Source: Prochlorococcus marinus str. MIT 9301 (lineage in GTDB: Bacteria > Cyanobacteriota > Cyanobacteriia > PCC-6307 > Cyanobiaceae). Taken from it: a stretch of DNA of 64,000 nucleotides. The position numbers and the translations under genes are program-made. A model generated the notes under the pieces. That model did no database searches, was not told where the DNA came from, and was given only the letters and a program-made list of their open reading frames with translations. Below, one piece after another: positions 1 through 64,000 of this stretch. Within the stretch, counting starts at the first letter, position 1. Every line of letters begins with the position of its first letter. The stretch is taken from assembly GCF_000015965.1 (NCBI RefSeq), contig NC_009091.1:620001-684000 (forward strand), in the 5' to 3' direction.

Positions 1-1036
1 TACTGATCAATCAGAAACATCAGTTAAAGTTTATGGCGCAACTATTGGCCCATTAGTAGGCTTAATTGCGACTACTGATGAGCGACTTCAAACAGTAACA
101 ATGGTTGGCGAAAAATATCTTATTGATTTAGCTAATGGATTTTTACAGAAATTAGACATTAAACAAAAACAAGTTGCATTAAGCGTCAAAGTCCTTGATG
201 TAAATATGTCAGATAAGAATTCATCCATGAAAGATTATGGAGGTAAATTAGACGATGCATTTATAATTGGTAGCCAAGGAAAAATTAAATCAGCATTTGG
301 AAGCTTTTTACCAGTTTTCCCTGAAGGAAATTCTACAGATGCAACCACCAATCCAGGAATTAACTCAAGTCAAAGAACAACTAATTTTGATAACAAATCT
401 TTTTTTGGTTTGTTAGAAGCAAGTATTGAAAATGGAACTACAAAGGTTTTAGCAAGTCCAACTCTTTTACTAAGTGAATCATCTGGTTCGGCAGGAGATG
501 GAAGTAGTATAGGTCGAAAGGTTGGCAATGAGGGTTTTGTTGAGATTGGGGATAAGGTTCCTGTAGATGCAACAAAAGGCGATGGTGGTTCTTGTACTTA
601 TAGTTTTGAAACTGTGGGAGTAAAATTAGGTGCGAAAATCCTAGGTATTGATCAAAATGATTATGTTACTTTTACAATGACACCTATTGTTACTGGAATT
701 TCAGGTAGTTTTAATATTGTTGGATGTGGTTCAGTTTCAAAGATTAATAATAGGAGACTTGATACTGGTGCTATACGGATAAAAGATGGCGAAACATTAG
801 TTCTTACTGGTGTTATCCAAGAAACTGATATAGATACAACTTACAAATTACCATTACTTGGAGATTTACCTTTATTGGGGGGTTTATTTAGATCAAAACA
901 AGCTTCAAAAGATAAAAGAGAGCTCATTATTTTAGTAACTCCAAAAGTTCTGGAAGACAAATCATCCAATATTGCAGATTATAATCTCGAATTTAAAAAC
1001 AAAGATGCTACAAATTTAATTAATCAAATTAAGTAA
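1..1036 (+). CDS. pilQ: Type IV pilus secretin PilQ, C-terminal part (5' end outside window)
   Basis: The frame is open from base 2, so this is the distal part of a gene that begins before the window. The product is the C-terminal secretin domain of the outer-membrane ring through which the type IV pilus exits. Typical secretin features are the segment VLASPTLLLSES, a G-x-x-V-P-V motif near EIGDKVPVDAT, and the terminal signature DGETLVLTGVIQE followed by LPLLGDLPLLGGLFRS and ELIILVTPKVLED. A Gly/Ser-rich insertion with one Cys lies before the final strands. The gene is convergent with a minor-pilin operon that starts 16 bases downstream on the other strand, which supports a pilus role. Confidence 0.93.
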   Translation, partial: TDQSETSVKVYGATIGPLVGLIATTDERLQTVTMVGEKYLIDLANGFLQKLDIKQKQVALSVKVLDVNMSDKNSSMKDYGGKLDDAFIIGSQGKIKSAFGSFLPVFPEGNSTDATTNPGINSSQRTTNFDNKSFFGLLEASIENGTTKVLASPTLLLSESSGSAGDGSSIGRKVGNEGFVEIGDKVPVDATKGDGGSCTYSFETVGVKLGAKILGIDQNDYVTFTMTPIVTGISGSFNIVGCGSVSKINNRRLDTGAIRIKDGETLVLTGVIQETDIDTTYKLPLLGDLPLLGGLFRSKQASKDKRELIILVTPKVLEDKSSNIADYNLEFKNKDATNLINQIK

Positions 1037-1051
1037 CGAAAATTAATTAAT

Positions 1052-2545
1052 CTATTTGATATGGACGCAGAAGGATTCAGGACCTTTTGAAAGAGATCCT
1101 AACCAGTCATTGGCAAAAATATTTTTTGAACTCTCGCAGAAATTATTATAAAGAGATATGCTATCGATTACTAAAGCACCTATTGCAGATTTACTCCTTG
1201 TGAGTTGATTATAATCATCAATAATTTCTTCAAAATTTCCATCTTCTCTCCCTACGCATGGTTGCAAGATCGAAGCTTTTATTGTTGAAGGCTTCCATGC
1301 ACTTAAGATTATTAGTTGTCCTATATATTCTGATTCTAACGATCTACAAACATCTTCCCAGGGGTTAATAGCTGTTTCTACTTCCGCTGTTAAATTATTT
1401 AAGAAACTAAAGGCAGCAATTTTATTTTCAGAAGTAAGTGCTTGAGGTCCATCTTCGAATAAATAATTTGAAGAACCGTTATTAGATATTATTTGAATAT
1501 ATATTTTATTTTCTTCTGAAAGATTATTAGAAGAAGGAAGCTTATTAATATGTTGTTTCAAGCTATTTATTGTATATTCGAATAAATTTTTACCATTAAT
1601 TGTTGGAGATATTAATTCTGGCTCATCAATTTGTTCCCAACTTCCATCAATTACTTGCCCATTCAGGTGAAGATAATCTTCATTCATAAAAAATGAATTA
1701 TCTATTATGTAAGTAACTTTATTAGATTTTAGACAAATCCCCATCCAGCAACACTGGCTACCAAAACAAAAAGAAGATAGTTGTTCATTATTTGGTTCAT
1801 TTTGGTAAATGTTTATTTGATTCTCATCTTGAATAGATGTAAAACCTCCTATCGATGCTATTGATCTTATTTCATTTTTATCAATCCCTTTTTGAAGATC
1901 ACTTGCTTCAATTTGAATTTCAATTGCTTTTTTAAACTCGTCTATACAGAAGGAAATCCCTTTAACTGTTTTGATGTCTCCCCATTTATTAGGACAAGAG
2001 ATTTTTTTATAATTGGTAGAATCAGTAATTCCATCTAATAATGTGGTTTCTTGAAACTGGATATATGAGGGTGAAATATAATAACCGCTTTCATTATATT
2101 GAGGTCCATATCTTATAAGAGAAAATGGTTTTTTTTCGTTATTTGAGCTAGCTCTCAATGAATAGACAATTGGACATTCAACTTGATTTAAATTAAATTG
2201 ACCTCCCTTCGGATCGTAATCGCTTCTGACTAAAGCTTGATCTGGAAGATTTATACCAAAAAGAAATTGGCTATCATCTGGGAAAGTACAGTTTTGATTA
2301 AATTGCAGAATTTCTGTTTCATTATCAATTATTCTTTTGCTTGCCTTGACCTCATCTAAAATAAAATCCAAAGTGTCGTTAATTCTTCCATTCAACCCCA
2401 TTTGAGTCTCGTCTATTTTGTTTCCTTTTAATGCAATTTGTAATAATGAAAACCCTACGCCTATTGCTGTAACAGAAATTGCACCTGCTATTATTAGCTC
2501 AATTATGGAAAATCCATCTTTTTGGGGCATTTTAATATTCATCAT
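1052..2545 (-). CDS. PilW-like minor pilin with large C-terminal domain, possibly VWA-like
   Basis: This 497-residue protein has a class III signal/N-methylation motif, G|FSIIELIIAGAISVT, with the conserved Glu5 and a hydrophobic helix, so PilD should process it. Pseudopilins are usually 150-250 residues and this one is about twice that. The C-terminal half (from about residue 275) opens with VTYIIDNSFFMN, which resembles the DxSx(S) start of a von Willebrand A metal-binding fold. Later hydrophobic strands (GQLIILSAW, IGALVIDSISL) fit an alpha/beta fold. A Cys-rich patch, CFGSQCCWMGIC, lies at about residues 260-271. The gene is last in the minor-pilin operon; its ATG follows the TAA of the preceding gene directly. 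The VWA assignment is inference; the pilin N-terminus is clear. Confidence 0.75.
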   Translation of the reverse strand: MMNIKMPQKDGFSIIELIIAGAISVTAIGVGFSLLQIALKGNKIDETQMGLNGRINDTLDFILDEVKASKRIIDNETEILQFNQNCTFPDDSQFLFGINLPDQALVRSDYDPKGGQFNLNQVECPIVYSLRASSNNEKKPFSLIRYGPQYNESGYYISPSYIQFQETTLLDGITDSTNYKKISCPNKWGDIKTVKGISFCIDEFKKAIEIQIEASDLQKGIDKNEIRSIASIGGFTSIQDENQINIYQNEPNNEQLSSFCFGSQCCWMGICLKSNKVTYIIDNSFFMNEDYLHLNGQVIDGSWEQIDEPELISPTINGKNLFEYTINSLKQHINKLPSSNNLSEENKIYIQIISNNGSSNYLFEDGPQALTSENKIAAFSFLNNLTAEVETAINPWEDVCRSLESEYIGQLIILSAWKPSTIKASILQPCVGREDGNFEEIIDDYNQLTRSKSAIGALVIDSISLYNNFCESSKNIFANDWLGSLSKGPESFCVHIK

Positions 2546-3151
2546 TTAAATAAATTCGCATTTGTCTTTTGTGAGAATATTATTGCTATCTTTTTGACTT
2601 ACTTCCATATTATTTGTAATCCAATCATCCTCAATAAATTTTCCTTTTACAATGTGACCTGTTGGAGATTGTATAACAAGACAATTCAGCATTTTTACTC
2701 CTGAATTATAGTATTTAGATCCAATTACAATGACAATTGATTCGTCGGAACTGATTCTTCCATTTGGCGTAATTAAAAATTCTTTATTTACAACTTGAAA
2801 AATAGAATTATTTAATGCTGGAGCCATATTATTTATCGTGGTATTACGATCGGTACATGTTACTTCGTAGCCATAGTATTTTTTATCATTAAAAACTCCA
2901 TTAGCCCCTATTCTGTTTATATCAATCGAGCAACTCGATCCCCACCTCCTAGCATCTAGCTTTATAACACGAAAATATTCTTTTAACTCTCTTGTGTAAG
3001 AGTTTACTTTTTCAGTCCTAATCCAATTTAGAAAACTTGGGAATATTGCACCGGATAAAACACTCATCATTCCAACTGTAATTATTAATTCTACGAGAGT
3101 AAAACCTGCATTATCATTTTTTATCTTTTGTATGAAAAAATTTAGATTCAT
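2546..3151 (-). CDS. GspH/FimT-like minor pilin
   Basis: The leader is followed by G|FTLVELIITVGMMSVLSG, a canonical type IV prepilin cleavage and methylation site. The pattern RTEKVNSYTRELKEYFRVIK resembles the helix of GspH/FimT pseudopilins. I prefer the ATG at 3151, two bases after the stop of the upstream pilV-like gene. The longer frame to 3175 needs a TTG start and overlaps that gene by 22 bases. It is third in a four-gene minus-strand minor-pilin operon, and these proteins typically form the priming complex at the pilus tip. The globular domain carries about four cysteines and is otherwise unrecognised. Confidence 0.8.
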   Translation of the reverse strand: MNLNFFIQKIKNDNAGFTLVELIITVGMMSVLSGAIFPSFLNWIRTEKVNSYTRELKEYFRVIKLDARRWGSSCSIDINRIGANGVFNDKKYYGYEVTCTDRNTTINNMAPALNNSIFQVVNKEFLITPNGRISSDESIVIVIGSKYYNSGVKMLNCLVIQSPTGHIVKGKFIEDDWITNNMEVSQKDSNNILTKDKCEFI

Positions 3152-3153
3152 TT

Positions 3154-3729
3154 TTAAATTATTTGTTCGCACCAACTATGTGCTTCGGCAGTTAAATCAA
3201 TACTTAACCAATGTTTATTTTCTGATCCCCATTCAACCCTATAGTTGAGAGTTCCAATGGAATTATTTAATGATTCATTATCTATAGGTGAAGATATTGA
3301 AAGCTCTCTAGTTATTAAAACTTTATTTCCAGTAAATACTTTACTTCTCTCTTCTCCTGGACGCCAAGATTGAATCATCTGTCCTGATGAATTTGATTGA
3401 GTATTCCAACTGGGTAAATTAATTATATTTGATGCTATTTCATCACATTCAAATTTCGAAAATTCATATTTACCATCATTTTGACTATAAAATAAACTCC
3501 ATAAGTCTAATTTTAGCCTTTCTATATCTCTTTCAATTTCTTTATTGACTGAGCGAATAAGATTTGAAGAATGAACTGTTCCTAGTCTTAAAGAAGAAAA
3601 ATATACTCCATAAGTAATTATTCCAGACAGTAAAGTTATACTTAAAATTGCATCAACCAGTCCGAATCCATAATCATATAATCTATTACTTCGACAAAAA
3701 ACTAACTTTGGATTCTCTTTTTTCTTCAT
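3154..3729 (-). CDS. PilV-like minor pilin
   Basis: This 191-residue protein has the prepilin motif G|FGLVDAILSITLLSGIIT. The Glu5 position is Asp here, and Glu or Asp variation at this site occurs in minor pilins. A helix rich in charged residues follows (EIERDIERLKLDLW). The ATG follows the TAA of the PilX-like gene with no gap, so translational coupling is likely. The position between PilX-like and GspH-like genes matches common minor-pilin clusters (PilV/PilW/PilX/FimT). The PilV label rests on context and the N-terminus, not on the globular domain. Confidence 0.72.
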   Translation of the reverse strand: MKKKENPKLVFCRSNRLYDYGFGLVDAILSITLLSGIITYGVYFSSLRLGTVHSSNLIRSVNKEIERDIERLKLDLWSLFYSQNDGKYEFSKFECDEIASNIINLPSWNTQSNSSGQMIQSWRPGEERSKVFTGNKVLITRELSISSPIDNESLNNSIGTLNYRVEWGSENKHWLSIDLTAEAHSWCEQII

Positions 3730-5847
3730 TTAATTATTTTTAAAGTCTCTTAAGGTATCCCATAAAATAATTGATTTACCTCTGTAGTATTTTATTCCCC
3801 AATTAAAATTATTACCATGCCATGAAACTAATTTATCTATGAAGTCTTTTGAGAATTCCCAATTTTTTTCTCCGCTGCCATCAAAGCAAAGATTCTTTAC
3901 CCAAACCGCCCCGGAAAAGTTTCTTTCAAAGTTTTCATTAGTTTCTTTTACCTCGATATCAAATGCATTTAACCAACTATTTGCGAATGAGTTTTCATCT
4001 AAATTGTTTCCAAGATTTATATCATTGAAATTATTTTTAGGATCTAGTATCGCAAATGCTCTTGGATAAGAATATTGAAGATTTGAACTGTTCAAACGAT
4101 TAATATTTAATTTCTGGAAACTTCTTAAGTGGTAATTTGAGGTTGCATTATCAAAGATTAAAAATACATTATTAGTTGCAGTATTAAATAATGTACCTGT
4201 TGGAATATTTTCAACTTTCTGACCTATTCCAACTATTTCTAGATTATTCCCATTTCTCTGATTCCCTCCATATGGAATAAGTGTTAAATCAGAATCCAAT
4301 ATTAAATTCGTAATGTTACCTTCAATCGAATCTTCTTTAGTACTTGAAACATAACCATAAGAACCCCTTGAGGTAACTATCATACTTGAATTATTATTCT
4401 GAATCCATACACTTTTTTGTTTATCAGAAATAAAAGTAGTTTTTGGGCCATAAATAAATGCTCCAAATTTCTGATTGGAGTTTTCTCCTGTTTTATCAAT
4501 TAAAAAGCTATGTCCAGGCAATCTATCATTGTCTATTGGATAACCAATATTAGTGTAAATATGATTATTCTTTAGAGTTATTCCGCCTTCATTACTATCT
4601 CTATTGCATACAAGTTTATTTATTTTGGAGTTGTTTCTTTGCTTAAATAATATTGTTAAATTTTCTGGCTTTCCAGTCCCACATGATTCCGATCCATTTT
4701 TATGACAAAAAATCCCTTCATTACTGATATCGATATCACCCATAATTTCCAGAATTATTTTAGATGAATCCGTTGTAGATACTTCGAATTTTGATCCTGG
4801 CCCTCTAGCAAAAAGTGAATATATTCTGAATGTTTTTTGAGGTGAATTTCCAGCACTTAATTTACAACTTGAATTATTTTCTTCATATCTTTTTTGGGTA
4901 CATATTAATGTCCCAATATCAATTACGTTTTTTAATCTAGGTTGTTTTGGTAAATTTAATGGTTGAATCCAAATTCCTCCATTACCGTTAGCAGGTAATG
5001 ATGCATTTTCTGCCATTGCCAATTCCTGAAAATCTTGACATTCATCATTATTATTAATATTCATCCTCCAAATAATTGAACCTTTCGCCTCATTAAAAGG
5101 AGTAATATTAAGATTTCCTATAAAAAGGGAATCTGTTTTATCGGAATTATTTTCACCTGCCGAAAAAAATCCAAATCCTGTTTCTGAAGTTTCGCTGTTA
5201 ACTTGAATGTTTACTCTTAATTTGTTTGATCCAGAAATACTATTAGTATCTTTTGGGATTGATAAACCTTCTATTAAAATAGAGTTAATGCCGGAGTCTT
5301 CTGTTCCTATATATTTAGTAGAAATTAAATCGAATGCCTGATCGAAGTCTCTTTTTGAATTAGGGAGTGTGTTTCCTACATAATTTGAATTTCTAAAAAG
5401 GTTTTCTACTACTTGCTTTTCATTCGCCCACGAATAATTTTCACTTGGAATACAGACAGGTGCTTTTTGTCTACCATTGCAATTCTCCTCCTCATCACAC
5501 CAACTATCATCGGCCCAATATTGATTGGTTGGATCAGAAATATTTAGAGATTCACATTCTGCAGCTTTTTCTGAACAATTATCTACTAACCAGAAATAAT
5601 TAAATAATCGCCCTTCAGAATTATCGTTAAATAATGCTCTGAGTTTGGTAATTCCAGAATAAGATGAGGCTTTGGCCAAAAGTTCTTGTCTTGTTATTTT
5701 TGAGCCAGTCAAACTTAATATAGATGCGGCCATTAAACCGCTTACACCAACCGCTATTCCAATACCTAGGATAAGTATCTGAGGTATTGCGAAGCCTTTA
5801 TTATTCTTTCTAGATCTATTGCTTGAAACTTTCTTTGAAAAACGCAT
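3730..5847 (-). CDS. PilX-like large pilus-associated protein
   Basis: A basic N-terminus is followed by GFAIPQILILGIGIAVGVSG, a pilin-like hydrophobic segment without Glu5, as is typical of PilX-type proteins. The roughly 705-residue product is very large for the family. The body is Asn/Ser-rich with many predicted beta-strands and several Cys pairs (CSEKAAECES, CDEEENC, CHKNGSESC), as expected of an extracellular adhesin-like domain. I chose the ATG at 5847; the longer frame to 5853 begins with TTG. It is first of the four-gene operon. It could be a tip-complex component or adhesin, and no specific domain was recognised. Confidence 0.65.
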   Translation of the reverse strand: MRFSKKVSSNRSRKNNKGFAIPQILILGIGIAVGVSGLMAASILSLTGSKITRQELLAKASSYSGITKLRALFNDNSEGRLFNYFWLVDNCSEKAAECESLNISDPTNQYWADDSWCDEEENCNGRQKAPVCIPSENYSWANEKQVVENLFRNSNYVGNTLPNSKRDFDQAFDLISTKYIGTEDSGINSILIEGLSIPKDTNSISGSNKLRVNIQVNSETSETGFGFFSAGENNSDKTDSLFIGNLNITPFNEAKGSIIWRMNINNNDECQDFQELAMAENASLPANGNGGIWIQPLNLPKQPRLKNVIDIGTLICTQKRYEENNSSCKLSAGNSPQKTFRIYSLFARGPGSKFEVSTTDSSKIILEIMGDIDISNEGIFCHKNGSESCGTGKPENLTILFKQRNNSKINKLVCNRDSNEGGITLKNNHIYTNIGYPIDNDRLPGHSFLIDKTGENSNQKFGAFIYGPKTTFISDKQKSVWIQNNNSSMIVTSRGSYGYVSSTKEDSIEGNITNLILDSDLTLIPYGGNQRNGNNLEIVGIGQKVENIPTGTLFNTATNNVFLIFDNATSNYHLRSFQKLNINRLNSSNLQYSYPRAFAILDPKNNFNDINLGNNLDENSFANSWLNAFDIEVKETNENFERNFSGAVWVKNLCFDGSGEKNWEFSKDFIDKLVSWHGNNFNWGIKYYRGKSIILWDTLRDFKNN

Positions 5848-5915
5848 TTTCAAATTAGTGAGTGCAAAATAAAAAATATAATAATATTACTTGAATTAAA
5901 TTTAACTTACCCTAA

Positions 5916-6542
5916 TCAACACTCTGCATCACTCCAGTCGGTCAATCTTCCTCTATCTGCTGCTTTTGCAGTTTTTTCGTACACTTTTGAAGTCGCATCG
6001 ACTGGGTTATAACATCCAGTGACAGCACTACCATTATTTGCATATGCACCACCATTTGGTTGTGCTCTTACCTGAAAAACAGTATCGCTATTAACGTCGG
6101 CGGTTTGAAATTCAATCAAATAATTACCTGATGTTGAATAAAAAGAAGTTGCTGTTCCTGGAACTTCTACAGGGTCAGTTCCTTTACAAACTTTTCCACC
6201 TTCAGTTTCCATACCAGTTTGATTACATCTTTGAAATCTAGCATACTCTTCTATGTCCCCTGCATCAGTAGGTAAATCACCATATTCTGTTTGAAATGCT
6301 GTGGCAGCTTTAACTAGAGCAGCTACTATGCCTGTTGCCTCTTTTTGTTTTGCTTTATCGGCAGCAGTCATAAATTGAGGGATTGCAATTGATGAAAGGA
6401 TTCCAATCATCATCACTACTACAATTAATTCTACAAGTGTGAAGCCCTCTTCATCTTTTAATTCTCTTAATGAAGTTAGGTTCTTGATTTTTTCAAACCT
6501 GATTTTTGGAGACAGAGCTCTAACAAAAAAAGATTTAACCAT
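5916..6542 (-). CDS. pilA: Type IV major pilin, PilA-like
   Basis: The 33-residue leader ends in Gly before FTLVELIVVVMMIGILSSIA, a textbook type IVa pilin N-terminus with Glu5 at residue 38. After the helix come KAKQKEATGIV, FQRCNQT, CKG, SGNYLIEF, VRAQPNGGAYA and GSAVTGCYNP, giving four body cysteines including the C-terminal Cys. This core recurs in the accessory pilins at 8263-8832 and 11504-12295, so all three are paralogues. The mature length (about 175) is normal for a structural pilin. The 217-base spacer upstream separates it from a divergent pilin-like gene. It is the best major pilin candidate here because it lacks repeats and sits next to the minor-pilin operon. Confidence 0.85.
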   Translation of the reverse strand: MVKSFFVRALSPKIRFEKIKNLTSLRELKDEEGFTLVELIVVVMMIGILSSIAIPQFMTAADKAKQKEATGIVAALVKAATAFQTEYGDLPTDAGDIEEYARFQRCNQTGMETEGGKVCKGTDPVEVPGTATSFYSTSGNYLIEFQTADVNSDTVFQVRAQPNGGAYANNGSAVTGCYNPVDATSKVYEKTAKAADRGRLTDWSDAEC

Positions 6543-6759
6543 TCCTAAAAAAATTATTATCTAATTTCAATAATACTTATTATTTGAAAACATGACAATA
6601 AAGTAATTAATAATTGCCTAATTAATGTTTTTTGATTAATGATCTTCAAGAAGTATTGGGAACTAATTCATGATAAATTTATTAATTATTTATAAATTAA
6701 GTTTTTTTAAATCAATGAGATAATTAAAATTTTGATTATAAAAACATTCATTTAAAAAT

Positions 6760-7281
6760 GTGCAACTGAATAATATACAAAAAATATCTTTATTGAAAAG
6801 ATTAATTATTTGTAAACAACTTGGCTACTCAATAAATGAGCTAATGGTTGTTATTTCTATCATTGGTGTTCTTGCAAGTATAGTAATTCCTAACTTTAGA
6901 CCTGCAATAGAGTTCATAGAAGTTTTGATTGCAGAAAAGCATCTTTTGAAAGCAGTTAAAGAGTGTCAATTAGGATTAATTAATTATGATATCAGCCCTC
7001 AATATACTTTGCCTGTAAATGAAGTTAATTTAGGAATTTTTAAAAATAATAAATTTACTTTTTCACATACTGGAATCGGTGGAGATTGTTCTCCTGAATT
7101 CGGAGGTAATCAACTTAGAGTTTCAAGAATTGATATCAATTCTGAAAATATAATTTATTCTTTAATCATTAATGTCAAAACTGGCGAGAAATCATCAGAA
7201 GGTTCCTTGCCTGATTGGCTCGATTGGTGGGACGGTAAATCATCAAATTTGATTCCTGATGACGATATGCTTTTAGATTAA
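6760..7281 (+). CDS. Divergent pilin-like protein
   Basis: This is a 173-residue protein with GYSINELMVVISIIGVLASIVIPN, a pilin-type hydrophobic helix with Glu after the Gly cleavage site (G|YSINE). The body does not share the PilA core. It has two Cys (VKECQ, GDCSP) and a Trp/Asp-rich C-terminus, PDWLDWWDG. The frame begins with GTG at 6760; an ATG two bases earlier is out of frame. It is divergent from pilA and is the only pilin on the plus strand. A role as another minor pilin is likely. Confidence 0.75.
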   Translation: MQLNNIQKISLLKRLIICKQLGYSINELMVVISIIGVLASIVIPNFRPAIEFIEVLIAEKHLLKAVKECQLGLINYDISPQYTLPVNEVNLGIFKNNKFTFSHTGIGGDCSPEFGGNQLRVSRIDINSENIIYSLIINVKTGEKSSEGSLPDWLDWWDGKSSNLIPDDDMLLD

Positions 7282-7328
7282 TCTACAAAATAAAAAGTTT
7301 GTTTTATAAAAATATATTTATCTAATTT

Positions 7329-8267
7329 TTATCTTATCCAGGGTGGAATAGGTCCAGAATCTACTTCATCCTCATTAAGTTCAGAAAGAGAGATTTTGTC
7401 TTTAGATTTTTGCGTTTTATTTATTAAATTAATTTCCTCAATTTTTTTAGTGATATTTATTTGATTTAATGAATTATCTTCATTTGTTTTTTCATTTGTT
7501 TCGATATTATTTCTAACTTTAGGGTCTAAACTGGAGTCATTAAGAGAAGAAGAAGAAGTAGTAGTAGTGGTAGGAGTAGAAGTAGAAGTAGAAGTAGAAG
7601 TAGAAGTAGAAGTAGTAGTTGGGTCGCCAGGTTTTTTGGGGTCTATACATTCAGGATCATTTGGATTTAGATCGCAAGGTTCTGGTGTGTCTATACATTC
7701 AGGATCATTTGGATATAGTTCACAAAAATCAGGCGGCTCTATACATTTAGGATCGTTTGGATATATTTCACAAAAATCAGGCGGCTCTATACATTTAGGA
7801 TCATTTGGATATAGTTCACAAAAATCAGGCGGCTCTATACATTTAGGATCGTTTGGATATATTTCACAAAAATCAGGCGGCTCTATACATTTAGGATCGT
7901 TTGGATATAGTTCACAAAAATCAGGCGGCTCTATACATTTAGGATCGTTTGGATATAGTTCACAAAAATCAGGCGGCTCTATACATTTAGAATCGTTTGG
8001 ATATAGTTCACAAAAATCAGGCGGCTCTATACATTTAGGATCGTTTGGATATAGTTCACAAAAATTTGGAGGCTCTGTACATTTAGGATCGTTTGGATAT
8101 AGTTCACAAAAATCAGGCGGCTCTATACATTTAGGATCGTCTGGATATAGTTCACAAAAATTTGGAGGCTCTGTACATTTTGGATCATTAGGATATAGTT
8201 CACAAGAAGCGCTAGCAATTTTTGTTTCAACTCCACAAGTTATGTAATTCTTAGAACCTCTATCAAG
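7329..8267 (-). CDS. Hidden continuation frame: Cys-repeat tail of the pilin at 8263-8832
   Basis: This minus-strand frame has no usable start but stays open for 312 codons to a TAA at 7329-7331. It joins the upstream pilin across an A7 tract (8269-8275): removing one A gives SSKKLDRGSKNYITCGV. The segment LDRG resembles ADRG at the same place in PilA, which supports a real continuation. Next come twelve 16-residue units with the motif C-E-L-Y-P-N-D-P-K-C followed by IEPPDF, giving C-x8-C-x6-C spacing. A Thr/Ser linker (alternating TSTS, then TTTTSSSS) follows, then a charged segment ending in DSGPIPPWIR. Read through, the protein would be about 500 residues. Whether reading is by slippage, a phase-variable genome state, or a mutation or sequencing error cannot be told here. 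Confidence 0.75.
   Translation of the reverse strand, partial: LDRGSKNYITCGVETKIASASCELYPNDPKCTEPPNFCELYPDDPKCIEPPDFCELYPNDPKCTEPPNFCELYPNDPKCIEPPDFCELYPNDSKCIEPPDFCELYPNDPKCIEPPDFCELYPNDPKCIEPPDFCEIYPNDPKCIEPPDFCELYPNDPKCIEPPDFCEIYPNDPKCIEPPDFCELYPNDPECIDTPEPCDLNPNDPECIDPKKPGDPTTTSTSTSTSTSTSTPTTTTTSSSSLNDSSLDPKVRNNIETNEKTNEDNSLNQINITKKIEEINLINKTQKSKDKISLSELNEDEVDSGPIPPWIR
7575..7615. repeat. Hexanucleotide microsatellite (AGTAGA)6
   Basis: Six perfect copies of a 6-base unit plus a partial copy occur on the plus strand, flanked by GTA/GAA triplet runs. On the minus strand they encode alternating Thr-Ser in the linker of the hidden pilin tail. Unit-number change would keep frame and alter only linker length. 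Confidence 0.9.
7641..8210. repeat. 48-bp tandem repeat, about 12 units
   Basis: About twelve head-to-tail copies with a 48-base period show only scattered substitutions (for example CGT/CAT, GGATAT/GGATTT), with the outer copies most divergent. The period is an exact multiple of three, so both strands stay open. On the minus strand each unit encodes one 16-residue cysteine-pair module. The plus-strand translation (SGGSIHLGSFGYSSQK) is an antisense shadow. Confidence 0.95.
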
Positions 8268-8832
8268 CTTTTTTTGATGAATATTCTTTTAGAAGAGATA
8301 TTCCACTTATCGGACTGTAACATCCTATTACTGCACTTCCTTCTTCCGCAAATAAACCACCATTTGGATTGGCCTTTACGAGAAACATTGATCCTTCATT
8401 TTCTATTTCACCAATTCTTAATTCGACCTTATAATTTCCTGATGGCGAGAAAAATATTTCATCTTGTTTTTCAACTTTTGTTGGCAATGAATTTCTGCAA
8501 ACAATATTCCCCTTCTCTTCTGCTTGATTAGCGATACATTTTTGAAAATTTGCGAATTTAGATAACTGCCCTATATCTTTTGGTAAAAATCCATAAATGC
8601 CATAATATGATTGCGATGATTTGAGCATCGAATTGACAATTAAACTTGCTTCTTTTTGCCTTGATTTGTTTAACGATGTTTTTAAAGGAGGAACTATTAG
8701 TCTCGCAGTTAATCCAAGAAGAGAAACAACAATAATAAACTCTAGGAATGTAAATCCTTGTTCGAAAAATGATTTTCTCTCAAATTTCTTTTTACGAAGA
8801 TTTTTTTTAATCAACTTATTATTGAGCTTCAC
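8263..8832 (-). CDS. Accessory pilin, PilA paralogue (short, tail-less form)
   Basis: This 189-residue pilin has a basic 26-residue leader and G|FTFLEFIIVVSLLGLTARL. It shares with PilA the blocks KSRQKEASLIVNS, FANFQKC, SPSGNYKVELRIG, VKANPNGGLFA and GSAVIGCYSP. It begins with GTG at 8832, overlapping the preceding gene's end by 14 bases. The frame stops (TGA at 8263-8265) four bases beyond an A7 run, and a long compatible frame continues in the next register (see 7329-8267). The short form is a plausible complete pilin, so both short and long products could function. Confidence 0.82.
   Translation of the reverse strand: MKLNNKLIKKNLRKKKFERKSFFEQGFTFLEFIIVVSLLGLTARLIVPPLKTSLNKSRQKEASLIVNSMLKSSQSYYGIYGFLPKDIGQLSKFANFQKCIANQAEEKGNIVCRNSLPTKVEKQDEIFFSPSGNYKVELRIGEIENEGSMFLVKANPNGGLFAEEGSAVIGCYSPISGISLLKEYSSKKA
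8269..8275 (-). other. A7 homopolymer at the frame junction of the pilin
   Basis: The coding strand reads TCATC-A7-GCTTGA. The upstream frame ends four bases after the tract. The downstream frame is closed by a TAA roughly 15 bases before it, so the frame change must happen within about 25 bases and this is the only run of such length there. Loss of one A joins the two frames. Confidence 0.8.
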
Positions 8833-9640
8833 TTATATATCTTGTTTTAAATTTAAAAGGTGCAATGGAAATTGATGTTACGGCAGATCCGTTTCCATAA
8901 ACTTCTAAATTTTTCTCTAAATTTAGACTGAAATATCCTTCTGCATTTTGATTTAAATTAACTATTGGAGATAGCTCAGAAACAAAAAACATATATTTCG
9001 TTCTATTTCCAGAAGCTTCAATAAAGTTTGAATCCATTCCTATTCCGGTCATTTTAAATCCGTTATATTGAAGATCGCATCTTGAGGTAGTACCTCCGTT
9101 ATTTACGCAATACTTATTATCGATATTTTTTTCTCCTCTCCAATTAGTAAGCTTCGTATTAAATTCTTTGGGAATTGATATATTACTTTTTGATTGGATG
9201 ACTTTTGTAGGCCCTTCTTTGCTAGTAGCCCAAAAATAATTGCCAGATTTATACTTACCAGAAACAGTAAAGTTATTCTTAAATATTATTGATATAAAAC
9301 TATATCCACCTTTTTTAATATTCATATCTTCTGAAAGATAAAATTTCTTATTTTCATTGAGATCATTTTGACTAGAAAGCTCACTATTTAATAAATTTAT
9401 ACATTTTGCCCCACTAAAATCGGGAGAGCTTCGATAATTTGGGAAAGGATTACTTTGACACACATCAATTCTTCTGATTGTTGCTTTAAATGAGTTAGCT
9501 CTAATAAGGCATGCAGTTTTTCGGGGAATAGCACCATTACAATTTAAAATTCTTGCTGATGAATAAACAGGTTTATTAAAATTCCATGCAAGAAGAATAA
9601 AATAACCAATAAATAAATTTAATATCGATATCTTTCTCAT
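8819..9640 (-). CDS. Secreted protein of unknown function in the pilin locus
   Basis: The 273-residue product has an N-terminal hydrophobic signal segment (ISILNLFIGYFILLAW) and then a mostly polar domain with several cysteines (LNCNGA, TACLI, DVCQS, AKCINL, YCVNN, SRCDL), suggesting disulphides in the periplasm or outside the cell. No family was recognised. The stop overlaps the GTG start of the repeat-tail pilin by 14 bases, so the two are probably cotranscribed and the protein may serve that pilin. Confidence 0.6.
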   Translation of the reverse strand: MRKISILNLFIGYFILLAWNFNKPVYSSARILNCNGAIPRKTACLIRANSFKATIRRIDVCQSNPFPNYRSSPDFSGAKCINLLNSELSSQNDLNENKKFYLSEDMNIKKGGYSFISIIFKNNFTVSGKYKSGNYFWATSKEGPTKVIQSKSNISIPKEFNTKLTNWRGEKNIDNKYCVNNGGTTSRCDLQYNGFKMTGIGMDSNFIEASGNRTKYMFFVSELSPIVNLNQNAEGYFSLNLEKNLEVYGNGSAVTSISIAPFKFKTRYISEAQ

Positions 9641-9692
9641 AATTAAAAGTTCTTTAGGTGAATCTTTTTAAAATTATGTCTAATAACAATGA

Positions 9693-10178
9693 TTAATATC
9701 TTATACCTAATTTAGGATCAATCCAAATGCATTTACCTCTCTTTACAACATATTCGCCATTTTTATTTTTAAATATACTTCTTGCTGTTAATGTTTTTAA
9801 ATTAATTATGTTTAGATTTTTGATGAACTTTTGATTTTTATTTAAGTCTTTGTAGTATTCAATCTTAGTTATCAGTAAATTATTTTTTTGAATTACAGAA
9901 AAAATCTCACTACTGTTTTCGATAAAAATACCTGATTCTAATCTTTCACTTATTGGTAAAAACTCATCTTTAATTTCATCATAGTAATGTAAAAAACCAG
10001 TATTTATATTAAAGACATAATCATTATAATTTTTTTCTTTGAAATTCAATTCGCATCTTAAAGCTTGAAAATCTTCAAATACTATTGGAGTATTTTTTGA
10101 ACATCCAATTATAAAAAATAAAAAAAATAAACATAATTTATTTTTATTTATTAGTTTCGAAGAATTGTATCTATTCAA
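9693..10178 (-). CDS. Putative lipoprotein, unknown function
   Basis: A 161-residue protein with a short hydrophobic signal ending in the lipobox FIIGC, followed by SKN. The body is Lys/Ile/Asn-rich with repeated beta-like segments (FNINTGFLHYYDE, GEYVVKRGKCIWIDP). It lies on the same strand as, and upstream of, the secreted protein and pilin. No family recognised. Confidence 0.55.
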   Translation of the reverse strand: MNRYNSSKLINKNKLCLFFLFFIIGCSKNTPIVFEDFQALRCELNFKEKNYNDYVFNINTGFLHYYDEIKDEFLPISERLESGIFIENSSEIFSVIQKNNLLITKIEYYKDLNKNQKFIKNLNIINLKTLTARSIFKNKNGEYVVKRGKCIWIDPKLGIRY

Positions 10179-10198
10179 TTTTTCAATAATTTAGAATT

Positions 10199-10435
10199 TT
10201 AAGCTACCTTATATGATTCATTTATTTTATTCCAACCTTCCTTCTGAAGTATTAATAGTTTTTTTTGTGCTCTTATAGTTGTCAGTCTTTTCTTAAATAT
10301 TAACTGCTTATTCTCTGATTTAATAATTGCCCAATAAATAATAAATCCTTCATTAAAAGGGTTATTAAAGTCCCTTTCAAAAACCACTAATTTACTCTTG
10401 TTTTTATTAACTAATGAAATTTCGGGATACATCAC
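10199..10435 (-). CDS. DUF1651-like small protein
   Basis: A 78-residue protein with the pattern KSKLVVFERD near the N-terminus and RLTTIRAQKKLLILQKEGWNKI near the C-terminus. It resembles the layout of cyanobacterial DUF1651 proteins, which have an N-terminal phosphate/Arg-rich strand and a C-terminal helix ending in GW. It lacks the initial GWL of the two clear DUF1651 members at 37863 and 40308, so the match is moderate. Function unknown. Confidence 0.5.
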   Translation of the reverse strand: MMYPEISLVNKNKSKLVVFERDFNNPFNEGFIIYWAIIKSENKQLIFKKRLTTIRAQKKLLILQKEGWNKINESYKVA

Positions 10436-10623
10436 AATTTAGAGTATCTTAATTCAGTTAACAACCTCATCTCCATGTGTCAAGTGAAATTACTCTTGGC
10501 ATCTAATAATTAGTTCTTTATTCTTTTTTTTTTAATTCAATAAATAAGGCTTTGACTTTATATGATTTTAAAGATTTAATTTGCATAACAAAAATTTAAA
10601 AGCCTAATAATTTTATCTAGCAA

Positions 10624-11475
10624 ATGATTCATAGGAAAATTCTATTTTTAATTATCTTTATAAATTTTCTGCTTGCATCATGTGCATTAATTAAACAAGA
10701 TATTAAAAAAAATGATGTCAAAAAAATAAAAATATCTGAAGAGAAGAAAATAGCAAAAGTTGTTGAGGAAAAAGATCCCAGAGACTTAAAGGAAGAATTA
10801 AATTTTCCTGAGGAAAATATTAAAGAAGTTAAACTAACTAAAATCAAAATAAATAATAATGAAAAAGTTGAAAATATTGAAAAATTAAAAAAAGATTTTT
10901 ATCTAAACTTTGCTTTTGGCTATTCAAATTTAGAAAATTATGATGTTTATAATACTTCCACAAATAGAGCAATATGGGATGATAGGTACACTGAATTAGG
11001 TCATACTATTGAGATAGGTTTAGGTTATGACTTTGGGAAAATAAGAACAGAAATATCATATGCTCGAGAAAATGGAAGATTTGATGAATACCTTACTTAT
11101 TTTGACAATAGTATTACTAAAATTGGAAATGAAAGAGGGAAATTGCATAAAGATTTTTACATAGTAAATATTTACTATGATTTCAGATCTAAAAAAAAAA
11201 TCACTCCATTCATTGGCTTAGGAACTGGATTTGTTAATAGTGTTCAAGATTCAGCTCCTTTTATTCCTGAATATGTAAGACAAGCACTTGTTTTACAGTT
11301 AAAAGGAGGTTTGAGTTATGAGTTTTATGATAAAAATGTCATGTATCTAGAAGGATTCATTAGGAATGCAAAATCTCACACAACAAACGATGGCTTGGGT
11401 ACACCTTATATCTACGAAGCTAAAAAGGGATTTGATTCGTCAGGAATACAAATAGGATTTAGAAGAATTCTTTAA
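10624..11475 (+). CDS. Lipoprotein with small outer-membrane beta-barrel domain
   Basis: The 283-residue product begins with a signal ending in the lipobox LLASC. A Lys/Glu-rich linker follows (residues about 22-95), then a barrel-like domain of alternating aromatic strands: FYLNFAFGYSNL, HTIEIGLGYDFGK, RTEISYARENG, FYIVNIYYDF, ITPFIGLGTGF, LKGGLSYEFY, YLEGFIRNA, ending IQIGFRRIL. This matches an eight-stranded OmpA/OmpW-type porin-like fold. It lies alone on the plus strand between pilin genes and may be an outer-membrane accessory of the pilus locus or unrelated. Confidence 0.6.
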   Translation: MIHRKILFLIIFINFLLASCALIKQDIKKNDVKKIKISEEKKIAKVVEEKDPRDLKEELNFPEENIKEVKLTKIKINNNEKVENIEKLKKDFYLNFAFGYSNLENYDVYNTSTNRAIWDDRYTELGHTIEIGLGYDFGKIRTEISYARENGRFDEYLTYFDNSITKIGNERGKLHKDFYIVNIYYDFRSKKKITPFIGLGTGFVNSVQDSAPFIPEYVRQALVLQLKGGLSYEFYDKNVMYLEGFIRNAKSHTTNDGLGTPYIYEAKKGFDSSGIQIGFRRIL

Positions 11476-11503
11476 AATAAAAATTTCTATGCAATATATT
11501 TAA

Positions 11504-12295
11504 TTATTCAAACCTAAAACATTGTGAGGGATTTCTAGGGTTCCAGTAAATACATTTAGGTCTTGCTTCTTCAGCTAATCTAGCCTCTTCAGCTAATCTT
11601 TCTTCTTCAGCTAATCTAGCCTCTTCAGCTAATCTAGCCTCTTCAGCTAATCTAGCCTCTTCAGCTAATCTAGCCTCTTCAGCTAATCTTTCTTCTTCAG
11701 CTTTTTTAATTTGAAACACTGTAAAACAAGACATAAAATCTTTTTCTCCAACGTTGAAAGATGAATATTCTTTAATGTTTGATATTCCTCCGATTGGGTT
11801 AAAGCAACCAGTTACACTACTACCTTTATCTTGATAGCCCATTCCATTTGGAATTGCTCTTACTTGAAAGATAATATCAGAATTATTTATTTCAGTGGTT
11901 TTGAGTTCAACTTTATAATTTCCTGATGGAGAGTAAAAATAGTTTTCACTACCGTCTATTGCGGCAATAGTATTTGGATTACAAACTTCGCTACCTTTTA
12001 TCGCAACTTCTTGAGAGATACACTTATGGAAAGATGCAAATTTACTAAGCGGTTTTATTTTAGTTGGTAAAAATGATGTCAATGAATAATTAGCTTTTAC
12101 TGCTTTAAGTACACTATTAACTATTAGAGTCGCTTCTTTTTGCCTTGCTTTATTAATTACAGCCCCAAACAACGGAAGAGATATACTAAAAGTTAAGCCA
12201 ATAATTAAAGTTACGAGTAGAATCTCAACAATCGTATATCCTTGTTCTTCTCCGCATAAAGTATTTTTTTTAGGAAAAAAGATTTTTTTAACCAT
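11504..12295 (-). CDS. Accessory pilin with (AEEARL)n tail
   Basis: A PilA paralogue with G|YTIVEILLVTLIIGLTFSI and the shared blocks KARQKEATLIVNS, FASFHKC, SPSGNYKVEL, VRAIPNGMGYQ and GSSVTGCFNPIGG. After the pilin domain come eight 6-residue AEEARL/AEEERL units, predicted as a charged helix, and a terminal module PKCIYWNPRNPSQCFRFE. Its C-x10-C with NP-x-NP echoes the C-E-L-Y-P-N-D-P-K-C unit of the neighbouring pilin. I prefer ATG at 12295 (MVKKIFF, like MVKSFF of PilA); a longer frame starts at 12325. Confidence 0.82.
   Translation of the reverse strand: MVKKIFFPKKNTLCGEEQGYTIVEILLVTLIIGLTFSISLPLFGAVINKARQKEATLIVNSVLKAVKANYSLTSFLPTKIKPLSKFASFHKCISQEVAIKGSEVCNPNTIAAIDGSENYFYSPSGNYKVELKTTEINNSDIIFQVRAIPNGMGYQDKGSSVTGCFNPIGGISNIKEYSSFNVGEKDFMSCFTVFQIKKAEEERLAEEARLAEEARLAEEARLAEEARLAEEERLAEEARLAEEARPKCIYWNPRNPSQCFRFE
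11570..11703. repeat. 18-bp tandem repeat encoding AEEARL
   Basis: Roughly eight units of an 18-base repeat (CTTCAGCTAATCTAGCCT on the plus strand), with two units carrying TTTCTT in place of TAGCCT. It encodes the helical tail of the accessory pilin. In-frame expansion or contraction would change tail length. Confidence 0.93.
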
Positions 12296-12453
12296 AAATC
12301 TAACAAACCATACCAAGCATCTCACTTTATATTCTTTTGTCTAGCTGCATATAAAAAAGACTTATATCCTGCTACTTAGCTATATAAAAATAGTTTAAAA
12401 AAAATGTAAGAGTTTTATATATTTGATTTAAAAAAAAATTAACTATAGAGAAT

Positions 12454-12603
12454 TTAACCAAAATTAACATTTTCTTGAAATAAACCAAATAAGTTATTCC
12501 CAACTATTGCGGTGATTATTAATACGAATGCAACTATAGCGAAAAGAGCACTAACATCTTTTATATCATAAGGTGCTTTGAATAAGGGTTTCTGGTCTGC
12601 CAT
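12454..12603 (-). CDS. Small single-TM protein (49 aa), unknown
   Basis: The frame starts with ATG at 12603 and encodes MADQKPLFKAPYD, one hydrophobic segment (SALFAIVAFVLIITAIVG) and a short polar tail. The organisation resembles small thylakoid or cytoplasmic-membrane subunits, but I do not recognise it. It precedes a bidirectional hairpin terminator region on one side and the pilin locus on the other. Confidence 0.6.
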   Translation of the reverse strand: MADQKPLFKAPYDIKDVSALFAIVAFVLIITAIVGNNLFGLFQENVNFG

Positions 12604-12698
12604 GGTTATTAAATCTATAAGCGCAATTTAATCATATTAGTTTAATTCTTGTGAGAAGTATTAAATAGTTATTTAGTCTTAAGGTTGGACAAAAAAAA

Positions 12699-12720
12699 AG
12701 CCACTAAAAGTGGCTTTTTC
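12699..12720. terminator. Rho-independent terminator, probably bidirectional
   Basis: Stem GCCACT/AGTGGC with an AAA loop. It is flanked by nine A on one side and five T on the other, so it can end transcription from either strand. It sits between the DUF4278 gene and the 49-residue membrane protein, both on the minus strand. Confidence 0.8.
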
Positions 12721-12737
12721 TTTTAATGGTTAAAAAA

Positions 12738-12839
12738 CTAGCTTGTGTAAGCCTTTCCTCTATAAGTTAGTTCATTGTGCTGCTTTTTAGCTGCTTCTTT
12801 GTTTTGGACGTATTTTTGTCCTCTGTAAATAAGAGTCAT
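12738..12839 (-). CDS. DUF4278 family mini-protein (33 aa)
   Basis: The product has two copies of the Y-R-G motif: MTLIYRGQKY at the start and ELTYRGKAY at the end, separated by a helix QNKEAAKKQHN. This is the layout of cyanobacterial DUF4278 proteins. A good ribosome-binding site (GGAG) lies upstream, and a GC-rich structured leader precedes it (see 12840-12945). Function unknown. Confidence 0.72.
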   Translation of the reverse strand: MTLIYRGQKYVQNKEAAKKQHNELTYRGKAYTS

Positions 12840-12945
12840 TTTTTAAGCTCCGGTTTCGCTTAAGTCCCCGTTCCATGGCTTAAGTCGATTTGCGGCTTGC
12901 TATACGCAAGTTGAACGTTTTGGTAGCGGTTGCTACAAATTTATA
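12840..12945 (-). promoter_or_regulatory. Structured 5' leader of the DUF4278 gene
   Basis: Unlike the surrounding DNA this stretch is GC-rich and holds three successive potential hairpins on the minus strand: GTAGC/GCTAC (12923-12936), CTTGC/GCAAG (12896-12910), and two CTTAAG blocks (12859-12864, 12879-12884) that can pair around a loop. A -10-like TATTATAA lies just upstream. This suggests a leader of about 90 bases or a small RNA. No known riboswitch class was recognised. Confidence 0.5.
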
Positions 12946-13145
12946 ATAACATTCATTGAAATTATTTGTCTAGGTTTTTAATAAATAAACTTAATATATG
13001 AATGATAGATTAGGTTTCTGCTAAAAATATTTATACATTTTTTTTATGTAATTACTTACAGGTTACATTTTGTTCGTTTTTGACAAGTATTTTTTATTTA
13101 ATGAACTTTTAAATGTAAAATTCTTAAGATTATAAAATTTGTTTT

Positions 13146-13340
13146 ATGTTTTCTAGAAGCAAAAAACCTACAGTAAAAAAATCTGCAATAGTTGAAGAGA
13201 CTCCATTATTTGCTCAATTATTACCATTCGCAAACAGAATGAATGATAAGGTCCAATTGGTAAATGCTTTGGCTTTTACTTTTATTATGGGATTCTCAAT
13301 TTTTGGAATTGCTCTATGGAAACTATCAGGGCTGACCTAA
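13146..13340 (+). CDS. Small single-TM protein (64 aa), unknown
   Basis: A basic N-terminus (MFSRSKKPTVKKS) is followed by TPLFAQLLPFANRMNDKVQLVNALAFTF and a TM segment (LAFTFIMGFSIFGIALWKL). It is not recognised. It is preceded by about 200 bases of AT-rich DNA and converges on the 85-residue gene. Confidence 0.6.
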   Translation: MFSRSKKPTVKKSAIVEETPLFAQLLPFANRMNDKVQLVNALAFTFIMGFSIFGIALWKLSGLT

Positions 13341-13345
13341 ATATT

Positions 13346-13603
13346 TTATTTTTGCAAAGCATCAATTTTTGATTCTTTGTTTTCAATTATGGTTATTAAC
13401 CATCTAGAGGCTAGCCCTCTGGATATTGATCTATTTTTTAGAAATCTACATATATATACGTGTAGATTTTTTTCGTTTTTGGAGTTAAATTTTTCCTCAA
13501 AATCTAAGATATCCTCTTCTGATGTTCTTTTTCTTAGCTCGTCCACCAATGCATGACTGGAGGAATCGTTAAAGAAGTTCCCAATATTTAAGCTTAATGT
13601 CAT
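13346..13603 (-). CDS. Hypothetical protein (85 aa)
   Basis: A small soluble protein with a predicted helical pattern (HALVDELRKRTSEEDILDFEEKF; ISRGLASRWLITIIE). No domain recognised. It stands downstream of nrdJ's 3' end on the same strand, convergent with the 64-residue protein. Confidence 0.5.
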   Translation of the reverse strand: MTLSLNIGNFFNDSSSHALVDELRKRTSEEDILDFEEKFNSKNEKNLHVYICRFLKNRSISRGLASRWLITIIENKESKIDALQK

Positions 13604-13691
13604 AAATAATTTATGTCCCTATTTAAGAGGTAGCCATAAATTAAATTTTTAAAAACTAATTTATATTTTTTATTTACAAATAACTTAATAT

Positions 13692-16025
13692 CTAGTCTTT
13701 TGGTTTAGCTAGAGGAAGCAGGCACTTATCTGAATCACAACCTGCTGGTCCTGCTTCAGATAGTTCTCCAACATCATATTTATTCAAAGCGTCAAAGAAA
13801 TCGTTATTAACTTTCCTTTCTATAACTTTATTTTGCAATGATATATATTCCTCTTTACTAATTGGTTCAAAAGGTAATCTCGGGAAAGTAGCGTTGGCAC
13901 TAAATCGAGCTAGCAATGCCGCTGAAATATATCCCTCATTATTTTCTATAGCATTATGTATAGCCTTAGCTAGATCCTCTATTTCGTTTTCTCTAAATTC
14001 TACTGTTGCAGAGGTATTATGCTCTGTGTAAAATTTTTGCACTTGCATGTAAAAATCAAATTGAGCTAATGCTGAGAAATTATTTATATCTATTTGGTCC
14101 GCTCCGTCTATATTTGCCCAACTAACTTCTGTAGGGATTTCAACTAACCATTCTGTGCATCTAGGATCAAATGGATTATCAAGCAAGCAGCCATTTTCAT
14201 CTTTATCAGATTGAGATGGAACAACTGAGTAACCATAATCCATGCAAGCTAAAGCAATTGGATCATTTTTCCTGAAAGTTATTCTTCTAATGAATCTTTG
14301 AGCTTTTGGCGGATGCCAACCTGGAGCTGCCCCAGTTAGAAGACTTTTAGTCCCAGCTGGCTGAACAGTTGTGCATCGATTTGGCCTTCTTAGATTATGT
14401 TTATCACAATATTCCCATACAGTTTCTTTTACTATTTTTCTCCAAGAATCTAAGAATTTAGCTTCTTTTTCTTTGAATGCCTTCCCTTCTTCGCTATTAG
14501 GCCTTCCTGCTTCCCACCACTTCAACCATGGCGTCCCAAAAGCATGTACACAGAAGTCAAATAGTCCTGTAAAACTTACCCCAACAATAGGGTCATATTC
14601 TCTACTTTTTCTGTAACGCTCAACTTCAAATTCATGATTAAGTAAGCATGCTACGGAAAGAGCTGCGGCTTTAAAAGCTTTTTTTTGCTCTTCAAAATCT
14701 CCCGGATCAATCTGATTTAAATGAACTTCAGCCAAATTACAGTGGAAATCATTTCCCAAGATCTCCCCGCAAGGGTTAAGTCCATATCTACTCATCCTGT
14801 GGTCTAACTCTTCTTCTGAAAATGGACCATAACTACTATTTATCCAATTTCTCGCTTCATCCTTACCTTGTTCTGAGTAAATTTCAATAAATTCCTTTCT
14901 CAATTCATCATCTTTGAGAATATCTGCATTTGACCTTGCGATTGCCTCTGGAGCAAATTGAATAGCTCCCTCACCTGAATGGAATTGTTTTGTAACTGCA
15001 TCCAAAACAGTTTGGTAAGTTGGTTTTGTATGGTAAACCCTAGTATGATTAGCCATCCTGAGAGCATCTTTTTCAGGATCTATTCTCCAATTACCATTCT
15101 CATCTTGACTCCATAAATTTTCTTTTGCCGATGCTGCTTCCTTATCATCTGAAGCAAATTGTCTCATCCCAGCGCTTCTTCTTATATTCCCAGCAACTAT
15201 GGTTACCGCAGCTTCATCAATTAATAAACAACACTCCACTGTACTTAATTTCCTGCCAATTGCCTTTCCAAGAAGTGATGCGACTCTGGAGTAAAGATCT
15301 TTCAATTTGATAGGATTTGCCATCCCACCAAAACCTTTTAATGATTCTCCAGCAGGCCTAATATCTTCCAAATCAATATAAACATCAATTTCTCTTTCAA
15401 GATTTTCATTACTTGATGCCTCAAGAAGATATTTGTAGCTATCTACCCATCCTCTTCTGCTATCTCCAACTTTGATATGAAGGTCTTTCCCTTTGATTTC
15501 TAATGATGATTTTTCTTTCCTTTGATTTATAGGAGTTATTCCAACTTCACTAACTGATTTGATATTTATTTTGTTTATTACCGTAGGTAAATTGTTTATA
15601 AAATGAGGCTCAATTATTGCCCCTGTACCACATCCCATCATTGCTAAGTCCATCATCAAAGCAAAGGCTTCCCAATCAATTAAGTTTGTAGAAGTACAGT
15701 TATATGCCCCAGAGAAATTTTGGTTTTTATTAATCCAAGGAGTCCCTCCAATCCATAACCATCTCCCTGAAGGTTGGGCTTTTTGGTTGCTTTGCATCTC
15801 TCTCATTAGGATCAATTCTTCATCAGAAAGTTTTCCTAATTCTTTTAAGCCTGATAAATTCCTTTCACCTACTTCGCTCCAGTTCTCCCTTTTGCCAGAG
15901 ATAGTTTTCCTACTGTAAGATCTAAAAAAAACAGGATAAGCAGCTGGAGCAGTCTTTGGAAAATCATCTTTTTTAAGATTATTGGAATTGCTCTCTGAAG
16001 AAGCTTTATTTGGTGCAACAGTCAC
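13692..16025 (-). CDS. nrdJ: Adenosylcobalamin-dependent ribonucleoside-triphosphate reductase (class II)
   Basis: It makes dNTPs from NTPs using adenosylcobalamin, independent of oxygen and of a di-iron cofactor. Diagnostic segments are SGRWLWIGGTPW, YNCTSTNL (active-site Cys), MGCGTGAIIE, NPCGEILG (radical and Cys region), QPAGTKSLLTGAAPGWHPP and a C-terminal shuttle pair CDSDKC. The expected start is the GTG at 16025 (MTVAPNK). The longer frame to 16088 adds a hydrophobic leader untypical of the enzyme. The product is 777 residues, typical of monomeric NrdJ. No cobalamin riboswitch was recognised upstream. Confidence 0.93.
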   Translation of the reverse strand: MTVAPNKASSESNSNNLKKDDFPKTAPAAYPVFFRSYSRKTISGKRENWSEVGERNLSGLKELGKLSDEELILMREMQSNQKAQPSGRWLWIGGTPWINKNQNFSGAYNCTSTNLIDWEAFALMMDLAMMGCGTGAIIEPHFINNLPTVINKINIKSVSEVGITPINQRKEKSSLEIKGKDLHIKVGDSRRGWVDSYKYLLEASSNENLEREIDVYIDLEDIRPAGESLKGFGGMANPIKLKDLYSRVASLLGKAIGRKLSTVECCLLIDEAAVTIVAGNIRRSAGMRQFASDDKEAASAKENLWSQDENGNWRIDPEKDALRMANHTRVYHTKPTYQTVLDAVTKQFHSGEGAIQFAPEAIARSNADILKDDELRKEFIEIYSEQGKDEARNWINSSYGPFSEEELDHRMSRYGLNPCGEILGNDFHCNLAEVHLNQIDPGDFEEQKKAFKAAALSVACLLNHEFEVERYRKSREYDPIVGVSFTGLFDFCVHAFGTPWLKWWEAGRPNSEEGKAFKEKEAKFLDSWRKIVKETVWEYCDKHNLRRPNRCTTVQPAGTKSLLTGAAPGWHPPKAQRFIRRITFRKNDPIALACMDYGYSVVPSQSDKDENGCLLDNPFDPRCTEWLVEIPTEVSWANIDGADQIDINNFSALAQFDFYMQVQKFYTEHNTSATVEFRENEIEDLAKAIHNAIENNEGYISAALLARFSANATFPRLPFEPISKEEYISLQNKVIERKVNNDFFDALNKYDVGELSEAGPAGCDSDKCLLPLAKPKD

Positions 16026-16158
16026 GATAAAAAAAATGTATGTAAATAACCCGTACTGGAAGAATAACTCTACCTGTGGCGTCTGCAACCATTCTTACCA
16101 CTATTTAACGGTTTGTGTAGAATTATGTTTAATATGAAATCTTTGTTAAAGAAAAGAT

Positions 16159-16866
16159 ATGGAAAGAGTTCCGGAACCTGAATTAATGGAAGAAAAAGAG
16201 CAGGTAATTTCTTATGATGAAGCTGATTTCTCAGAAGGGGAAGTTAATCTAATTAATCAGATAGATTATTATCTTTTAAAAAAAAATATTCTTTTAGGTG
16301 AAAAAGATTTAATAGTTGATTTAGGATGCGGCCCAGGAAATATTTCTGAGAAGTTAGCAACAAAATGGCCTAATACTGAAGTCGTTGGCATAGATGGTTC
16401 TAAAGAGATGATTTTGAGGGCAGAATATAATAAAAAAATTTCTAATGATCCGAAAAAATTAAAAAATTTACGATACATTTGTTCTGATATTAAAGATATT
16501 AGATCAAATGATTTTTTACTTAAAAAAAGAATTAGTTTACTTGTAAGTAACAGTTTGATCCATCATATTACCAATCTTGAAGATTTCTTCAACACCATAA
16601 GAAGTTTGTCTAGTAACATCACTGTGAATTTTCATAAGGACTTAAAAAGGCCATTAGATGAAAAGTCCGCTCTAGAGCTCAAAGCAAAATGTTCAACTAA
16701 ATATAATTCGATTTTAACTAATGATTATTATGCCTCTTTAAGAGCTTCTTATACTTTCAAAGAGTTAAAAAATTTCACTTTGGAGAATGATCTATCCTCT
16801 TTAGATGTTTTTGAAGACGGTGATAATTATTTAATAGTCTATGGTAATGTTTTAAAAACTAATTGA
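16159..16866 (+). CDS. Class I SAM-dependent methyltransferase
   Basis: The 235-residue protein has motif I LIVDLGCGPGNISEKLA, an acidic residue after strand 2 (VVGIDGSKEM), and motif SDIKDI, as in class I Rossmann methyltransferases. LVSNSLIHHITNLEDFF corresponds to motif IV, as in SmtA/UbiE-like enzymes. The substrate cannot be inferred. It is divergent from nrdJ and 20 bases upstream of prfC, so the two are probably cotranscribed. Confidence 0.75.
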   Translation: MERVPEPELMEEKEQVISYDEADFSEGEVNLINQIDYYLLKKNILLGEKDLIVDLGCGPGNISEKLATKWPNTEVVGIDGSKEMILRAEYNKKISNDPKKLKNLRYICSDIKDIRSNDFLLKKRISLLVSNSLIHHITNLEDFFNTIRSLSSNITVNFHKDLKRPLDEKSALELKAKCSTKYNSILTNDYYASLRASYTFKELKNFTLENDLSSLDVFEDGDNYLIVYGNVLKTN

Positions 16867-16886
16867 AAGGCCCTTATAGTAAATAA

Positions 16887-18524
16887 ATGAGCTTAGGTAC
16901 TAAAATTCTAAATAATAAAGACATACTGGAAGCGGTAAATAAAAGAAGAAATTTTGCTATTATTTCACATCCGGATGCTGGGAAAACGACTCTTACTGAG
17001 AAGCTTCTTTTGTATGGAGGTGCCATTCAACAAGCAGGAGCCGTAAAAGCTAGGGGTAATCAGAGAAAAGCAACCTCAGACTGGATGGAACTTGAGAAAC
17101 AAAGAGGTATATCTATAACATCAACTGTATTGCAATTTGAATATGAAAGATCAGTAATCAATCTATTAGATACACCAGGACACCAAGATTTCTCCGAAGA
17201 TACTTATAGAACATTAGCTGCTGCTGATAATGCAGTTATGTTGGAAGATGCTGCTAAAGGACTAGAACCTCAAACTAGAAAATTGTTTGAAGTTTGCAAG
17301 ATGCGAAAAATACCAATATTTACTTTCATAAATAAAATGGATAGACCAGGAAGAGAACCATTTTCTTTACTTGATGAAATTGAATCAGAACTTGGATTAA
17401 ATACCCTACCTATAAACTGGCCAATTGGGAGTGGCGAAGAATTTAGAGGGGTTATTGATAGATTTTCGAGAGAGGTGATTTTATTTGATAAAGCAGTGAG
17501 AGGGAAACAATCGAATGAGAAAAGATTAAGTCTTGAAGATAAAGAGGTATCAAAATATGTAGAGAGAGATTTACTTGAAAACTCACTTGAAGAATTGGAG
17601 GTTCTTGATGAGGCAGGATCTAAATTTGAAAAAGAAAAAGTTTTCAATGGCTCTTTAACCCCAGTTTTCTTTGGATCTGCCATGACTAATTTTGGCGTAA
17701 GGCCATTTTTAGATAGTTTTTTAAAAATGGCACAAAAACCAACGTCAAGAAATAGTAATAAAGGGGATATTGAACCTGCAAGCGATGAATTTAGTGGGTT
17801 TGTTTTTAAGCTTCAGGCAAATATGGATCCAAAGCACAGAGATAGGGTTGCTTTTGTAAGAGTTTGTAGTGGTAAATTTGAAAAGGATATGTCAGTTAAA
17901 CATTCCAGAACTGGGAAAACAATTAGATTATCAAGACCACAAAAAATATTTGGGCAAGATAGAGAAGTAGTTGATGATGCCTATCCTGGAGATGTTATTG
18001 GTTTAAATAATCCAGGGATGTTTTCTATTGGAGATACTCTTTATACTGGTACTCATCTGGAATATGAGGGCATACCATCCTTTAGTCCTGAAATATTCAG
18101 CTGGCTAAGAAATCCAAATCCCTCAGCATTTAAAAATTTTAGAAAGGGTGTTAATGAACTTCGAGAAGAAGGTGCAGTTCAGATTCTTTATGACTTTGAT
18201 GAGAGCAAAAGAGACCCCATACTCGCAGCCGTTGGTCAATTGCAGTTGGAGGTAGTAACTCACAGATTAAAAAGTGAATATGGTGTAGATGCAAATCTTG
18301 AAGCAATGCCATATCAATTGGCTAGATGGATTTCTGATGGATGGCCAGCCATTGAAAAACTAGGCAGAATATTCAACTGTAAAATAGTTAAAGATTGTTG
18401 GAATAGGCCAGTTATTCTTTTCAAAAATGAGTGGAATCTAAATCAATTTGTTGAAGACAATAATCAATTAAATTTAAACAAAGTTGCGCCCGTTGTTAGT
18501 GGAGTCGAACCAATTGTTTTATAA
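16887..18524 (+). CDS. prfC: Peptide chain release factor 3
   Basis: RF3 is the GTPase that recycles RF1/RF2 from the ribosome. P-loop [15 protein letters not shown], switch [13 protein letters not shown]3 [16 protein letters not shown] and G4 NKMDRPGR are the RF3-type set. The length of 545 residues is slightly longer than usual (about 530) and the C-terminal region is complete. The ATG is used. Confidence 0.95.
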
Positions 18525-18575
18525 AGTCTTAATGGATTATAAAATTAGTTAATCTGTTAGTATTGGTAAAAAATT

Positions 18576-19250
18576 TTGGATTTAAACAGTAATAAAAATA
18601 ATAACGAAAAATCACCTTATGAAATTTTAGGTGTAAAAGAAGGTGCTGCTTTTGAGGATATTCAGAAGGCTAGAGATAATAAAGTTAAAGAGGCTGGAGA
18701 AGATTTAATTTTAAAAGCGAAAATAGAGTCTTCCTTTGATCAATTACTTATGGGGAGTTTGAAAGCCAGACAATCAGGAAATGTAAGCTATGAAGCTGTA
18801 AGTGCTTCAAAAAAAGAAAAACAAATTAATCAATTTACTAATAATAATTTTCCACTGCTTTCTAAAATAAAAAATTTAAATAATAACTCTAAGAACTTAA
18901 GTCAATATAGTTTGCCAAAAATAACGCCTCCTTCATTTGATAATCTTTCAATAAAAATATCTGTTGGGTTATTATTTTTAATTTTGTTATTTATTAGTCC
19001 CGACTCTAATAATAGACTTTTACTTTCCATCTCAACATTAATACTTACCTATACTCAAATTAAATCGGGGAAAAGATTTATAGGTTCTCTTGGTTGGAGT
19101 GTTACCTTTCTTTCGATAGGATTAATATTTGGTGGATTACTTGAAAATAATTCTTTCATTCAGGAAATTTCAAATAATTCTCTATCGATACAAAAAATTC
19201 AAAGTATTCCAGCCATGGTTATTTTATGGCTAGGCGTAATTTTCTTATGA
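18576..19250 (+). CDS. CPP1-like J-domain-related membrane protein (DUF3353)
   Basis: The N-terminus ([23 protein letters not shown]) resembles a J-like domain. Two to three TM segments follow ([45 protein letters not shown]). This matches cyanobacterial homologues of the chaperone-like protein of POR1, which in plants stabilises protochlorophyllide oxidoreductase. The start is TTG at 18576. It ends six bases inside the convergent hslO gene. Confidence 0.75.
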
Positions 19251-20153
19251 TTGATTTTCTATCATCAATTTAATTTCTTCATAATTTATAAGATATTTAT
19301 TCTTACAAAATTCACATACTAATTCTGCATTGCCATCTTTCTTGAGGATGTCCTCCAACTCGCTCTTATCAAGCATATTCATTGCATTTAAACTTCTTTG
19401 TTTAGAACACTTGCATTTAAAACTAACTTCTTGTGAACGAGCTTTTTCAGATATTGATTCATCGTCGATATCAGGAAATATTTTTTTTATCAAGGAAAGA
19501 AGATTATCTTTTGATTGAAATAGATCTTCGCTAAAAGAATTTACTTCTTTACATCTTTCTTCAAGTAGTGAGACTAGTAAAGGGTCAGTATCTTTTTTAG
19601 GTAAAACTTGAGCTAATAATCCACCACTACAAATAATTCCTTGATTTTGAATTTTTTCTCCAATAAATACAGCAGAAGGAGTTTGTTCTGAATGATATAA
19701 ATATGAAGCTAAGTCTTCTGCAATATTCCCATTTACTAATTCAACTGTGCTTGTAAAGGGTTCTCCAATTCCGCTATCTCTAATAACATTTAAATATCCA
19801 GTACCTAATGCTTTTGTGAAATCAAAAGAATATTTATTACTATCTATTTTGACTAGATCCAATTCTAAATCAGGATTTCCTACATATCCTCTGACTTTAC
19901 CGTCTCTACCTGCATCAACCAGCAATCCCTTCAAAGGTCCGTCAGAACGTACTCTTAGGGTTACTCTTCCATGCATTATCTTCATTGAACTTGCTAAAAG
20001 CAGTGAGGCACTAAATGCTCTCCCTAAGATGCAGGTGGTTAGATAAGAAAGATCGTGTCTTTTTTTGGCTTCTAGGGAAGATTCTGTTGTTAAGACAGCA
20101 ACTAATCTTATTCCACCATTTGCTGCAGTGGCTCGTACTATCCTATCCTGCAT
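19245..20153 (-). CDS. hslO: Hsp33 redox-regulated chaperone
   Basis: A 302-residue Hsp33 with N-terminal blocks [13 protein letters not shown] and [19 protein letters not shown] and the C-terminal zinc site C-x-C (FKCKCSKQ) ... C-x2-C (VCEFCKNK). Oxidation of these cysteines normally releases zinc and activates the chaperone. The start overlaps the end of the ABC ATPase gene by 11 bases, so the two are likely cotranscribed. Confidence 0.92.
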
Positions 20154-20790
20154 GATTTTCTTTCATAAAATTTTTGATTTTCCCTTTTTCCAAGAATAAT
20201 ATCCTAGAAGTAATTCCCTCAAACATTTCAGGTTCATGAGTAACAATAATAATTGTATTTTTATTTTTTAAATCAAGAATTAAATTCTTCACATCATTCC
20301 TCATTGAATAGTCTAATCCAGCAGTAGGTTCATCAAGTAAAAGAATTGAGGGGTTTCTAAGAAGTTGAACTGCTACAGCTAATCTTCTTTGTTGTCCGCC
20401 ACTTAGTTGTTCTGGTGGTTGGGTCAGATTAATTTTTTTCAAACCAACTTTATTCAAGACTATTTCTATATTTTTTTCTCTTAAAGATTTATGGCCTATT
20501 TTTAGTTCCTTCCCAATGGTTGTACCTATAAAGTATCTTTCAGGAAATTGGAATACTACTCCACAAAACCATCTTCTCTGTCTAGAAGATAAAATTTTAT
20601 TCTTCCAAGTAATTTCCCCTTTTTGTGGATTTGTTAATCCGCTTATTATTTCAAGTAGTGTTGTTTTCCCAGAACCACTATTGCCACAAATTAATATGAT
20701 TTCATTTTCATGAACTTTTAAATTTAAATTGTCTATAATTTTTCTTTCACCAGTTTGGGGTTGATAAGATATTTCTTTTAAATCAAGCAT
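20143..20790 (-). CDS. ABC transporter ATP-binding protein
   Basis: Walker [14 protein letters not shown]-loop VVFQFPERY, signature [10 protein letters not shown], Walker [13 protein letters not shown] and H-loop VTHEPE are complete. The Q-loop type FQFPE with the short length (215 residues) resembles ECF/CbiO-type energy-coupling ATPases. No cognate membrane gene is adjacent, so substrate and partner are unknown. Confidence 0.8.
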
Positions 20791-20873
20791 TATGAATTAA
20801 GTTATAGGTATGAATTTTAATCTAGTAATAACTTACTTATAATAGCTATAGATCTAAAAAGCTATTAGTCAAT

Positions 20874-21317
20874 ATGAATATTATTTTTAGAGAAGTTGAT
20901 CCTTTTAATTGTTGGATATGGATCAGGTTTTCAGAATCACCAACTCAAGATGAAAAAAATTATTTAGATGGTGTTTTTGATAGTTGGTACGTTTTAGGAA
21001 GGTTAGGTGGATTTAATTCTGAAAATTTGCAAACTCATGAAGAAGGTTCTGATCTAAGTTGGATGTCCTATGATAATGATCAAAAAAACGCATCTCTTCC
21101 AGCCTTAATGCATAATTTAGGAATTATGGAATATCAAAACCTATGGGGAAGATGTTGGGTTGATTTTGGGACTTCAGACTCCATTTCAATAGATATATTA
21201 ATTAATTCTTTAAATGAGATATCAAATAATTATGTAAAAATTGAAGATTTAATTATTGGGGGTGAAAATAATGATTGGGCAATTGAAGAACATGAAGATT
21301 TAGTTTTCAAAGATTAA
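20874..21317 (+). CDS. DUF3531 family protein
   Basis: The 147-residue product begins MNIIFREVDPFNCWIWIRF and contains DSWYVLGRLGGFNSENLQ and WGRCWVDFGTSD, a conserved cyanobacterial and plastid family of unknown role. It is followed 9 bases later by rsmE and then vte6-like on the same strand, giving a three-gene operon. Confidence 0.75.
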   Translation: MNIIFREVDPFNCWIWIRFSESPTQDEKNYLDGVFDSWYVLGRLGGFNSENLQTHEEGSDLSWMSYDNDQKNASLPALMHNLGIMEYQNLWGRCWVDFGTSDSISIDILINSLNEISNNYVKIEDLIIGGENNDWAIEEHEDLVFKD

Positions 21318-21326
21318 GTGTTTTAG

Positions 21327-22100
21327 ATGGAAGACTTCACAAGATTAATTATTTCCCATGAAAGAATTGAAAATATTAAGAACAATAATTTAAAACTAAA
21401 TAAAGAAGAGACTCATTATATAAACAAAGTAATGAGGATAAAAAATGGCAAAGAAATTTTTATAGCTAACGGAGAGGGTTCATTATGGAAAGCTATAAAA
21501 ATTAAAAATGATTGTTTAGAAATAGGTCAATTAAAAAAACCTTACTTATTTCAAGAGCAAGAAATTCACTTGTTAGGCATAGCTGTTGTTATACCAAAAA
21601 GTGGTTTTGAGGATATTTTAAAAATGTGTACTGAAATCGGAATTGACTTTATACAGCCATTATTTTCAGAAAGACAGGTAAACAAAAATTTAAATTTTTC
21701 TAGAAAACTTTTGAGATGGAATTCAATTATTAATGAAGCAGTTGAGCAAAGTGAGAGATTATGGAAACCATCTATTTTAAATGGTATGGATATTGTTGAA
21801 TGGCTAAAAAGTAGAGACAATCAAGAAAGAGTTTCAATTTCAATAACAAGAGAAGAAACACTATATGACTTAAATCAATGGTTAAGAAAACAACAAGAAT
21901 TTGTAAATAGAAGAGGAGGTATTTTTTGGAACGTAATTGGCCCTGAAGGAGGATGGTCCTCAAAAGAAATTGATTTTTTTAATAGAAAAAATATTGCCTT
22001 TGTTAAACTGTCTGACACTATCTTAAGAACTTCAACGGCTAGCATTAACGCATCATCAATTCTAAATCAGTGGAGAATTGATTTAAAATTAAGGAATTAG
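21327..22100 (+). CDS. rsmE: 16S rRNA m3U1498 methyltransferase RsmE
   Basis: A SPOUT-fold methyltransferase of 257 residues with GPEGGWSSKEIDFF (the SAM-binding knot motif) and LSDTILRTSTASINA. A PUA-like N-terminus (HYINKVMRIKNGKEIFIANGEG) precedes it. It modifies U1498 of 16S rRNA. Confidence 0.9.
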   Translation: MEDFTRLIISHERIENIKNNNLKLNKEETHYINKVMRIKNGKEIFIANGEGSLWKAIKIKNDCLEIGQLKKPYLFQEQEIHLLGIAVVIPKSGFEDILKMCTEIGIDFIQPLFSERQVNKNLNFSRKLLRWNSIINEAVEQSERLWKPSILNGMDIVEWLKSRDNQERVSISITREETLYDLNQWLRKQQEFVNRRGGIFWNVIGPEGGWSSKEIDFFNRKNIAFVKLSDTILRTSTASINASSILNQWRIDLKLRN

Positions 22101-22106
22101 ATAAAT

Positions 22107-22850
22107 ATGGATATAATTAAAAATCAATTTTTTATAGGTTTTTGCATTAATTTCATTTTGATTTATATATTTTGCAAGATTCCTTTGATGACAAAAAGTG
22201 GTTGGATAAGTGCAGGCATTTTAGGCACAATTTTGTGGGGATGTTTGTCTTGGCAAGGATGGATGTCAGTTGTAATTTATTTATTATTTGGATCTCTCGT
22301 TACCAAAATAGGTTTTAAATTTAAAAAAGAACAAGGAATAGCTGAAAAAAGAGGTGGGAGGAGAGGTCCTGAAAATGTATGGGGCTCTGCAGCTACAGGA
22401 TTATTTCTTGCCATTATGACCAAATTTAATGCTGCCAACGTCGTAATGTTTAAAGTAGGTTTTGCTGCAAGTTTTGCTGCAAAGTTGGCAGATACTTTTG
22501 GCAGCGAAATTGGAAAAAGATTTGGTAAAGACACATATTTAATTACTTCACTTAAAAAGGTTGAAAGAGGAACTGAAGGAGGAATAAGTTTAGAAGGAAC
22601 ATTAGCTAGTTTTTTGGGATCAATATTTATGGCTTTTATAATGCTTCGTCTATCAATTATTTCTACAAAATATCATTTTATAGTTGTTGTAGTTTCTGGA
22701 TTATTGGCAACACTTACCGAAAGTATTATTGGTGCTAAATTTCAAAACAAATATAAATTAAGTAATGAATTGGTAAATGCTATTCAGACAAGTATTGCTT
22801 CTTTTTTTGCTATTTTTGCTCTTGTTTTATATTCATATTTTATAAATTAG
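22107..22850 (+). CDS. DUF92 membrane protein, VTE6 (phytyl-phosphate kinase)-like
   Basis: Multiple TM segments and the DUF92 core GRRGPENVWGSAATGLFLAI, ADTFGSEIGKRFG, VERGTEGGISLEGTLAS are present. Plant and cyanobacterial VTE6 phosphorylates phytyl phosphate to reuse phytol from chlorophyll in tocopherol synthesis. The assignment is by family; the exact substrate is not proven from sequence. It is third in the operon after rsmE. Confidence 0.75.
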   Translation: MDIIKNQFFIGFCINFILIYIFCKIPLMTKSGWISAGILGTILWGCLSWQGWMSVVIYLLFGSLVTKIGFKFKKEQGIAEKRGGRRGPENVWGSAATGLFLAIMTKFNAANVVMFKVGFAASFAAKLADTFGSEIGKRFGKDTYLITSLKKVERGTEGGISLEGTLASFLGSIFMAFIMLRLSIISTKYHFIVVVVSGLLATLTESIIGAKFQNKYKLSNELVNAIQTSIASFFAIFALVLYSYFIN

Positions 22851-22866
22851 AAATATTTGGGAAGCC

Positions 22867-23511
22867 TTAGGATTCCTTCCATTTTGTAAGAGTTTCCCAG
22901 CTCTTAAGTCTTTGGAAAAGCCAGAAATGACCTTCGGAATTTAGATGAATTCCATCATGCGTAATCCAATTTTTACTCCTTTTATCAGAGTACATTTCTC
23001 TAAAAGTAGGAAGAAATGGAACATTCTGATTGAGGCATACTTCCTCCATTCTCCTTTCATAAGAATTACAAAAATCATTTGAGTACCATAGACATCCTGC
23101 GAAAGGCATTTTGCTTTCGTCAACTGGTGTCAAACCAATAACAAATACATTTGTTTGAGAGTTCATTTCATTAATTAGCCTCTCTAATCCATATTCAAAT
23201 CCATCTATATCTAATTGATGTCTTCCATTTATCTGACCAATTGCTGCAGTGTCGTTAAGACCTACATTTAGTAGGATTGCTTTAGGTTTATTTCTTCTCG
23301 TTTCTCCTCTAGATGACCATTCTTTTTCCCATCTAGATGAAACTTTTTCTATCCCATCTCCCCTAACGCCAAGTTGATAAATAACTGGCCCATTTTGGTT
23401 ATTACCCCAATCTTTTCTAAGCCTCTCACACCATCCGCCACCCTCATTATCTCCCCATCCATAAACTGAGCTATCTCCAATTACAACAAGCTGTTTTGGT
23501 AAACTAATCAC
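22867..23511 (-). CDS. SGNH/GDSL-type hydrolase
   Basis: Block I VIGDSSVYGWG holds the catalytic Ser, block II a Gly in GVRGDGIEKV, block III GLNDTAAIG, and block V HDGIHLNSEGH the Asp-His pair. This is a small esterase or lipase of unknown substrate, 214 residues. It lies 49 bases after phnE on the same strand and may be cotranscribed with the phn genes. Confidence 0.8.
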   Translation of the reverse strand: MISLPKQLVVIGDSSVYGWGDNEGGGWCERLRKDWGNNQNGPVIYQLGVRGDGIEKVSSRWEKEWSSRGETRRNKPKAILLNVGLNDTAAIGQINGRHQLDIDGFEYGLERLINEMNSQTNVFVIGLTPVDESKMPFAGCLWYSNDFCNSYERRMEEVCLNQNVPFLPTFREMYSDKRSKNWITHDGIHLNSEGHFWLFQRLKSWETLTKWKES

Positions 23512-23560
23512 TATAACCGGAAAAAAATAATTACTTGATTTAACAAATTATTCCTACAAA

Positions 23561-25063
23561 TCAAGTTAAACTATTTTTGATTTTACCATTTATTAATTCT
23601 CCAACTATCGCGATGGAGCTATAAGCTATCAAAACTATTGTGACTTCTTGCCATGCGAAGGAACTTAGTGATTCTTGCAATTGCCAACCTAGACCAACAC
23701 TTCCAATAACCCCAACAATTGCAGTTTCTCTAATAATGATGTCAGATCTATAAGCACAATATGCTAAGTAACTTTTTGCTTGTTGAGAAAATAAACCTAA
23801 AAGCCAACTAGTCTTTTTTGAGATTCCTAGAGATTTCATTGCAATATAATTTTTCTTGTCTTGGCTATCTAGATTTGTAAAAAGTAATTTGCTAGTAATA
23901 CCAGCATTGTGGAGACCTAATGTTAAAGCTGCTAAAGATAAAGAAGGATTATTAAAAGTTAATAGAGTTAGAATTATTACAGGTGTAGGTATTAAACGTA
24001 ATAAAAATGCAAAAATTTTTATAAAAATTTTAGAACTATTATTGTTAAAAATTCCTATTACTAATGGAGGTAAACTAATTGCAATTCCTGTTGATAAAAG
24101 ACTTAAAATTATTGTTTCTAATATAAGTTTTAAGAAATCAAATAATCCTAAATCTGAGCTTGATTTAAATAATGAACTAACGGAATTAAAATTTTCGATA
24201 TTATTATTAAAAATAAAATAAAGAAAATATGAAAAAGAAAATAAAATTGTTATGAAAAAAACTGCAATAAAAAAAATAGATAGGATTTTATTTGTAGTAT
24301 TAAATTTTATTTTTTTGAATATTAATCCAGAAAGAATTATCAAAATTGCTAAGGACCATAAATAAGTCCATAACTCTCTAAAATTCAAAGTTTGGAAAGA
24401 TAAAAAAATACTGGTACCTATTCCTCCAATCCCAAAAAATCCTAAAATCACCGTACTTCTTATTGAACACTCTAATCGATATAAACCAAAGTTTTTAAAT
24501 GTATTTATTATTGGATTCCATATTAAAGTTAGTAAAGAAGAAAATTTAGGTGCATTTATTTGATTTATAGATTCAAAACTTTTGTAGTCAATAGTTTCTA
24601 ATTGTTCAGCAAAAACTTTTGAATTTACAGCAATATAAGGTATACATATAGCTATTATTCCTATCGAAAAATTTATTCCATATATTTGCATTAATAGTAT
24701 TCCCCAAACCACTTCGTGTATAGATCTAATTATTGTTAGAAAAAACCTTACTATGCGGTAGAAAAAATTTGGAATATTAAAGATTTTATAAAAAATATTT
24801 GAGGAAATTATTCCAAAAATTGCTCCAAAAATAATACTTACTAACCAACTAAAAAAACCAATTAAAATAGTTTCATTTAATCGCTTAATTACGGTAATAA
24901 TAATTTCATTATCGATCTTGGGATTAAATGCAGAAATTAAGAATTCTTGGAATAATTTAAATCCTCCAAAATGAATATTGTTTATTAATTGATACCCTAG
25001 AGGTATGCATACCAAAATTGGAAGAAAAGATAATGAGGTATAGTTTAATTTTAATTTGTTCAA
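23561..25063 (-). CDS. phnE: Phosphonate/phosphite ABC permease, tandem PhnE fusion
   Basis: The 500-residue product contains two copies of the PhnE permease. Each has an EAA-type cytoplasmic loop: the first with GLYRLECSIRSTVILGFFGIGG, the second with LAYCAYRSDIIIRETAIVGVIG. Ordinary PhnE is about 270 residues. Together with PhnC and PhnD it should import phosphonates or phosphite. The fusion supplies both membrane halves in one chain. Confidence 0.85.
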   Translation of the reverse strand: MNKLKLNYTSLSFLPILVCIPLGYQLINNIHFGGFKLFQEFLISAFNPKIDNEIIITVIKRLNETILIGFFSWLVSIIFGAIFGIISSNIFYKIFNIPNFFYRIVRFFLTIIRSIHEVVWGILLMQIYGINFSIGIIAICIPYIAVNSKVFAEQLETIDYKSFESINQINAPKFSSLLTLIWNPIINTFKNFGLYRLECSIRSTVILGFFGIGGIGTSIFLSFQTLNFRELWTYLWSLAILIILSGLIFKKIKFNTTNKILSIFFIAVFFITILFSFSYFLYFIFNNNIENFNSVSSLFKSSSDLGLFDFLKLILETIILSLLSTGIAISLPPLVIGIFNNNSSKIFIKIFAFLLRLIPTPVIILTLLTFNNPSLSLAALTLGLHNAGITSKLLFTNLDSQDKKNYIAMKSLGISKKTSWLLGLFSQQAKSYLAYCAYRSDIIIRETAIVGVIGSVGLGWQLQESLSSFAWQEVTIVLIAYSSIAIVGELINGKIKNSLT

Positions 25064-25067
25064 CTAA

Positions 25068-25808
25068 TTAATATATTTTCTCTAAATGAATCTTCTTTAA
25101 GTTATTTCTTTTGATATTGAAAAAAATTTTACCATCCCTTATTCCAATAACTTTATCGAAATCGTTCAGCAAATCTAATCTATGTAATGCAACTAATGCG
25201 GTCTTTGGGGATTTTTTTGTTTTATTTTTATCTACATTCTCTAGCAGAAGGTTTTTAATTGTTGTTATCAATTTGGGATCTAGATTATTAAAAGGCTCAT
25301 CTGCAAGTAATATATTTGATTCTTGAATTAATGATCTAGCTATAGCCACCCTTTGTTTTTGCCCCCCAGATAGTTTTCTGATTTTTTTGTCGTAAATAGA
25401 GTTATGAAGTCTACATAATTTCATATATTTATGCGCCTTCTTAAAAGAACTTATATTTAGTAAATTTTTAAAAGCGAAATAAAAATTGTTTTCCGCTAGT
25501 AGTCCACAATTAACATTTTGTTCTGCAGAGAGATCTTCTATTAATCTTAAATCTTGCCAAATAGTTGTTATTTTACTTTTCTTCTTTCTATCTAATTCCT
25601 CGAAACTTTCATTGAATAATTTAACCTTACCTTGAGTTGGCTTTATAGTGCCATTAAGTACTGATATAAGTGTAGTTTTTCCTGAACCGCTTTTACCTAA
25701 AAGTGCAATTTTTTCCCCAGAATTTATTTTTAAATTTATTTTATTTAGGATCAGATCATTTTTGTATTTATAAGATATATTTTCTAATTCTAAGACAGTA
25801 TTATTCAT
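25068..25808 (-). CDS. phnC: Phosphonate ABC transporter ATPase PhnC
   Basis: Walker [14 protein letters not shown]-loop IWQDLRL, signature KLSGGQKQRVAIARS and Walker B ILLADEPFNNLD are present. The ATG overlaps the end of phnD by four bases and phnE starts four bases after, so the three genes form one transcription unit. Confidence 0.88.
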   Translation of the reverse strand: MNNTVLELENISYKYKNDLILNKINLKINSGEKIALLGKSGSGKTTLISVLNGTIKPTQGKVKLFNESFEELDRKKKSKITTIWQDLRLIEDLSAEQNVNCGLLAENNFYFAFKNLLNISSFKKAHKYMKLCRLHNSIYDKKIRKLSGGQKQRVAIARSLIQESNILLADEPFNNLDPKLITTIKNLLLENVDKNKTKKSPKTALVALHRLDLLNDFDKVIGIRDGKIFFNIKRNNLKKIHLEKIY

Positions 25809-26698
25809 CTAATTTTATTTAATTTCCTCCCGATTTCCTCTATATTTTTATATTGTTTTGATTCTGCCTTTATAAATCTTTTTGCATTAAACATATCTAA
25901 TATCTGTTTATGTGATTTTTGCTTTATATCTAAATTTAGAATTACTGATTTAAGTTCTTTTGTAAACCCCTCCCCGAATCTATTTTCAAGATCACCTTGA
26001 GCTACCCAATGATAGTCAACATATTCTGGTGTGATCCAGAATAATTCTAAATTACTTGTTCTTTTGGGATTATTTTTAAGATTGTTTTCCCAAACCTGTT
26101 TATTTAAAGCTCCAGCATCAAATGCCCCACTATTAACTAAAGCTATAGTGGCATCATGACTCCCACTAAAACCTGCTTTTTTCCCTTTAAAATGTTTAAT
26201 TTCTACCCCTGCTTGATTTAAAAAATATTCTGGCATTAATCTTCCAGAAGTTGAGTTTTCAGAGCCAAAAGTAAATCTTAAATTCTTTAGTTTTTTAAGT
26301 CCTTTAATGTTTGAAATTGAGTTAAGTTCTAAATTTTTGTTTACTACAAAAACACTTTTAAATTCCTTATCGATATCTCTTTGAGCTATGACAATTGAAT
26401 TAGGTGTTTGTAATCTTGCTTGAACTCCTGATAAACCTCCAAACCAAACTAAATCTAAATCTTTAGTTCTAAATCCAGTTACTGCTGCTATATAATTAAT
26501 AACAGGAATGTATTTAACTTCTACATCAAGTTGTTTGGATAATTCTTTTGAAAATAAATTAAATCTTTTGTCCAAAACATCTTGGTTTTGATCAGGTATT
26601 GCTCCAACTTTTAAAACTTTGGGATTTGAAAATACAGGTGATGAAAAAACAGAAAATAATAGAGATGAACTTACAAGGAAATACTTTAAATTAAACAT
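25805..26698 (-). CDS. phnD: Phosphonate/phosphite-binding protein PhnD
   Basis: A signal peptide (YFLVSSSLLFSVFSSPVFS) is followed by VLKVGAIPDQNQDVL, the family start. ENSTSGRLMPEYFL and SGSHDATIALVNSGAFDAGALN form the ligand pocket typical of PhnD. It is 297 residues. It lies 12 bases after aspC on the same strand, leaving almost no room for a promoter of its own. Confidence 0.9.
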   Translation of the reverse strand: MFNLKYFLVSSSLLFSVFSSPVFSNPKVLKVGAIPDQNQDVLDKRFNLFSKELSKQLDVEVKYIPVINYIAAVTGFRTKDLDLVWFGGLSGVQARLQTPNSIVIAQRDIDKEFKSVFVVNKNLELNSISNIKGLKKLKNLRFTFGSENSTSGRLMPEYFLNQAGVEIKHFKGKKAGFSGSHDATIALVNSGAFDAGALNKQVWENNLKNNPKRTSNLELFWITPEYVDYHWVAQGDLENRFGEGFTKELKSVILNLDIKQKSHKQILDMFNAKRFIKAESKQYKNIEEIGRKLNKIR

Positions 26699-26710
26699 AA
26701 CTTAGTTAAA

Positions 26711-27889
26711 TTAATAGTATTCAGAGATTGCTTTTTCAATCCTCTGAAGTCCATCTTTTATTTTAATTTCTGAAGCTGCACAAGATATTCTTATACATTG
26801 ATCAGCTCCAAAAGCTTTTCCAGGTACAACAACTAATCCGTAATCTTGAAGAGCTTTATTGCAGAAATCAACAGAAGTAATTGAGGAGTTGGGTAATTTT
26901 GGAAATGCGTAAAATGCTCCATTAGGTTCTTCAATATAAATCCCATTTATATTGTTAAGGCCCTCATAGAGAATTCTTCTTCTTTGATCATAATGGCTAT
27001 TTATCATTGAGAAAAACTCATTATTAATTTTTAAAGCCTCTAAAGCACCTTTTTGAACAAAAGAGCAAACATTACTTGTACTTTGACTTTGTAATGCTGA
27101 GGATGCTTTGATTACATCTTTGGGGCCTACTAAATAACCTATCCTCCAGCCAGTCATAGCCCATCCTTTAGCAAACCCATTTATTATAAAAATTCTATTT
27201 TTTAAGTCATTTGCTAATGAAGATAAACTGTAGTGTTTAAATTCTTTTTTAAGGATTAGTTCGTAAATCTCATCAGAAAGAATATTGATATTTGGATTTT
27301 CTCTAGCTAAATCGGCAATTTGTAATAATTCTTCCTTTGACATAACTCTTCCAGTGGGGTTATTAGGAGAATTGATAATTATAAATTTAGTTTTTGAAGA
27401 GATTTTAGACTTCAAATCTTCTATATTTATTTTGAATCCATCTTCTGCAGAAGAATTTGTAAAAATTGGCTTCCCACCCGCCAATCTAACCATCTGGGGA
27501 TAACTTAACCAATATGGAGAAGGAATAATAACTTCGTCTCCAGTATTTAACAATACTTGGAAAAGATTATATATTGCTTGCTTGGCACCATTTGTGACCA
27601 TTACATTTTCAAATTCATAATTTAAATCGTTTTGAATTTGAAGTTTATTTGCAATTGCTTTTCGGAGATCTAAATTCCCCGCTGCGGGCCCGTACTTTGT
27701 AAATCCATCAAATATAGCTTTACTTGTAGCCTCTATAACTTCTTTTGGGGCATCAAAATCAGGTTCACCTGCACTTAAATTGCAAATATCTACTCCTTCT
27801 GCAGATAATTGATTTGCTTTAGCACTTATCTGCAATGTAAGAGATGGCTCAATTGAAAGTGCCCGATCAGATAAATTAACTTGACTCAT
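26711..27889 (-). CDS. aspC: Aspartate aminotransferase-type class I aminotransferase
   Basis: A PLP enzyme with LSAGEPDFDAP, INSPNNPTGRV and the PLP lysine in NGFAKGWAMTGWRIGY. It has about 392 residues, starting at the ATG 27889 (MSQVNLSDR); a TTG start at 27907 is less likely. It makes aspartate/2-oxoglutarate from oxaloacetate/glutamate. It heads the aspC-phnD-phnC-phnE operon. Confidence 0.9.
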   Translation of the reverse strand: MSQVNLSDRALSIEPSLTLQISAKANQLSAEGVDICNLSAGEPDFDAPKEVIEATSKAIFDGFTKYGPAAGNLDLRKAIANKLQIQNDLNYEFENVMVTNGAKQAIYNLFQVLLNTGDEVIIPSPYWLSYPQMVRLAGGKPIFTNSSAEDGFKINIEDLKSKISSKTKFIIINSPNNPTGRVMSKEELLQIADLARENPNINILSDEIYELILKKEFKHYSLSSLANDLKNRIFIINGFAKGWAMTGWRIGYLVGPKDVIKASSALQSQSTSNVCSFVQKGALEALKINNEFFSMINSHYDQRRRILYEGLNNINGIYIEEPNGAFYAFPKLPNSSITSVDFCNKALQDYGLVVVPGKAFGADQCIRISCAASEIKIKDGLQRIEKAISEYY

Positions 27890-28050
27890 TGACTTATGAC
27901 TTTTCAAATATGACTTTTAATAATGACAAATGCATAAATTAAGAATAAATAAAACTATCACACTATGGTTTAATTTAGTTCATTTTCTTAATCTATTTTA
28001 TTTTCATGTTTTGAGTTCTTAAGATAAAAATATTTAAAGTTTTATTTTCA

Positions 28051-28554
28051 GTGAAAAGGTTAGTAATTGGGAGAGGTAGTGTATTTGCAGATTTGTTAAT
28101 AATTGGTGAGGCACCTGGAGCACAGGAAGATTTAGAAGGAAAACCTTATGTAGGTAAATCTGGTAAGTTATTAAACGAATTATTGATACAAGCTGGGATT
28201 GACTATAAGAAGGATGTTTATTTTTGTAATGTAATTAAATGTCGTCCACCAAATAATAGAAAACCCACTGCTAGAGAAATAAATATTCATAAACCTTGGT
28301 TATTACAGCAAATAAAGCTAGTTGATCCAAAATTTATATTACTTACAGGTTCTACTGCTATGAGAGCTATTTTAGAAGTTAAAGATCCTATAAGTAATTT
28401 AAGAGGTCAATGGATTAAACAAGATGGGAGAGAAATTATGATAATTTTTCATCCATCTTATTTGTTGAGATTTCCTTCAAAAGAAATTAATAAACCTTAC
28501 CATCTAACTTTGAAAGACCTAGAGAATGTAAGTGATAGACTATATGCCGTATAA
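28051..28554 (+). CDS. Uracil-DNA glycosylase family 4-type, N-terminally shortened
   Basis: Motif A GEAPGAQEDLEGKPYVGKSG, the VIKCRPPNNR segment and motif B FHPSYLLRFP identify a family 4/SPL-like uracil-DNA glycosylase (167 residues). Normal family members carry a 4Fe-4S cluster on four cysteines: a CxxC near the N-terminus, the Cys in VxKC, and a fourth about 15 residues on. Here the N-terminal CxxC is absent, the fourth site is not Cys (TAREINIHKPW), and only VIKC remains. Upstream sequence in all three frames shows no CxxC. The GTG start at 28051 is uncertain. Confidence 0.75.
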   Translation: MKRLVIGRGSVFADLLIIGEAPGAQEDLEGKPYVGKSGKLLNELLIQAGIDYKKDVYFCNVIKCRPPNNRKPTAREINIHKPWLLQQIKLVDPKFILLTGSTAMRAILEVKDPISNLRGQWIKQDGREIMIIFHPSYLLRFPSKEINKPYHLTLKDLENVSDRLYAV

Positions 28555-28589
28555 TTTAGTGAAAACCTTTTTGAATATCAAGAATTTTA

Positions 28590-29807
28590 ATGTCATTAAC
28601 TCAATCAAAAGAGGTTAATAGTCTCTCCAAAAGATATTCAACTCATATTGAGAGAAGGATAACTAGAACAGTAATGGTGGGTGATGTAGCTATTGGAAGT
28701 GATTATCCAGTAAGAGTTCAATCGATGATAAATGAAGATACAATGGATGTCGAAAATGCTTACTTAGCTATCAAAAGACTTCATGATGTGGGTTGTGAAA
28801 TTGTAAGGTTAACTGTTCCTTCCTTAGCACATGCCAAAGCAGTAGGAGATATAAAGGCAAAATTATTAGAAAATAATATCAACACCCCCTTGGTGGCCGA
28901 TGTTCACCATAATGGTATGAAAATTGCAATGGAAGTTGCAAAACATGTTGATAAAGTAAGAATTAATCCTGGATTGTTTGTTTTTGAAAAATCAGACCCT
29001 GCTAGAACTGAATATACAGATGAGGAATTTGAAACTATTAAGCAAACAATACTTAAAAGATTTACCCCTTTAGTTGAAGTTTTAAAGGCTGAGAACAAAG
29101 CTCTAAGGATTGGAGTTAATCATGGGTCTCTATCTGAGAGGATGCTTTTTACTTATGGAGATACGCCATTAGGAATGACAGAATCTGCGATGGAGTTCGT
29201 CAAAATATGTGATGAGCTTGATTTTCATAACATAATTATTTCTATGAAAGCTTCTAGGGCTCCTGTTATGATGGCAGCTTATAGAATGATTGCAGATAGG
29301 CTTGACTCAGAAGGATATAACTATCCCTTACATTTGGGAGTGACCGAAGCTGGTGATGGTGATTATGGAAGGATTAAAAGTACTGCTGGAATTGGAACGC
29401 TTTTAGCAGAGGGATTAGGAGATACCATCAGGGTTTCCTTAACAGAAGCTCCAGAAAAGGAAATACCAGTGTGCTATTCAATTTTGCAATCTTTAGGATT
29501 AAGAAAAACAATGGTTGAATATATCAGTTGCCCTAGTTGTGGTAGAACACTTTTCAATCTAGAAGAAGTTGTAGATAAAGTTAGGACCGCCACCTCACAT
29601 TTAACGGGTCTAGATATAGCAATAATGGGATGTATTGTTAATGGGCCAGGAGAAATGGCAGATGCTGATTATGGTTATGTTGGAAAAGGTAAAGGAACTA
29701 TTGCCTTATATAGAAGGAAAGAAGAGATAAAAAGAGTACCTGAAGATGAGGGGGTTAATGCTTTAATCCAACTTATTAAGGATGATGGGAAGTGGATTGA
29801 TCCTTAA
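28590..29807 (+). CDS. ispG: 4-hydroxy-3-methylbut-2-enyl diphosphate synthase IspG
   Basis: MEP-pathway enzyme converting ME-cPP to HMBPP, 405 residues. The N-terminal TIM-barrel start ([11 protein letters not shown]) is followed by LVADVHHN and [18 protein letters not shown]. The 4Fe-4S site is in [14 protein letters not shown] and [18 protein letters not shown]. In cyanobacteria ferredoxin supplies its electrons. Confidence 0.96.
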
Positions 29808-29868
29808 GGATTTGTCAAAATTTTGAATTATAAATAAATTCTTTTTATAATAAAAAATATCGAATTAA

Positions 29869-31203
29869 TTGAAGATAAGAAAATTGCTTAAAAAAAAATT
29901 TATATTTCTGTTTGCGACATCCTTTTCTGGACTATTCTTAAATAGTTTTGCAGAGGCAACAGTTTTAAATAATAGTTATAAAGAAGTAATTGATCATGTT
30001 TGGCAAATTGTATATAGAGATTTTCTTGATTCAAGCGGCAAATTTCAAAAGTCCAATTGGATTAATCTGAGAAAAGAAGTTTTATCAAAAACATATTCAG
30101 ATAGCAATGAAGCATATGATGCGATTAGAGATATGCTTTCTAACTTAGATGATTCTTATACAAGATTTTTAGAACCTAAGGAATTTAATCAAATGAGAAT
30201 CGATACCTCTGGTGAATTAACTGGAGTTGGTATCCAAATAGTTAAAGATAAAGAATCTGATGATTTAATAATTATTTCTCCCATAGAGGGCACCCCTGCC
30301 TTTGATGCTGGAATTAAAGCTAGAGATAAAATATTATCCATAGATGATATTTCTACTGAAGGTATGAATATTGAGGAGGCCGTGAAATTAATAAGGGGGC
30401 AAAGAGGTACTAAAGTAAAGCTTGAAATTCTTAGAGGTTCTCAATCCTTTTTTAAGACTTTATCGAGAGAAAAAATTGAAATAAAATCTGTATCAAGTAA
30501 AGTCAATCAAACCAAAAATGGCTTATTAATTGGCTATGTAAGAATTAAACAATTTAATGCAAATGCATCAAAAGAAACTAGAGATGCTATTAAGGATTTA
30601 GAAACAAAAAAAGTCGCAGGATATGTTCTTGACTTGAGAAGTAATCCAGGAGGTTTATTAGAATCAAGCATTGATATCTCAAGGCACTTTATTAACAAAG
30701 GAGTAATAGTTAGTACAGTAAGTAAAGATGGTTTAAAAGAAACAAAAAAAGGAAACGGACAAGCTCTAACTAAAAAACCCCTAGTTGTACTGGTTAATGA
30801 GGGTTCTGCTAGTGCTAGTGAAATAGTTTCTGGTGCAATAAAAGATAATAAAAGAGGAAAATTAGTTGGAAAAAAAACGTTTGGTAAAGGTCTAGTTCAA
30901 TCTATGAGGACATTAGTTGATGGTTCAGGATTAACTGTTACAGTCGCCAAGTATTTAACTCCGAACGGTACTGATATAAACAAATCTGGAATTATTCCAG
31001 ATATAGATGTAAAAATGAATATCAACCCTATTCTCCAAAGAGAGATTGGAACTAGAAAAGATAAACAATATAGAGCTGGTGAAAAAGAGCTAATAAATAT
31101 AATTAATAGAAAGAATCAGATAAGCGAATTTAAGCCCGACACTGCAAACCTTAATGCTTTCCTAAAAATTAATAAGGAAAATAAAATATTTTTATTAAAT
31201 TAA
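29869..31203 (+). CDS. ctpA: Carboxyl-terminal processing protease
   Basis: An N-terminal signal segment precedes a PDZ domain (ELTGVGIQIVKD to KLEILRG) and an S41 catalytic domain with the serine region VNEGSASASEIVSGAIKD and the Lys in GKKTFGKGLVQS. Homologues trim the D1 precursor (CtpA) or act on other periplasmic and lumenal substrates. The start is TTG at 29869. It is convergent with nadA (4-base overlap). Which Ctp paralogue it is cannot be settled. Confidence 0.85.
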   Translation: MKIRKLLKKKFIFLFATSFSGLFLNSFAEATVLNNSYKEVIDHVWQIVYRDFLDSSGKFQKSNWINLRKEVLSKTYSDSNEAYDAIRDMLSNLDDSYTRFLEPKEFNQMRIDTSGELTGVGIQIVKDKESDDLIIISPIEGTPAFDAGIKARDKILSIDDISTEGMNIEEAVKLIRGQRGTKVKLEILRGSQSFFKTLSREKIEIKSVSSKVNQTKNGLLIGYVRIKQFNANASKETRDAIKDLETKKVAGYVLDLRSNPGGLLESSIDISRHFINKGVIVSTVSKDGLKETKKGNGQALTKKPLVVLVNEGSASASEIVSGAIKDNKRGKLVGKKTFGKGLVQSMRTLVDGSGLTVTVAKYLTPNGTDINKSGIIPDIDVKMNINPILQREIGTRKDKQYRAGEKELINIINRKNQISEFKPDTANLNAFLKINKENKIFLLN

Positions 31204-32114
31204 TTACTCATATCCAGCATTCTCTTTATTGGCACATAGGCTCTTCTTATTATTTCTGGGTCTAGTTCGATAGACGGGGAATTGTTTTTCAAACAATCAA
31301 GAATTTTTTCTAAAGTATTTAATTTCATATATGGACACTCGTTACATTTACAACCTTCTACATCAGGAACTTCAATAAAAATTTTATTAGGTTCTTTCTT
31401 TTTCATTTGATGAATTATTCCAGGTTCAGTTAGTACCATGTAAGTTTTAGATGGATCTTTACTTACGAAATCAAGCAGCTTGCTTGTTGATCCAATAAAG
31501 TCTGAGAGAGTTAGTAAATTTTGACTACATTCAGGATGAGCAATTACTTTTGATCCTGGATTTTGATATTTTAATTTTAAAAGTGCTTCTTCACTAAATG
31601 ATTCATGAACAATGCAGCTGCCAGGCCATAATTTAAGATCTCTTCCTGAATTTTTCTGTACCCATCTCCCAAGGTTCTGATCTGGTGCAAATATTATCTT
31701 TTTATTTTCAGGTATCTTTTTAATTAATGAGACTGCATTACTGCTTGTACATATCAGATCACTTTGAGCTTTTACTTCTGCAGTGCAATTTATATAACTT
31801 ACGACATAGTGATCTGGATTTTCTTCCCTGAATTTTTGAAATTTATCTGAAGGACAATCGTCTGCTAATGAGCAACCTGCGTCAATATCTGGTAATAGGA
31901 CTTTTTTATTAGGGCTAAGTATTTTTGCAGTTTCGGCCATAAAGTGCACACCGCAAAAAATTATTATATCTGCGTCATTATTTGCAGCCTTCCTAGATAG
32001 ATCTAATGAATCGCCAATAAAATCTGCAATTTCCTGAATCTCTGGAGCTTGATAATAGTGTGCAAGAATGATTGCATTAGCTTTTCCGCAACGCTCCTTT
32101 ATTTCAGAAATCAA
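31200..32114 (-). CDS. nadA: Quinolinate synthase NadA
   Basis: NadA condenses iminoaspartate with dihydroxyacetone phosphate for NAD synthesis. Its 4Fe-4S cysteines are in GCSLADDCP, the PECSQ region and EGCKCNECPYMKLNTLEKI. The length of 304 residues is typical. The frame starts with TTG at 32114. An open frame continues 20 codons upstream but holds only non-standard starts (CTG, ATA), so the exact start is uncertain. Confidence 0.92.
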   Translation of the reverse strand: MISEIKERCGKANAIILAHYYQAPEIQEIADFIGDSLDLSRKAANNDADIIIFCGVHFMAETAKILSPNKKVLLPDIDAGCSLADDCPSDKFQKFREENPDHYVVSYINCTAEVKAQSDLICTSSNAVSLIKKIPENKKIIFAPDQNLGRWVQKNSGRDLKLWPGSCIVHESFSEEALLKLKYQNPGSKVIAHPECSQNLLTLSDFIGSTSKLLDFVSKDPSKTYMVLTEPGIIHQMKKKEPNKIFIEVPDVEGCKCNECPYMKLNTLEKILDCLKNNSPSIELDPEIIRRAYVPIKRMLDMSN

Positions 32115-32217
32115 ATCCTCTTCGTTTTGAACTGATTTCTGTTTTGCAGTAGAAGTTATACTGGTCAGGATTTAGAATATCTCTAAATAGATTATATGCC
32201 TTTAAACAGAAAAAATT

Positions 32218-33051
32218 CTGACAAATTTAAAAATTGCTATTGTTGGTGACTGTCATGGTCAATGGTCTGAATTAGACTTGAAAGTTTTATCGATTATCAA
32301 CCCAAATATTGTTTTATTTGTTGGTGATATTTCTGATGGAAGTGTCAAAATAATTAAAAAAATCAATGAGATCAAAATTCCTACTTTTGTGATTTTGGGA
32401 AATCATGATAGAGGGAAAGATTCTACAGGCGAAACTCTTTCAAAGCAGATACGTGTTCTTGGTGAAAAATATTGTGCATGGGATTTGAAAGTTTTTAATA
32501 ATCAAATAAATTTATTGTCTGCTAGACCATGTAGTTCTGGCGGCGGCTATTATCTTTCAAAAGAAGTTAAAGGCGTTTATGGACCTATAACCGAACAAGA
32601 TTCAATAAATAAAATTATCAAATGTTCAGAAGAGACTATTGAAGAAATACCTCTAATAATTATGTCGCATGCTGGTCCTTCGGGTTTAGGTTCAGAACCT
32701 AAAAGCATTTGTGGGAAAGACTGGAAATCACCCTCTTTAGATTGGGGAGATAGAGATTTGTCTGCTGCTATTTCTCAAATACAAAAGAGAAGAAAAGTTG
32801 ATCTTGTAATTTTTGGTCATATGCACAACCGGCTAAAAAGAAATCTTGGTTTAAGAGAGATGTTTAAAATTGATAGCAAAGGAACAATTTATTTCAATAC
32901 TGCTGTAGTACCAAGATATAAAACTGATGAAGATGGGAAATTGCTAATTAATTTTTCATGGATTGAGTTTGAAAATAAGGAATTAAGGCATGTTTCTCAT
33001 CGATGGTATTCAGAATCTGGTGAAATACGTGAAGAAGATAAATTTTTTTAG
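32218..33051 (+). CDS. Calcineurin-like metallophosphoesterase (TIGR04168-like), non-ATG start
   Basis: The protein must begin before KIAIVGDCHGQW, whose Asp and His are the first metal ligands (GDxH). In frame upstream I find no ATG, GTG or TTG; CTG at 32218 would give MTNLKIAIVGDCHG. The first standard start (TTG, 32278) would remove the catalytic motif. Later motifs VGDISDGSV, LGNHDRGK, SHAGPSG and FGHMHN are intact. About 277 residues; substrate unknown. It is divergent from nadA. Confidence 0.78.
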   Translation: MTNLKIAIVGDCHGQWSELDLKVLSIINPNIVLFVGDISDGSVKIIKKINEIKIPTFVILGNHDRGKDSTGETLSKQIRVLGEKYCAWDLKVFNNQINLLSARPCSSGGGYYLSKEVKGVYGPITEQDSINKIIKCSEETIEEIPLIIMSHAGPSGLGSEPKSICGKDWKSPSLDWGDRDLSAAISQIQKRRKVDLVIFGHMHNRLKRNLGLREMFKIDSKGTIYFNTAVVPRYKTDEDGKLLINFSWIEFENKELRHVSHRWYSESGEIREEDKFF

Positions 33052-33074
33052 GATTAGATTTTTTTGTTCATATT

Positions 33075-33872
33075 TTAAGTATTTTTGGGCTTTTCATATC
33101 TTGAAAATAAAGTTTGAGACAAGATATAACCTGCAATTCCTGCGGCTGTAAAAGCTAAACCATTTTTAAATAAAGGTAATAAATCATTCGTTCTGGATAT
33201 TATAGGTGCCAAACCAAAAATTCCAAATAACATTCCCCATAAGGGAGAAAGAAGAGCTAAAAATCCAATTGATATGACTTGACCTTCTTTTCTTGGAGCA
33301 GATGCAAAACCTGCTACTAAACCTCCAAGAATAGATGTACATAAAGTCCAAATATATTGCTCTTTGGGTAGGCCAGGGACAACTTGGCATCCTCCTCTTT
33401 CGAGGCAAATCTTTACTGAATCAATTGCATCTAATACTGCACCATCCTCACCGTGATCTTTAACATAGTATTGGTTGCCAAATCTTGTTTGAAGTTCAAC
33501 CCAAAATAACCTTGGCATAAAATTAAAATAAGCCTCTCCTACATTAAAGTTCAGCAAATTTCCCCCTCTAGGATCCGCAACTATCAACAAACTTGTCTCA
33601 TCTAAATCCCAATAGTCCTTTATTGCACTACCAGGTGAACTTTCAAACTGAGATAAATATTTAATTTTCCACCCACTTTCAGTTTCTAGATTGTTGAGCT
33701 TTTCCTCTAAAGATTTTTTCTGATTAGGGCTTAATGTTTTAGCTAAATCAATTACAGGTGTTTTTTCTTCTGGTAAGAGATTTGGATTATTTATAGCGAA
33801 AACGGGTTTATGTGAAATTAAAACTAATATAGATAGAAATATTCCTAATAAATAGTTAATCTTTGAAGGCAT
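33075..33872 (-). CDS. TPM-domain protein (Psb32-like)
   Basis: The signal/anchor (INYLLGIFLSILVLISHKPVFA) is followed by a TPM domain (TPVIDLAKTLSPNQKKSLEEKL ... LLIVADPRGGNLLNFNVG) and two to three TM helices near the C-terminus. TPM proteins in cyanobacteria and plastids are linked to photosystem II repair (Psb32/TLP18.3). The exact role here is inference from the family. Confidence 0.72.
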   Translation of the reverse strand: MPSKINYLLGIFLSILVLISHKPVFAINNPNLLPEEKTPVIDLAKTLSPNQKKSLEEKLNNLETESGWKIKYLSQFESSPGSAIKDYWDLDETSLLIVADPRGGNLLNFNVGEAYFNFMPRLFWVELQTRFGNQYYVKDHGEDGAVLDAIDSVKICLERGGCQVVPGLPKEQYIWTLCTSILGGLVAGFASAPRKEGQVISIGFLALLSPLWGMLFGIFGLAPIISRTNDLLPLFKNGLAFTAAGIAGYILSQTLFSRYEKPKNT

Positions 33873-33903
33873 AAATAAGTTTTGTCTTTTTATATTTTCG
33901 CCG

Positions 33904-35094
33904 ATGAATAGCTTACCCGCGAATAATCCAGATTGGTTAGTAAAAAAAATAATAAAAATGGGTGGGACTATAAGTTTTTATGATTTTATGAATTTCGCAT
34001 TAAATGATCCTATTAATGGTTATTACGGCAGCGGTAAAGCTGAGTTAGGTGTTCGAGGAGATTTTGTCACATCACCAGCTTTATCTGATGATTTTGCTTT
34101 TTTGGTTGGTAAACAAATAGAAGATTGGTTGATTCAGTTCAAAAATAGTTTTTTATCTAATCAGAAATTAGCTGTAATTGAATTTGGAGCAGGAGATGGA
34201 AGCTTTATGAGTGGGTTAATTAAATATTTTTTAGAAAATAACAAGAATTTTTTGGAAGGAGTTTCTTTTGTAATTATTGAACCTAATGAAGGGATGGTAG
34301 AAAAACAAAAAAATAAATTGGAGGAATTTTTGAACTTAGGTATTGATATTTTATGGAAAGGTTTGGATGAAGTAGAGGAAAATAATATAAATGGAATAGT
34401 TCTAGCAAATGAGGTTTTGGATGCTTTGCCAGTAGAAAGAATAACCTTCGCAAAGGGAAAATTAATTCGACAAGCAGTTTCTATAGACAAAAAATCTCAT
34501 AAATTATTTTTTGATAAAATGCCAATTACACGTGAATTGGAAAAAAGTTTTGAACTTGCTAAAAGTGAGTTGGGAATAACTATTCCACCTGCAGATGCTC
34601 TTGAAGGATGGACGACAGAATGGCATGTAGATAACTCAAAATGGTTAGAAGCAATTTATGGGAAAATAAATAATGGTATTTTATTGATAATTGATTACGC
34701 TAAAGAAGCTAAAAAATACTATAACTCTAAGAATTCTGATGGGACGATAGTTTCATATGAAAATCAAAAAATGAAGAATAATGTCCTAGATTCTCCTGGA
34801 AATTGCGATTTAACATCTCATGTGTGCATAGAAACTTTAATTAATGATGCTGAGAATCTTGGATTTAATACTGATGGAATAACTAAACAAGGCGAGGCTT
34901 TGTTGGCGCTTGGATTGGCAGAGAGACTTTATGGGATTCAGAAAGAATTTAAGGAGGATTTATCAAATGCTCTTTTAAGAAGAGAGGCATTACTTAGACT
35001 CGTAGATCCTGTTTGTTTAGGTGATTTCAAGTGGTTTGTTTTTAAAAAGTTTAATGAGAAGAAAATGAATATAAATTCAACCTGCTTGCGTTAA
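33904..35094 (+). CDS. MidA/NDUFAF7-like SAM methyltransferase
   Basis: A 396-residue COG1565 protein with [27 protein letters not shown] (SAM site), VIIEPNEGM and [15 protein letters not shown]. The mitochondrial homologue methylates a complex I subunit, and a comparable NDH-1 target is possible in cyanobacteria (inference). It is convergent with aroB by four bases. Confidence 0.82.
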
Positions 35095-36182
35095 GAAAAA
35101 AATTTTAAAAATAATGAATCTTCTACGTCATCATATATATCAACAGCACCAATTTCTTTCGGTAATATAAATCTCATTTTGCCATCACGAACTTTTTTAT
35201 CGCCCATAAGTATTGTTAGAACGTCTTCTTTATTTATTTTGGGGATCTCGGTAGGAAGATCGTAACTCTCTAATAGAATTTTCTGCCTTTCTAATTCTTC
35301 TTTAGACCATAACCCCTTCTCAATTGCTATTTTACCTGCAATATTCATACCAATTGATATTGCCTCACCATGTAGAAATTTGCCGTATCCACATAAATTT
35401 TCAATAACGTGACCAAAAGAATGACCATAATTCAATATTGCTCTAACACCATTTTCATGTTCGTCTTGAGAAACAATATGAGACTTTGTTTTAATTGAAC
35501 TATTAATTATTTTAATTAGATATTCATTTTTGAGATTTATAAGTTCATTTTTGTTTTTTTCAATTTCTAAGTATTTGAAAAGTTCTTTATCTCTTATTAC
35601 TCCGTATTTTATTACTTCGGCCATGCCTGCACTAAATTCTCTTTTGGGCAAACTTTTTAAAGTTTCTGGATCAATAAAAACTGCTTTAGGTTGATTGAAA
35701 GCTCCAATTAAATTCTTACCTTTTGGATGATTTACTCCTGTTTTTCCTCCCACAGATGAATCAACCATTGATAATAATGTTGTTGGAATCTGAATATATT
35801 CGATACCTCTCAGCCAAGTCGCAGCTGCAAAACCACTTACATCTCCAACAATTCCTCCTCCAAGGGCAATAATTATTGAATTTCTATCTAAGCCAAATTC
35901 AAATGCTACATCATATATTTCACTTAAGGTTTTTAAGTTTTTATATGATTCTCCAGCCTTGATAAGGACCATTTTGGCCTGAAATTTATTATCTTTTAAA
36001 TTATTTAAAAATTTTTCTCCATATAAGTTTGATATTTCTTCATTTGAAATCACAAGTATTTTTCTATTCTTTGTTATTCCAATTTTTAAAAGTTCTTCGC
36101 TGATATTATTCAGTATCCCTGCTTCTAGAGTTACTTCATATGACTTATCACCTAATGGGACTAATATTTTTCTCTTATTCAC
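35091..36182 (-). CDS. aroB: 3-dehydroquinate synthase
   Basis: Second shikimate-pathway enzyme, NAD- and Zn-dependent, 363 residues. Key segments are [41 protein letters not shown] (NAD site), [12 protein letters not shown], and the Zn ligand region [12 protein letters not shown] and HGEAISIGM. Confidence 0.95.
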
Positions 36183-36307
36183 AATTGATTACCTAGTTAA
36201 AATTTATAAATATTTGGTATTAAATACTTTATATATTAGCAAAATCTAAGCTCTAGATCCTTAAAAATTCAGTTGTTAAGAATTAGAAATGGTAATAAAA
36301 TCATGCT

Positions 36308-37498
36308 ATGAGTTTAAAAAAAAATATAAACGATTTTAAGAAAAATTATTCCCTGGGAATAATTGGAGGTGGTCAATTGGCTTTGATGTTAACCGAGGCA
36401 GCAAAAAAAAGAGATCTTGAAGTATGTGTGCAAACAAAATCTTGTGATGATCCTGCTGGGTTAAAAGCAGATCATGTCATAGAAGCTGATCCTTTAAAGA
36501 TAAGAGGTAATAAATCATTAATTAATGAGTGTGAAAAAATAATTTTTGAAAATGAATGGATAAAAATTGATAAATTAAATTTAATTGACAATAAAGATAT
36601 TTTTGTTCCAAGCCTTAATGCAATTAAGCCATTAGTAGATAGGTTTTCTCAAAAAAAATTAATAGAAAGAATGAATATTCCCTGCCCAAAATGGATAAGT
36701 ATTGAAGATTTTAAAAATCTCTCGGATCAGGAAATCAATAATTGGACTTTTCCTCTAATGGCAAAATCAAATAAAGGTGGATATGACGGCAAAGGGAACA
36801 GAAAAATAAAGACAAAAGAAGATTTAGATTCTTTTTTAAAAGAGAACAATTCTAATGAATGGTTAATAGAAGAATGGATAGAGTATGAAAAAGAACTGGC
36901 TCTTGTTGGTTCGAGAGATAGGACCGGTAAGATAAGATTCTTTCCAATAGTTGAGACGTTCCAATCAAACCACGTTTGTGATTGGGTTCTTGCCCCTGGA
37001 ACAAATGAATATGATTTGAACTTATTTGCAATAAATATTTTCTCTTCAATAGTCAATGAACTTAATTACGTTGGAGTTTTAGCTATTGAATTCTTCTATG
37101 GAGATAATGGTCTTTTAATTAATGAAATAGCTCCTAGAACACATAACTCAGCTCATTTCTCTATTGAAGCTTGCACTTCAAGTCAGTTTGATCAATATGT
37201 TTGCATTTCTTCTGGGATAATGCCACCTGAAATTAAAATGAACTGTGAAGGTGCAATTATGATAAATTTACTGGGTTTAAAAAAGAATTTCCCAATCTCA
37301 ATGGAAACCAGAATTAAAATGTTATCTGAAATTGAGGGTTCTAATATTCATTGTTATGGCAAATCTCGCGAAATTCTGGGAAGAAAAATGGCTCACATCA
37401 CATTTTTATTAAATGGTAAAACGCATTTAGAAAGATATGATGAAGCTCAAATTTTATTAACTATGGTAAGAGACATTTGGCCATCTCCAAATGCATAA
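36308..37498 (+). CDS. purK: N5-carboxyaminoimidazole ribonucleotide synthase
   Basis: ATP-grasp enzyme of purine synthesis, 396 residues. The N-terminal dinucleotide-like loop GIIGGGQLALMLTEAA, ATP-grasp KSNKGGYDGKGNRKI, and the metal ligand segment FFYGDNGLLINEIAPRTHNS are present. It precedes the 6S RNA gene by about 20 bases, the arrangement known for cyanobacterial 6S RNA next to purK. Confidence 0.95.
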   Translation: MSLKKNINDFKKNYSLGIIGGGQLALMLTEAAKKRDLEVCVQTKSCDDPAGLKADHVIEADPLKIRGNKSLINECEKIIFENEWIKIDKLNLIDNKDIFVPSLNAIKPLVDRFSQKKLIERMNIPCPKWISIEDFKNLSDQEINNWTFPLMAKSNKGGYDGKGNRKIKTKEDLDSFLKENNSNEWLIEEWIEYEKELALVGSRDRTGKIRFFPIVETFQSNHVCDWVLAPGTNEYDLNLFAINIFSSIVNELNYVGVLAIEFFYGDNGLLINEIAPRTHNSAHFSIEACTSSQFDQYVCISSGIMPPEIKMNCEGAIMINLLGLKKNFPISMETRIKMLSEIEGSNIHCYGKSREILGRKMAHITFLLNGKTHLERYDEAQILLTMVRDIWPSPNA

Positions 37499-37516
37499 AA
37501 AAATAAGTTAGAGTTA

Positions 37517-37699
37517 GATTACTGGATCTTTGGTTAAGTTCTTCTTTATGTGCTCTGATCTGACTCTCTTTCGACATGAGGAGACTGTCGTGATGCGGTA
37601 GTAAACCGATCTTGTAATCGGAAACGAAAGCCCACTTTGAATCCTCTTCTGGCATTTCCAGGTCGATGCAGCAGAGAACTGACGGGGATCCGGTATTAC
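37517..37699 (+). ncRNA. ssaA: 6S RNA (ssaA)
   Basis: A GC-richer, non-coding stretch directly after purK, the documented neighbour of 6S RNA in Synechococcus. The ends pair: TACTGGATC (37520-37528) with GATCCGGTA (37687-37695). An inner pair is formed by AGTTCT near 37540 and AGAACT near 37675-37680. Long central segments can form the open bubble that mimics a promoter and binds RNA polymerase. A hairpin with T-run follows. Boundaries are approximate. Confidence 0.85.
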
Positions 37700-37710
37700 C
37701 TATCAAAATG

Positions 37711-37729
37711 CCTGTTATAACAGGTTTTT
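37711..37729 (+). terminator. Terminator after 6S RNA
   Basis: Perfect palindrome CCTGTTATAACAGG followed by five T, then a further T-rich stretch. It closes the purK/6S RNA unit. Confidence 0.75.
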
Positions 37730-37807
37730 GGTGGGTATTTTATTTTTTTGGAATAACTGAGCTGTTTTAATTTTCTATAAGTGCAAATAATTTATTTGCC
37801 AAAATAC

Positions 37808-37837
37808 TTGACGTTCCATTTCTAATGCATTTATATT
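37808..37837 (+). promoter_or_regulatory. Predicted sigma-70-type promoter of DUF1651 gene 1
   Basis: TTGACG (37808-37813), 18-base spacer, TATATT (37832-37837), about 25 bases before the ATG. A closely related promoter and leader (CATTTATATTA then TAGTACA) recurs at 40256-40284 before the second DUF1651 gene. Confidence 0.6.
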
Positions 37838-37862
37838 AATAGTACACATGTATTACTGAGTA

Positions 37863-38162
37863 ATGACTTTAGGAGGAGCTAATGTTTGGACTAATTTTTC
37901 TTACGGTTATCGTAATGAGTCCCCAAGTGGTTGGTTGCTTAGCCCAGACCGCACCAGATTAATTTTATTTATAAGGAATAAAAAATCTCCAAGAAATAGT
38001 ATGAGGATTTTTGCTCATACATATTATGCCAATGATCTTGGTGAGCCAATGGCAATTAAATCATCCACTCAAATGTATTTGGATAATGCTTGGGATAAAT
38101 GGCATGACCTTCAACTAGAAGGTTGGACTTTTGAAGAACTTGAATTACCTGAATCTGTATGA
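37863..38162 (+). CDS. DUF1651 protein 1
   Basis: A 99-residue protein with GWLLSPDRTRLILFIRN at the start of the domain and AWDKWHDLQLEGWTFEEL at the end, the DUF1651 layout; function unknown. The ATG has no evident ribosome-binding site. The stop overlaps the next ATG (ATGA). An overlapping +1 frame at its 5' end is discussed under 37882-37962. Confidence 0.8.
   Translation: MTLGGANVWTNFSYGYRNESPSGWLLSPDRTRLILFIRNKKSPRNSMRIFAHTYYANDLGEPMAIKSSTQMYLDNAWDKWHDLQLEGWTFEELELPESV
37882..37962 (+). CDS. Overlapping 26-codon hydrophobic frame inside DUF1651 gene 1
   Basis: The +1 frame starts ATG after AGGAGG with 5-base spacing and encodes MFGLIFLTVIVMSPQVVGCL followed by AQTAPD, ending at TAA. 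The equivalent frame in the second DUF1651 gene (40327-40407) has exactly the same length and starts MFGLIF. Substitutions between the two are mostly conservative here, while the DUF1651 frame differs radically over the same bases. It is likely a real small membrane peptide or an internally initiated leader, but this is unproven. Confidence 0.45.
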   Translation: MFGLIFLTVIVMSPQVVGCLAQTAPD

Positions 38163-38299
38163 CTAACTTAAATCCAATCAAAAAGAAATTATCAAAAGTA
38201 GATAGAAAGATATCTATGCAAGACCCATCTAAATTATTAGCAGAATTTTTTAATGGTGTTGTCATTGAACTTGATGAAGAATATAAATATGACTCATAA
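38159..38299 (+). CDS. Small hypothetical protein (46 aa)
   Basis: Starts with ATGA overlapping the DUF1651 stop and encodes MTNLNPIKKKLSKVDRK, then QDPSKLLAEFFNGVVIELD. It is translationally coupled to its neighbours on both sides, since the next ATG lies 11 bases before its stop. No family recognised. Confidence 0.6.
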   Translation: MTNLNPIKKKLSKVDRKISMQDPSKLLAEFFNGVVIELDEEYKYDS

Positions 38300-38441
38300 A
38301 GAATTGATAGATCAAGTTTCCGCAAATTTATTTAAACAAAGTGGAAAGTTAGAAAGCAGAAGATCTTGGTTGGCAATGAGAAATTATCTTGAACAATTAG
38401 ATACCGAACAACTTAAATCCATGCTTAAGGACCATGGATAA
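38289..38441 (+). CDS. Small hypothetical protein (50 aa)
   Basis: Starts at ATG 38289 (MTHKELIDQVSANLFKQSGK), 11 bases before the end of the preceding gene. Helical, with a pattern reminiscent of small cyanobacterial hypothetical proteins. Third in the DUF1651 mini-operon. Longer frames upstream from 38253 are less likely. Confidence 0.65.
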   Translation: MTHKELIDQVSANLFKQSGKLESRRSWLAMRNYLEQLDTEQLKSMLKDHG

Positions 38442-38450
38442 TTAAAAACT

Positions 38451-38564
38451 TTATTTAGTTTTTATTTTTTTCTTAATTCTTAGAAAACCATAAGTTGCAA
38501 AGCCAATCAAAAACATATCCAAGTAAATATGCCAAGTAGGAAAAATCTGGTGTATTAATTCCAT
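38451..38564 (-). CDS. Small single-TM protein (37 aa)
   Basis: The ATG at 38564 overlaps the stop of the mini-ligase gene (TAATG). The product has one hydrophobic segment (WHIYLDMFLIGFATYGFL) and a basic C-terminus (RIKKKIKTK). It is coupled to the ligase gene and may be a membrane accessory; function unknown. Confidence 0.55.
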   Translation of the reverse strand: MELIHQIFPTWHIYLDMFLIGFATYGFLRIKKKIKTK

Positions 38565-39313
38565 TAACGTTTTATTGCCACCTGCCAATAAGGATAATCT
38601 AAATTTGATTTTTCTCTAATCAGTTGTAATTTTCTAGAATTTATTTTTACTACTATTCCATCTGTTGGATATTCACTAAAAAGCTTCCCTTCTAACCATC
38701 GTTTTCTAAATACTTCAACTTGGCTCGTAAAGTTGCATGAAATATCCTGAGGGATCTTGAAGCCAAGCTTAGAAAGACTCTTTTTGGACTCATATTGGTT
38801 AAGTGTTGAATTAAGTATTTGAAATGCGCAGAAGCTAAGACTTTGAGAAAATCCTTCTTTAGCTCTTAGAAATCCAGAAGCGATTCTCTGGGAGATATTT
38901 GGACTTTGGTTAGGTGCGTATAATTCACCTCTAACTTGAAGAACTCCTTGTAAAGGGAGATTATTGGGAATGTCTTGGATTTTAATAAGTTTACTAGTAA
39001 CATCTGTTCCTTTTCTTGAAATTGCTTTTTCCAATGTTCCATCCCTATATTGCAAAGCAACAGCACAACCATCAATTTTTGGTTCAATTAATAATCTGGT
39101 ATCTGCTAATAATCCTTTCAAAAATTCATCTATTGAATCCTTTTCCAATGAAGGTAAAACTAGTTTATTTTTCTTTTTAAAGTAATCACAATTAGGGTTT
39201 GTTCTCAATAAATTTTTTTCAAGTTGGTCGAACTGCTTATCAGAGATTAAAGCATTACCGTTTCTATAATTATCGTCATACCATTCAATTCGTTCTTCTA
39301 AATAAGTCTTCAT
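38564..39313 (-). CDS. Minimal NAD-dependent DNA ligase (LigA-type, adenylation core only)
   Basis: Domain Ia remnant (IEWYDDNYRNGNALISDKQF) precedes a nucleotidyltransferase domain with motif I EPKIDGCAVALQYRDG (Lys near residue 79), motif III RGELY, motif IV TDGIVVKI and motif V YWQVAIK. At 249 residues it lacks the OB fold, zinc finger, HhH and BRCT parts of the usual 670-residue LigA. Function is unknown; it could join nicks with a partner or adenylylate another substrate. An ATP-dependent ligase is also encoded (60210-61850). The upstream gene ends at 39314, adjacent. Confidence 0.8.
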   Translation of the reverse strand: MKTYLEERIEWYDDNYRNGNALISDKQFDQLEKNLLRTNPNCDYFKKKNKLVLPSLEKDSIDEFLKGLLADTRLLIEPKIDGCAVALQYRDGTLEKAISRKGTDVTSKLIKIQDIPNNLPLQGVLQVRGELYAPNQSPNISQRIASGFLRAKEGFSQSLSFCAFQILNSTLNQYESKKSLSKLGFKIPQDISCNFTSQVEVFRKRWLEGKLFSEYPTDGIVVKINSRKLQLIREKSNLDYPYWQVAIKR

Positions 39314-39520
39314 TTAATACGATGGCTTAAGTTTTTGGATAGTTATCCAACTTGGTTTATCCATAATCCATTTTTCTCTATCTTCATATTTAACAGTCCA
39401 TAAAAGAAATGAAGAAATTTCTTTTAGAGTTATGCCAACCAAATATCTTGTTTTTTGACTTATTGATATAAATCCAGATAATAATATTAATAAAATAAGT
39501 TTAAGCATATTTTTAATCAT
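39314..39520 (-). CDS. Small membrane-anchored protein (68 aa)
   Basis: N-terminal hydrophobic helix (MLKLILLILLSGFISIS), then a basic/aromatic tail with WIMDKPSWITIQKL. It abuts the mini-ligase start with no gap, so it is likely cotranscribed with it. No family recognised. Confidence 0.5.
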   Translation of the reverse strand: MIKNMLKLILLILLSGFISISQKTRYLVGITLKEISSFLLWTVKYEDREKWIMDKPSWITIQKLKPSY

Positions 39521-39550
39521 TTAAAAACTCAGAGTAATTTTGCGAACTTT

Positions 39551-39808
39551 TTAATTAATGCAATTCTTATAACCTTCAATCTTTGCTAGTTCATCAATAT
39601 TTAAACCTGTTTCTTCTAGTAAAGTTTCTCCTATATCGTCCTTATTAAATTTAGTTAAAGCTCCTTTAGTAGAGTACTTAATACATTGGTTTTTGTATTT
39701 TGCTTCTTTGACAACAGGAGATAAATAAAAACCAAACAAGATGATAAAAGCTCCATAGGTTACAACTTTTCTATGGTTTTTCCACCATTCATAAAATTTA
39801 TTCGACAC
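39551..39808 (-). CDS. Hypothetical protein with TM segment (85 aa)
   Basis: An N-terminal amphipathic and TM region (KVVTYGAFIILFGFYLSP) is followed by a soluble domain with two Cys (NQCIKYS and YKNCIN at the end). No family recognised. Confidence 0.55.
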   Translation of the reverse strand: MSNKFYEWWKNHRKVVTYGAFIILFGFYLSPVVKEAKYKNQCIKYSTKGALTKFNKDDIGETLLEETGLNIDELAKIEGYKNCIN

Positions 39809-39877
39809 GAAAAATAAATGACTTTTTTCTATTTTAAATTGACTGTCAACAGATTACTTTAGAAATTTCAGGATTGG

Positions 39878-40114
39878 TTAATTTATTGTTTTTTCATTAA
39901 TAGATTTAACCCAAGAATAATATCTTGATTTTCTAATCCTTTGCTCTTTCGAGACTAATCTATCCGCAGATTCTAGGGGTGATTCTCCTTTCTCAACTTT
40001 TGTTGTAATAGAAATACCAAAACCTTTTGCTTCAATTTTTGCAATGCCACCCTCTAAAAAAAATAAGAAAGACCAACCTTTATTCCATCCTAAATAGAAG
40101 GGATTTCGATACAT
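39878..40114 (-). CDS. Hypothetical protein (78 aa)
   Basis: Contains NKGWSFLFFLEGGIAKIEAKGFG and a basic C-terminal half (SADRLVSKEQRIRKSRYYSWVK). Likely a small, partly membrane-associated protein; function unknown. Confidence 0.5.
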   Translation of the reverse strand: MYRNPFYLGWNKGWSFLFFLEGGIAKIEAKGFGISITTKVEKGESPLESADRLVSKEQRIRKSRYYSWVKSINEKTIN

Positions 40115-40255
40115 TGCATTTTTTTTGGAGATACTCTTTCAATGATATTTTCCTTTTCAAGGAGTTACTTGTATTCACTATTACCAAATAAGAATTTTAC
40201 GGCTGATTATTTCTAGAAAGTAATTTTAGTATTTAAATGATTAGCAGAGGAATAC

Positions 40256-40284
40256 TTGACGTCTACGAATAGTACATTTATATT
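40256..40284 (+). promoter_or_regulatory. Predicted promoter of DUF1651 gene 2
   Basis: TTGACG (40256-40261), 17-base spacer, TATATT (40279-40284), then TAGTACA before the ATG. Near-copy of the promoter at 37808-37837. Confidence 0.6.
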
Positions 40285-40307
40285 ATTAGTACAAACGTAT
40301 TATCCTT

Positions 40308-40598
40308 ATGACTTCAGGAGTCGCTAATGTTCGGACTTATTTTTATTGTGGCAGCTTTATTGACCCCCCAACTGGCTGGTTATTTAACAAAAAAAGTGGT
40401 TTATTAATTTTTTTTGAGAGTTATAAGAAATCTGTATCTAATAACTTAAAAGTATATACTCATCTTTTCTATGCAAATGAATTAGGTGAACCAGCCCAAA
40501 TTAAAAATTCAAGACTTCATTCTATTGAGTGCGCTTGTGAAACATGGAATGAATTAATTTCAGGAGGTTGGCAAATTGTTACTAATAAATTCCAGTAA
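40308..40598 (+). CDS. DUF1651 protein 2
   Basis: A 96-residue paralogue of the gene at 37863 with GWLFNKKSGLLIFFE and ACETWNELISGGWQI. It shares upstream promoter and 5' coding bases with the first copy, indicating duplication. Function unknown. Confidence 0.75.
   Translation: MTSGVANVRTYFYCGSFIDPPTGWLFNKKSGLLIFFESYKKSVSNNLKVYTHLFYANELGEPAQIKNSRLHSIECACETWNELISGGWQIVTNKFQ
40327..40407 (+). CDS. Overlapping 26-codon hydrophobic frame inside DUF1651 gene 2
   Basis: ATG preceded by AGGAG with 6-base spacing; encodes MFGLIFIVAALLTPQLAGYL followed by TKKVVY, TAA at 40405-40407. It has the same length as the frame in gene 1 and an identical first six residues. Support is comparative only. Confidence 0.45.
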   Translation: MFGLIFIVAALLTPQLAGYLTKKVVY

Positions 40599-40600
40599 TA

Positions 40601-40834
40601 ATGATCAATGTAAATCCGTCAAAATGGGAATATCTAAAAGAATCTACCCTAAAACGAAAACGAACAAAGATTTGTATTACTTGCAATCACTTTCGCTACA
40701 GCACTACAGAAACTTTTGCTACTATCTTGATCTGTCCAAAATACGAAAAACGCATACCACAGGGTGATCATTTACTTAAAGGTTGTGAGTATTGGCAAAA
40801 AAATAGGACGATATTTTCTCTTGAAGTATCTTAA
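40601..40834 (+). CDS. Small Cys-rich protein, possible zinc binding (77 aa)
   Basis: CITCNHFRYSTTETFA and ICPKYEKRIPQGDHLLKGCEYW give C-x2-C ... C ... C, a likely metal site. It starts three bases after the DUF1651 gene 2 stop, so it is coupled to it. No family recognised. Confidence 0.6.
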   Translation: MINVNPSKWEYLKESTLKRKRTKICITCNHFRYSTTETFATILICPKYEKRIPQGDHLLKGCEYWQKNRTIFSLEVS

Positions 40835-40934
40835 TTATTCTCTAAATAAACTTCTCTAGCTAGAGATATTTAATTATGTAAACAAAGCATTATTTTATAC
40901 AACTTAAAAAATTATTTTTAAGTAATTTTGAAAC

Positions 40935-41036
40935 ATGATTCAATTCTATTTTTCCATATTTTTATTAGTTGTGCTTACATTTTTTGCACTTTTACTGGAT
41001 GCACCAGAATTGGCTTCTTTAATTCAAACATTTTAG
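40935..41036 (+). CDS. Small single-TM peptide (33 aa)
   Basis: One hydrophobic segment (YFSIFLLVVLTFFALLL) then DAPELASLIQTF. No ribosome-binding site or homologue seen; support is weak beyond composition and an uninterrupted ATG-to-TAG frame. Confidence 0.4.
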   Translation: MIQFYFSIFLLVVLTFFALLLDAPELASLIQTF

Positions 41037-41118
41037 TAAATAATAAATCAGCATTTTTACTGATTTACCTTCTTCACAGGTAAGGAGTAAGTTTAACTTG
41101 TTGAATAGGAGGGATCTT

Positions 41119-41160
41119 ATGATTGACAGTCCACCAGAGGAGTTTAATTATAAAATTTAA
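41119..41160 (+). CDS. Possible 13-codon leader peptide with strong RBS
   Basis: AGGAGG lies six bases before an ATG that encodes MIDSPPEEFNYKI and a stop. A symmetrical pair AAATCAG/CTGATTT lies upstream and a strong hairpin terminator (41187-41222) downstream. This could be a real tiny peptide or a regulatory leader within a small RNA. Confidence 0.4.
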   Translation: MIDSPPEEFNYKI

Positions 41161-41186
41161 ATCTAAATAAAACTAATGCTAAATCT

Positions 41187-41222
41187 GGAATGAATCTTCT
41201 ATTTGAGATTCATTCCTTTTTA
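41187..41222 (+). terminator. Rho-independent terminator, 11-bp stem
   Basis: Perfect stem GGAATGAATCT (41187-41197) with AGATTCATTCC (41206-41216), then six T. It ends the short transcription unit containing the 13-codon frame. The stem could also work on the opposite strand. Confidence 0.85.
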
Positions 41223-41329
41223 ATTACTTTCTAAAAAATGTAAATTATCAATAATTAATTTTAAAAGTAAAAAATCTATTCATTTTAAAATGATTTAGGC
41301 CAAAGTCTATTCTTAGATAGTGGCTAACT

Positions 41330-41512
41330 TTACCTGAATCCAAAACCATTTTTTTGTTCTTCTTTTTCTTCCCATTCATTAATAATTAGTTTTAGTAAAT
41401 TTTTAAGTTCTGAATTCGAAGCATCAGTGTCTTTTTGAAGATTTATACAAATGTTTTTTATTTCCTCAAAAGCATTATCAATTAATATTGTTTTTTGATC
41501 TGGATTAGCCAT
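41330..41512 (-). CDS. Small hypothetical protein (60 aa)
   Basis: An acidic/helical protein (AFEEIKNICINLQKD, NLLKLIINEWEEKEEQ) ending in GFGFR. Likely soluble; no family recognised. Confidence 0.5.
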   Translation of the reverse strand: MANPDQKTILIDNAFEEIKNICINLQKDTDASNSELKNLLKLIINEWEEKEEQKNGFGFR

Positions 41513-41518
41513 AGAATC

Positions 41519-41716
41519 TTAAAATGCTCCATTACAGTTGAATCCACTGCAGTTAATAACCCTAAAAATATTCATTACAAAGTTGTGGAATCTTTCATCA
41601 TAAAAAAATGCCCAGGTTGTAAATATAGCAAATCCAGAAACAGCAAAAGCAGCATATTGAAGCCAATGTATTCCATAGCTGTCCAATCCATTTTTATCAA
41701 AATCAGAATTACTCAA
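41519..41716 (-). CDS. Small single-TM protein (65 aa)
   Basis: An N-terminal polar region, then TM (WLQYAAFAVSGFAIFTTWAFFY), then FHNFVMNIFRVINCSGFNCNGAF with two Cys at the end. It lies seven bases upstream of the 60-residue gene on the same strand. Function unknown. Confidence 0.5.
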   Translation of the reverse strand: MSNSDFDKNGLDSYGIHWLQYAAFAVSGFAIFTTWAFFYDERFHNFVMNIFRVINCSGFNCNGAF

Positions 41717-41815
41717 TTGCCTTTTTACTTATAATAAAAATTTTTTTTTAAAAAGGAGAGATTTTTTTGAACGAAAGATTTATTTTTTTCTTTAAGACAT
41801 TAACTTATTGATGTT

Positions 41816-42070
41816 TTAAATAAAACCAGGTATTATCCACCCAAAAAAACCGTAGTTTATTATCAAAGCTAAAAAACCAATCATAGCTAATCTCCCATTT
41901 GTTATTTCAGCATTTTTCCAAAATTTACCCATGTAGTTTTTAATTTTTTTCGAATTTCTATCTATCAAATAATTTGGTTCTAAAGGTTCCTGCAATCTTT
42001 TGATTGCGTATAAGGAAAATTGAATTGTAATTGCGATGATAACAACTATAAAACTAGTAAGTGCATCCAT
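41816..42070 (-). CDS. High-light-inducible (Hli) chlorophyll-binding protein
   Basis: The C-terminal helix carries the Hli/LHC-type motif EITNGRLAMIGFLALII with the conserved E-x-x-N-G-R-x-A-M-x-G. An N-terminal helix (SFIVVIIAITIQFSLYA) makes it longer (84 residues) than a minimal Hli. These proteins bind chlorophyll and carotenoid and protect photosystems during light stress. Multiple hli copies in small-gene islands are typical of Prochlorococcus. Confidence 0.85.
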   Translation of the reverse strand: MDALTSFIVVIIAITIQFSLYAIKRLQEPLEPNYLIDRNSKKIKNYMGKFWKNAEITNGRLAMIGFLALIINYGFFGWIIPGFI

Positions 42071-42417
42071 TTTTAGATTTCATTTGTGATCATTTAGTAA
42101 GCCAAAAAGTGAATGACATTTGTAAGTATCCAACATTTCCTAATTCCGCTTTATTGTCAGAGGAAACTTAACTTGAATTATTAATTAATGTAACATATTT
42201 AAAAAAAATTAGTATGAATTCTTACTTTTTCTTAGGATTTCAGATTTTAAAGAACTTTAATGTTACATTTATGTGTCAGATTTCCAAGAGTAGTCTTTAT
42301 TAAATTGCAATATTAGATCTAAAGACTTTTCTCTAAGTTAGATAGAGTATCGAAATTTCTATAGGAATTTATTTTCAATATTATTTATTTAAATTAATTT
42401 TTAGTAACTAGAAATTA
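42071..42417. other. 347-base spacer without a supported gene
   Basis: AT-rich region upstream of the hli gene and downstream of the 39-residue gene. An unsupported 29-codon plus-strand frame (42213-42302) exists. I see no clear hairpin or RNA gene. It presumably contains the hli promoter. Confidence 0.5.
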
Positions 42418-42537
42418 TTATTTTTGTTTGATTTCTGGAAGGTAAAATTTATTGCCTAATGTATAACCAATTGACATAAGTACGAACCCGATAAGTTGAG
42501 GTAAATGAGAATTTGCAAGAGAGATTTTTTCAATCAT
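42418..42537 (-). CDS. Small single-TM protein (39 aa)
   Basis: ATG at 42537; MIEKISLANSHLPQLIGFVL followed by MSIGYTLGNKFYLPE. One hydrophobic segment with a short tail; probably membrane-bound. No family recognised. Confidence 0.5.
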   Translation of the reverse strand: MIEKISLANSHLPQLIGFVLMSIGYTLGNKFYLPEIKQK

Positions 42538-42588
42538 TTCTCAATCTATAAAATAATATATTAATAAAAAAATTTTAATTGTGTAAAT

Positions 42589-42762
42589 CTATTTTTTTTT
42601 GGATTCTTTAATTTCCCCAGATTTTTTTAGTGAATTAACAAGTCTTTCATTTTCTGTTTTTAAATTTTCTAATGCAGATTTTGTGAATTGTTCTTTAGCC
42701 TCAAATTTTGCTGAACTTATAACTTTTTTATTAGGCAGTTTTTTCTTCGGTTCTGACTTCAT
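42589..42762 (-). CDS. Small coiled-coil-like basic protein (57 aa)
   Basis: Starts at ATG 42762 (MKSEPKKK); a TTG start at 42771 adds three residues. Highly charged, with helix KSALENLKTENERLVNSLKKSG. The C-terminal half resembles the 41-residue protein at 46570-46695 (TNENDFLVKNLKKAG), suggesting paralogy. Confidence 0.5.
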   Translation of the reverse strand: MKSEPKKKLPNKKVISSAKFEAKEQFTKSALENLKTENERLVNSLKKSGEIKESKKK

Positions 42763-42859
42763 ATTAAACAAGTTTTAAAAAGCTTAGAAGTTATTTTTTT
42801 TGTATTAGGTATTATTTTTTACAGTTTACTGGTTAATAATATTTGTTTACATAAACAAA

Positions 42860-43072
42860 TTAAACTTTATCTTTTGGGAGCCTTAACCATCCAGTAGTCC
42901 ATTCTGATTTAAGTTTTGCCCATGAAATCCTTTTAATATCTTTTTTATTTTTGGTAGGAAAAATATCAACCCACCTATCTTCATTTTTTCCACCATAAGC
43001 TTTAACTTGAAAATGCCTATTTCCATTTATAGTTTTTGGTGCTGTCCAACACAAAGTAGGAGGCCATTTCAT
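42860..43072 (-). CDS. Trp-rich small protein (TIGR02450-like)
   Basis: 70 residues with Trp in MKWPPTLCWTAP, RHFQVKAYG, DRWVDIFP, ISWAKLKSEWTTGWLRL. The pattern of KWTA-like start, HF-x-V and terminal W-x-x-GWL matches the tryptophan-rich cyanobacterial family. Function unknown. Confidence 0.7.
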   Translation of the reverse strand: MKWPPTLCWTAPKTINGNRHFQVKAYGGKNEDRWVDIFPTKNKKDIKRISWAKLKSEWTTGWLRLPKDKV

Positions 43073-43096
43073 GAGAAATTTTAGAACTTATAAAAA

Positions 43097-43183
43097 CTAA
43101 AGGTTGCTTTGCCCTGTCAAAACCAAACCATAATATGCAATCGTACCAATAATCAGCACTATACCTAGTATCCTAATAATCAT
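43097..43183 (-). CDS. Tiny single-TM peptide (28 aa)
   Basis: ATG at 43183; MIIRILGIVLIIGTIAYYG then LVLTGQSNL. Same length and similar layout to the frame at 49957-50043 (TM segment then short Ser/Gly tail). Weak support. Confidence 0.4.
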   Translation of the reverse strand: MIIRILGIVLIIGTIAYYGLVLTGQSNL

Positions 43184-43253
43184 GATTTAATATTTTTAAA
43201 TTCAAGTTATCTTAAAGAAGTTTTATAAATTTGAGTTGAAGATTTAATATTTT

Positions 43254-43463
43254 CTAATTTTTCTTTTTTTTATTTCTAACTAACGAGTGGCAAGATTCAG
43301 GATGCCATTCATTTTGTATCTTGCCAATAAAATCATAAATAAATGAATCCGGACATCCAGTTTTTTTTTGAAGTTCTGAAAGTTCTTCTTTAATGAATTC
43401 ATATACACTCGTTATTACCCCTAAATTTTCTTCTTGGGAGGGAGCCCATTTTTTATTCTCCAT
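43254..43463 (-). CDS. Small hypothetical protein (69 aa)
   Basis: I prefer ATG 43463 (MENKKWAPSQEENLG), which avoids overlap with the gene ending at 43474; a longer frame begins at 43490. It carries a helical region (YEFIKEELSELQKKTG) and CHSLVRNKKKKN. No family recognised. Confidence 0.45.
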   Translation of the reverse strand: MENKKWAPSQEENLGVITSVYEFIKEELSELQKKTGCPDSFIYDFIGKIQNEWHPESCHSLVRNKKKKN

Positions 43464-43473
43464 TAACTTTTTT

Positions 43474-43644
43474 TCAATTATTTTCCACAATATCGTAATA
43501 GGTTATGTCTCCATAATCAGCATCTGAACAACAAATATCTCCATATAGTTCCTCTAACAAATCGTACGCATCTGAATATTTATCAAAACTTTGAGTTGTT
43601 AATTCGTCATCTTTCCCATCAATTCTAATTATTTTGTAGGTCAT
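43474..43644 (-). CDS. Small hypothetical protein (56 aa)
   Basis: ATG at 43644; MTYKIIRIDGKDDELTTQS, then FDKYSDAYDLLEELYGDICC and ADYGDITYYDIVENN. Acidic; contains a CC pair. Only a short gap to the preceding gene on the same strand. No family recognised. Confidence 0.55.
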   Translation of the reverse strand: MTYKIIRIDGKDDELTTQSFDKYSDAYDLLEELYGDICCSDADYGDITYYDIVENN

Positions 43645-43704
43645 TTTTTACTTAGATGCAAAAAGTATTTTTTGATTCATTAGATCATTTTATAAGTAAA
43701 AATC

Positions 43705-43911
43705 TTATTTAGGAGTATTTGTTGGGTAAAGCTTCTGAATTTTATTTTTCTGAATTTCTATTTTTCTTCTTTCATATTTTTTTGCCATTATTTTTCTGAT
43801 AAATAATTGTGGGATAAGCCAAACTAATGCAATAGCTATAGCCATGAAAGCGGGATTTCTCCACGTTAACCTAATAATCTCTTGTATAAATTCTTGATTG
43901 ATAATTTCCAT
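43705..43911 (-). CDS. Small single-TM basic protein (68 aa)
   Basis: TM segment FMAIAIALVWLIPQLFI followed by a very basic tail (KIMAKKYERRKIEIQKNKIQK). Positive-inside rule predicts a cytoplasmic tail. Function unknown. Confidence 0.5.
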   Translation of the reverse strand: MEIINQEFIQEIIRLTWRNPAFMAIAIALVWLIPQLFIRKIMAKKYERRKIEIQKNKIQKLYPTNTPK

Positions 43912-44085
43912 ACATTAAATTTTGATGATAAAAATATCTTTGCTTTTTTTATAAAATCTTTTAAATTTCATAACCCATCATAACCTTTAAAAAATCTAGT
44001 AAGGAATTTTATAAATTTTTTCTTTTTCTAGTTCTTTTTCTTTATATATTTGAGTTTAGATTAATTTTTATTTTTTAGTTTAGAG

Positions 44086-44751
44086 ATGTCGACTTATCTA
44101 ATTACAGGATCAAATAGAGGTATTGGATTAGAACTATGTAGGCAAATTCATAAGAGGGGAGATAATGTAATTGCAACGTGTAGGAAAGCTTCAAAAGAAC
44201 TTAGGGATTTAGGTGTGAGAATTGAAGAGAATATAGAAATTTCTTCTTATGAGTCGATAACAAACTTGTGTAAAAAACTATCTGGAGTTAATTTAGATTG
44301 CATAATTCATAATGCAGGAATTTATGAATTTAATTCTTTTGAAAACTTGGATAAAAAAAGTATTTTGCGGCAATTTGAAGTCAATGCATTGAGCCCAATA
44401 TGTATGACTCAATCACTTAAACATTTTTTAAAAAGATCTTCTAAAGTTGCTTTTATCACAAGTAGAATGGGATCTATTGAAGATAATACATCTGGAAGTT
44501 CTTATGGTTACAGGATGTCTAAAGTCGCTTTGTCCATGGCAGCAAAATCACTTTCTGTAGATTTATCAAAAGAAGATATTTATGTAGCTATTTTGCATCC
44601 TGGGTTAGTGAGTACAAGAATGACTGGCTTTACAAGTAATGGAATTAGTCCTGAAGAATCAGCAAATGGCCTTTTAAAACGTATAGATTCTTTAAATAAA
44701 AATAACTCGGGTTCGTTTTGGCATGCCAACGGAGAAGTTTTACCTTGGTAA
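44086..44751 (+). CDS. Short-chain dehydrogenase/reductase (SDR)
   Basis: Coenzyme motif TGSNRGIGLELCRQI, structural HNAGIYE, and catalytic YxxxK as SYGYRMSKVALSMAA. The 221-residue length is slightly short. Substrate unknown; typical cyanobacterial SDRs resemble C-factor/CsgA-type. It stands alone on the plus strand. Confidence 0.85.
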   Translation: MSTYLITGSNRGIGLELCRQIHKRGDNVIATCRKASKELRDLGVRIEENIEISSYESITNLCKKLSGVNLDCIIHNAGIYEFNSFENLDKKSILRQFEVNALSPICMTQSLKHFLKRSSKVAFITSRMGSIEDNTSGSSYGYRMSKVALSMAAKSLSVDLSKEDIYVAILHPGLVSTRMTGFTSNGISPEESANGLLKRIDSLNKNNSGSFWHANGEVLPW

Positions 44752-44883
44752 AATCTATATTTTTATTTTTAAGAGGGTTATATTGTTAATTTGTTAAAAA
44801 ACTTTTAAATTTTTAACGAATTTCTTTCTTTGTTTAATTCTTTTAGTTATCTTTAAAAAAACATTAGTAAAGGAGGTGATTCA

Positions 44884-45006
44884 TTGTCGTATCTACCGAA
44901 AAATGCGGTTATTAAAGGGGCCGTGAATTCAGTATCTTCATCACATTTATCGGTCTCTTTTTCTTTGATTAAGAAAAAAGGTTTTATAATCAATAGATTT
45001 ATATAA
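44884..45006 (+). CDS. Possible small peptide (40 aa) with perfect ribosome-binding site
   Basis: TTG start with AAAGGAGGTGAT just upstream, essentially a full anti-Shine-Dalgarno complement. The frame encodes MSYLPKNAVIKGAV, a Ser-rich stretch and KKKGFIINRF, ending before a strong terminator (45027-45062). It might instead be a small RNA whose sequence mimics a ribosome-binding site. Confidence 0.4.
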   Translation: MSYLPKNAVIKGAVNSVSSSHLSVSFSLIKKKGFIINRFI

Positions 45007-45026
45007 ATCAGTTACTTAATATTTAA

Positions 45027-45062
45027 AAGCTCTGCATCTCGTGAAGTTGCAGAGCTTTTTTT
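45027..45062 (+). terminator. Rho-independent terminator, 10-bp stem
   Basis: AAGCTCTGCA (45027-45036) pairs with TGCAGAGCTT (45048-45057), followed by a T-run. It ends the unit with the 40-codon frame; the minus strand also offers an A-run on the far side. Confidence 0.85.
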
Positions 45063-45092
45063 ATGAATTTAAATAGTCTTTTAAAATTTACT

Positions 45093-45194
45093 CTATCTTT
45101 TTTGGCCGAAGTAAATTAAGGCTAAAAAAGATAAAGTGCTTACCAAAGCAATTAAGTACCATCCAGTTGAGGAGTTGCTAGTTACTTCGGTCAT
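45093..45194 (-). CDS. Small single-TM protein (33 aa)
   Basis: ATG at 45194, immediately after the preceding TAA. MTEVTSNSSTGWYLIALV and STLSFLALIYFGQKR. Last of a four-gene tight operon of small membrane proteins. Function unknown. Confidence 0.55.
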   Translation of the reverse strand: MTEVTSNSSTGWYLIALVSTLSFLALIYFGQKR

Positions 45195-45284
45195 TTATTT
45201 TGATTCATCGGAGGAATTGATTATTTGAGTGAAAATCACAATTGATATCATTAAAAAAACTAAAAGGATGTAAGTTACGTTCAT
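45195..45284 (-). CDS. Small single-TM protein (29 aa)
   Basis: ATG at 45284; hydrophobic MNVTYILLVFLMISIVIFTQ then a polar tail ending in SSDESK. It abuts its neighbours without gaps on both sides, supporting real coupling. Confidence 0.5.
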   Translation of the reverse strand: MNVTYILLVFLMISIVIFTQIINSSDESK

Positions 45285-45539
45285 TTATAGAAAAATGCTA
45301 ATTATCAAAAAAATTATTCCTAGAACTACCGTAAGAATGGCTCCATCTACTAACAAGTCTTTCCATGTATAACTTTTAAGCATCCTAGTTTTATCTTCTT
45401 CACTCATAAGGTTCTTTAACCACGTCCAATCTAAAAGCTGTGTCAATGCAACACCAAATATTAAATGACCAAACAAAATACCAATTAGATCAATTCTAGA
45501 AATATTTTTAGTGAGACTTGTAATAATAAAAAAGTCCAC
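45285..45539 (-). CDS. Two-TM protein (84 aa)
   Basis: Two hydrophobic segments (LIGILFGHLIFGVALTQLL; DGAILTVVLGIIFLIISIFL). Uses a GTG start at 45539, overlapping one base of the preceding stop. Same tight operon. Function unknown. Confidence 0.55.
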   Translation of the reverse strand: MDFFIITSLTKNISRIDLIGILFGHLIFGVALTQLLDWTWLKNLMSEEDKTRMLKSYTWKDLLVDGAILTVVLGIIFLIISIFL

Positions 45540-45766
45540 TAGCTTTTTTCTTTATTAGATAAGGCACCACCTTCTTCTTTGTATTTTTCCCAAGCTTCGC
45601 TTATTTTTGCTTTAGAGAAATTTTGTTTTCCCTCAGAGAATTTATTTTTGAGGTTATTTAAACTATTAGTCAGTTCTTTTTTTGTTGGTTCATCAAGAAA
45701 GTTTGATGTTAATTTCCATAAATACCAGCTACTAGCTAGAAGAAGGATTAATCCGAGTAATTGCAT
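45539..45766 (-). CDS. Membrane-anchored helical protein (75 aa)
   Basis: N-terminal TM (MQLLGLILLLASSWYLW) then a charged helix (LTNSLNNLKNKFSEGKQN). First gene of the four-gene operon. No family recognised. Confidence 0.55.
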   Translation of the reverse strand: MQLLGLILLLASSWYLWKLTSNFLDEPTKKELTNSLNNLKNKFSEGKQNFSKAKISEAWEKYKEEGGALSNKEKS

Positions 45767-45856
45767 ATTAGTTTTTTACCATCCTACAACTTTTCAAATG
45801 GTTTCGATAAATTAATTTATTTAATACCTGCAGAAATTTTTTGACTTAAATAAAAA

Positions 45857-46012
45857 TTAAAACTTTAACCAGTGGAAAAATATTCTATCCAGCAGCCATA
45901 TAGTTAGACCCCCTTCTAGGAAAGCTAACCAATACATCCCATAATCAGAAAATCCCATTTGTTTTTTTACTGTTTTTATTAATTTTTTGTGAGCTTGAAT
46001 GAGATCTTTCAT
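45857..46012 (-). CDS. Small protein (51 aa) with amphipathic/TM segment
   Basis: ATG at 46012; MKDLIQAHKKLIKTVKK, then FSDYGMYWLAFLEGGLTIWL. Well-formed frame between genes; function unknown. Confidence 0.55.
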   Translation of the reverse strand: MKDLIQAHKKLIKTVKKQMGFSDYGMYWLAFLEGGLTIWLLDRIFFHWLKF

Positions 46013-46028
46013 GAACAATCAAATATTT

Positions 46029-46280
46029 TTAAACCTGCTGAATTTCTTTAACTAAAAAACCCTTCCCATAGCAGGATAGACATGTTTTAGTCTCATCTAA
46101 TGAAATTCTTAGAAAACCCGCTCCATTACATCTAAAGCAATTTACTTTAGTGTTTGAATAGATTTTTGATTTAATTTTAGCAGCACGATTTAAGTAAGAA
46201 ACAGTTTCTTTACGACCGTTTGCTTTGGCGGCTTTGTTTAAAAGCTTTTTGTAGTTGACTTTTAGTTCTTGGATATTCAT
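46029..46280 (-). CDS. DnaJ-type zinc-finger protein (83 aa)
   Basis: Two CxxCxGxG-like motifs, CFRCNGAGFL and CLSCYGKGF, like one half of the DnaJ Cys-rich domain. An N-terminal helix is rich in Lys. No J domain, so it is not DnaJ. It may bind zinc and assist folding or disulphide chemistry (inference). Confidence 0.7.
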   Translation of the reverse strand: MNIQELKVNYKKLLNKAAKANGRKETVSYLNRAAKIKSKIYSNTKVNCFRCNGAGFLRISLDETKTCLSCYGKGFLVKEIQQV

Positions 46281-46569
46281 CTTTTATAGAAACTATGATG
46301 CGAATACAGGAAAAGTAAATGTTTAAATAATTTTGAAAAATTTTTCTCGTTTATATTTCTAATACGATCTCTTACTGAGATTTAAATAATATAACTAGGA
46401 TTTGGTTTATATGTTTACTATCTGGAGTAATTAGATTGTATATTTAATAGAAATTTTATATTTAACAAACTAAAACTTTTCTGGGTGATCATATAAGAGA
46501 AAAATTCTCGTCTTTGAAAGGAAGCTTAAATAATTGATTGTTTAAAAAGTATTTAAAAGCTCTAGTACA

Positions 46570-46695
46570 TCATCCAGCCTTTTTTAGGTTTTTAACTAAA
46601 AAATCATTTTCATTAGTAAGAACTTCAAGCTTAGATTTTTCCAACTCTTTTTTGATTTCGGGATTTAAATCCTTTTTTGCCTCGTTTAGATTCAT
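46570..46695 (-). CDS. Small charged helical protein (41 aa)
   Basis: ATG at 46695 gives MNLNEAKKDLNPEIKKE, then KSKLEVLTNENDFLVKNLKKAG. It resembles the C-terminus of the protein at 42589-42762. The plus-strand frame over this region is less likely. Confidence 0.5.
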   Translation of the reverse strand: MNLNEAKKDLNPEIKKELEKSKLEVLTNENDFLVKNLKKAG

Positions 46696-46757
46696 AGGAT
46701 TTTTGCCTAAAATTTATTTAAAAGACATTTGAGATCATAGTGATCCCAAAAAAAAAT

Positions 46758-46869
46758 TGTGGATAGTTTTTTAAAAAAAGAAGACTATATTTTATTTTGC
46801 ACATAGAAATTCAAATTTAATCAACATATTGTGGAAAACCCTGTTGAAAAACGCTTAAAAAGTGGATAA
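46758..46869. other. Cluster of DnaA-box-like sequences
   Basis: Three 9-mers in the same orientation: TGTGGATAG (46758-46766), TGTGGAAAA (46830-46838) and AGTGGATAA (46861-46869). The middle one is the complement of TTTTCCACA, the cyanobacterial DnaA-box form; the others differ by one position from TGTGGATAA. They lie in a non-coding stretch between 46696 and 47230. Function as an origin or DnaA reservoir is unproven. Confidence 0.45.
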
Positions 46870-47089
46870 CTCTTCGGGAGCATTATCAAAACTAGCTTTT
46901 CAGGAAAACTTTTTAAGTATTAATACTTCATCAAAAAAAATAAAATATAGTTTAAAAAGTAACATAATCTCTTGTTATAACTATGGGATCATTACTTTTA
47001 ATAAAAAGATTATTTATCTATACGAGAAGCTCATGTTGATAAAAAATTCTGAAAGTTTTTTCTTAATGATGTATCAAATTGAAAATTAA
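46862..47089 (+). CDS. Weakly supported hypothetical protein (75 aa)
   Basis: GTG start, no ribosome-binding site, Ile/Lys/Asn/Ser-rich and without recognised features. It starts inside the DnaA-box-like region. Probably spurious; kept because nothing else covers the stretch. Confidence 0.25.
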   Translation: MDNSSGALSKLAFQENFLSINTSSKKIKYSLKSNIISCYNYGIITFNKKIIYLYEKLMLIKNSESFFLMMYQIEN

Positions 47090-47230
47090 AGTGAAGAAAA
47101 ATCAATCTAAACTTGAAATTTTTAATTTTTGTCATAGCTGATTAAAAATTGATTAATTCGGTTTTCTCTATGCAAATATTTCTCGAACTAAAACTTAATC
47201 AAATAAATTTAATTAAGTTAATTATTCAAA

Positions 47231-47467
47231 ATGACAGAAGAAAAAAAGGATTCAAAAAAATGTTCTGGAAAGAAAAACATTATGTTTGCTTATGGTTTTA
47301 TACAACTGGGATCTAGTTTTGTATCTGCAATAGCTTTAGCTGCAATAGCTTTTGGATTCTGTTCATTAAAAAAAGAGTCTAAACTTTTCAATGAATGTGT
47401 TGCCGAAATTATTGAAGATGGTGGTACCAAATCAGAGGCGGTAAGGTATTGCAATGGGGGCAATTAA
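47231..47467 (+). CDS. Small TM protein with Cys (78 aa)
   Basis: A Lys-rich N-terminus (MTEEKKDSKKCSGKKN), a TM segment (GSSFVSAIALAAIAFGFC) and an acidic tail with two Cys (NECVAEII and RYCNGGN). No family recognised; composition suggests a real gene. Confidence 0.6.
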   Translation: MTEEKKDSKKCSGKKNIMFAYGFIQLGSSFVSAIALAAIAFGFCSLKKESKLFNECVAEIIEDGGTKSEAVRYCNGGN

Positions 47468-47489
47468 AAGCCTCTCACAGAAAAATTAA

Positions 47490-47732
47490 ATGGATTCGAC
47501 AAGTGATTTGATTATCGACTCATTAAAAGAGGAACCAATTGGAGAAACTAATCACTTTATTTGGTTCATAACAGATATTGGTATTGCTGCCTTATTTAAA
47601 AGAGAGGAAAACTTCGAAACTTATAATTCTAATGTCGATATTGAAGCAAATATAATTGGTTTGGATATAACTAAAGAGGAAAAAGAGTATCTCAAAATAA
47701 AAGAAAGACAGCTCTTCTTGTTTTATTCATAA
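47490..47732 (+). CDS. Small acidic protein (80 aa)
   Basis: Acidic/aromatic residues throughout (TNHFIWFITDIGIAAL, NVDIEANIIGLDI). It follows the preceding gene by 22 bases on the same strand. No family recognised. Confidence 0.5.
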   Translation: MDSTSDLIIDSLKEEPIGETNHFIWFITDIGIAALFKREENFETYNSNVDIEANIIGLDITKEEKEYLKIKERQLFLFYS

Positions 47733-47752
47733 TCTAGGATTTAGTTCTTGAT

Positions 47753-47944
47753 TTAATAGGATGGCTCAAGGTGAAAATTAGGCTCTTTAATATTATTATC
47801 GCTAATTAATTCGTAGGTAAGCTCTTTATTTAGGGCATTTATATAAGATGTATAAAGTTTCCCCCAAACAAATTCAAATTCATCTTTACTTAAATTCTTG
47901 AAAAGAATTTCTCCTTTGAAGTAAATGTGATAAGAATCATTCAT
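47753..47944 (-). CDS. Small hypothetical protein (63 aa)
   Basis: Contains YHIYFKGEILFKNLSKDEFEF and KLYTSYINALNKELTYEL, a pattern suggesting alpha/beta folding. Convergent with the acidic protein gene. No family recognised. Confidence 0.5.
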   Translation of the reverse strand: MNDSYHIYFKGEILFKNLSKDEFEFVWGKLYTSYINALNKELTYELISDNNIKEPNFHLEPSY

Positions 47945-48042
47945 TATGGAAAATTAATCTTATTCTTTTTAACGCAGTTATATTTGTATGTAGTATTAGG
48001 TGCTACTAAAAAGAAATTTATATTTAGAAGTTAGAAATACTT

Positions 48043-48354
48043 TTAAACCATCCTTGTATTCATTTTTTGTTTTTTGAATAATCCGACTGTCTCATCAAGA
48101 TCCATACACGGCTGAATGCTTATATCCATTAACCTTCTCCAGGGATGCCATTGCTTCCAAATTGTCTCAAGAGAATCTGCACTCACTACAGAATGTCCAA
48201 TCCCATTTTGAACCATAAAAATCCAAGAATGAACCTCATAGTTTTCAGGTCTGTTTTGGGGACCACCCGATTCGTACCAATTAATTAGCATTTCTGCCCC
48301 TTCTTCTTGATCCTCTCCATCTGTAAATTCGTAGGAAATCAAATACCTTTGCAT
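48043..48354 (-). CDS. DUF3303-like protein (103 aa)
   Basis: MQRYLISYEFTDGEDQEEGA resembles the N-terminus of DUF3303 proteins (a ferredoxin-like alpha/beta domain). Later segments IFMVQNGIGHSVVSADS and WHPWRRLMDISIQP fit the same family. Function unknown. Confidence 0.6.
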   Translation of the reverse strand: MQRYLISYEFTDGEDQEEGAEMLINWYESGGPQNRPENYEVHSWIFMVQNGIGHSVVSADSLETIWKQWHPWRRLMDISIQPCMDLDETVGLFKKQKMNTRMV

Positions 48355-48636
48355 ATAGATTATTATTAAATCTCTAAACTATTTTAACTCTAGATTTAGA
48401 TATTGCCTCCCAATTTAATTAATGCTATGAAGTTTATAGAAATGATTGTTTTAAATGATCGAAAGATTTGGGAAAATTAAAAAAAATATTTTCACTAATT
48501 TATCTTTTATAAATAAGACAATCTTGAAGTATTTTCAAAACCATGATCTGTTCGTATAGCTCCAATTAACAGATAAAATTTGATACTTTTTAAAATACCC
48601 TAAATTAGTTACCATATTTGTACTGTACAGATACCA

Positions 48637-49020
48637 ATGATAGATAAAAAAGATCAAAGAAATCCAATTGATAATTTAGAGTATGAAAAAGTTTTAGAAG
48701 AAGAAATATTTAATTCGTACGAAAGTAAATTTCAGAAAGATACTGAAGAAGATATTAAAAAGATTAAATTCTACAGACTTAAAAGAACTCCATTAGAGAT
48801 ACTAAATAGGTCATTTTTCTTTTTCTTTATTGGAAGTTTTCTTTTCTCTTTGTTTTTAGCTTATTCAGAAAGTAAGTTGTGGTTCATACTTTATGTAATA
48901 AGTGCATTGTCATGTGTTTTCTATACTCCTAATAGGAAAGCACTTAAAGAATTAATAGCAGCTTGGCCAAATATAGAGGATCTCATTAAGGGGAGGAGTT
49001 TGTGGAGAAAAGGCAAGTAA
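48637..49020 (+). CDS. Two-TM hypothetical protein (127 aa)
   Basis: An acidic N-terminal half (EKVLEEEIFNSYESKF) is followed by two TM segments (FFFFFIGSFLFSLFLAY; LWFILYVISALSCVFY) and a basic C-terminus. It is followed by two small coupled frames at 49028 and 49117. No family recognised. Confidence 0.55.
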   Translation: MIDKKDQRNPIDNLEYEKVLEEEIFNSYESKFQKDTEEDIKKIKFYRLKRTPLEILNRSFFFFFIGSFLFSLFLAYSESKLWFILYVISALSCVFYTPNRKALKELIAAWPNIEDLIKGRSLWRKGK

Positions 49021-49027
49021 ATAGATT

Positions 49028-49120
49028 ATGAAACCTTTAAATGCATTTAAAAAGTGGTTATTAAATATTCTTGTGCCATACATAGAGGGCACCAACAAGA
49101 AAAAAGAGGATAAAAAATGA
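49028..49120 (+). CDS. Small basic peptide (30 aa)
   Basis: ATG 8 bases after the preceding stop; MKPLNAFKKWLLNILVPY then a Lys/Glu-rich tail. The stop overlaps the next start (ATGA), indicating coupling. Confidence 0.45.
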   Translation: MKPLNAFKKWLLNILVPYIEGTNKKKEDKK

Positions 49121-49254
49121 GTTTAATAAAGGTTGGAATTATTGTTGAAATATTTTTGTTTGTGGGAGTTTTTTTATGGGTTAGGAAACTAAATAGTAAA
49201 CAAAATAGGCAACCATCTCTATCAAAAAAAACAATAAAAAATCTCAAATTTTAG
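49117..49254 (+). CDS. Small single-TM protein (45 aa)
   Basis: ATG overlapping the previous stop; MSLIKVGIIVEIFLFVGVFL then a basic tail (NRQPSLSKKTIKNLKF). The opposite-strand frame over 49047-49247 is a shadow. Confidence 0.5.
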   Translation: MSLIKVGIIVEIFLFVGVFLWVRKLNSKQNRQPSLSKKTIKNLKF

Positions 49255-49375
49255 AATTTTGATCACAAAATAAGGATTCTTTATAAAGAGATCAAATTTA
49301 TGGGAAAAATCTTTACTTATTTTCTCTCACTTTGTGTATGAAATCGGTTAGAACATCTATATCGTTTTAAAAAAT

Positions 49376-49729
49376 ATGGTTTCTTCCATTCAAGGTCTTG
49401 CTCCAATTACTAACCCATTAAATAGTGTCTTAATTGAAAAAAAACTAATAAATGTTGATCAGAAGTTTATTCAACTTGTTTCTCTGGCAGAAGGTTTACC
49501 TCGAACAGAAGTTATTGAAAGTGGAAGGAATTATTGGAGAGGTGTTTGTAGAAGCTTAATTTTTAGATTTCCTGATGACCTTGAAATTTTAAAGCTTGAT
49601 GTAAGAAGTTATATAGATAGATCAAAAGGAATCATTCAAATAAGATCTGCAGCAAGATTAGGGCAATCAGATTTAGGCGTTAATCTAAGAAGAGTGGAAT
49701 ACTTGTTTAATCAATTAGAGAAATTTTAA
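49376..49729 (+). CDS. DUF1499 protein (117 aa)
   Basis: C-terminal motif IIQIRSAARLGQSDLGVNLRRVEYL is characteristic of DUF1499, found in cyanobacteria and plastids. The N-terminal Cys-containing part seen in longer members is missing, so this is short. Function unknown. Confidence 0.7.
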   Translation: MVSSIQGLAPITNPLNSVLIEKKLINVDQKFIQLVSLAEGLPRTEVIESGRNYWRGVCRSLIFRFPDDLEILKLDVRSYIDRSKGIIQIRSAARLGQSDLGVNLRRVEYLFNQLEKF

Positions 49730-49805
49730 TTAATCTGTTTTTATAAATTTAAGGTTCTTTTTACTAAATAGTTGTGCTTTAATTCATAAGAATGTTTGAA
49801 TTGCC

Positions 49806-49937
49806 ATGGTAAAGATAATCTTAGTTGGAATAATTGTAGCGCTTGTATATTCTCAACCTGATCTTCGTCTTACAGTCGCTGATTGGTTAAAAGCAGCTTC
49901 TGATTTTCTTATTGAATCAGTACAAGTAAAACCTTGA
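49806..49937 (+). CDS. Small TM protein (43 aa)
   Basis: MVKIILVGIIVALVYSQPDL followed by TVADWLKAASDFLIE, an N-terminal hydrophobic segment and a soluble helix. Plausible small membrane-associated protein; no family recognised. Confidence 0.5.
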   Translation: MVKIILVGIIVALVYSQPDLRLTVADWLKAASDFLIESVQVKP

Positions 49938-49956
49938 ATTAATTTTTAATGAAGTA

Positions 49957-50043
49957 TTAAAAAAGACCTGAAACAGTAATCATTTGTTTAATGCATATAG
50001 CTACGAAAATAAATATTATTATCCTGCTTAATATATATTTCAC
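49957..50043 (-). CDS. Tiny single-TM peptide (28 aa)
   Basis: GTG start; MKYILSRIIIFIFVAICIK then QMITVSGLF. Same length as the peptide at 43097-43183. Weak support. Confidence 0.35.
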   Translation of the reverse strand: MKYILSRIIIFIFVAICIKQMITVSGLF

Positions 50044-50120
50044 TTAAACAAATAAATAGTTTTAGGAACATAATAGAAAATTTTTTTGAAATTTTTGAAT
50101 AGTTAACGATAATAAGGGAT

Positions 50121-51176
50121 ATGAAGCTTAGATTATTTGAGTTCTATTTTATTAAAGACTATTTAAGGCCTTGGTTTGGTCTTATTTATTCTTTATTCTT
50201 TCTGTTTTTTTTAGGTGCAATTGGCTATCGAATAACAGAGGGATGGGAATGGAGTGATTGCTTATGGATGGTTCTGATCACAATAACCACTATTGGTTTT
50301 GGAGAAGTTCAACCTTTAAGCCCTGAAGGCAGGATAGTAACTGTTTTAGTAATCGTAGGCGGATTGATCTTTATTCAATTTACCTTTCAAAAAGCTGTTA
50401 GATTATTCGAATCCGGCTATTTTCAAAGAGTAAACGAATTACGTTTTAAAAGACTTCTTAGAAAAATGGAAAATCATGTAATTTTGTGCGGATATGGGAG
50501 GGTAGGTCAGGAAATATCTAACCAAATAAAAACGCAAAATATTCCAATTATTGTTGTTGAGAGCGATGAAGATAGAAAAAAGATTGCTGAAGAAAATGGT
50601 TTAGAAGTTCTTTGCGCTGATGCAACTCTTGACGAGACTTTAAAACTAGCAGGATTAGAAAAATGCAAAAGTTTGGTCGTCACTTTACCTAATGATGCTG
50701 CAAATTTATATGTAGTTTTGAGTGCTAAAGGGATAAGAAGTTCTATAAGAGTAATTGCAAGAGCTGGAACTGAAGAAGCCGCAAGTAAATTGAGATTAGC
50801 TGGAGCAAGTATAGTCGTAAGCCCTTATATAGCTGCAGGAAGAGCAATGGCATCAATGGCTTTAAGACCAATTGCTATTGATTTTCTAGATCTACTTGCA
50901 GGAAGTGAATGTGAAATTGAAGAATTTGAATTAAGTAATGATATTAGTCTTTTTGAAACAGCAGAGAAAAGATCACTTTCTGAACTTGGAATAGGTAAAA
51001 AAAGCGGTGCAAAAATATTAGCCATTAAAGAAAATGAAAAGTTGTTCACTAATCCTGGAGGTAATTTCATACTTCAACCAGGTCAAGTATTAATAGCCTT
51101 TGGTAGTAAAGAACAGCTAAATATTTTGAATGGTCTGTTAGGTAATCTTGTTGTAGCAGTAGAGCTATTAAAGTAG
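50121..51176 (+). CDS. Potassium channel with RCK domains
   Basis: Two TM helices flank the selectivity filter TTIGFGE (instead of TVGYG). The cytoplasmic part has an RCK_N Rossmann domain (LCGYGRVGQEISNQI) and an RCK_C domain near residues 260-350. The layout is that of MthK-type ligand-gated channels; 351 residues. Likely role in K+ homeostasis. Confidence 0.85.
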   Translation: MKLRLFEFYFIKDYLRPWFGLIYSLFFLFFLGAIGYRITEGWEWSDCLWMVLITITTIGFGEVQPLSPEGRIVTVLVIVGGLIFIQFTFQKAVRLFESGYFQRVNELRFKRLLRKMENHVILCGYGRVGQEISNQIKTQNIPIIVVESDEDRKKIAEENGLEVLCADATLDETLKLAGLEKCKSLVVTLPNDAANLYVVLSAKGIRSSIRVIARAGTEEAASKLRLAGASIVVSPYIAAGRAMASMALRPIAIDFLDLLAGSECEIEEFELSNDISLFETAEKRSLSELGIGKKSGAKILAIKENEKLFTNPGGNFILQPGQVLIAFGSKEQLNILNGLLGNLVVAVELLK

Positions 51177-51230
51177 ATAGATCGAGATTCAGAATTAATT
51201 GCTAAATTGATTGTGGGTGGAAAAAATCAA

Positions 51231-51584
51231 ATGAAAATATTTAAATTTCTATTTGTAATTCCTTTAATAACTTTAATAATTATTTTTCAAACCTCTTTGC
51301 AAAATAGATATCTAATGGCTTCTGATATTAGAGATGGAGAAACAATTTTTAGAAATGTCTGTGCAGGCTGCCATGTAAGAGGTGGATCAGTCGTTCTCAA
51401 AGGTTCTAAATCATTAAAACTTTCCGACCTTGAAAAAAGAGGAATAGCAGATGTAAATTCAATAACAATAATTGCGAATGAAGGGATTGGTTTTATGAAA
51501 GGTTATAAAAATAAATTGAATGATGGAGAAGATAAGGTTCTTGCACAATGGATTATTCAAAATGCAGAAAAGGGTTGGAAGTAA
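51231..51584 (+). CDS. Cytochrome c6-like protein
   Basis: A signal segment (IFKFLFVIPLITLIIIF) precedes DGETIFRNVCAGCHVRGG with the c-type heme site C-x2-CH. The axial Met is probably in GFMKGYKNKL. The C-terminal LAQWIIQNAEKGWK is typical of cytochrome c6. The mature protein is about 85 residues. I chose ATG 51231; the longer frame to 51207 is less likely. It may carry electrons to photosystem I or an oxidase. Confidence 0.8.
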   Translation: MKIFKFLFVIPLITLIIIFQTSLQNRYLMASDIRDGETIFRNVCAGCHVRGGSVVLKGSKSLKLSDLEKRGIADVNSITIIANEGIGFMKGYKNKLNDGEDKVLAQWIIQNAEKGWK

Positions 51585-51954
51585 ATGAAAAGAATACTTC
51601 TTGCATCATTTTTATTTCTATTAGCTGAATATTCTTTTGCTGAGGAATTAATTAATTACACAATTACATCTGATTCTCAAACAAATACTTTAGAAGGTGA
51701 TTTAGAGGCCAAGGGGAATGTAGTTATTAAGAAGTAGTAATGGAAATTTTGAGGCTTATTCGGACAAGCTTTCTTATGATAAGGATGGAAAATTTCTAAA
51801 ACTTACAGGAAATGTATCTGTAAAAAACTTAGAATCTGAAGGAATATCCATTGAAGAAACATCTGGAGATGAGTTGATTATATTTACTGATAAAGGACTT
51901 TATGAATTCAAATCTCAAAATAAAAATAGAGTAAAAACAAAAATTAAATTCTAA
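51585..51954 (+). pseudogene. LptA/OstA-like periplasmic protein, frameshifted
   Basis: The frame starts at ATG 51585 right after the cytochrome stop, with a signal peptide (LLASFLFLLAEYSFA) and NTLEGDLEAKGNVVIKK, then meets TAG at 51735. In the +1 frame the text continues (SSNGNFEAYSDKLSYDKD ... LKLTGNVSVK) to TAA at 51952. One base removed from ATTA near 51728 restores a continuous beta-repeat protein of the LptA/OstA type. It may be a real lesion, a strain polymorphism or a sequence error. Confidence 0.7.
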
Positions 51955-52108
51955 ATAAAGAGTTGATATTTAATTTCTAGCTGATCTCTTAATGCAGAGA
52001 TATACATAATTATTATTTATATCAAAATAATTTGATTAATAAATCTTGAAATTTTTAAATTAACTTTTGGCTGTAATTTATATTTGACATTATTATTACT
52101 CATTAAAA

Positions 52109-53080
52109 GTGGGCATTTTCAAAAAAGTCCTTATTTTATCTTCTGCTATCTCATTAGTTCTCTCTCAAGAAGCGATTGCTTCAAAAAGATTGAGCGGAGC
52201 AGGTGCTACATTTCCCTCGAAAATTTATACTAGGTGGTTTTTTGACTTAGCCAAATCTGGTGGACCAAGGGTTAATTACCAAGCAGTTGGTTCGGGCTCT
52301 GGAAGAAAAGCTTTTATAGACCAAACTGTAAACTTTGGTGCATCAGATGATCCTATGAAAGATTCTGATATAGAGAAAGTAACTAGAGGACTAGTTCAAA
52401 TACCTATGGTTGGTGGAACTATTGCTTTTGGTTATAACTATGATTGCGATTTGAAACTTACACAAGAGCAAGCAGTACGAGTTGCAATGGGTATGGTTAA
52501 AAACTGGAAAGAATTAGGTTGTAAATCAGGAAAGTTAACTTGGACCCATCGTTCTGATGGTTCAGGAACTACTAAGGCTTTCACAAATTCTATGGAAGCA
52601 TTTTCACCAACATGGACTTTAGGAACTGGTAAATCAGTAAAGTGGCCAGCAGGCGTTGGAGCAAAAGGTAATGCCGGTGTTGCAGGTGTAATTCAAAACA
52701 CTCCAGGCGCAATTGGTTATGTAAATCAGTCATATATTAAAGGTAATGTTAAGGCTGCTGCGATTCAAAATCTTTCAGGTGAGTTTCTAAAACCATCTGC
52801 AGAGGCAGGAGCTAAGGCTCTTAATGGTATTACTTTAGATGAAAATCTTGCGGGTAAAAATCCTAATCCAACAGCAAAAGGCGCGTACCCTATCGCTTCA
52901 TTGACATGGATACTTGCTTACGAAAAAGGTAATGGTAGAAACACTAAAGCAATAAAACAAGCCTTTAATACATTATTAAGTGATGAGTATCAAGATAAGG
53001 CTTCATCCCTTGGATTTATTCCCTTAAAAGGGAATATCCTTTTAAAATCAAGAGCTGCCGTTGAAAAAATAGGTAGTTAA
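52109..53080 (+). CDS. pstS: Phosphate-binding protein PstS
   Basis: Signal peptide (MGIFKKVLILSSAISLVLSQEAIA), then SGAGATFPSKIYTRW, GSGSGRKAFIDQ and HRSDGSGTTKAF, the phosphate-binding loops of PstS/SphX. A GTG start is used at 52109. A possible but weak Pho-box-like array lies just upstream (52060-52091). It heads the pstSCAB operon. Confidence 0.92.
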   Translation: MGIFKKVLILSSAISLVLSQEAIASKRLSGAGATFPSKIYTRWFFDLAKSGGPRVNYQAVGSGSGRKAFIDQTVNFGASDDPMKDSDIEKVTRGLVQIPMVGGTIAFGYNYDCDLKLTQEQAVRVAMGMVKNWKELGCKSGKLTWTHRSDGSGTTKAFTNSMEAFSPTWTLGTGKSVKWPAGVGAKGNAGVAGVIQNTPGAIGYVNQSYIKGNVKAAAIQNLSGEFLKPSAEAGAKALNGITLDENLAGKNPNPTAKGAYPIASLTWILAYEKGNGRNTKAIKQAFNTLLSDEYQDKASSLGFIPLKGNILLKSRAAVEKIGS

Positions 53081-53185
53081 ATTTTTTAATAGATGTCAAA
53101 TTATCATGACTTTCATATACCTTTAAGTCCTCTTAAAGTCTTTTACAGCATTTAGTAGTAGATTTATAGAGATATTCTTTTTTTA

Positions 53186-54133
53186 ATGGAAGAGAAATTA
53201 ACTCTTTTCAAGAATCGTAAAAGATTCGGTATCGAAAAAAATATAGATATTATCTTCAAAAATACTGCCCTAGTCTTGTCTAGTTTCGTAGCAATAATAC
53301 TTTTAGGAATTATTTTAGTAGTCTTTTTTCAGTCATTTGAATCCTTTTCAAGGTATGGCTTGAAGTTTTTAATAACCTCTGAATGGAATCCTGTAAAAGA
53401 TGAATACGGAGCTTTTACCGCAATATATGGCACATTAGTAACCTCATTTCTTTCGTTATTAATAACTATCCCTTTGGGCGTTGGAACTGCAATATTTATT
53501 ACTGAGGACTTTGTACCGAAAGTTTTTAGAGAAATAATAGGTTCTTTTGTTGAATTATTAGCAGCAATTCCATCAGTTGTATTGGGACTTTGGGCAATAT
53601 TTGTTATGGAACCTTTTTTCAGAGCCTTTTTTGTCTTTTTACATAATTTCTTTGGTTGGATACCTTTATTCAGTACAGAACCTACAGGCAGGAATTCTTT
53701 GTTAGCAATATTGATTTTAGTAGTAATGCTTTTGCCAATAGTGACTTCCATTGCAAGGGATTCACTTAATCAGGTTCCTAAAAAGCTAAGAAATGCGGCT
53801 TATGGAATTGGAGCTAGTAGATGGAAAACAATATTTTCAGTAATTTTGCCGGCAGCATTATCAGGAATTATGGCAGGTGTTCTATTGGCTTTAGGTAGGG
53901 CAATGGGAGAAACAATGGCTGTGACAATGATTATTGGTAATTCAAATGCATTTAGTTGGTCTCTATTATCTCCTGGTTATACCATTTCCTCCATGCTCGC
54001 AAACCAGTTTGGTGAGGCTGATGGAAGTCAGGTTTCATCACTCTTTTATGCGGCTTTTGTACTTATGATCCTTTCTTTAGTAGTAAATATCTTTGCGCAA
54101 TGGCTAGTTAAGAAATTTAGTCTCAAATATTAG
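53186..54133 (+). CDS. pstC: Phosphate ABC permease PstC
   Basis: Six TM helices; PstC features are IPSVVLGLWAIFV and the EAA loop GASRWKTIFSVILPAALSGI. 315 residues. It is 105 bases after pstS. Confidence 0.92.
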   Translation: MEEKLTLFKNRKRFGIEKNIDIIFKNTALVLSSFVAIILLGIILVVFFQSFESFSRYGLKFLITSEWNPVKDEYGAFTAIYGTLVTSFLSLLITIPLGVGTAIFITEDFVPKVFREIIGSFVELLAAIPSVVLGLWAIFVMEPFFRAFFVFLHNFFGWIPLFSTEPTGRNSLLAILILVVMLLPIVTSIARDSLNQVPKKLRNAAYGIGASRWKTIFSVILPAALSGIMAGVLLALGRAMGETMAVTMIIGNSNAFSWSLLSPGYTISSMLANQFGEADGSQVSSLFYAAFVLMILSLVVNIFAQWLVKKFSLKY

Positions 54134-54139
54134 ATAATT

Positions 54140-55033
54140 ATGAATTCACTCTATTACCAGAAAAGATTATCAAGAAATATAGGAGATAGATTCTTTACTT
54201 CTTTATCAGTAATTTGTGCGTTGATAGCAATACTTCCTTTAATTTTTCTAGTGACTTATATCCTTATTAAAGGTGGATCTCAAATTACACCCGAACTATT
54301 TACTTTAGAACCAAATCCCCCTGGAGATGATTTAGATGCAGGAGGTATTAATCCTGCATTGATCGGAACATTAATAATAACTACTATTGCTTCAATTATC
54401 GCCATTCCAGTAGGTGTTGGTGGTGGAATATATCTAGCTGAATACTCTAAAGGCGGAGCTTTTTCAAGATTTATTAGATTCGGAGTTAATGTTCTTGCGG
54501 GAGTACCTTCAATAATTGCGGGTGTCTTTATTTATGCCTTAATCGTCTCTACAAAAATTTTGTTTGGAAGTATGTACAGCGGTTTAGCTGGAGGTATGGC
54601 GCTTTCAATATTGATGTTGCCTACTGTGATCAAGACCACTGACGAAGGTTTAAAGTTAGTTCCTAACGAATTAAGATATGCGTCTCTTGGTGTAGGAGCA
54701 AGTATGTATACAACAATATTAAAAGTTACTTTGCCCTCTGCCTTTAGGTCTATTGCTACTGGCGTTGTGCTCGGAATCGCAAGAGCTGCAGGTGAAACAG
54801 CCCCTTTGATCTTTACGGCTTTATTCTCTTACTACTACATAATAGGCTTTGGAGATTTGTTTTATGAGATGGGTTCTTTGGCTGTATTGATATACAACTT
54901 TGCTCTTGAACCTTATGATGCACAGAATAAATTAGCCTGGGCAGCTTCCTTTATTCTTGTTTTGTCGATACTATCAGTAAATATATTTTCAAGGATATTA
55001 GCTGCTTTTACTGAGAAAACTAAGAGAGTATAA
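54140..55033 (+). CDS. pstA: Phosphate ABC permease PstA
   Basis: Six TM helices with AGVPSIIAGVFIYAL and the loop GASMYTTILKVTLPSAFRSI. 297 residues; starts 6 bases after pstC and is directly followed by pstB. Confidence 0.92.
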   Translation: MNSLYYQKRLSRNIGDRFFTSLSVICALIAILPLIFLVTYILIKGGSQITPELFTLEPNPPGDDLDAGGINPALIGTLIITTIASIIAIPVGVGGGIYLAEYSKGGAFSRFIRFGVNVLAGVPSIIAGVFIYALIVSTKILFGSMYSGLAGGMALSILMLPTVIKTTDEGLKLVPNELRYASLGVGASMYTTILKVTLPSAFRSIATGVVLGIARAAGETAPLIFTALFSYYYIIGFGDLFYEMGSLAVLIYNFALEPYDAQNKLAWAASFILVLSILSVNIFSRILAAFTEKTKRV

Positions 55034-55843
55034 ATGATTAAAACTAATAAAAAAATACCAAAGAATATCATTTTATCTCTTGAGAACGTATCTATTAGCT
55101 ATGGAACTTTTGAAGCCGTAAGAAATGTTTTTTGTAATTTTAAAAAAGGAAATATAACCTCTCTTATTGGACCTTCAGGTTGTGGTAAATCAACTGTTCT
55201 TAGATCCTTAAATAGGATGAATGATCTGATCCCTAATTGTTCGTTAAAAGGGACTGTCCTTTTTGATGGAACTAATATTTACGACAAAAGAGTAGATCCA
55301 GTTGAAGTAAGAAGAAGAATTGGAATGGTTTTTCAGCAGCCTAATCCTTTTCCGAAATCTATTTACGAAAATATTGCATTTGGGGCAAGAATTAATGGCT
55401 TTACTGGAGATATGGATGAATTAGTAGAAAGTTCACTAAAAAAGGCTGCTTTATGGGATGAATGTAAGGATAAATTAAATGATAGTGGGTACTCGTTATC
55501 TGGCGGACAACAACAAAGATTATGTATTGCTAGAACTATTGCTATTGAGCCTGAAATAATTCTAATGGATGAGCCATGTTCTGCATTAGATCCAATCTCT
55601 ACTTTAAAAATTGAGGAGACAATGCATGAACTTAAGAAGAATTACACAATAATAATCGTTACTCATAATATGCAACAGGCATTAAGAGTCAGTGATATGA
55701 CTGCATTTTTTAATGCTATTGAATATGAAGATGGTGATGGAGGAAAGGTTGGTTATCTTGCAGAATTTAATTCAACAAAGAAAATTTTTAGCTCTCCAAA
55801 AGAAAAAACCACCCAGGAATACATATCTGGTAAATTTGGCTGA
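55034..55843 (+). CDS. pstB: Phosphate ABC transporter ATPase PstB
   Basis: Walker [20 protein letters not shown] is typical of PstB; Q-loop [16 protein letters not shown], signature [15 protein letters not shown], Walker [13 protein letters not shown]. 269 residues. The ATG abuts the pstA stop. Confidence 0.95.
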
Positions 55844-55950
55844 TGTTAAATCTTTACTTTTAAAAGAAAAAATTTTACCTTTGAGACAGTCAAGGGGTAG
55901 ACAAACAGTATAAATACCTATATAGTTATTTCGAATTAGTAAGTTTATCG

Positions 55951-56040
55951 TTGAAAAACTACCCTTTTCTCCCTTTTTTGATTTTTGCAGGGGCTCTCAT
56001 AACAACTGCAACTATAGGACTACCTGTATTTACTTCATAA
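55951..56040 (+). CDS. Small hydrophobic peptide (29 aa), TTG start
   Basis: MKNYPFLPFLIFAGALITTA then TIGLPVFTS, a single TM segment. It lies 107 bases after pstB without obvious ribosome-binding site. Weak support. Confidence 0.35.
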   Translation: MKNYPFLPFLIFAGALITTATIGLPVFTS

Positions 56041-56070
56041 TTTAAGAGTATTTCTATTTCAGGTAATCTT

Positions 56071-56226
56071 ATGTTTTCAATAATAAATAAAGAATTAATT
56101 GGAAGTCCTCATAAAACCTTAATAAAGGAAAATTTATTTGACTTTATAAAAAAAAGAGAGAATATGAATCTGTGTGGGAGTGAAAAATCTGTATTAAAAC
56201 CATTTTTAAAAGTGGTTAATTTCTAA
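56071..56226 (+). CDS. Small hypothetical protein (51 aa)
   Basis: ATG 56071; MFSIINKELIGSPHKTLIKE, then FDFIKKRENMNLCGSE and a basic C-terminus. No family recognised. Confidence 0.4.
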   Translation: MFSIINKELIGSPHKTLIKENLFDFIKKRENMNLCGSEKSVLKPFLKVVNF

Positions 56227-56236
56227 TTTATTTATC

Positions 56237-56383
56237 ATGGATAAAACTAAAGAACAGTTAGAAAAATTAAGAGAAGTAGCAGAAGCATCTCTTACAAAAA
56301 CGGATGAACTTCAAAAAGTTCTTGCTCAAATTGAAGCTTTAATGTCTAGAGAAGAATCACAAACATTATCAAAGAAGAAATAA
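56237..56383 (+). CDS. Small coiled-coil protein (48 aa)
   Basis: ATG 56237; MDKTKEQLEKLREVAEAS, then DELQKVLAQIEALMSREE, a clear heptad-type helix. It starts 10 bases after the preceding stop, so it is likely cotranscribed. No family recognised. Confidence 0.6.
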   Translation: MDKTKEQLEKLREVAEASLTKTDELQKVLAQIEALMSREESQTLSKKK

Positions 56384-56494
56384 TTACTTAAAAAAATAAT
56401 TTTAGGTTTTGTACTTTTAATTACACCTCTACAAATCCATTGTAGTTATTAATTGGATATGCAGAACCCGTTCCAAAGTTTTCTGTTAGGTCTC

Positions 56495-56525
56495 GAGGTC
56501 TTACCTTCTTTAAGTAAAAGACCTC
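56495..56525. terminator. Hairpin GAGGTCTT/AAGACCTC
   Basis: Stem GAGGTCTT (56495-56502) and AAGACCTC (56518-56525). The downstream T content is modest (TTTAATTTGTTT). A 23-codon ATG frame (56459-56530) ends within the hairpin. Possible end of a small RNA or the 56237 gene unit. Confidence 0.45.
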
Positions 56526-56569
56526 TTTAATTTGTTTGTTTTTTTATTATATTTTTATAACCTGCTTAT

Positions 56570-56872
56570 TTAGTTGATTATTTTATAGATTTCTTTCAAG
56601 CAGACATTTACATCGAAATATTCAGTATTTACAACCTCTAATCCTGTTTTTTCTGTAACTTCAACAGTTGCATTACATTCGTCTTGTTTAAGAGCCATAT
56701 AACTAGGCTTTATCTCTTCAATATCTAATTCAACACTTGATTCGGTTTCTTCCTTATATTGCTCCATTACTAGTGTAAGTGCTTCTATTTCAACAGAAAA
56801 ATTATCATTTGCTTTTGCTCCAAATGGCATGAAAAGAAATGGAAATAAAATCAAGGATATTAATTTTTTCAT
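56570..56872 (-). CDS. Secreted or periplasmic protein (100 aa)
   Basis: A clear signal peptide (LISLILFPFLFMPFGAKA) then an acidic helical domain with two Cys (DECNATVEV; VNVCLKEIY) likely disulphide-bonded. No family recognised. Confidence 0.6.
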   Translation of the reverse strand: MKKLISLILFPFLFMPFGAKANDNFSVEIEALTLVMEQYKEETESSVELDIEEIKPSYMALKQDECNATVEVTEKTGLEVVNTEYFDVNVCLKEIYKIIN

Positions 56873-57075
56873 TTCTATAAAATGTGTTTATTTTTTTTAT
56901 AACGTGGATTGTCTGCTAAAGAAAGGGTCATTAGCTGTATAAATTTTTTATTATCTATTTCTACTAGTAGAAATTGATTAATAGACTCAAAATAATAGAT
57001 AAATAAAATAAACGAGACTTTTAAGTATAAATTGCTATATCTAAATGAAAATTTAAGTCACTTCAATAGGATTTT

Positions 57076-57726
57076 TTAAGGTTTTATTTCGATAATTTCT
57101 TCTTCAGAAACAATTGCCCATTTTTTAAATGACTTTTTGCAGGGATATCCTCCTGTTAAGTCTCCAAATGCAGGTAAAAATAAAGTATTTTTATTCTTAT
57201 CCATTGCAAAACACCTAAATGATAATTTATCCCCATTGTTTTTTATATAGATTTTTGGATGATAATGTCCACAAATGTTCAATGTTTTATTTTCGCCTAA
57301 ATCAACTGGTTCATGACTAAAAGTGATATTTTTAGTTTTTCTAATATCAAAAATTTTAATATTTTTAATATTGCAACCTACATCGTGATTTCCTAGGACT
57401 AGTTCAACGTTAGTTTTAAGTAGTTCAGGAAGATCCTCAACTTTTTTTTGAAGAATTTTATCTATTGAATATTTGCTATGGAATAAATCTCCTAATATTA
57501 TTAACTTTTCAGGACTATATTTTTTTACTATTTTTTTTATTCTTGCAAAATTGTTTTTATCTGAATTATTAGTAAGAGGTATACCATTTTGCTGAAAATA
57601 CTCAGCTTTCCCAAGATGTATATCGCATATTAATAACTCTTTTGTTTCCGGTAGAAATAACGCCCTTGAAGGAAGCATCTCCAACAATGTATCTTCCCAA
57701 CAAAATTTAAAAGAACTTTTTTTCAT
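57076..57726 (-). CDS. Ligase-associated metallophosphoesterase (PdeM type)
   Basis: ICDIHLGKAEYF, ILGDLFHSK, LGNHDVG and CGHYHPK are the calcineurin-like metal-binding set. 216 residues. Its start abuts the stop of the helicase gene, and the TIGR04123-type enzymes belong to the ligase-associated DNA-repair cassette. Last of four genes. Confidence 0.85.
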   Translation of the reverse strand: MKKSSFKFCWEDTLLEMLPSRALFLPETKELLICDIHLGKAEYFQQNGIPLTNNSDKNNFARIKKIVKKYSPEKLIILGDLFHSKYSIDKILQKKVEDLPELLKTNVELVLGNHDVGCNIKNIKIFDIRKTKNITFSHEPVDLGENKTLNICGHYHPKIYIKNNGDKLSFRCFAMDKNKNTLFLPAFGDLTGGYPCKKSFKKWAIVSEEEIIEIKP

Positions 57727-60213
57727 TTAATCACTATATTTTTTTATAAGTTTTTCTACTCTTTTTTCTAATGGCTCATTGCTTAAAGTATTTTTAAGTC
57801 TTTCAACTAGTAAAGGGAAAGCAAAAGGAGTTGGAGTTTTTATCTCGTTTAGTAGCATTTTTAAATTTTTTAATCTTTCTAATGATCTAGATATTCTTTT
57901 ATTTTCTAATTGATATTCTTTAACTTCTTGATGCGATTGTTTTATCAAAAGATGACCTTCTTCATATTTAGTAAACACATCGTAGAAAAGACTTGAACTT
58001 ATTTGAAGTTGGGAAGAAGTTTTTGTTTTGGTTGGATTATTTTGATTTACTAGTCCACTTATTTGGGCAATATTTTTAAATCTACGCTTTGTTAATTCTG
58101 AAAAATTAATTGCATTTTCTAGATCTTCTTCTAATTTTTTGTTATTCAAAAAGTAATCAGCTTCTTTTTTTATTATGGAAAAATCATAATCTTCTGCAGT
58201 AGTTAAGCTGAATCCAAAATCATTAGCAGTAATACTAAATGTAGATTTTTTTAATTTTGCCAATCTCAAAGCCCATAAAAATGCAATTCCTTCATTTACA
58301 AATTTGCCATCAAGTGTAAAAACAAAAAGATTTGATAAATCCTTGGTTTTATATATTTCTATAAGGAATTCGTCTTTCTTTGGAATATTTGAAAGAACTT
58401 TTTGTCTCTTCAATATTGGGCGTAATGAATTGAGTTCAGGATTTAAGCAATCATGATTTTTTAGTTCGTTGCATATATCTATTTCTTTTCTCAAACTCTC
58501 ACAAAGTAGATCTGAAATTGCCATTTGACCTCCAACCCATGCAGGAATTAGAGAACTTTTTTTGGTTGATTTTTTAACGTATAAAATCATATCTCTTATT
58601 CTTACAAAATGAAGCATTTTGCCGGCAAAGTAAAATGTATCTCCGGGATTTAATTTTGAAGCAAAATTCTCTTCTAAATTACCTAAGGATTTACCTTTCA
58701 TATATTTGACATTCACAAATTTGTCACTTGTAATTGTCCCAATATTAAACTTATGCATTCTTATTAAAGATTTATCTTTTACAAAATATTTAAAGTTTTC
58801 ATTATTATTTTGTGCTTCTTCTTTAACTATCTTTTTATATTTTGGATATGCTTTAAGACATTTGCCTCCATATTCTAAAAAGTCAATACACCAATTCCAA
58901 TCTTTATCTTTTAAGTTTCTATAACTCCAGCAATTTTTAATTCTTTCTTTCTCAATTTTGGGATCAAAGCCATTTCCACATGCCAAACTTATTAGATGTT
59001 GTAGAAGCACATCATAAGATAATTCAGGAAGTCTAATTTCCTCAGATATACCACTTTTTATTATTCTTCTCATTGCACTAATCTCTAATAATTCTAAAGA
59101 ATTAGTAGGCATAAAAATTATTTTTGATTTTCCACCTGGTCTATGAGCACTTCTTCCCGCTCTTTGGATAAGTCTAGCTAAATTCTTTGCACTACCAATT
59201 TGAACTATTTGATCTACAGGTTGAAAGTCAACTCCTAAATCTAACGAGCTGGTGCAGACTACCCATTTTATTAATCCGTCTTTAACCCCTTCTTCAACTC
59301 TTTTTCTATCTTCTTTATCCAGGGAGCCGTGATGAAGTGCAATTTTGTCATCCATCTCTGGGAGAAAAAACTTAAGACATTGATACCATCTTTCAGATTG
59401 ATTTCGGGTATTGGTGAATAATAAGGTGCTTTTATTTTTATCTAGGATTTTTAATAGTGAAGAATGACTTCTAATCCCAAGATGCCCACTCCATGGAAAG
59501 GTAGTTTCCTCCTCTGGTAAAACACTTACAATTTCGATCTCTTTTTGAATATTTGTACTAATAATTTTGGGTTTAATAGCGCTCATCCCAACTATTGCTC
59601 TTGCTGCTTCTTCAACATTTCCAATAGTTGCAGACATTGCCCAAATTTGTAAATTTTTTATATTACCTCTTAGCCAACTTAAAGATAACTCGCACTGGTT
59701 TCCTCTTTTACTACCCATTAATTCATGCCATTCATCAATAATTATTGATGATAAGTCCTTGAACAGATTATTAGATTCTTTATTAGAAAGTAAAAGAGAT
59801 AAAGACTCTGGAGTTGTAATAAGAATATTAGGTGGTTTAGCTAGTTGCTTTTTCTTTTCATATGGGGTTGTATCCCCGTTCCTAATTTCAACAGTGATTT
59901 CTTTATTAAAATGAAAAGCTGCTAGTTGTATTGAATTTTTTAGATCTCTACTTAGTGCCTTTAAAGGGGTTATCAATAATATATTCACACTTTTATTATT
60001 TTTGGGATCTTCTATCTTTGATAGAGGTCCCATTAATGCAGCATAAGTTTTGCCGCATCCAGTAGGAACTTGTATTATTCCACTCTCTCCATTTAAAAAT
60101 GCTTCCCAAGATTCGATCTGATAGGGTATTGGCTCCCATCCATTTGTGGAGAAAAACTGTTTAATTTTAGAAATTAAATTATTTTGCTTATTATTTTTCG
60201 TAATATTTTTCAT
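57727..60213 (-). CDS. Ligase-associated DEXH-box helicase (Lhr-core-like)
   Basis: Q-motif/Walker A PTGCGKTYAALMGPL, DEWHELMG (DEXH box), SATIGN, LHHGSLDKEDR and QRAGRSAHRPGG are the superfamily 2 motifs. At 828 residues it corresponds to the Lhr core without its long C-terminal extension, as in the TIGR04121 ligase-associated helicase. The ATG overlaps the ligase stop by four bases. Confidence 0.85.
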   Translation of the reverse strand: MKNITKNNKQNNLISKIKQFFSTNGWEPIPYQIESWEAFLNGESGIIQVPTGCGKTYAALMGPLSKIEDPKNNKSVNILLITPLKALSRDLKNSIQLAAFHFNKEITVEIRNGDTTPYEKKKQLAKPPNILITTPESLSLLLSNKESNNLFKDLSSIIIDEWHELMGSKRGNQCELSLSWLRGNIKNLQIWAMSATIGNVEEAARAIVGMSAIKPKIISTNIQKEIEIVSVLPEEETTFPWSGHLGIRSHSSLLKILDKNKSTLLFTNTRNQSERWYQCLKFFLPEMDDKIALHHGSLDKEDRKRVEEGVKDGLIKWVVCTSSLDLGVDFQPVDQIVQIGSAKNLARLIQRAGRSAHRPGGKSKIIFMPTNSLELLEISAMRRIIKSGISEEIRLPELSYDVLLQHLISLACGNGFDPKIEKERIKNCWSYRNLKDKDWNWCIDFLEYGGKCLKAYPKYKKIVKEEAQNNNENFKYFVKDKSLIRMHKFNIGTITSDKFVNVKYMKGKSLGNLEENFASKLNPGDTFYFAGKMLHFVRIRDMILYVKKSTKKSSLIPAWVGGQMAISDLLCESLRKEIDICNELKNHDCLNPELNSLRPILKRQKVLSNIPKKDEFLIEIYKTKDLSNLFVFTLDGKFVNEGIAFLWALRLAKLKKSTFSITANDFGFSLTTAEDYDFSIIKKEADYFLNNKKLEEDLENAINFSELTKRRFKNIAQISGLVNQNNPTKTKTSSQLQISSSLFYDVFTKYEEGHLLIKQSHQEVKEYQLENKRISRSLERLKNLKMLLNEIKTPTPFAFPLLVERLKNTLSNEPLEKRVEKLIKKYSD

Positions 60214-61850
60214 GATATTTTTTTCATTAGTTCATAAGCATTCTCTAAGCTATCTGCATCTTTAATTTTTTTATCTTTTCTCCATTTTGTTATTCTTGGA
60301 AATCGTACCGCTATGCCTGATTTATGACGATTAGAAATTTGTATTTTCTCAAAAGATATTTCGAATACCATTTCTGGTTTTAACGATCGAACAGGACCAA
60401 ATTTTTCTATTGTATTTTTTCTTATCCATTTATCTAGCTCTTTAATCTCAATATTCGTTAACCCAGAATATGCACTTGCAAATTTAATTAATTCTTTGTC
60501 TTTCCATAATGCAAAACTGTAATCTGTATACAGACCAGCCCTTCTACCGCTACCGCCCTTAGCGTAAATTAGAACAGCATCCAGTTGCATAGGATCAACT
60601 TTATATTTCCACCAAATACCTTTCTTTCTACCAGAGGAGTATATAGAAGTCTTTTTCTTAATTATTAATCCTTCAGTATTATTTTCTCGAGATTTTTCTT
60701 TATAGGCTAAAGCATCAGGCCAATCTTTTGGAAAGATTAAATCACATATTTTGAAAATATCAGAGATATTATTCTCAGTTTTAATTTGCCATTTTGAAAA
60801 ATATTTTTCTAACTCAATTCTTCTATTTTCTAATTTAATTTCTCTTATATCTCTCCCATTAATCTCTAAAAGATCATAAGCAATAAAAATAATTGGATAT
60901 TTTATTTGGATTGATTTAGTAGGAGACTTTCTATTTATTCTTTTTTGAAGTAAAGAAAAATCAAAGGCAATTTGTTCTTTAAAATTCCAAACTAATAATT
61001 CCCCATCAAGAACAAAATCATCTTTTATATTTGACATTTTCTCTACTAATTCTGGGAAAGATTCATTTACTAATTCTTGCCCTCTTGTCCATAACGAAAC
61101 ATTGCCTGATCTTTTAATTAATTGCATCCTTATACCGTCGTATTTCCATTCAAATTGAAAATCATTTATTGAATTTTTGAAGATTTTATCTTCAATAGTA
61201 TTTGCTAGAAGAAATGGAAATGGTTTGGAATTTAACTCTTGAAGATTGATATTCTTGTTAATTAAAAATTCATATGAATCAATTGAAGGTTTAAAATCAC
61301 CCATCAACCTATGAGAAATAATCTCTTCCTCAATATGAGTTAGTTTTGATATCGATTTTGTAATTAATCCGATAGAGACTCCTACTCTAAAAGTTCCTGT
61401 AAGAATTTTATTAAAAATTAGATGGTTATCTTCAGGTAATTTTTCCCAAAGATTTTTAATTTCTAAATTTTTCTGCTCGTCATTCAGTTTTGATAATTCA
61501 GGTATTGTTTCGCTTAGTAATTCAGTGAGACTTATATTTGACAATTTCTTTTTTCTAGAATTAGTTTTATTTTTAAGTAATAATGTTATTACCTCAGCAG
61601 AATCACCAACTTTTAAATAACATGTATCAATTAACCATTGAGGATATTCATATATGTGAGAAAAAAGATTTTTCAAATATCTTCCACTAATAAATCTCTT
61701 ATTACTTTTTCCAGTTAGCAAATATATTGCCCATGAGTTATCTATTGGATCATTAGATAAAAAATAATTCTTTAAAACTTCAATTTTATTATTTGTACTA
61801 TTAATTGAATCTAGATCGCCAAATAATTCTGAAAACTTTTTTAAGCTCAT
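60210..61850 (-). CDS. ATP-dependent DNA ligase (ligase-associated cassette)
   Basis: Motif I FEWKYDGIRMQLIKR (catalytic Lys), motif III DGELLVWN, IIIa FIAYDLLEI, motif IV TEGLIIKKK, motif V WWKYKVDPM. An N-terminal helical domain precedes the core. 546 residues. Starts immediately after the exonuclease gene, whose stop is two bases upstream. Confidence 0.9.
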   Translation of the reverse strand: MSLKKFSELFGDLDSINSTNNKIEVLKNYFLSNDPIDNSWAIYLLTGKSNKRFISGRYLKNLFSHIYEYPQWLIDTCYLKVGDSAEVITLLLKNKTNSRKKKLSNISLTELLSETIPELSKLNDEQKNLEIKNLWEKLPEDNHLIFNKILTGTFRVGVSIGLITKSISKLTHIEEEIISHRLMGDFKPSIDSYEFLINKNINLQELNSKPFPFLLANTIEDKIFKNSINDFQFEWKYDGIRMQLIKRSGNVSLWTRGQELVNESFPELVEKMSNIKDDFVLDGELLVWNFKEQIAFDFSLLQKRINRKSPTKSIQIKYPIIFIAYDLLEINGRDIREIKLENRRIELEKYFSKWQIKTENNISDIFKICDLIFPKDWPDALAYKEKSRENNTEGLIIKKKTSIYSSGRKKGIWWKYKVDPMQLDAVLIYAKGGSGRRAGLYTDYSFALWKDKELIKFASAYSGLTNIEIKELDKWIRKNTIEKFGPVRSLKPEMVFEISFEKIQISNRHKSGIAVRFPRITKWRKDKKIKDADSLENAYELMKKIS

Positions 61851-61852
61851 AT

Positions 61853-62839
61853 TTATTTTCCAAATAAAAGGACATTTATTGATTCCTTTTCAACTAAATA
61901 TTTACTTAAGGCTTCACTATCTCCATGATGAAAAAATACATTTTTTGCTTCAGACTTTTTTACTACTTCCAGAATTCCATCCCAATCCGCATGATCAGAA
62001 ATTGCGAATCCTTTATCATATCCTGATCTTTTTCTTAGAGCTCTTATTGACATCCATCCACTCGCGAAAGCTGTTTGAATGTTTTTGAAATTTTTTAAAT
62101 AAGAACCCTTACTTAAAGATGGCGGTAATAATATTAGACTTCCTTTAAGTTCATCTATCTTTTTTTTATTTTCAATTTTTATAGTATCTTTAATCTTAAT
62201 TCCAAGTTCCCTATAAATATTGTTCATTTTGTGAATACTTCCATGGGAATAAATATTGCCCTTAAAATTTGTTTGACTAATTTCGTTTAACAATCTCTGA
62301 GCTTTTCCCAGTGAATAGCAGAAAAGTAAAGAAGTTTTTTCTGGTGAATTAGTTATCCATTTTGAAATATCATTTGCTATTTTATTTGATTCATCCCACT
62401 TAAATATTGGCAAACCAAAAGTACATTCGCTTATTAAATAATCAGTTTTTACTATTTCATATTGTTTGCAAGTCTGATCTTTTTGAAGCTTAAAGTCACC
62501 TGAAATTAGCCATTTTTCATCAGCAAAAATAAACCTTATTTGACTAGATCCAAGGATGTGGCCGGATGGATGAAAAGAAATATTAATGCCATTTATCTTA
62601 AATTCTTCTCCATATTCAAAAGTCTTAATTTTGATATTATCTCCAACTCTTTCTTTAAGAATTATCGCAGTTTCCTTAGTAGAAATGTATTCTTCACAGC
62701 CAAATGTAAAGTGATCAAAATGAGCATGAGTTATTAATGCCTTTTTTACTGGCTTGCTTGGATCAATCCAAATATCAGCAAGTTCACAATAAAGATTTCC
62801 GTCTTTATATCTAATTAAATATTCTTGATTAGTTCTCAT
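61853..62839 (-). CDS. Ligase-associated MBL-fold DNA exonuclease
   Basis: Metallo-beta-lactamase motif THAHFDHFTFG (HxHxDH), HPSGHILGS, SGDFKL and SDHADWDG resemble SNM1/Artemis-like nucleases and the TIGR04122 ligase-associated exonuclease. 328 residues. First gene of the four-gene cassette, implying 5' resection coupled to ligation (inference from family context). Confidence 0.85.
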   Translation of the reverse strand: MRTNQEYLIRYKDGNLYCELADIWIDPSKPVKKALITHAHFDHFTFGCEEYISTKETAIILKERVGDNIKIKTFEYGEEFKINGINISFHPSGHILGSSQIRFIFADEKWLISGDFKLQKDQTCKQYEIVKTDYLISECTFGLPIFKWDESNKIANDISKWITNSPEKTSLLFCYSLGKAQRLLNEISQTNFKGNIYSHGSIHKMNNIYRELGIKIKDTIKIENKKKIDELKGSLILLPPSLSKGSYLKNFKNIQTAFASGWMSIRALRKRSGYDKGFAISDHADWDGILEVVKKSEAKNVFFHHGDSEALSKYLVEKESINVLLFGK

Positions 62840-62875
62840 AACTTACATCTCTTACAATGAAGTTAATTTAGCTAA

Positions 62876-63289
62876 TTATGCCCACGCTTGTTTTGATAAA
62901 GCTATGGCTGAAATTGTTAGTAAAGCAATAACTACAAATTTGTTACTCCAATTAATCATGAATGAACTAATTTTGTTGAGAGAAACTCTATTAGGTGGAA
63001 CAATCTTTTTTTTATTCATAATGTGATGATTTTCATTATTTTCTAAGTAATTTAAATTTTTAATCTTATTTATTAATTTAGATTCGCAAGTTGAGAGTTT
63101 TTCTACTTGATTTAATAATTCAATATCTTCTGGCCTTAATAAAGAATTTAATTCTTTAATTTGTCTTTCGTTTTTAATAAGAAATTCATTTACTATCTTA
63201 TCTATCTCCAACCCCTTCTTTATATTTAAAAGAATCTCATCTCTTTCCCAGGATTTTTCAAGAGTATTTAAAATTTTACTTATGCTCAT
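62876..63289 (-). CDS. Hypothetical protein with C-terminal TM segment (137 aa)
   Basis: A helical, charged N-terminal domain (DEILLNIKKGLEIDKIVNEF; LRPEDIELLNQVEKL) and a C-terminal TM (FVVIALLTISAIALSK) suggest a tail-anchored protein. It lies just upstream of the repair cassette on the same strand. No family recognised. Confidence 0.55.
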   Translation of the reverse strand: MSISKILNTLEKSWERDEILLNIKKGLEIDKIVNEFLIKNERQIKELNSLLRPEDIELLNQVEKLSTCESKLINKIKNLNYLENNENHHIMNKKKIVPPNRVSLNKISSFMINWSNKFVVIALLTISAIALSKQAWA

Positions 63290-63373
63290 TTTAAGTATTT
63301 TTACTTATAATAAATTATTATTTTTTTCTTCTGTGGCTTATTCTTTTAAGTTATTAGAAAAAATTATTTTTAT

Positions 63374-63655
63374 TTAAGATTTTCTAATAAGTCTATTTGC
63401 AAAATATTTTATCTTTACCTTTTCTACAATTTTTTTTGGACTACTTTTAGTTTTAACTTTATTTAAATTGATCACTTCATCTGACACATTTTTGCCCGTT
63501 GCAAAATAATTTTTAATTTTTTTTAATTCTTCTTCATTTAATCTTTTTGTCGCACCTTTTGCGTTTATTCCTAGTTTCTTGCAGGCTAATAATATTCTAT
63601 TACTATCGACATTAAGATCTTTGGCAATACTGAAAATAGGAGTGTTGATAGACAT
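63374..63655 (-). CDS. Stand-alone IF2_N-domain protein (93 aa)
   Basis: The N-terminal half (IFSIAKDLNVDSNRILLACK) and LGINAKGATKRLNEEELKKI resemble the N-terminal domain of initiation factor 2. A basic tail (KSSPKKIVEKVKIKYFANRL) follows. It cannot be IF2 itself, having no GTPase domain. Possible RNA or ribosome binding. Confidence 0.65.
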   Translation of the reverse strand: MSINTPIFSIAKDLNVDSNRILLACKKLGINAKGATKRLNEEELKKIKNYFATGKNVSDEVINLNKVKTKSSPKKIVEKVKIKYFANRLIRKS

Positions 63656-63752
63656 TATTTTCTATACTATGAAATTTATTATTTATAGTATATTTATAAG
63701 TTATAAATAAAATATATTTTTAATTATTATTAATTTTAAAAACTTTTTTTAA

Positions 63753-64000
63753 TTAGGCTACTTCATCTTCAAAATCATTTAAATCATTAAACTTCTTCTT
63801 CATGGTTGGATTATTTCTAGTTAATTTCTTTACTGTCAAATCTTGAGATTTGCTGTCAGCAGATAAAAGATGTTTTTTTGAGAGAACTAAAGCCTCTTTA
63901 GTCTTTTGTAAATGGGTTATTGATTTATCAATTTCTGAAATTGCATCATTAAATCTATCCTGGGCAAGTGAAACATTTTTACCAACTGCATTTTTGAATT
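63753..64000 (-). CDS. C-terminal part of an unknown helical protein
   Basis: The minus-strand frame is open from the window edge to a TAA at 63753-63755. It reads NAVGKNVSLAQDRFNDAISE, then DKSITHLQKTKEALVLSKK, LTVKKLTRNNPTMKKKFNDL and ends DFEDEVA. The first part is beyond the window. Coiled-coil-like; no family recognised. Confidence 0.6.
   Translation of the reverse strand, partial: FKNAVGKNVSLAQDRFNDAISEIDKSITHLQKTKEALVLSKKHLLSADSKSQDLTVKKLTRNNPTMKKKFNDLNDFEDEVA

Follow-up and report, generated by a model that had tools for sequence, protein, structure and literature searches.

An OB-less NAD-ligase-type adenylation core in a Prochlorococcus genome, with relatives in marine phage contigs and mobile elements

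We found a 249-residue NAD-ligase-type adenylation core that carries intact catalytic motifs, evolves under purifying selection and falls in a clade apart from the full-length ligases. Its wider family sits in phage and mobile-element contexts, and no OB or HhH half accompanies it in the loci examined. We read it, with a probability of roughly 0.5, as a stand-alone core for NAD-fuelled AMP transfer and strand joining that would belong to phages and mobile DNA, would have been domesticated here and would take its grip on DNA from other proteins.

The window, meaning the whole stretch of DNA analysed, covers bases 620001-684000 (64 kb) of a 1,641,879-base single-contig genome (G000), from what we take to be a high-light Prochlorococcus. 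All positions are window coordinates unless given as genome:contig or locus:position. Prochlorococcus MIT 9401 (L066) and MIT 9314 (L122) are among the near relatives with the locus. On the minus strand, the order of transcription is 85-codon ORF, 68-codon ORF, 249-codon core and 37-codon ORF, and a DUF1651 gene stands on either side of this cassette:

37863..38162, plus strand: DUF1651 gene on one side of the cassette (PF07864, E 1.4e-10; matches G136:C1 652945-653241).
38451..38564, minus strand: 37-codon ORF with one hydrophobic stretch; its ATG shares one base with the core stop (TAATG).
38564..39313, minus strand: OB-less NAD-ligase-type adenylation core, 249 aa (PF01653, phrog_3869, phrog_3359, AlphaFold2, 7k72 alignment).
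39314..39520, minus strand: 68-codon ORF with an N-terminal hydrophobic segment; its stop abuts the core ATG.
39551..39808, minus strand: 85-codon ORF with one hydrophobic stretch, upstream of the 68-codon ORF on the same strand.
40308..40598, plus strand: second DUF1651 gene, on the other side of the cassette (PF07864, E 1.6e-13; synteny).

The ORFs of 249, 68 and 45 aa lie where the initial annotation had placed them. For the downstream small ORF, the alternative call (38451-38588, minus strand) has 45 codons with a TTG start at 38588, and 37 aa from the ATG is more likely than 45 aa from the TTG. Separately, about 18 kb from the core, the minus strand at window 57076-62839 encodes a metallophosphoesterase, an Lhr-type helicase, a 546-aa ATP-dependent DNA ligase and a metallo-beta-lactamase-fold protein, a group that looks like a DNA repair cluster.

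At the domain level, PF01653 is the only Pfam match of the core (E 2.5e-20). Its best profile match in the libraries used is the phage NAD ligase family phrog_3869 (E 1.8e-31), and phrog_3359 (NAD ligase) is matched as well. Neither Pfam nor a profile of the LigA C-terminal half detected an OB (PF03120), zinc-finger, HhH or BRCT domain in the core, and the first description of it, as a LigA-like adenylation core of 249 residues lacking OB, zinc and HhH domains, was confirmed. The parts that it does contain are the following:

39164..39313, minus strand: Ia helical domain (NMN-binding type), about residues 1-50, from the alignment with LigA and phage ligases.
39068..39079, minus strand: motif I, K79-x-D81-G82, with the nucleophilic lysine of the LigA family (K79 and G82 kept in 96/96 orthologous loci, D81 in 94/96).
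38924..38935, minus strand: motif III, VRGE, with E130 as the counterpart of LigA E173 (kept in 96/96).
38645..38662, minus strand: motif IV, D218-G-I-V-V-K223, with K223 as the counterpart of LigA K290 (D218 and K223 kept in 96/96).
38570..38572, minus strand: lysine of motif V, K248 (kept in 96/96).

The protein ends one residue past K248, ahead of where an OB domain would begin. In Ia, the alignment identified Y16-R17 and D25-x-x-F28-D29 as conserved residues; the cyanobacterial and viral full-length ligases mostly have YY where the core has YR, and we take H23 of E. coli LigA to be the counterpart of R17, beside Y16. For E. coli LigA, the roles of K115, D117, G118, E173 and K290 are tabulated in section 6 of PMC5052709.

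An AlphaFold2 model of the core, made with a 41-sequence alignment, had a mean pLDDT of 88.4, and Foldseek led from it to the same NAD-ligase family. With VIA-align, whose table re-examines Foldseek matches only, 245 of the 249 model residues aligned to the NAD-bound adenylation domain of M. tuberculosis LigA (7k72; Z 24.2, rmsd 2.9), up to residue 325 of that chain. The structures 7k72, 1tae, 8jyd and 5tt5 align across model residues 1-249, and most other PDB rows over 52-249 only. The model also matched an uncharacterised 193-aa protein of Synechococcus phage S-CAM8 (BFVD G8EY44), with a TM score of 0.71 by target and 0.56 by query; searches of record NC_021530 with four profiles did not recover this protein.

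We also looked for a separate second half of the ligase. Profiles of the LigA C-terminal half and of the OB part gave no credible match in 26 core-bearing cellular sequences, among them the complete window, or in 12 viral loci from eight contigs, the best non-control match being a weak one in L055 (E 0.005). Four controls were recovered (T5 in L060, L147, L153 and L160), of which L147 and L160 are rows of the profile and T5 and L153 are not. A half ligase of the T5 type was rejected: the core has no OB domain, and neither the 64-kb window nor the other core loci gave a second subunit.

For the conservation analysis, we examined 109 loci (L007-L035 and L061-L140), 96 with a core at least 80% identical to that of the window and 13 below. 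The 80 named loci are the best 80 of 528, which biases the set toward window orthologues. The 96 loci represent 95 distinct core sequences (L011 equals L135) from close, non-independent kin. Catalytic residues are kept in 94-96 of them. Pairwise dN/dS, calculated on equal-length sequences only from the window and 20 orthologous loci, had a median of 0.16 for the core (21 of 21 sequences), 0.15 for the 45-aa ORF (20 of 21), 0.28 for the 68-aa ORF (17 of 21) and 0.12 for the 85-aa ORF (20 of 21). On sequence grounds, then, the window core is an intact gene under purifying selection and no remnant; the initial annotation had named a remnant as an outcome that would count against it, and both the dN/dS and the kept motifs oppose that outcome.

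The same annotation described two small membrane-protein genes that abut or overlap the core and proposed that membrane partners point to its role. Their adjacency held, and so did the three-gene order: all three small neighbours are present in 92 of the 96 loci (gene by gene, the 45-aa ORF in 94, the 68-aa ORF in 92 and the 85-aa ORF in 95). The core stop overlaps the small-ORF ATG as TAATG or TGATG in 93/96, and the 37-codon ORF has exactly this length in 88/96. The membrane nature fared unevenly. With one hydrophobic stretch each, the 68-aa and 45-aa ORFs reach a best 19-residue Kyte-Doolittle mean of 1.93 and 1.14, so that calling the 68-aa product a membrane protein is plausible, and for the 45-aa product the case is weak. 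Neither had a Pfam match up to E 1.

These small hydrophobic neighbours are, by their conservation, real genes limited to one clade. The 68- and 45-aa genes were found in none of the 13 loci below 80% core identity (E <= 1e-3; some of these loci offer a flank of 1.5 kb only, and two are the same contig), which, set against 92/96, makes the small-gene operon a feature of a single clade. Its least constrained member is the 68-codon ORF, which is missing, start-less or much shortened in 16/96 loci. It has to be considered whether the core works in a membrane-linked adenylyltransferase complex, with the tiny hydrophobic proteins as functional partners. The kept order, the stop/ATG overlap and the purifying selection on the small ORFs would suit such a complex, but an order shared by close relatives can be plain inheritance, the hydrophobicity of the 45-aa ORF is modest and the 68-aa ORF is broken or much shortened in those 16 loci. 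The restriction of the small genes to one clade leads us to regard the complex as unlikely. The idea that membrane partners define the role of the core was not supported by the comparison with the 13 more distant loci examined, in none of which these small genes were found beside it.

At the family level, a first tree with 41 cores separated the OB-less cores from the other ligases with a support of 100/100. The 43 OB-less cores (37 cellular and 6 viral) of a larger, 62-row tree again all fell on one side of a branch (support 100/99) that was present in all 200 bootstrap trees, with 10 cyanobacterial LigA and nine viral ligases on the other side, each of the nine with an OB match. Both trees are midpoint-rooted, with several long branches flagged. 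The first tree and the motif table exclude fragments, duplicates and one over-long frame, and also two proper cores, L175 and L169; the check tree adds these two and leaves out L170, L176, L155, L149, L124 and L154. L169 is identical to L168, so its catalytic set is not intact, and L175 keeps the six positions by eye. The window core belongs to the OB-less family by its place on the supported side of the branch and by its end at motif V.

In the phylum sample, the family profile was matched in 288 of 291 genomes; outside the picocyanobacterial family, the matches listed are LigA-sized frames. A degraded host LigA was rejected as the source of the core, which lies outside the cyanobacterial LigA group in both trees. 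Since its relatives occur in mobile DNA and in the replication modules of marine phages, the core has the look of a retained phage-type enzyme, not of a host ligase in decay.

Catalytic conservation is uneven across the family. In the motif table, the six catalytic positions are kept in 6/6 viral cores and in 12/35 cellular cores, the window core included, and at least one is lost in the other 23; all 15 divergent cellular cores, on two tree branches, lack E130. The genome carries a second copy (G000:C1:1312507-1313253; L040:9508-10257) that is about 50% identical, with D to N in motif IV and K to E in motif V, and a related core in G264 (L043) keeps the catalytic residues. Thus, the fold can persist without the full catalytic set, and a simple one-function view of the family is disfavoured.

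There is also, at G000:C1:1071322-1071396 (L003), a 25-residue stretch within a 26-residue frame that is 72% identical to the C-terminus of the core and is probably the remnant of a third copy.

The losses in 23/35 cellular cores, the missing E130 of the two divergent branches, the altered motifs of the paralogue and this small fragment could together mean that the core is a pseudoenzyme or a relic in slow decay, left at most with some structural or regulatory function. We judge this quite improbable for the window copy, as it and its orthologues in the 96 loci keep the motifs at a dN/dS of 0.16.

The clearest settings come from marine viral contigs. In seven of eight, the core comes after nuclease, primase-helicase and phrog_1924 ('minor tail') genes; the families were scanned in part on these contigs and the remainder was judged by eye from ORF starts. 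By scan, phrog_1924 was placed in five contigs (L141, L142, L143, L194 and L196), a nuclease in two (VRR-NUC in L143, resolvase-type in L142), a primase-helicase in L141, L142 and L143 (with VapE-like or Zn-ribbon types in L143 and L142) and a helicase in L142 and L194. Both L194 and L196 carry RecT-like and exonuclease VIII-like genes, and L195, from the same contig as L141, has a terminase. The eighth contig (L146) starts at its core, which is followed by a PD-(D/E)XK nuclease. The window protein alone found no relative in the viral contigs; the alignment query did. No other ligase was found on the core-bearing viral contig pieces by tblastn with two ATP ligases, a search that could miss distant ligases.

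Several cellular relatives adjoin genes of mobile DNA. One core (L044) overlaps a serine recombinase by 4 nt, another (L051) overlaps a tyrosine-recombinase-like protein by 4 nt (PF00589, 26.6 bits with a cut-off of 27.1), and a third (L168) is followed by a gene with a weak likeness to excisionases (E 5e-4) and by a phrog_256 DNA helicase. Genome G282, from the same genus, encodes near the first of these cores and its serine recombinase a 540-aa protein (L044:6831-8453) whose prohead protease and HK97-type capsid domains suggest a capsid-carrying element.

Some cellular cores also adjoin a whole or half tRNA-Pro, or tRNA-Ser. Whole or half tRNA genes occur no more than 700 bp away from 9/37 cellular cores and from 26/281 other ORFs of at least 150 codons in the same loci, a modest association (Fisher p 0.011, with non-independent loci). 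For the window copy, neither a tRNA in the window nor a tRNA fragment beside the gene was found, and the nine neighbouring proteins that were scanned include no recombinase.

The gene has a mobile history within the genus as well. Genome G136 is collinear with the window flanks (the counterpart of the gene at 36308-37498 at 651413, DUF1651 at 652945 and later neighbours at 653384 and 655371), and it has no core at the equivalent place, with one DUF1651 gene there versus the two that flank the cassette in the window. Its core, 73% identical, is at 626014, 167 bp from a tRNA-Ser. Collinear flanks with the core elsewhere indicate, from gene order, that the core gene was gained or moved within the genus.

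These settings bear on what the core would act on. It could be a true adenylyltransferase with a target other than DNA, one that AMPylates a protein, an RNA end or a small molecule, or else an NAD sensor or NAD-consuming enzyme. Its AMP-transfer motifs are intact, it has no DNA-binding domain and the examined loci hold no ligase C-terminal half, all of which agree with such a target. However, the viral relatives sit among replication and recombination genes on contig pieces where tblastn with two ATP ligases found no other ligase, and DNA joining is the simplest fit to that module setting. We consider a non-DNA target a somewhat unlikely though serious alternative. Of the two roles first suggested, NAD metabolism is disfavoured, since the replication and recombination genes, recombinases and tRNA halves around the wider family point to DNA ends or nicks; nucleic-acid tagging is possible in the form of adenylylation of a DNA 5' end.

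At the genus level, the replicative ligase itself appears to have changed. PF03120 is absent from 61/61 genus genomes (22 with a completeness of 90% or more) and from all 18 that are at least 95% complete, and it is present in 141/142 family members outside the genus. With the full LigA as query, 41 near-complete genus genomes gave short frames only, none past residue 332 of 690. A published statement on the genus is at odds with these OB counts, possibly because it was the mini core that was counted there. According to PMC11357015, the viral families of low-light strains include an NAD-ligase family.

The genome of the window encodes a 442-aa ATP ligase (G000:C1:1595843-1597168; L202:1844-3172) that is Pmar-Lig (6rau, E 2.6e-290, residues 2-442). 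Pmar-Lig is present in 18/18 near-complete genus genomes, and among the 142 others four gave weak matches only (best 2.9e-6). It is a three-domain ATP ligase, reported in PMC6698739 to seal nicks about as well as T4 ligase. The genus has apparently swapped its replicative ligase, LigA out and Pmar-Lig in, and PMC4378268 reports such an exchange of an NAD ligase for an ATP ligase in a bacterium. With this precedent, the core is not needed to explain replication.

With LigA absent, and with the two cores as the only PF01653 proteins found in the genome, one could still propose the core as the replicative ligase of the genus. The lack of any LigA OB match (0/61 genomes, 0/18 near-complete) would leave room for this, but Pmar-Lig occurs in every near-complete genome, and G167 (99% complete) has no core of the window type and a 50% identical match only. 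On the OB/LigA absence taken together with the constant presence of Pmar-Lig, we rejected this role, which we hold to be very improbable. The initial proposal of a role other than standard nick sealing was in this respect supported, in that the core is not a standard replicative ligase.

We propose the following course of events for the strand-joining core. K79 would take AMP from NAD+, with NMN leaving, held by Ia. The AMP would then be handed to DNA, onto the 5'-phosphate of a nick or end that arises from recombination-coupled replication or from the integration of a phage or element. The grip on DNA, provided by OB/HhH in LigA, would be supplied by a protein of the module, such as an annealing protein, a nuclease, a primase-helicase or a recombinase. 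In the Prochlorococcus lineage of the window, one such gene would have settled beside two or three tiny genes, as part of a short conserved operon, and its role in the host would probably be accessory strand joining or repair and not the sealing of Okazaki fragments.

We infer AMP transfer from the conserved active site and the fold, NAD as the donor from the family, DNA strand joining from the phage-module and recombinase contexts, and help in trans from the lack of DNA-binding parts in the core. Some observations speak against strand joining: R17 where Y is usual and, in the window, no tRNA and no recombinase among the nine neighbours. To our knowledge, no activity has been described for any member of the OB-less family. 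Among the open-access titles and abstract openings listed, none was about an OB-less NAD-ligase core. For the characterised NAD ligases, the nucleotidyltransferase and OB domains form the catalytic core (PMC5052709), so that strand joining without OB would be without any precedent that we found.

More tentatively, the family as a whole could be a natural group of OB-less DNA ligases: an NAD-charged AMP-transferase that would borrow its grip from recombination proteins (an annealing protein, a resolvase-type nuclease, a primase-helicase or an integrase), spread through marine phages and picocyanobacterial elements, and domesticated where an ATP ligase replaced LigA. A conserved and selected OB-less family in phage modules and ocean phototrophs would be a test case for the smallest possible ligase and for the ways in which the grip on DNA can come in trans.

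Among known systems, LigA (PF01653; 7k72, 1tae, 5tt5) shares with the core the Ia and nucleotidyltransferase domains, motifs I, III, IV and V, and the fold over 245 residues. It differs in having OB, zinc, HhH and BRCT domains, and the core forms a separate clade.

Tycheposons are tRNA-targeting integrative elements of picocyanobacteria. The window copy differs from them in that the window has no tRNA; its nine scanned neighbours include no recombinase. Several relatives of the core resemble them, since recombinase, excisionase-like or helicase genes or half tRNAs lie next to these relatives.

The T5 pair dnlj1/dnlj2 and the PR1 phage heterodimer (9hu3/9i5i) are like the core in that the adenylation protein is split off, with a similar Ia pattern and nucleotidyltransferase fold. 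Unlike the core, dnlj1 of T5 carries an OB domain (PF03120 at 252-321), and dnlj2 has BRCT with weak HhH and zinc matches. Another split NAD ligase lies on a viral contig (L153:8001-10381), with a 305-aa adenylation and OB protein, a 247-aa partner that matches the ligase C-terminal-half profile (E 1.1e-37) and two small genes between them.

Finally, Pmar-Lig (6rau, 6ras) shares the genome with the core and has a related fold in its AMP-transfer domain (6ras, Z 14.8). It differs from the core as a full three-domain clamp ligase that uses ATP and is reported to seal nicks.
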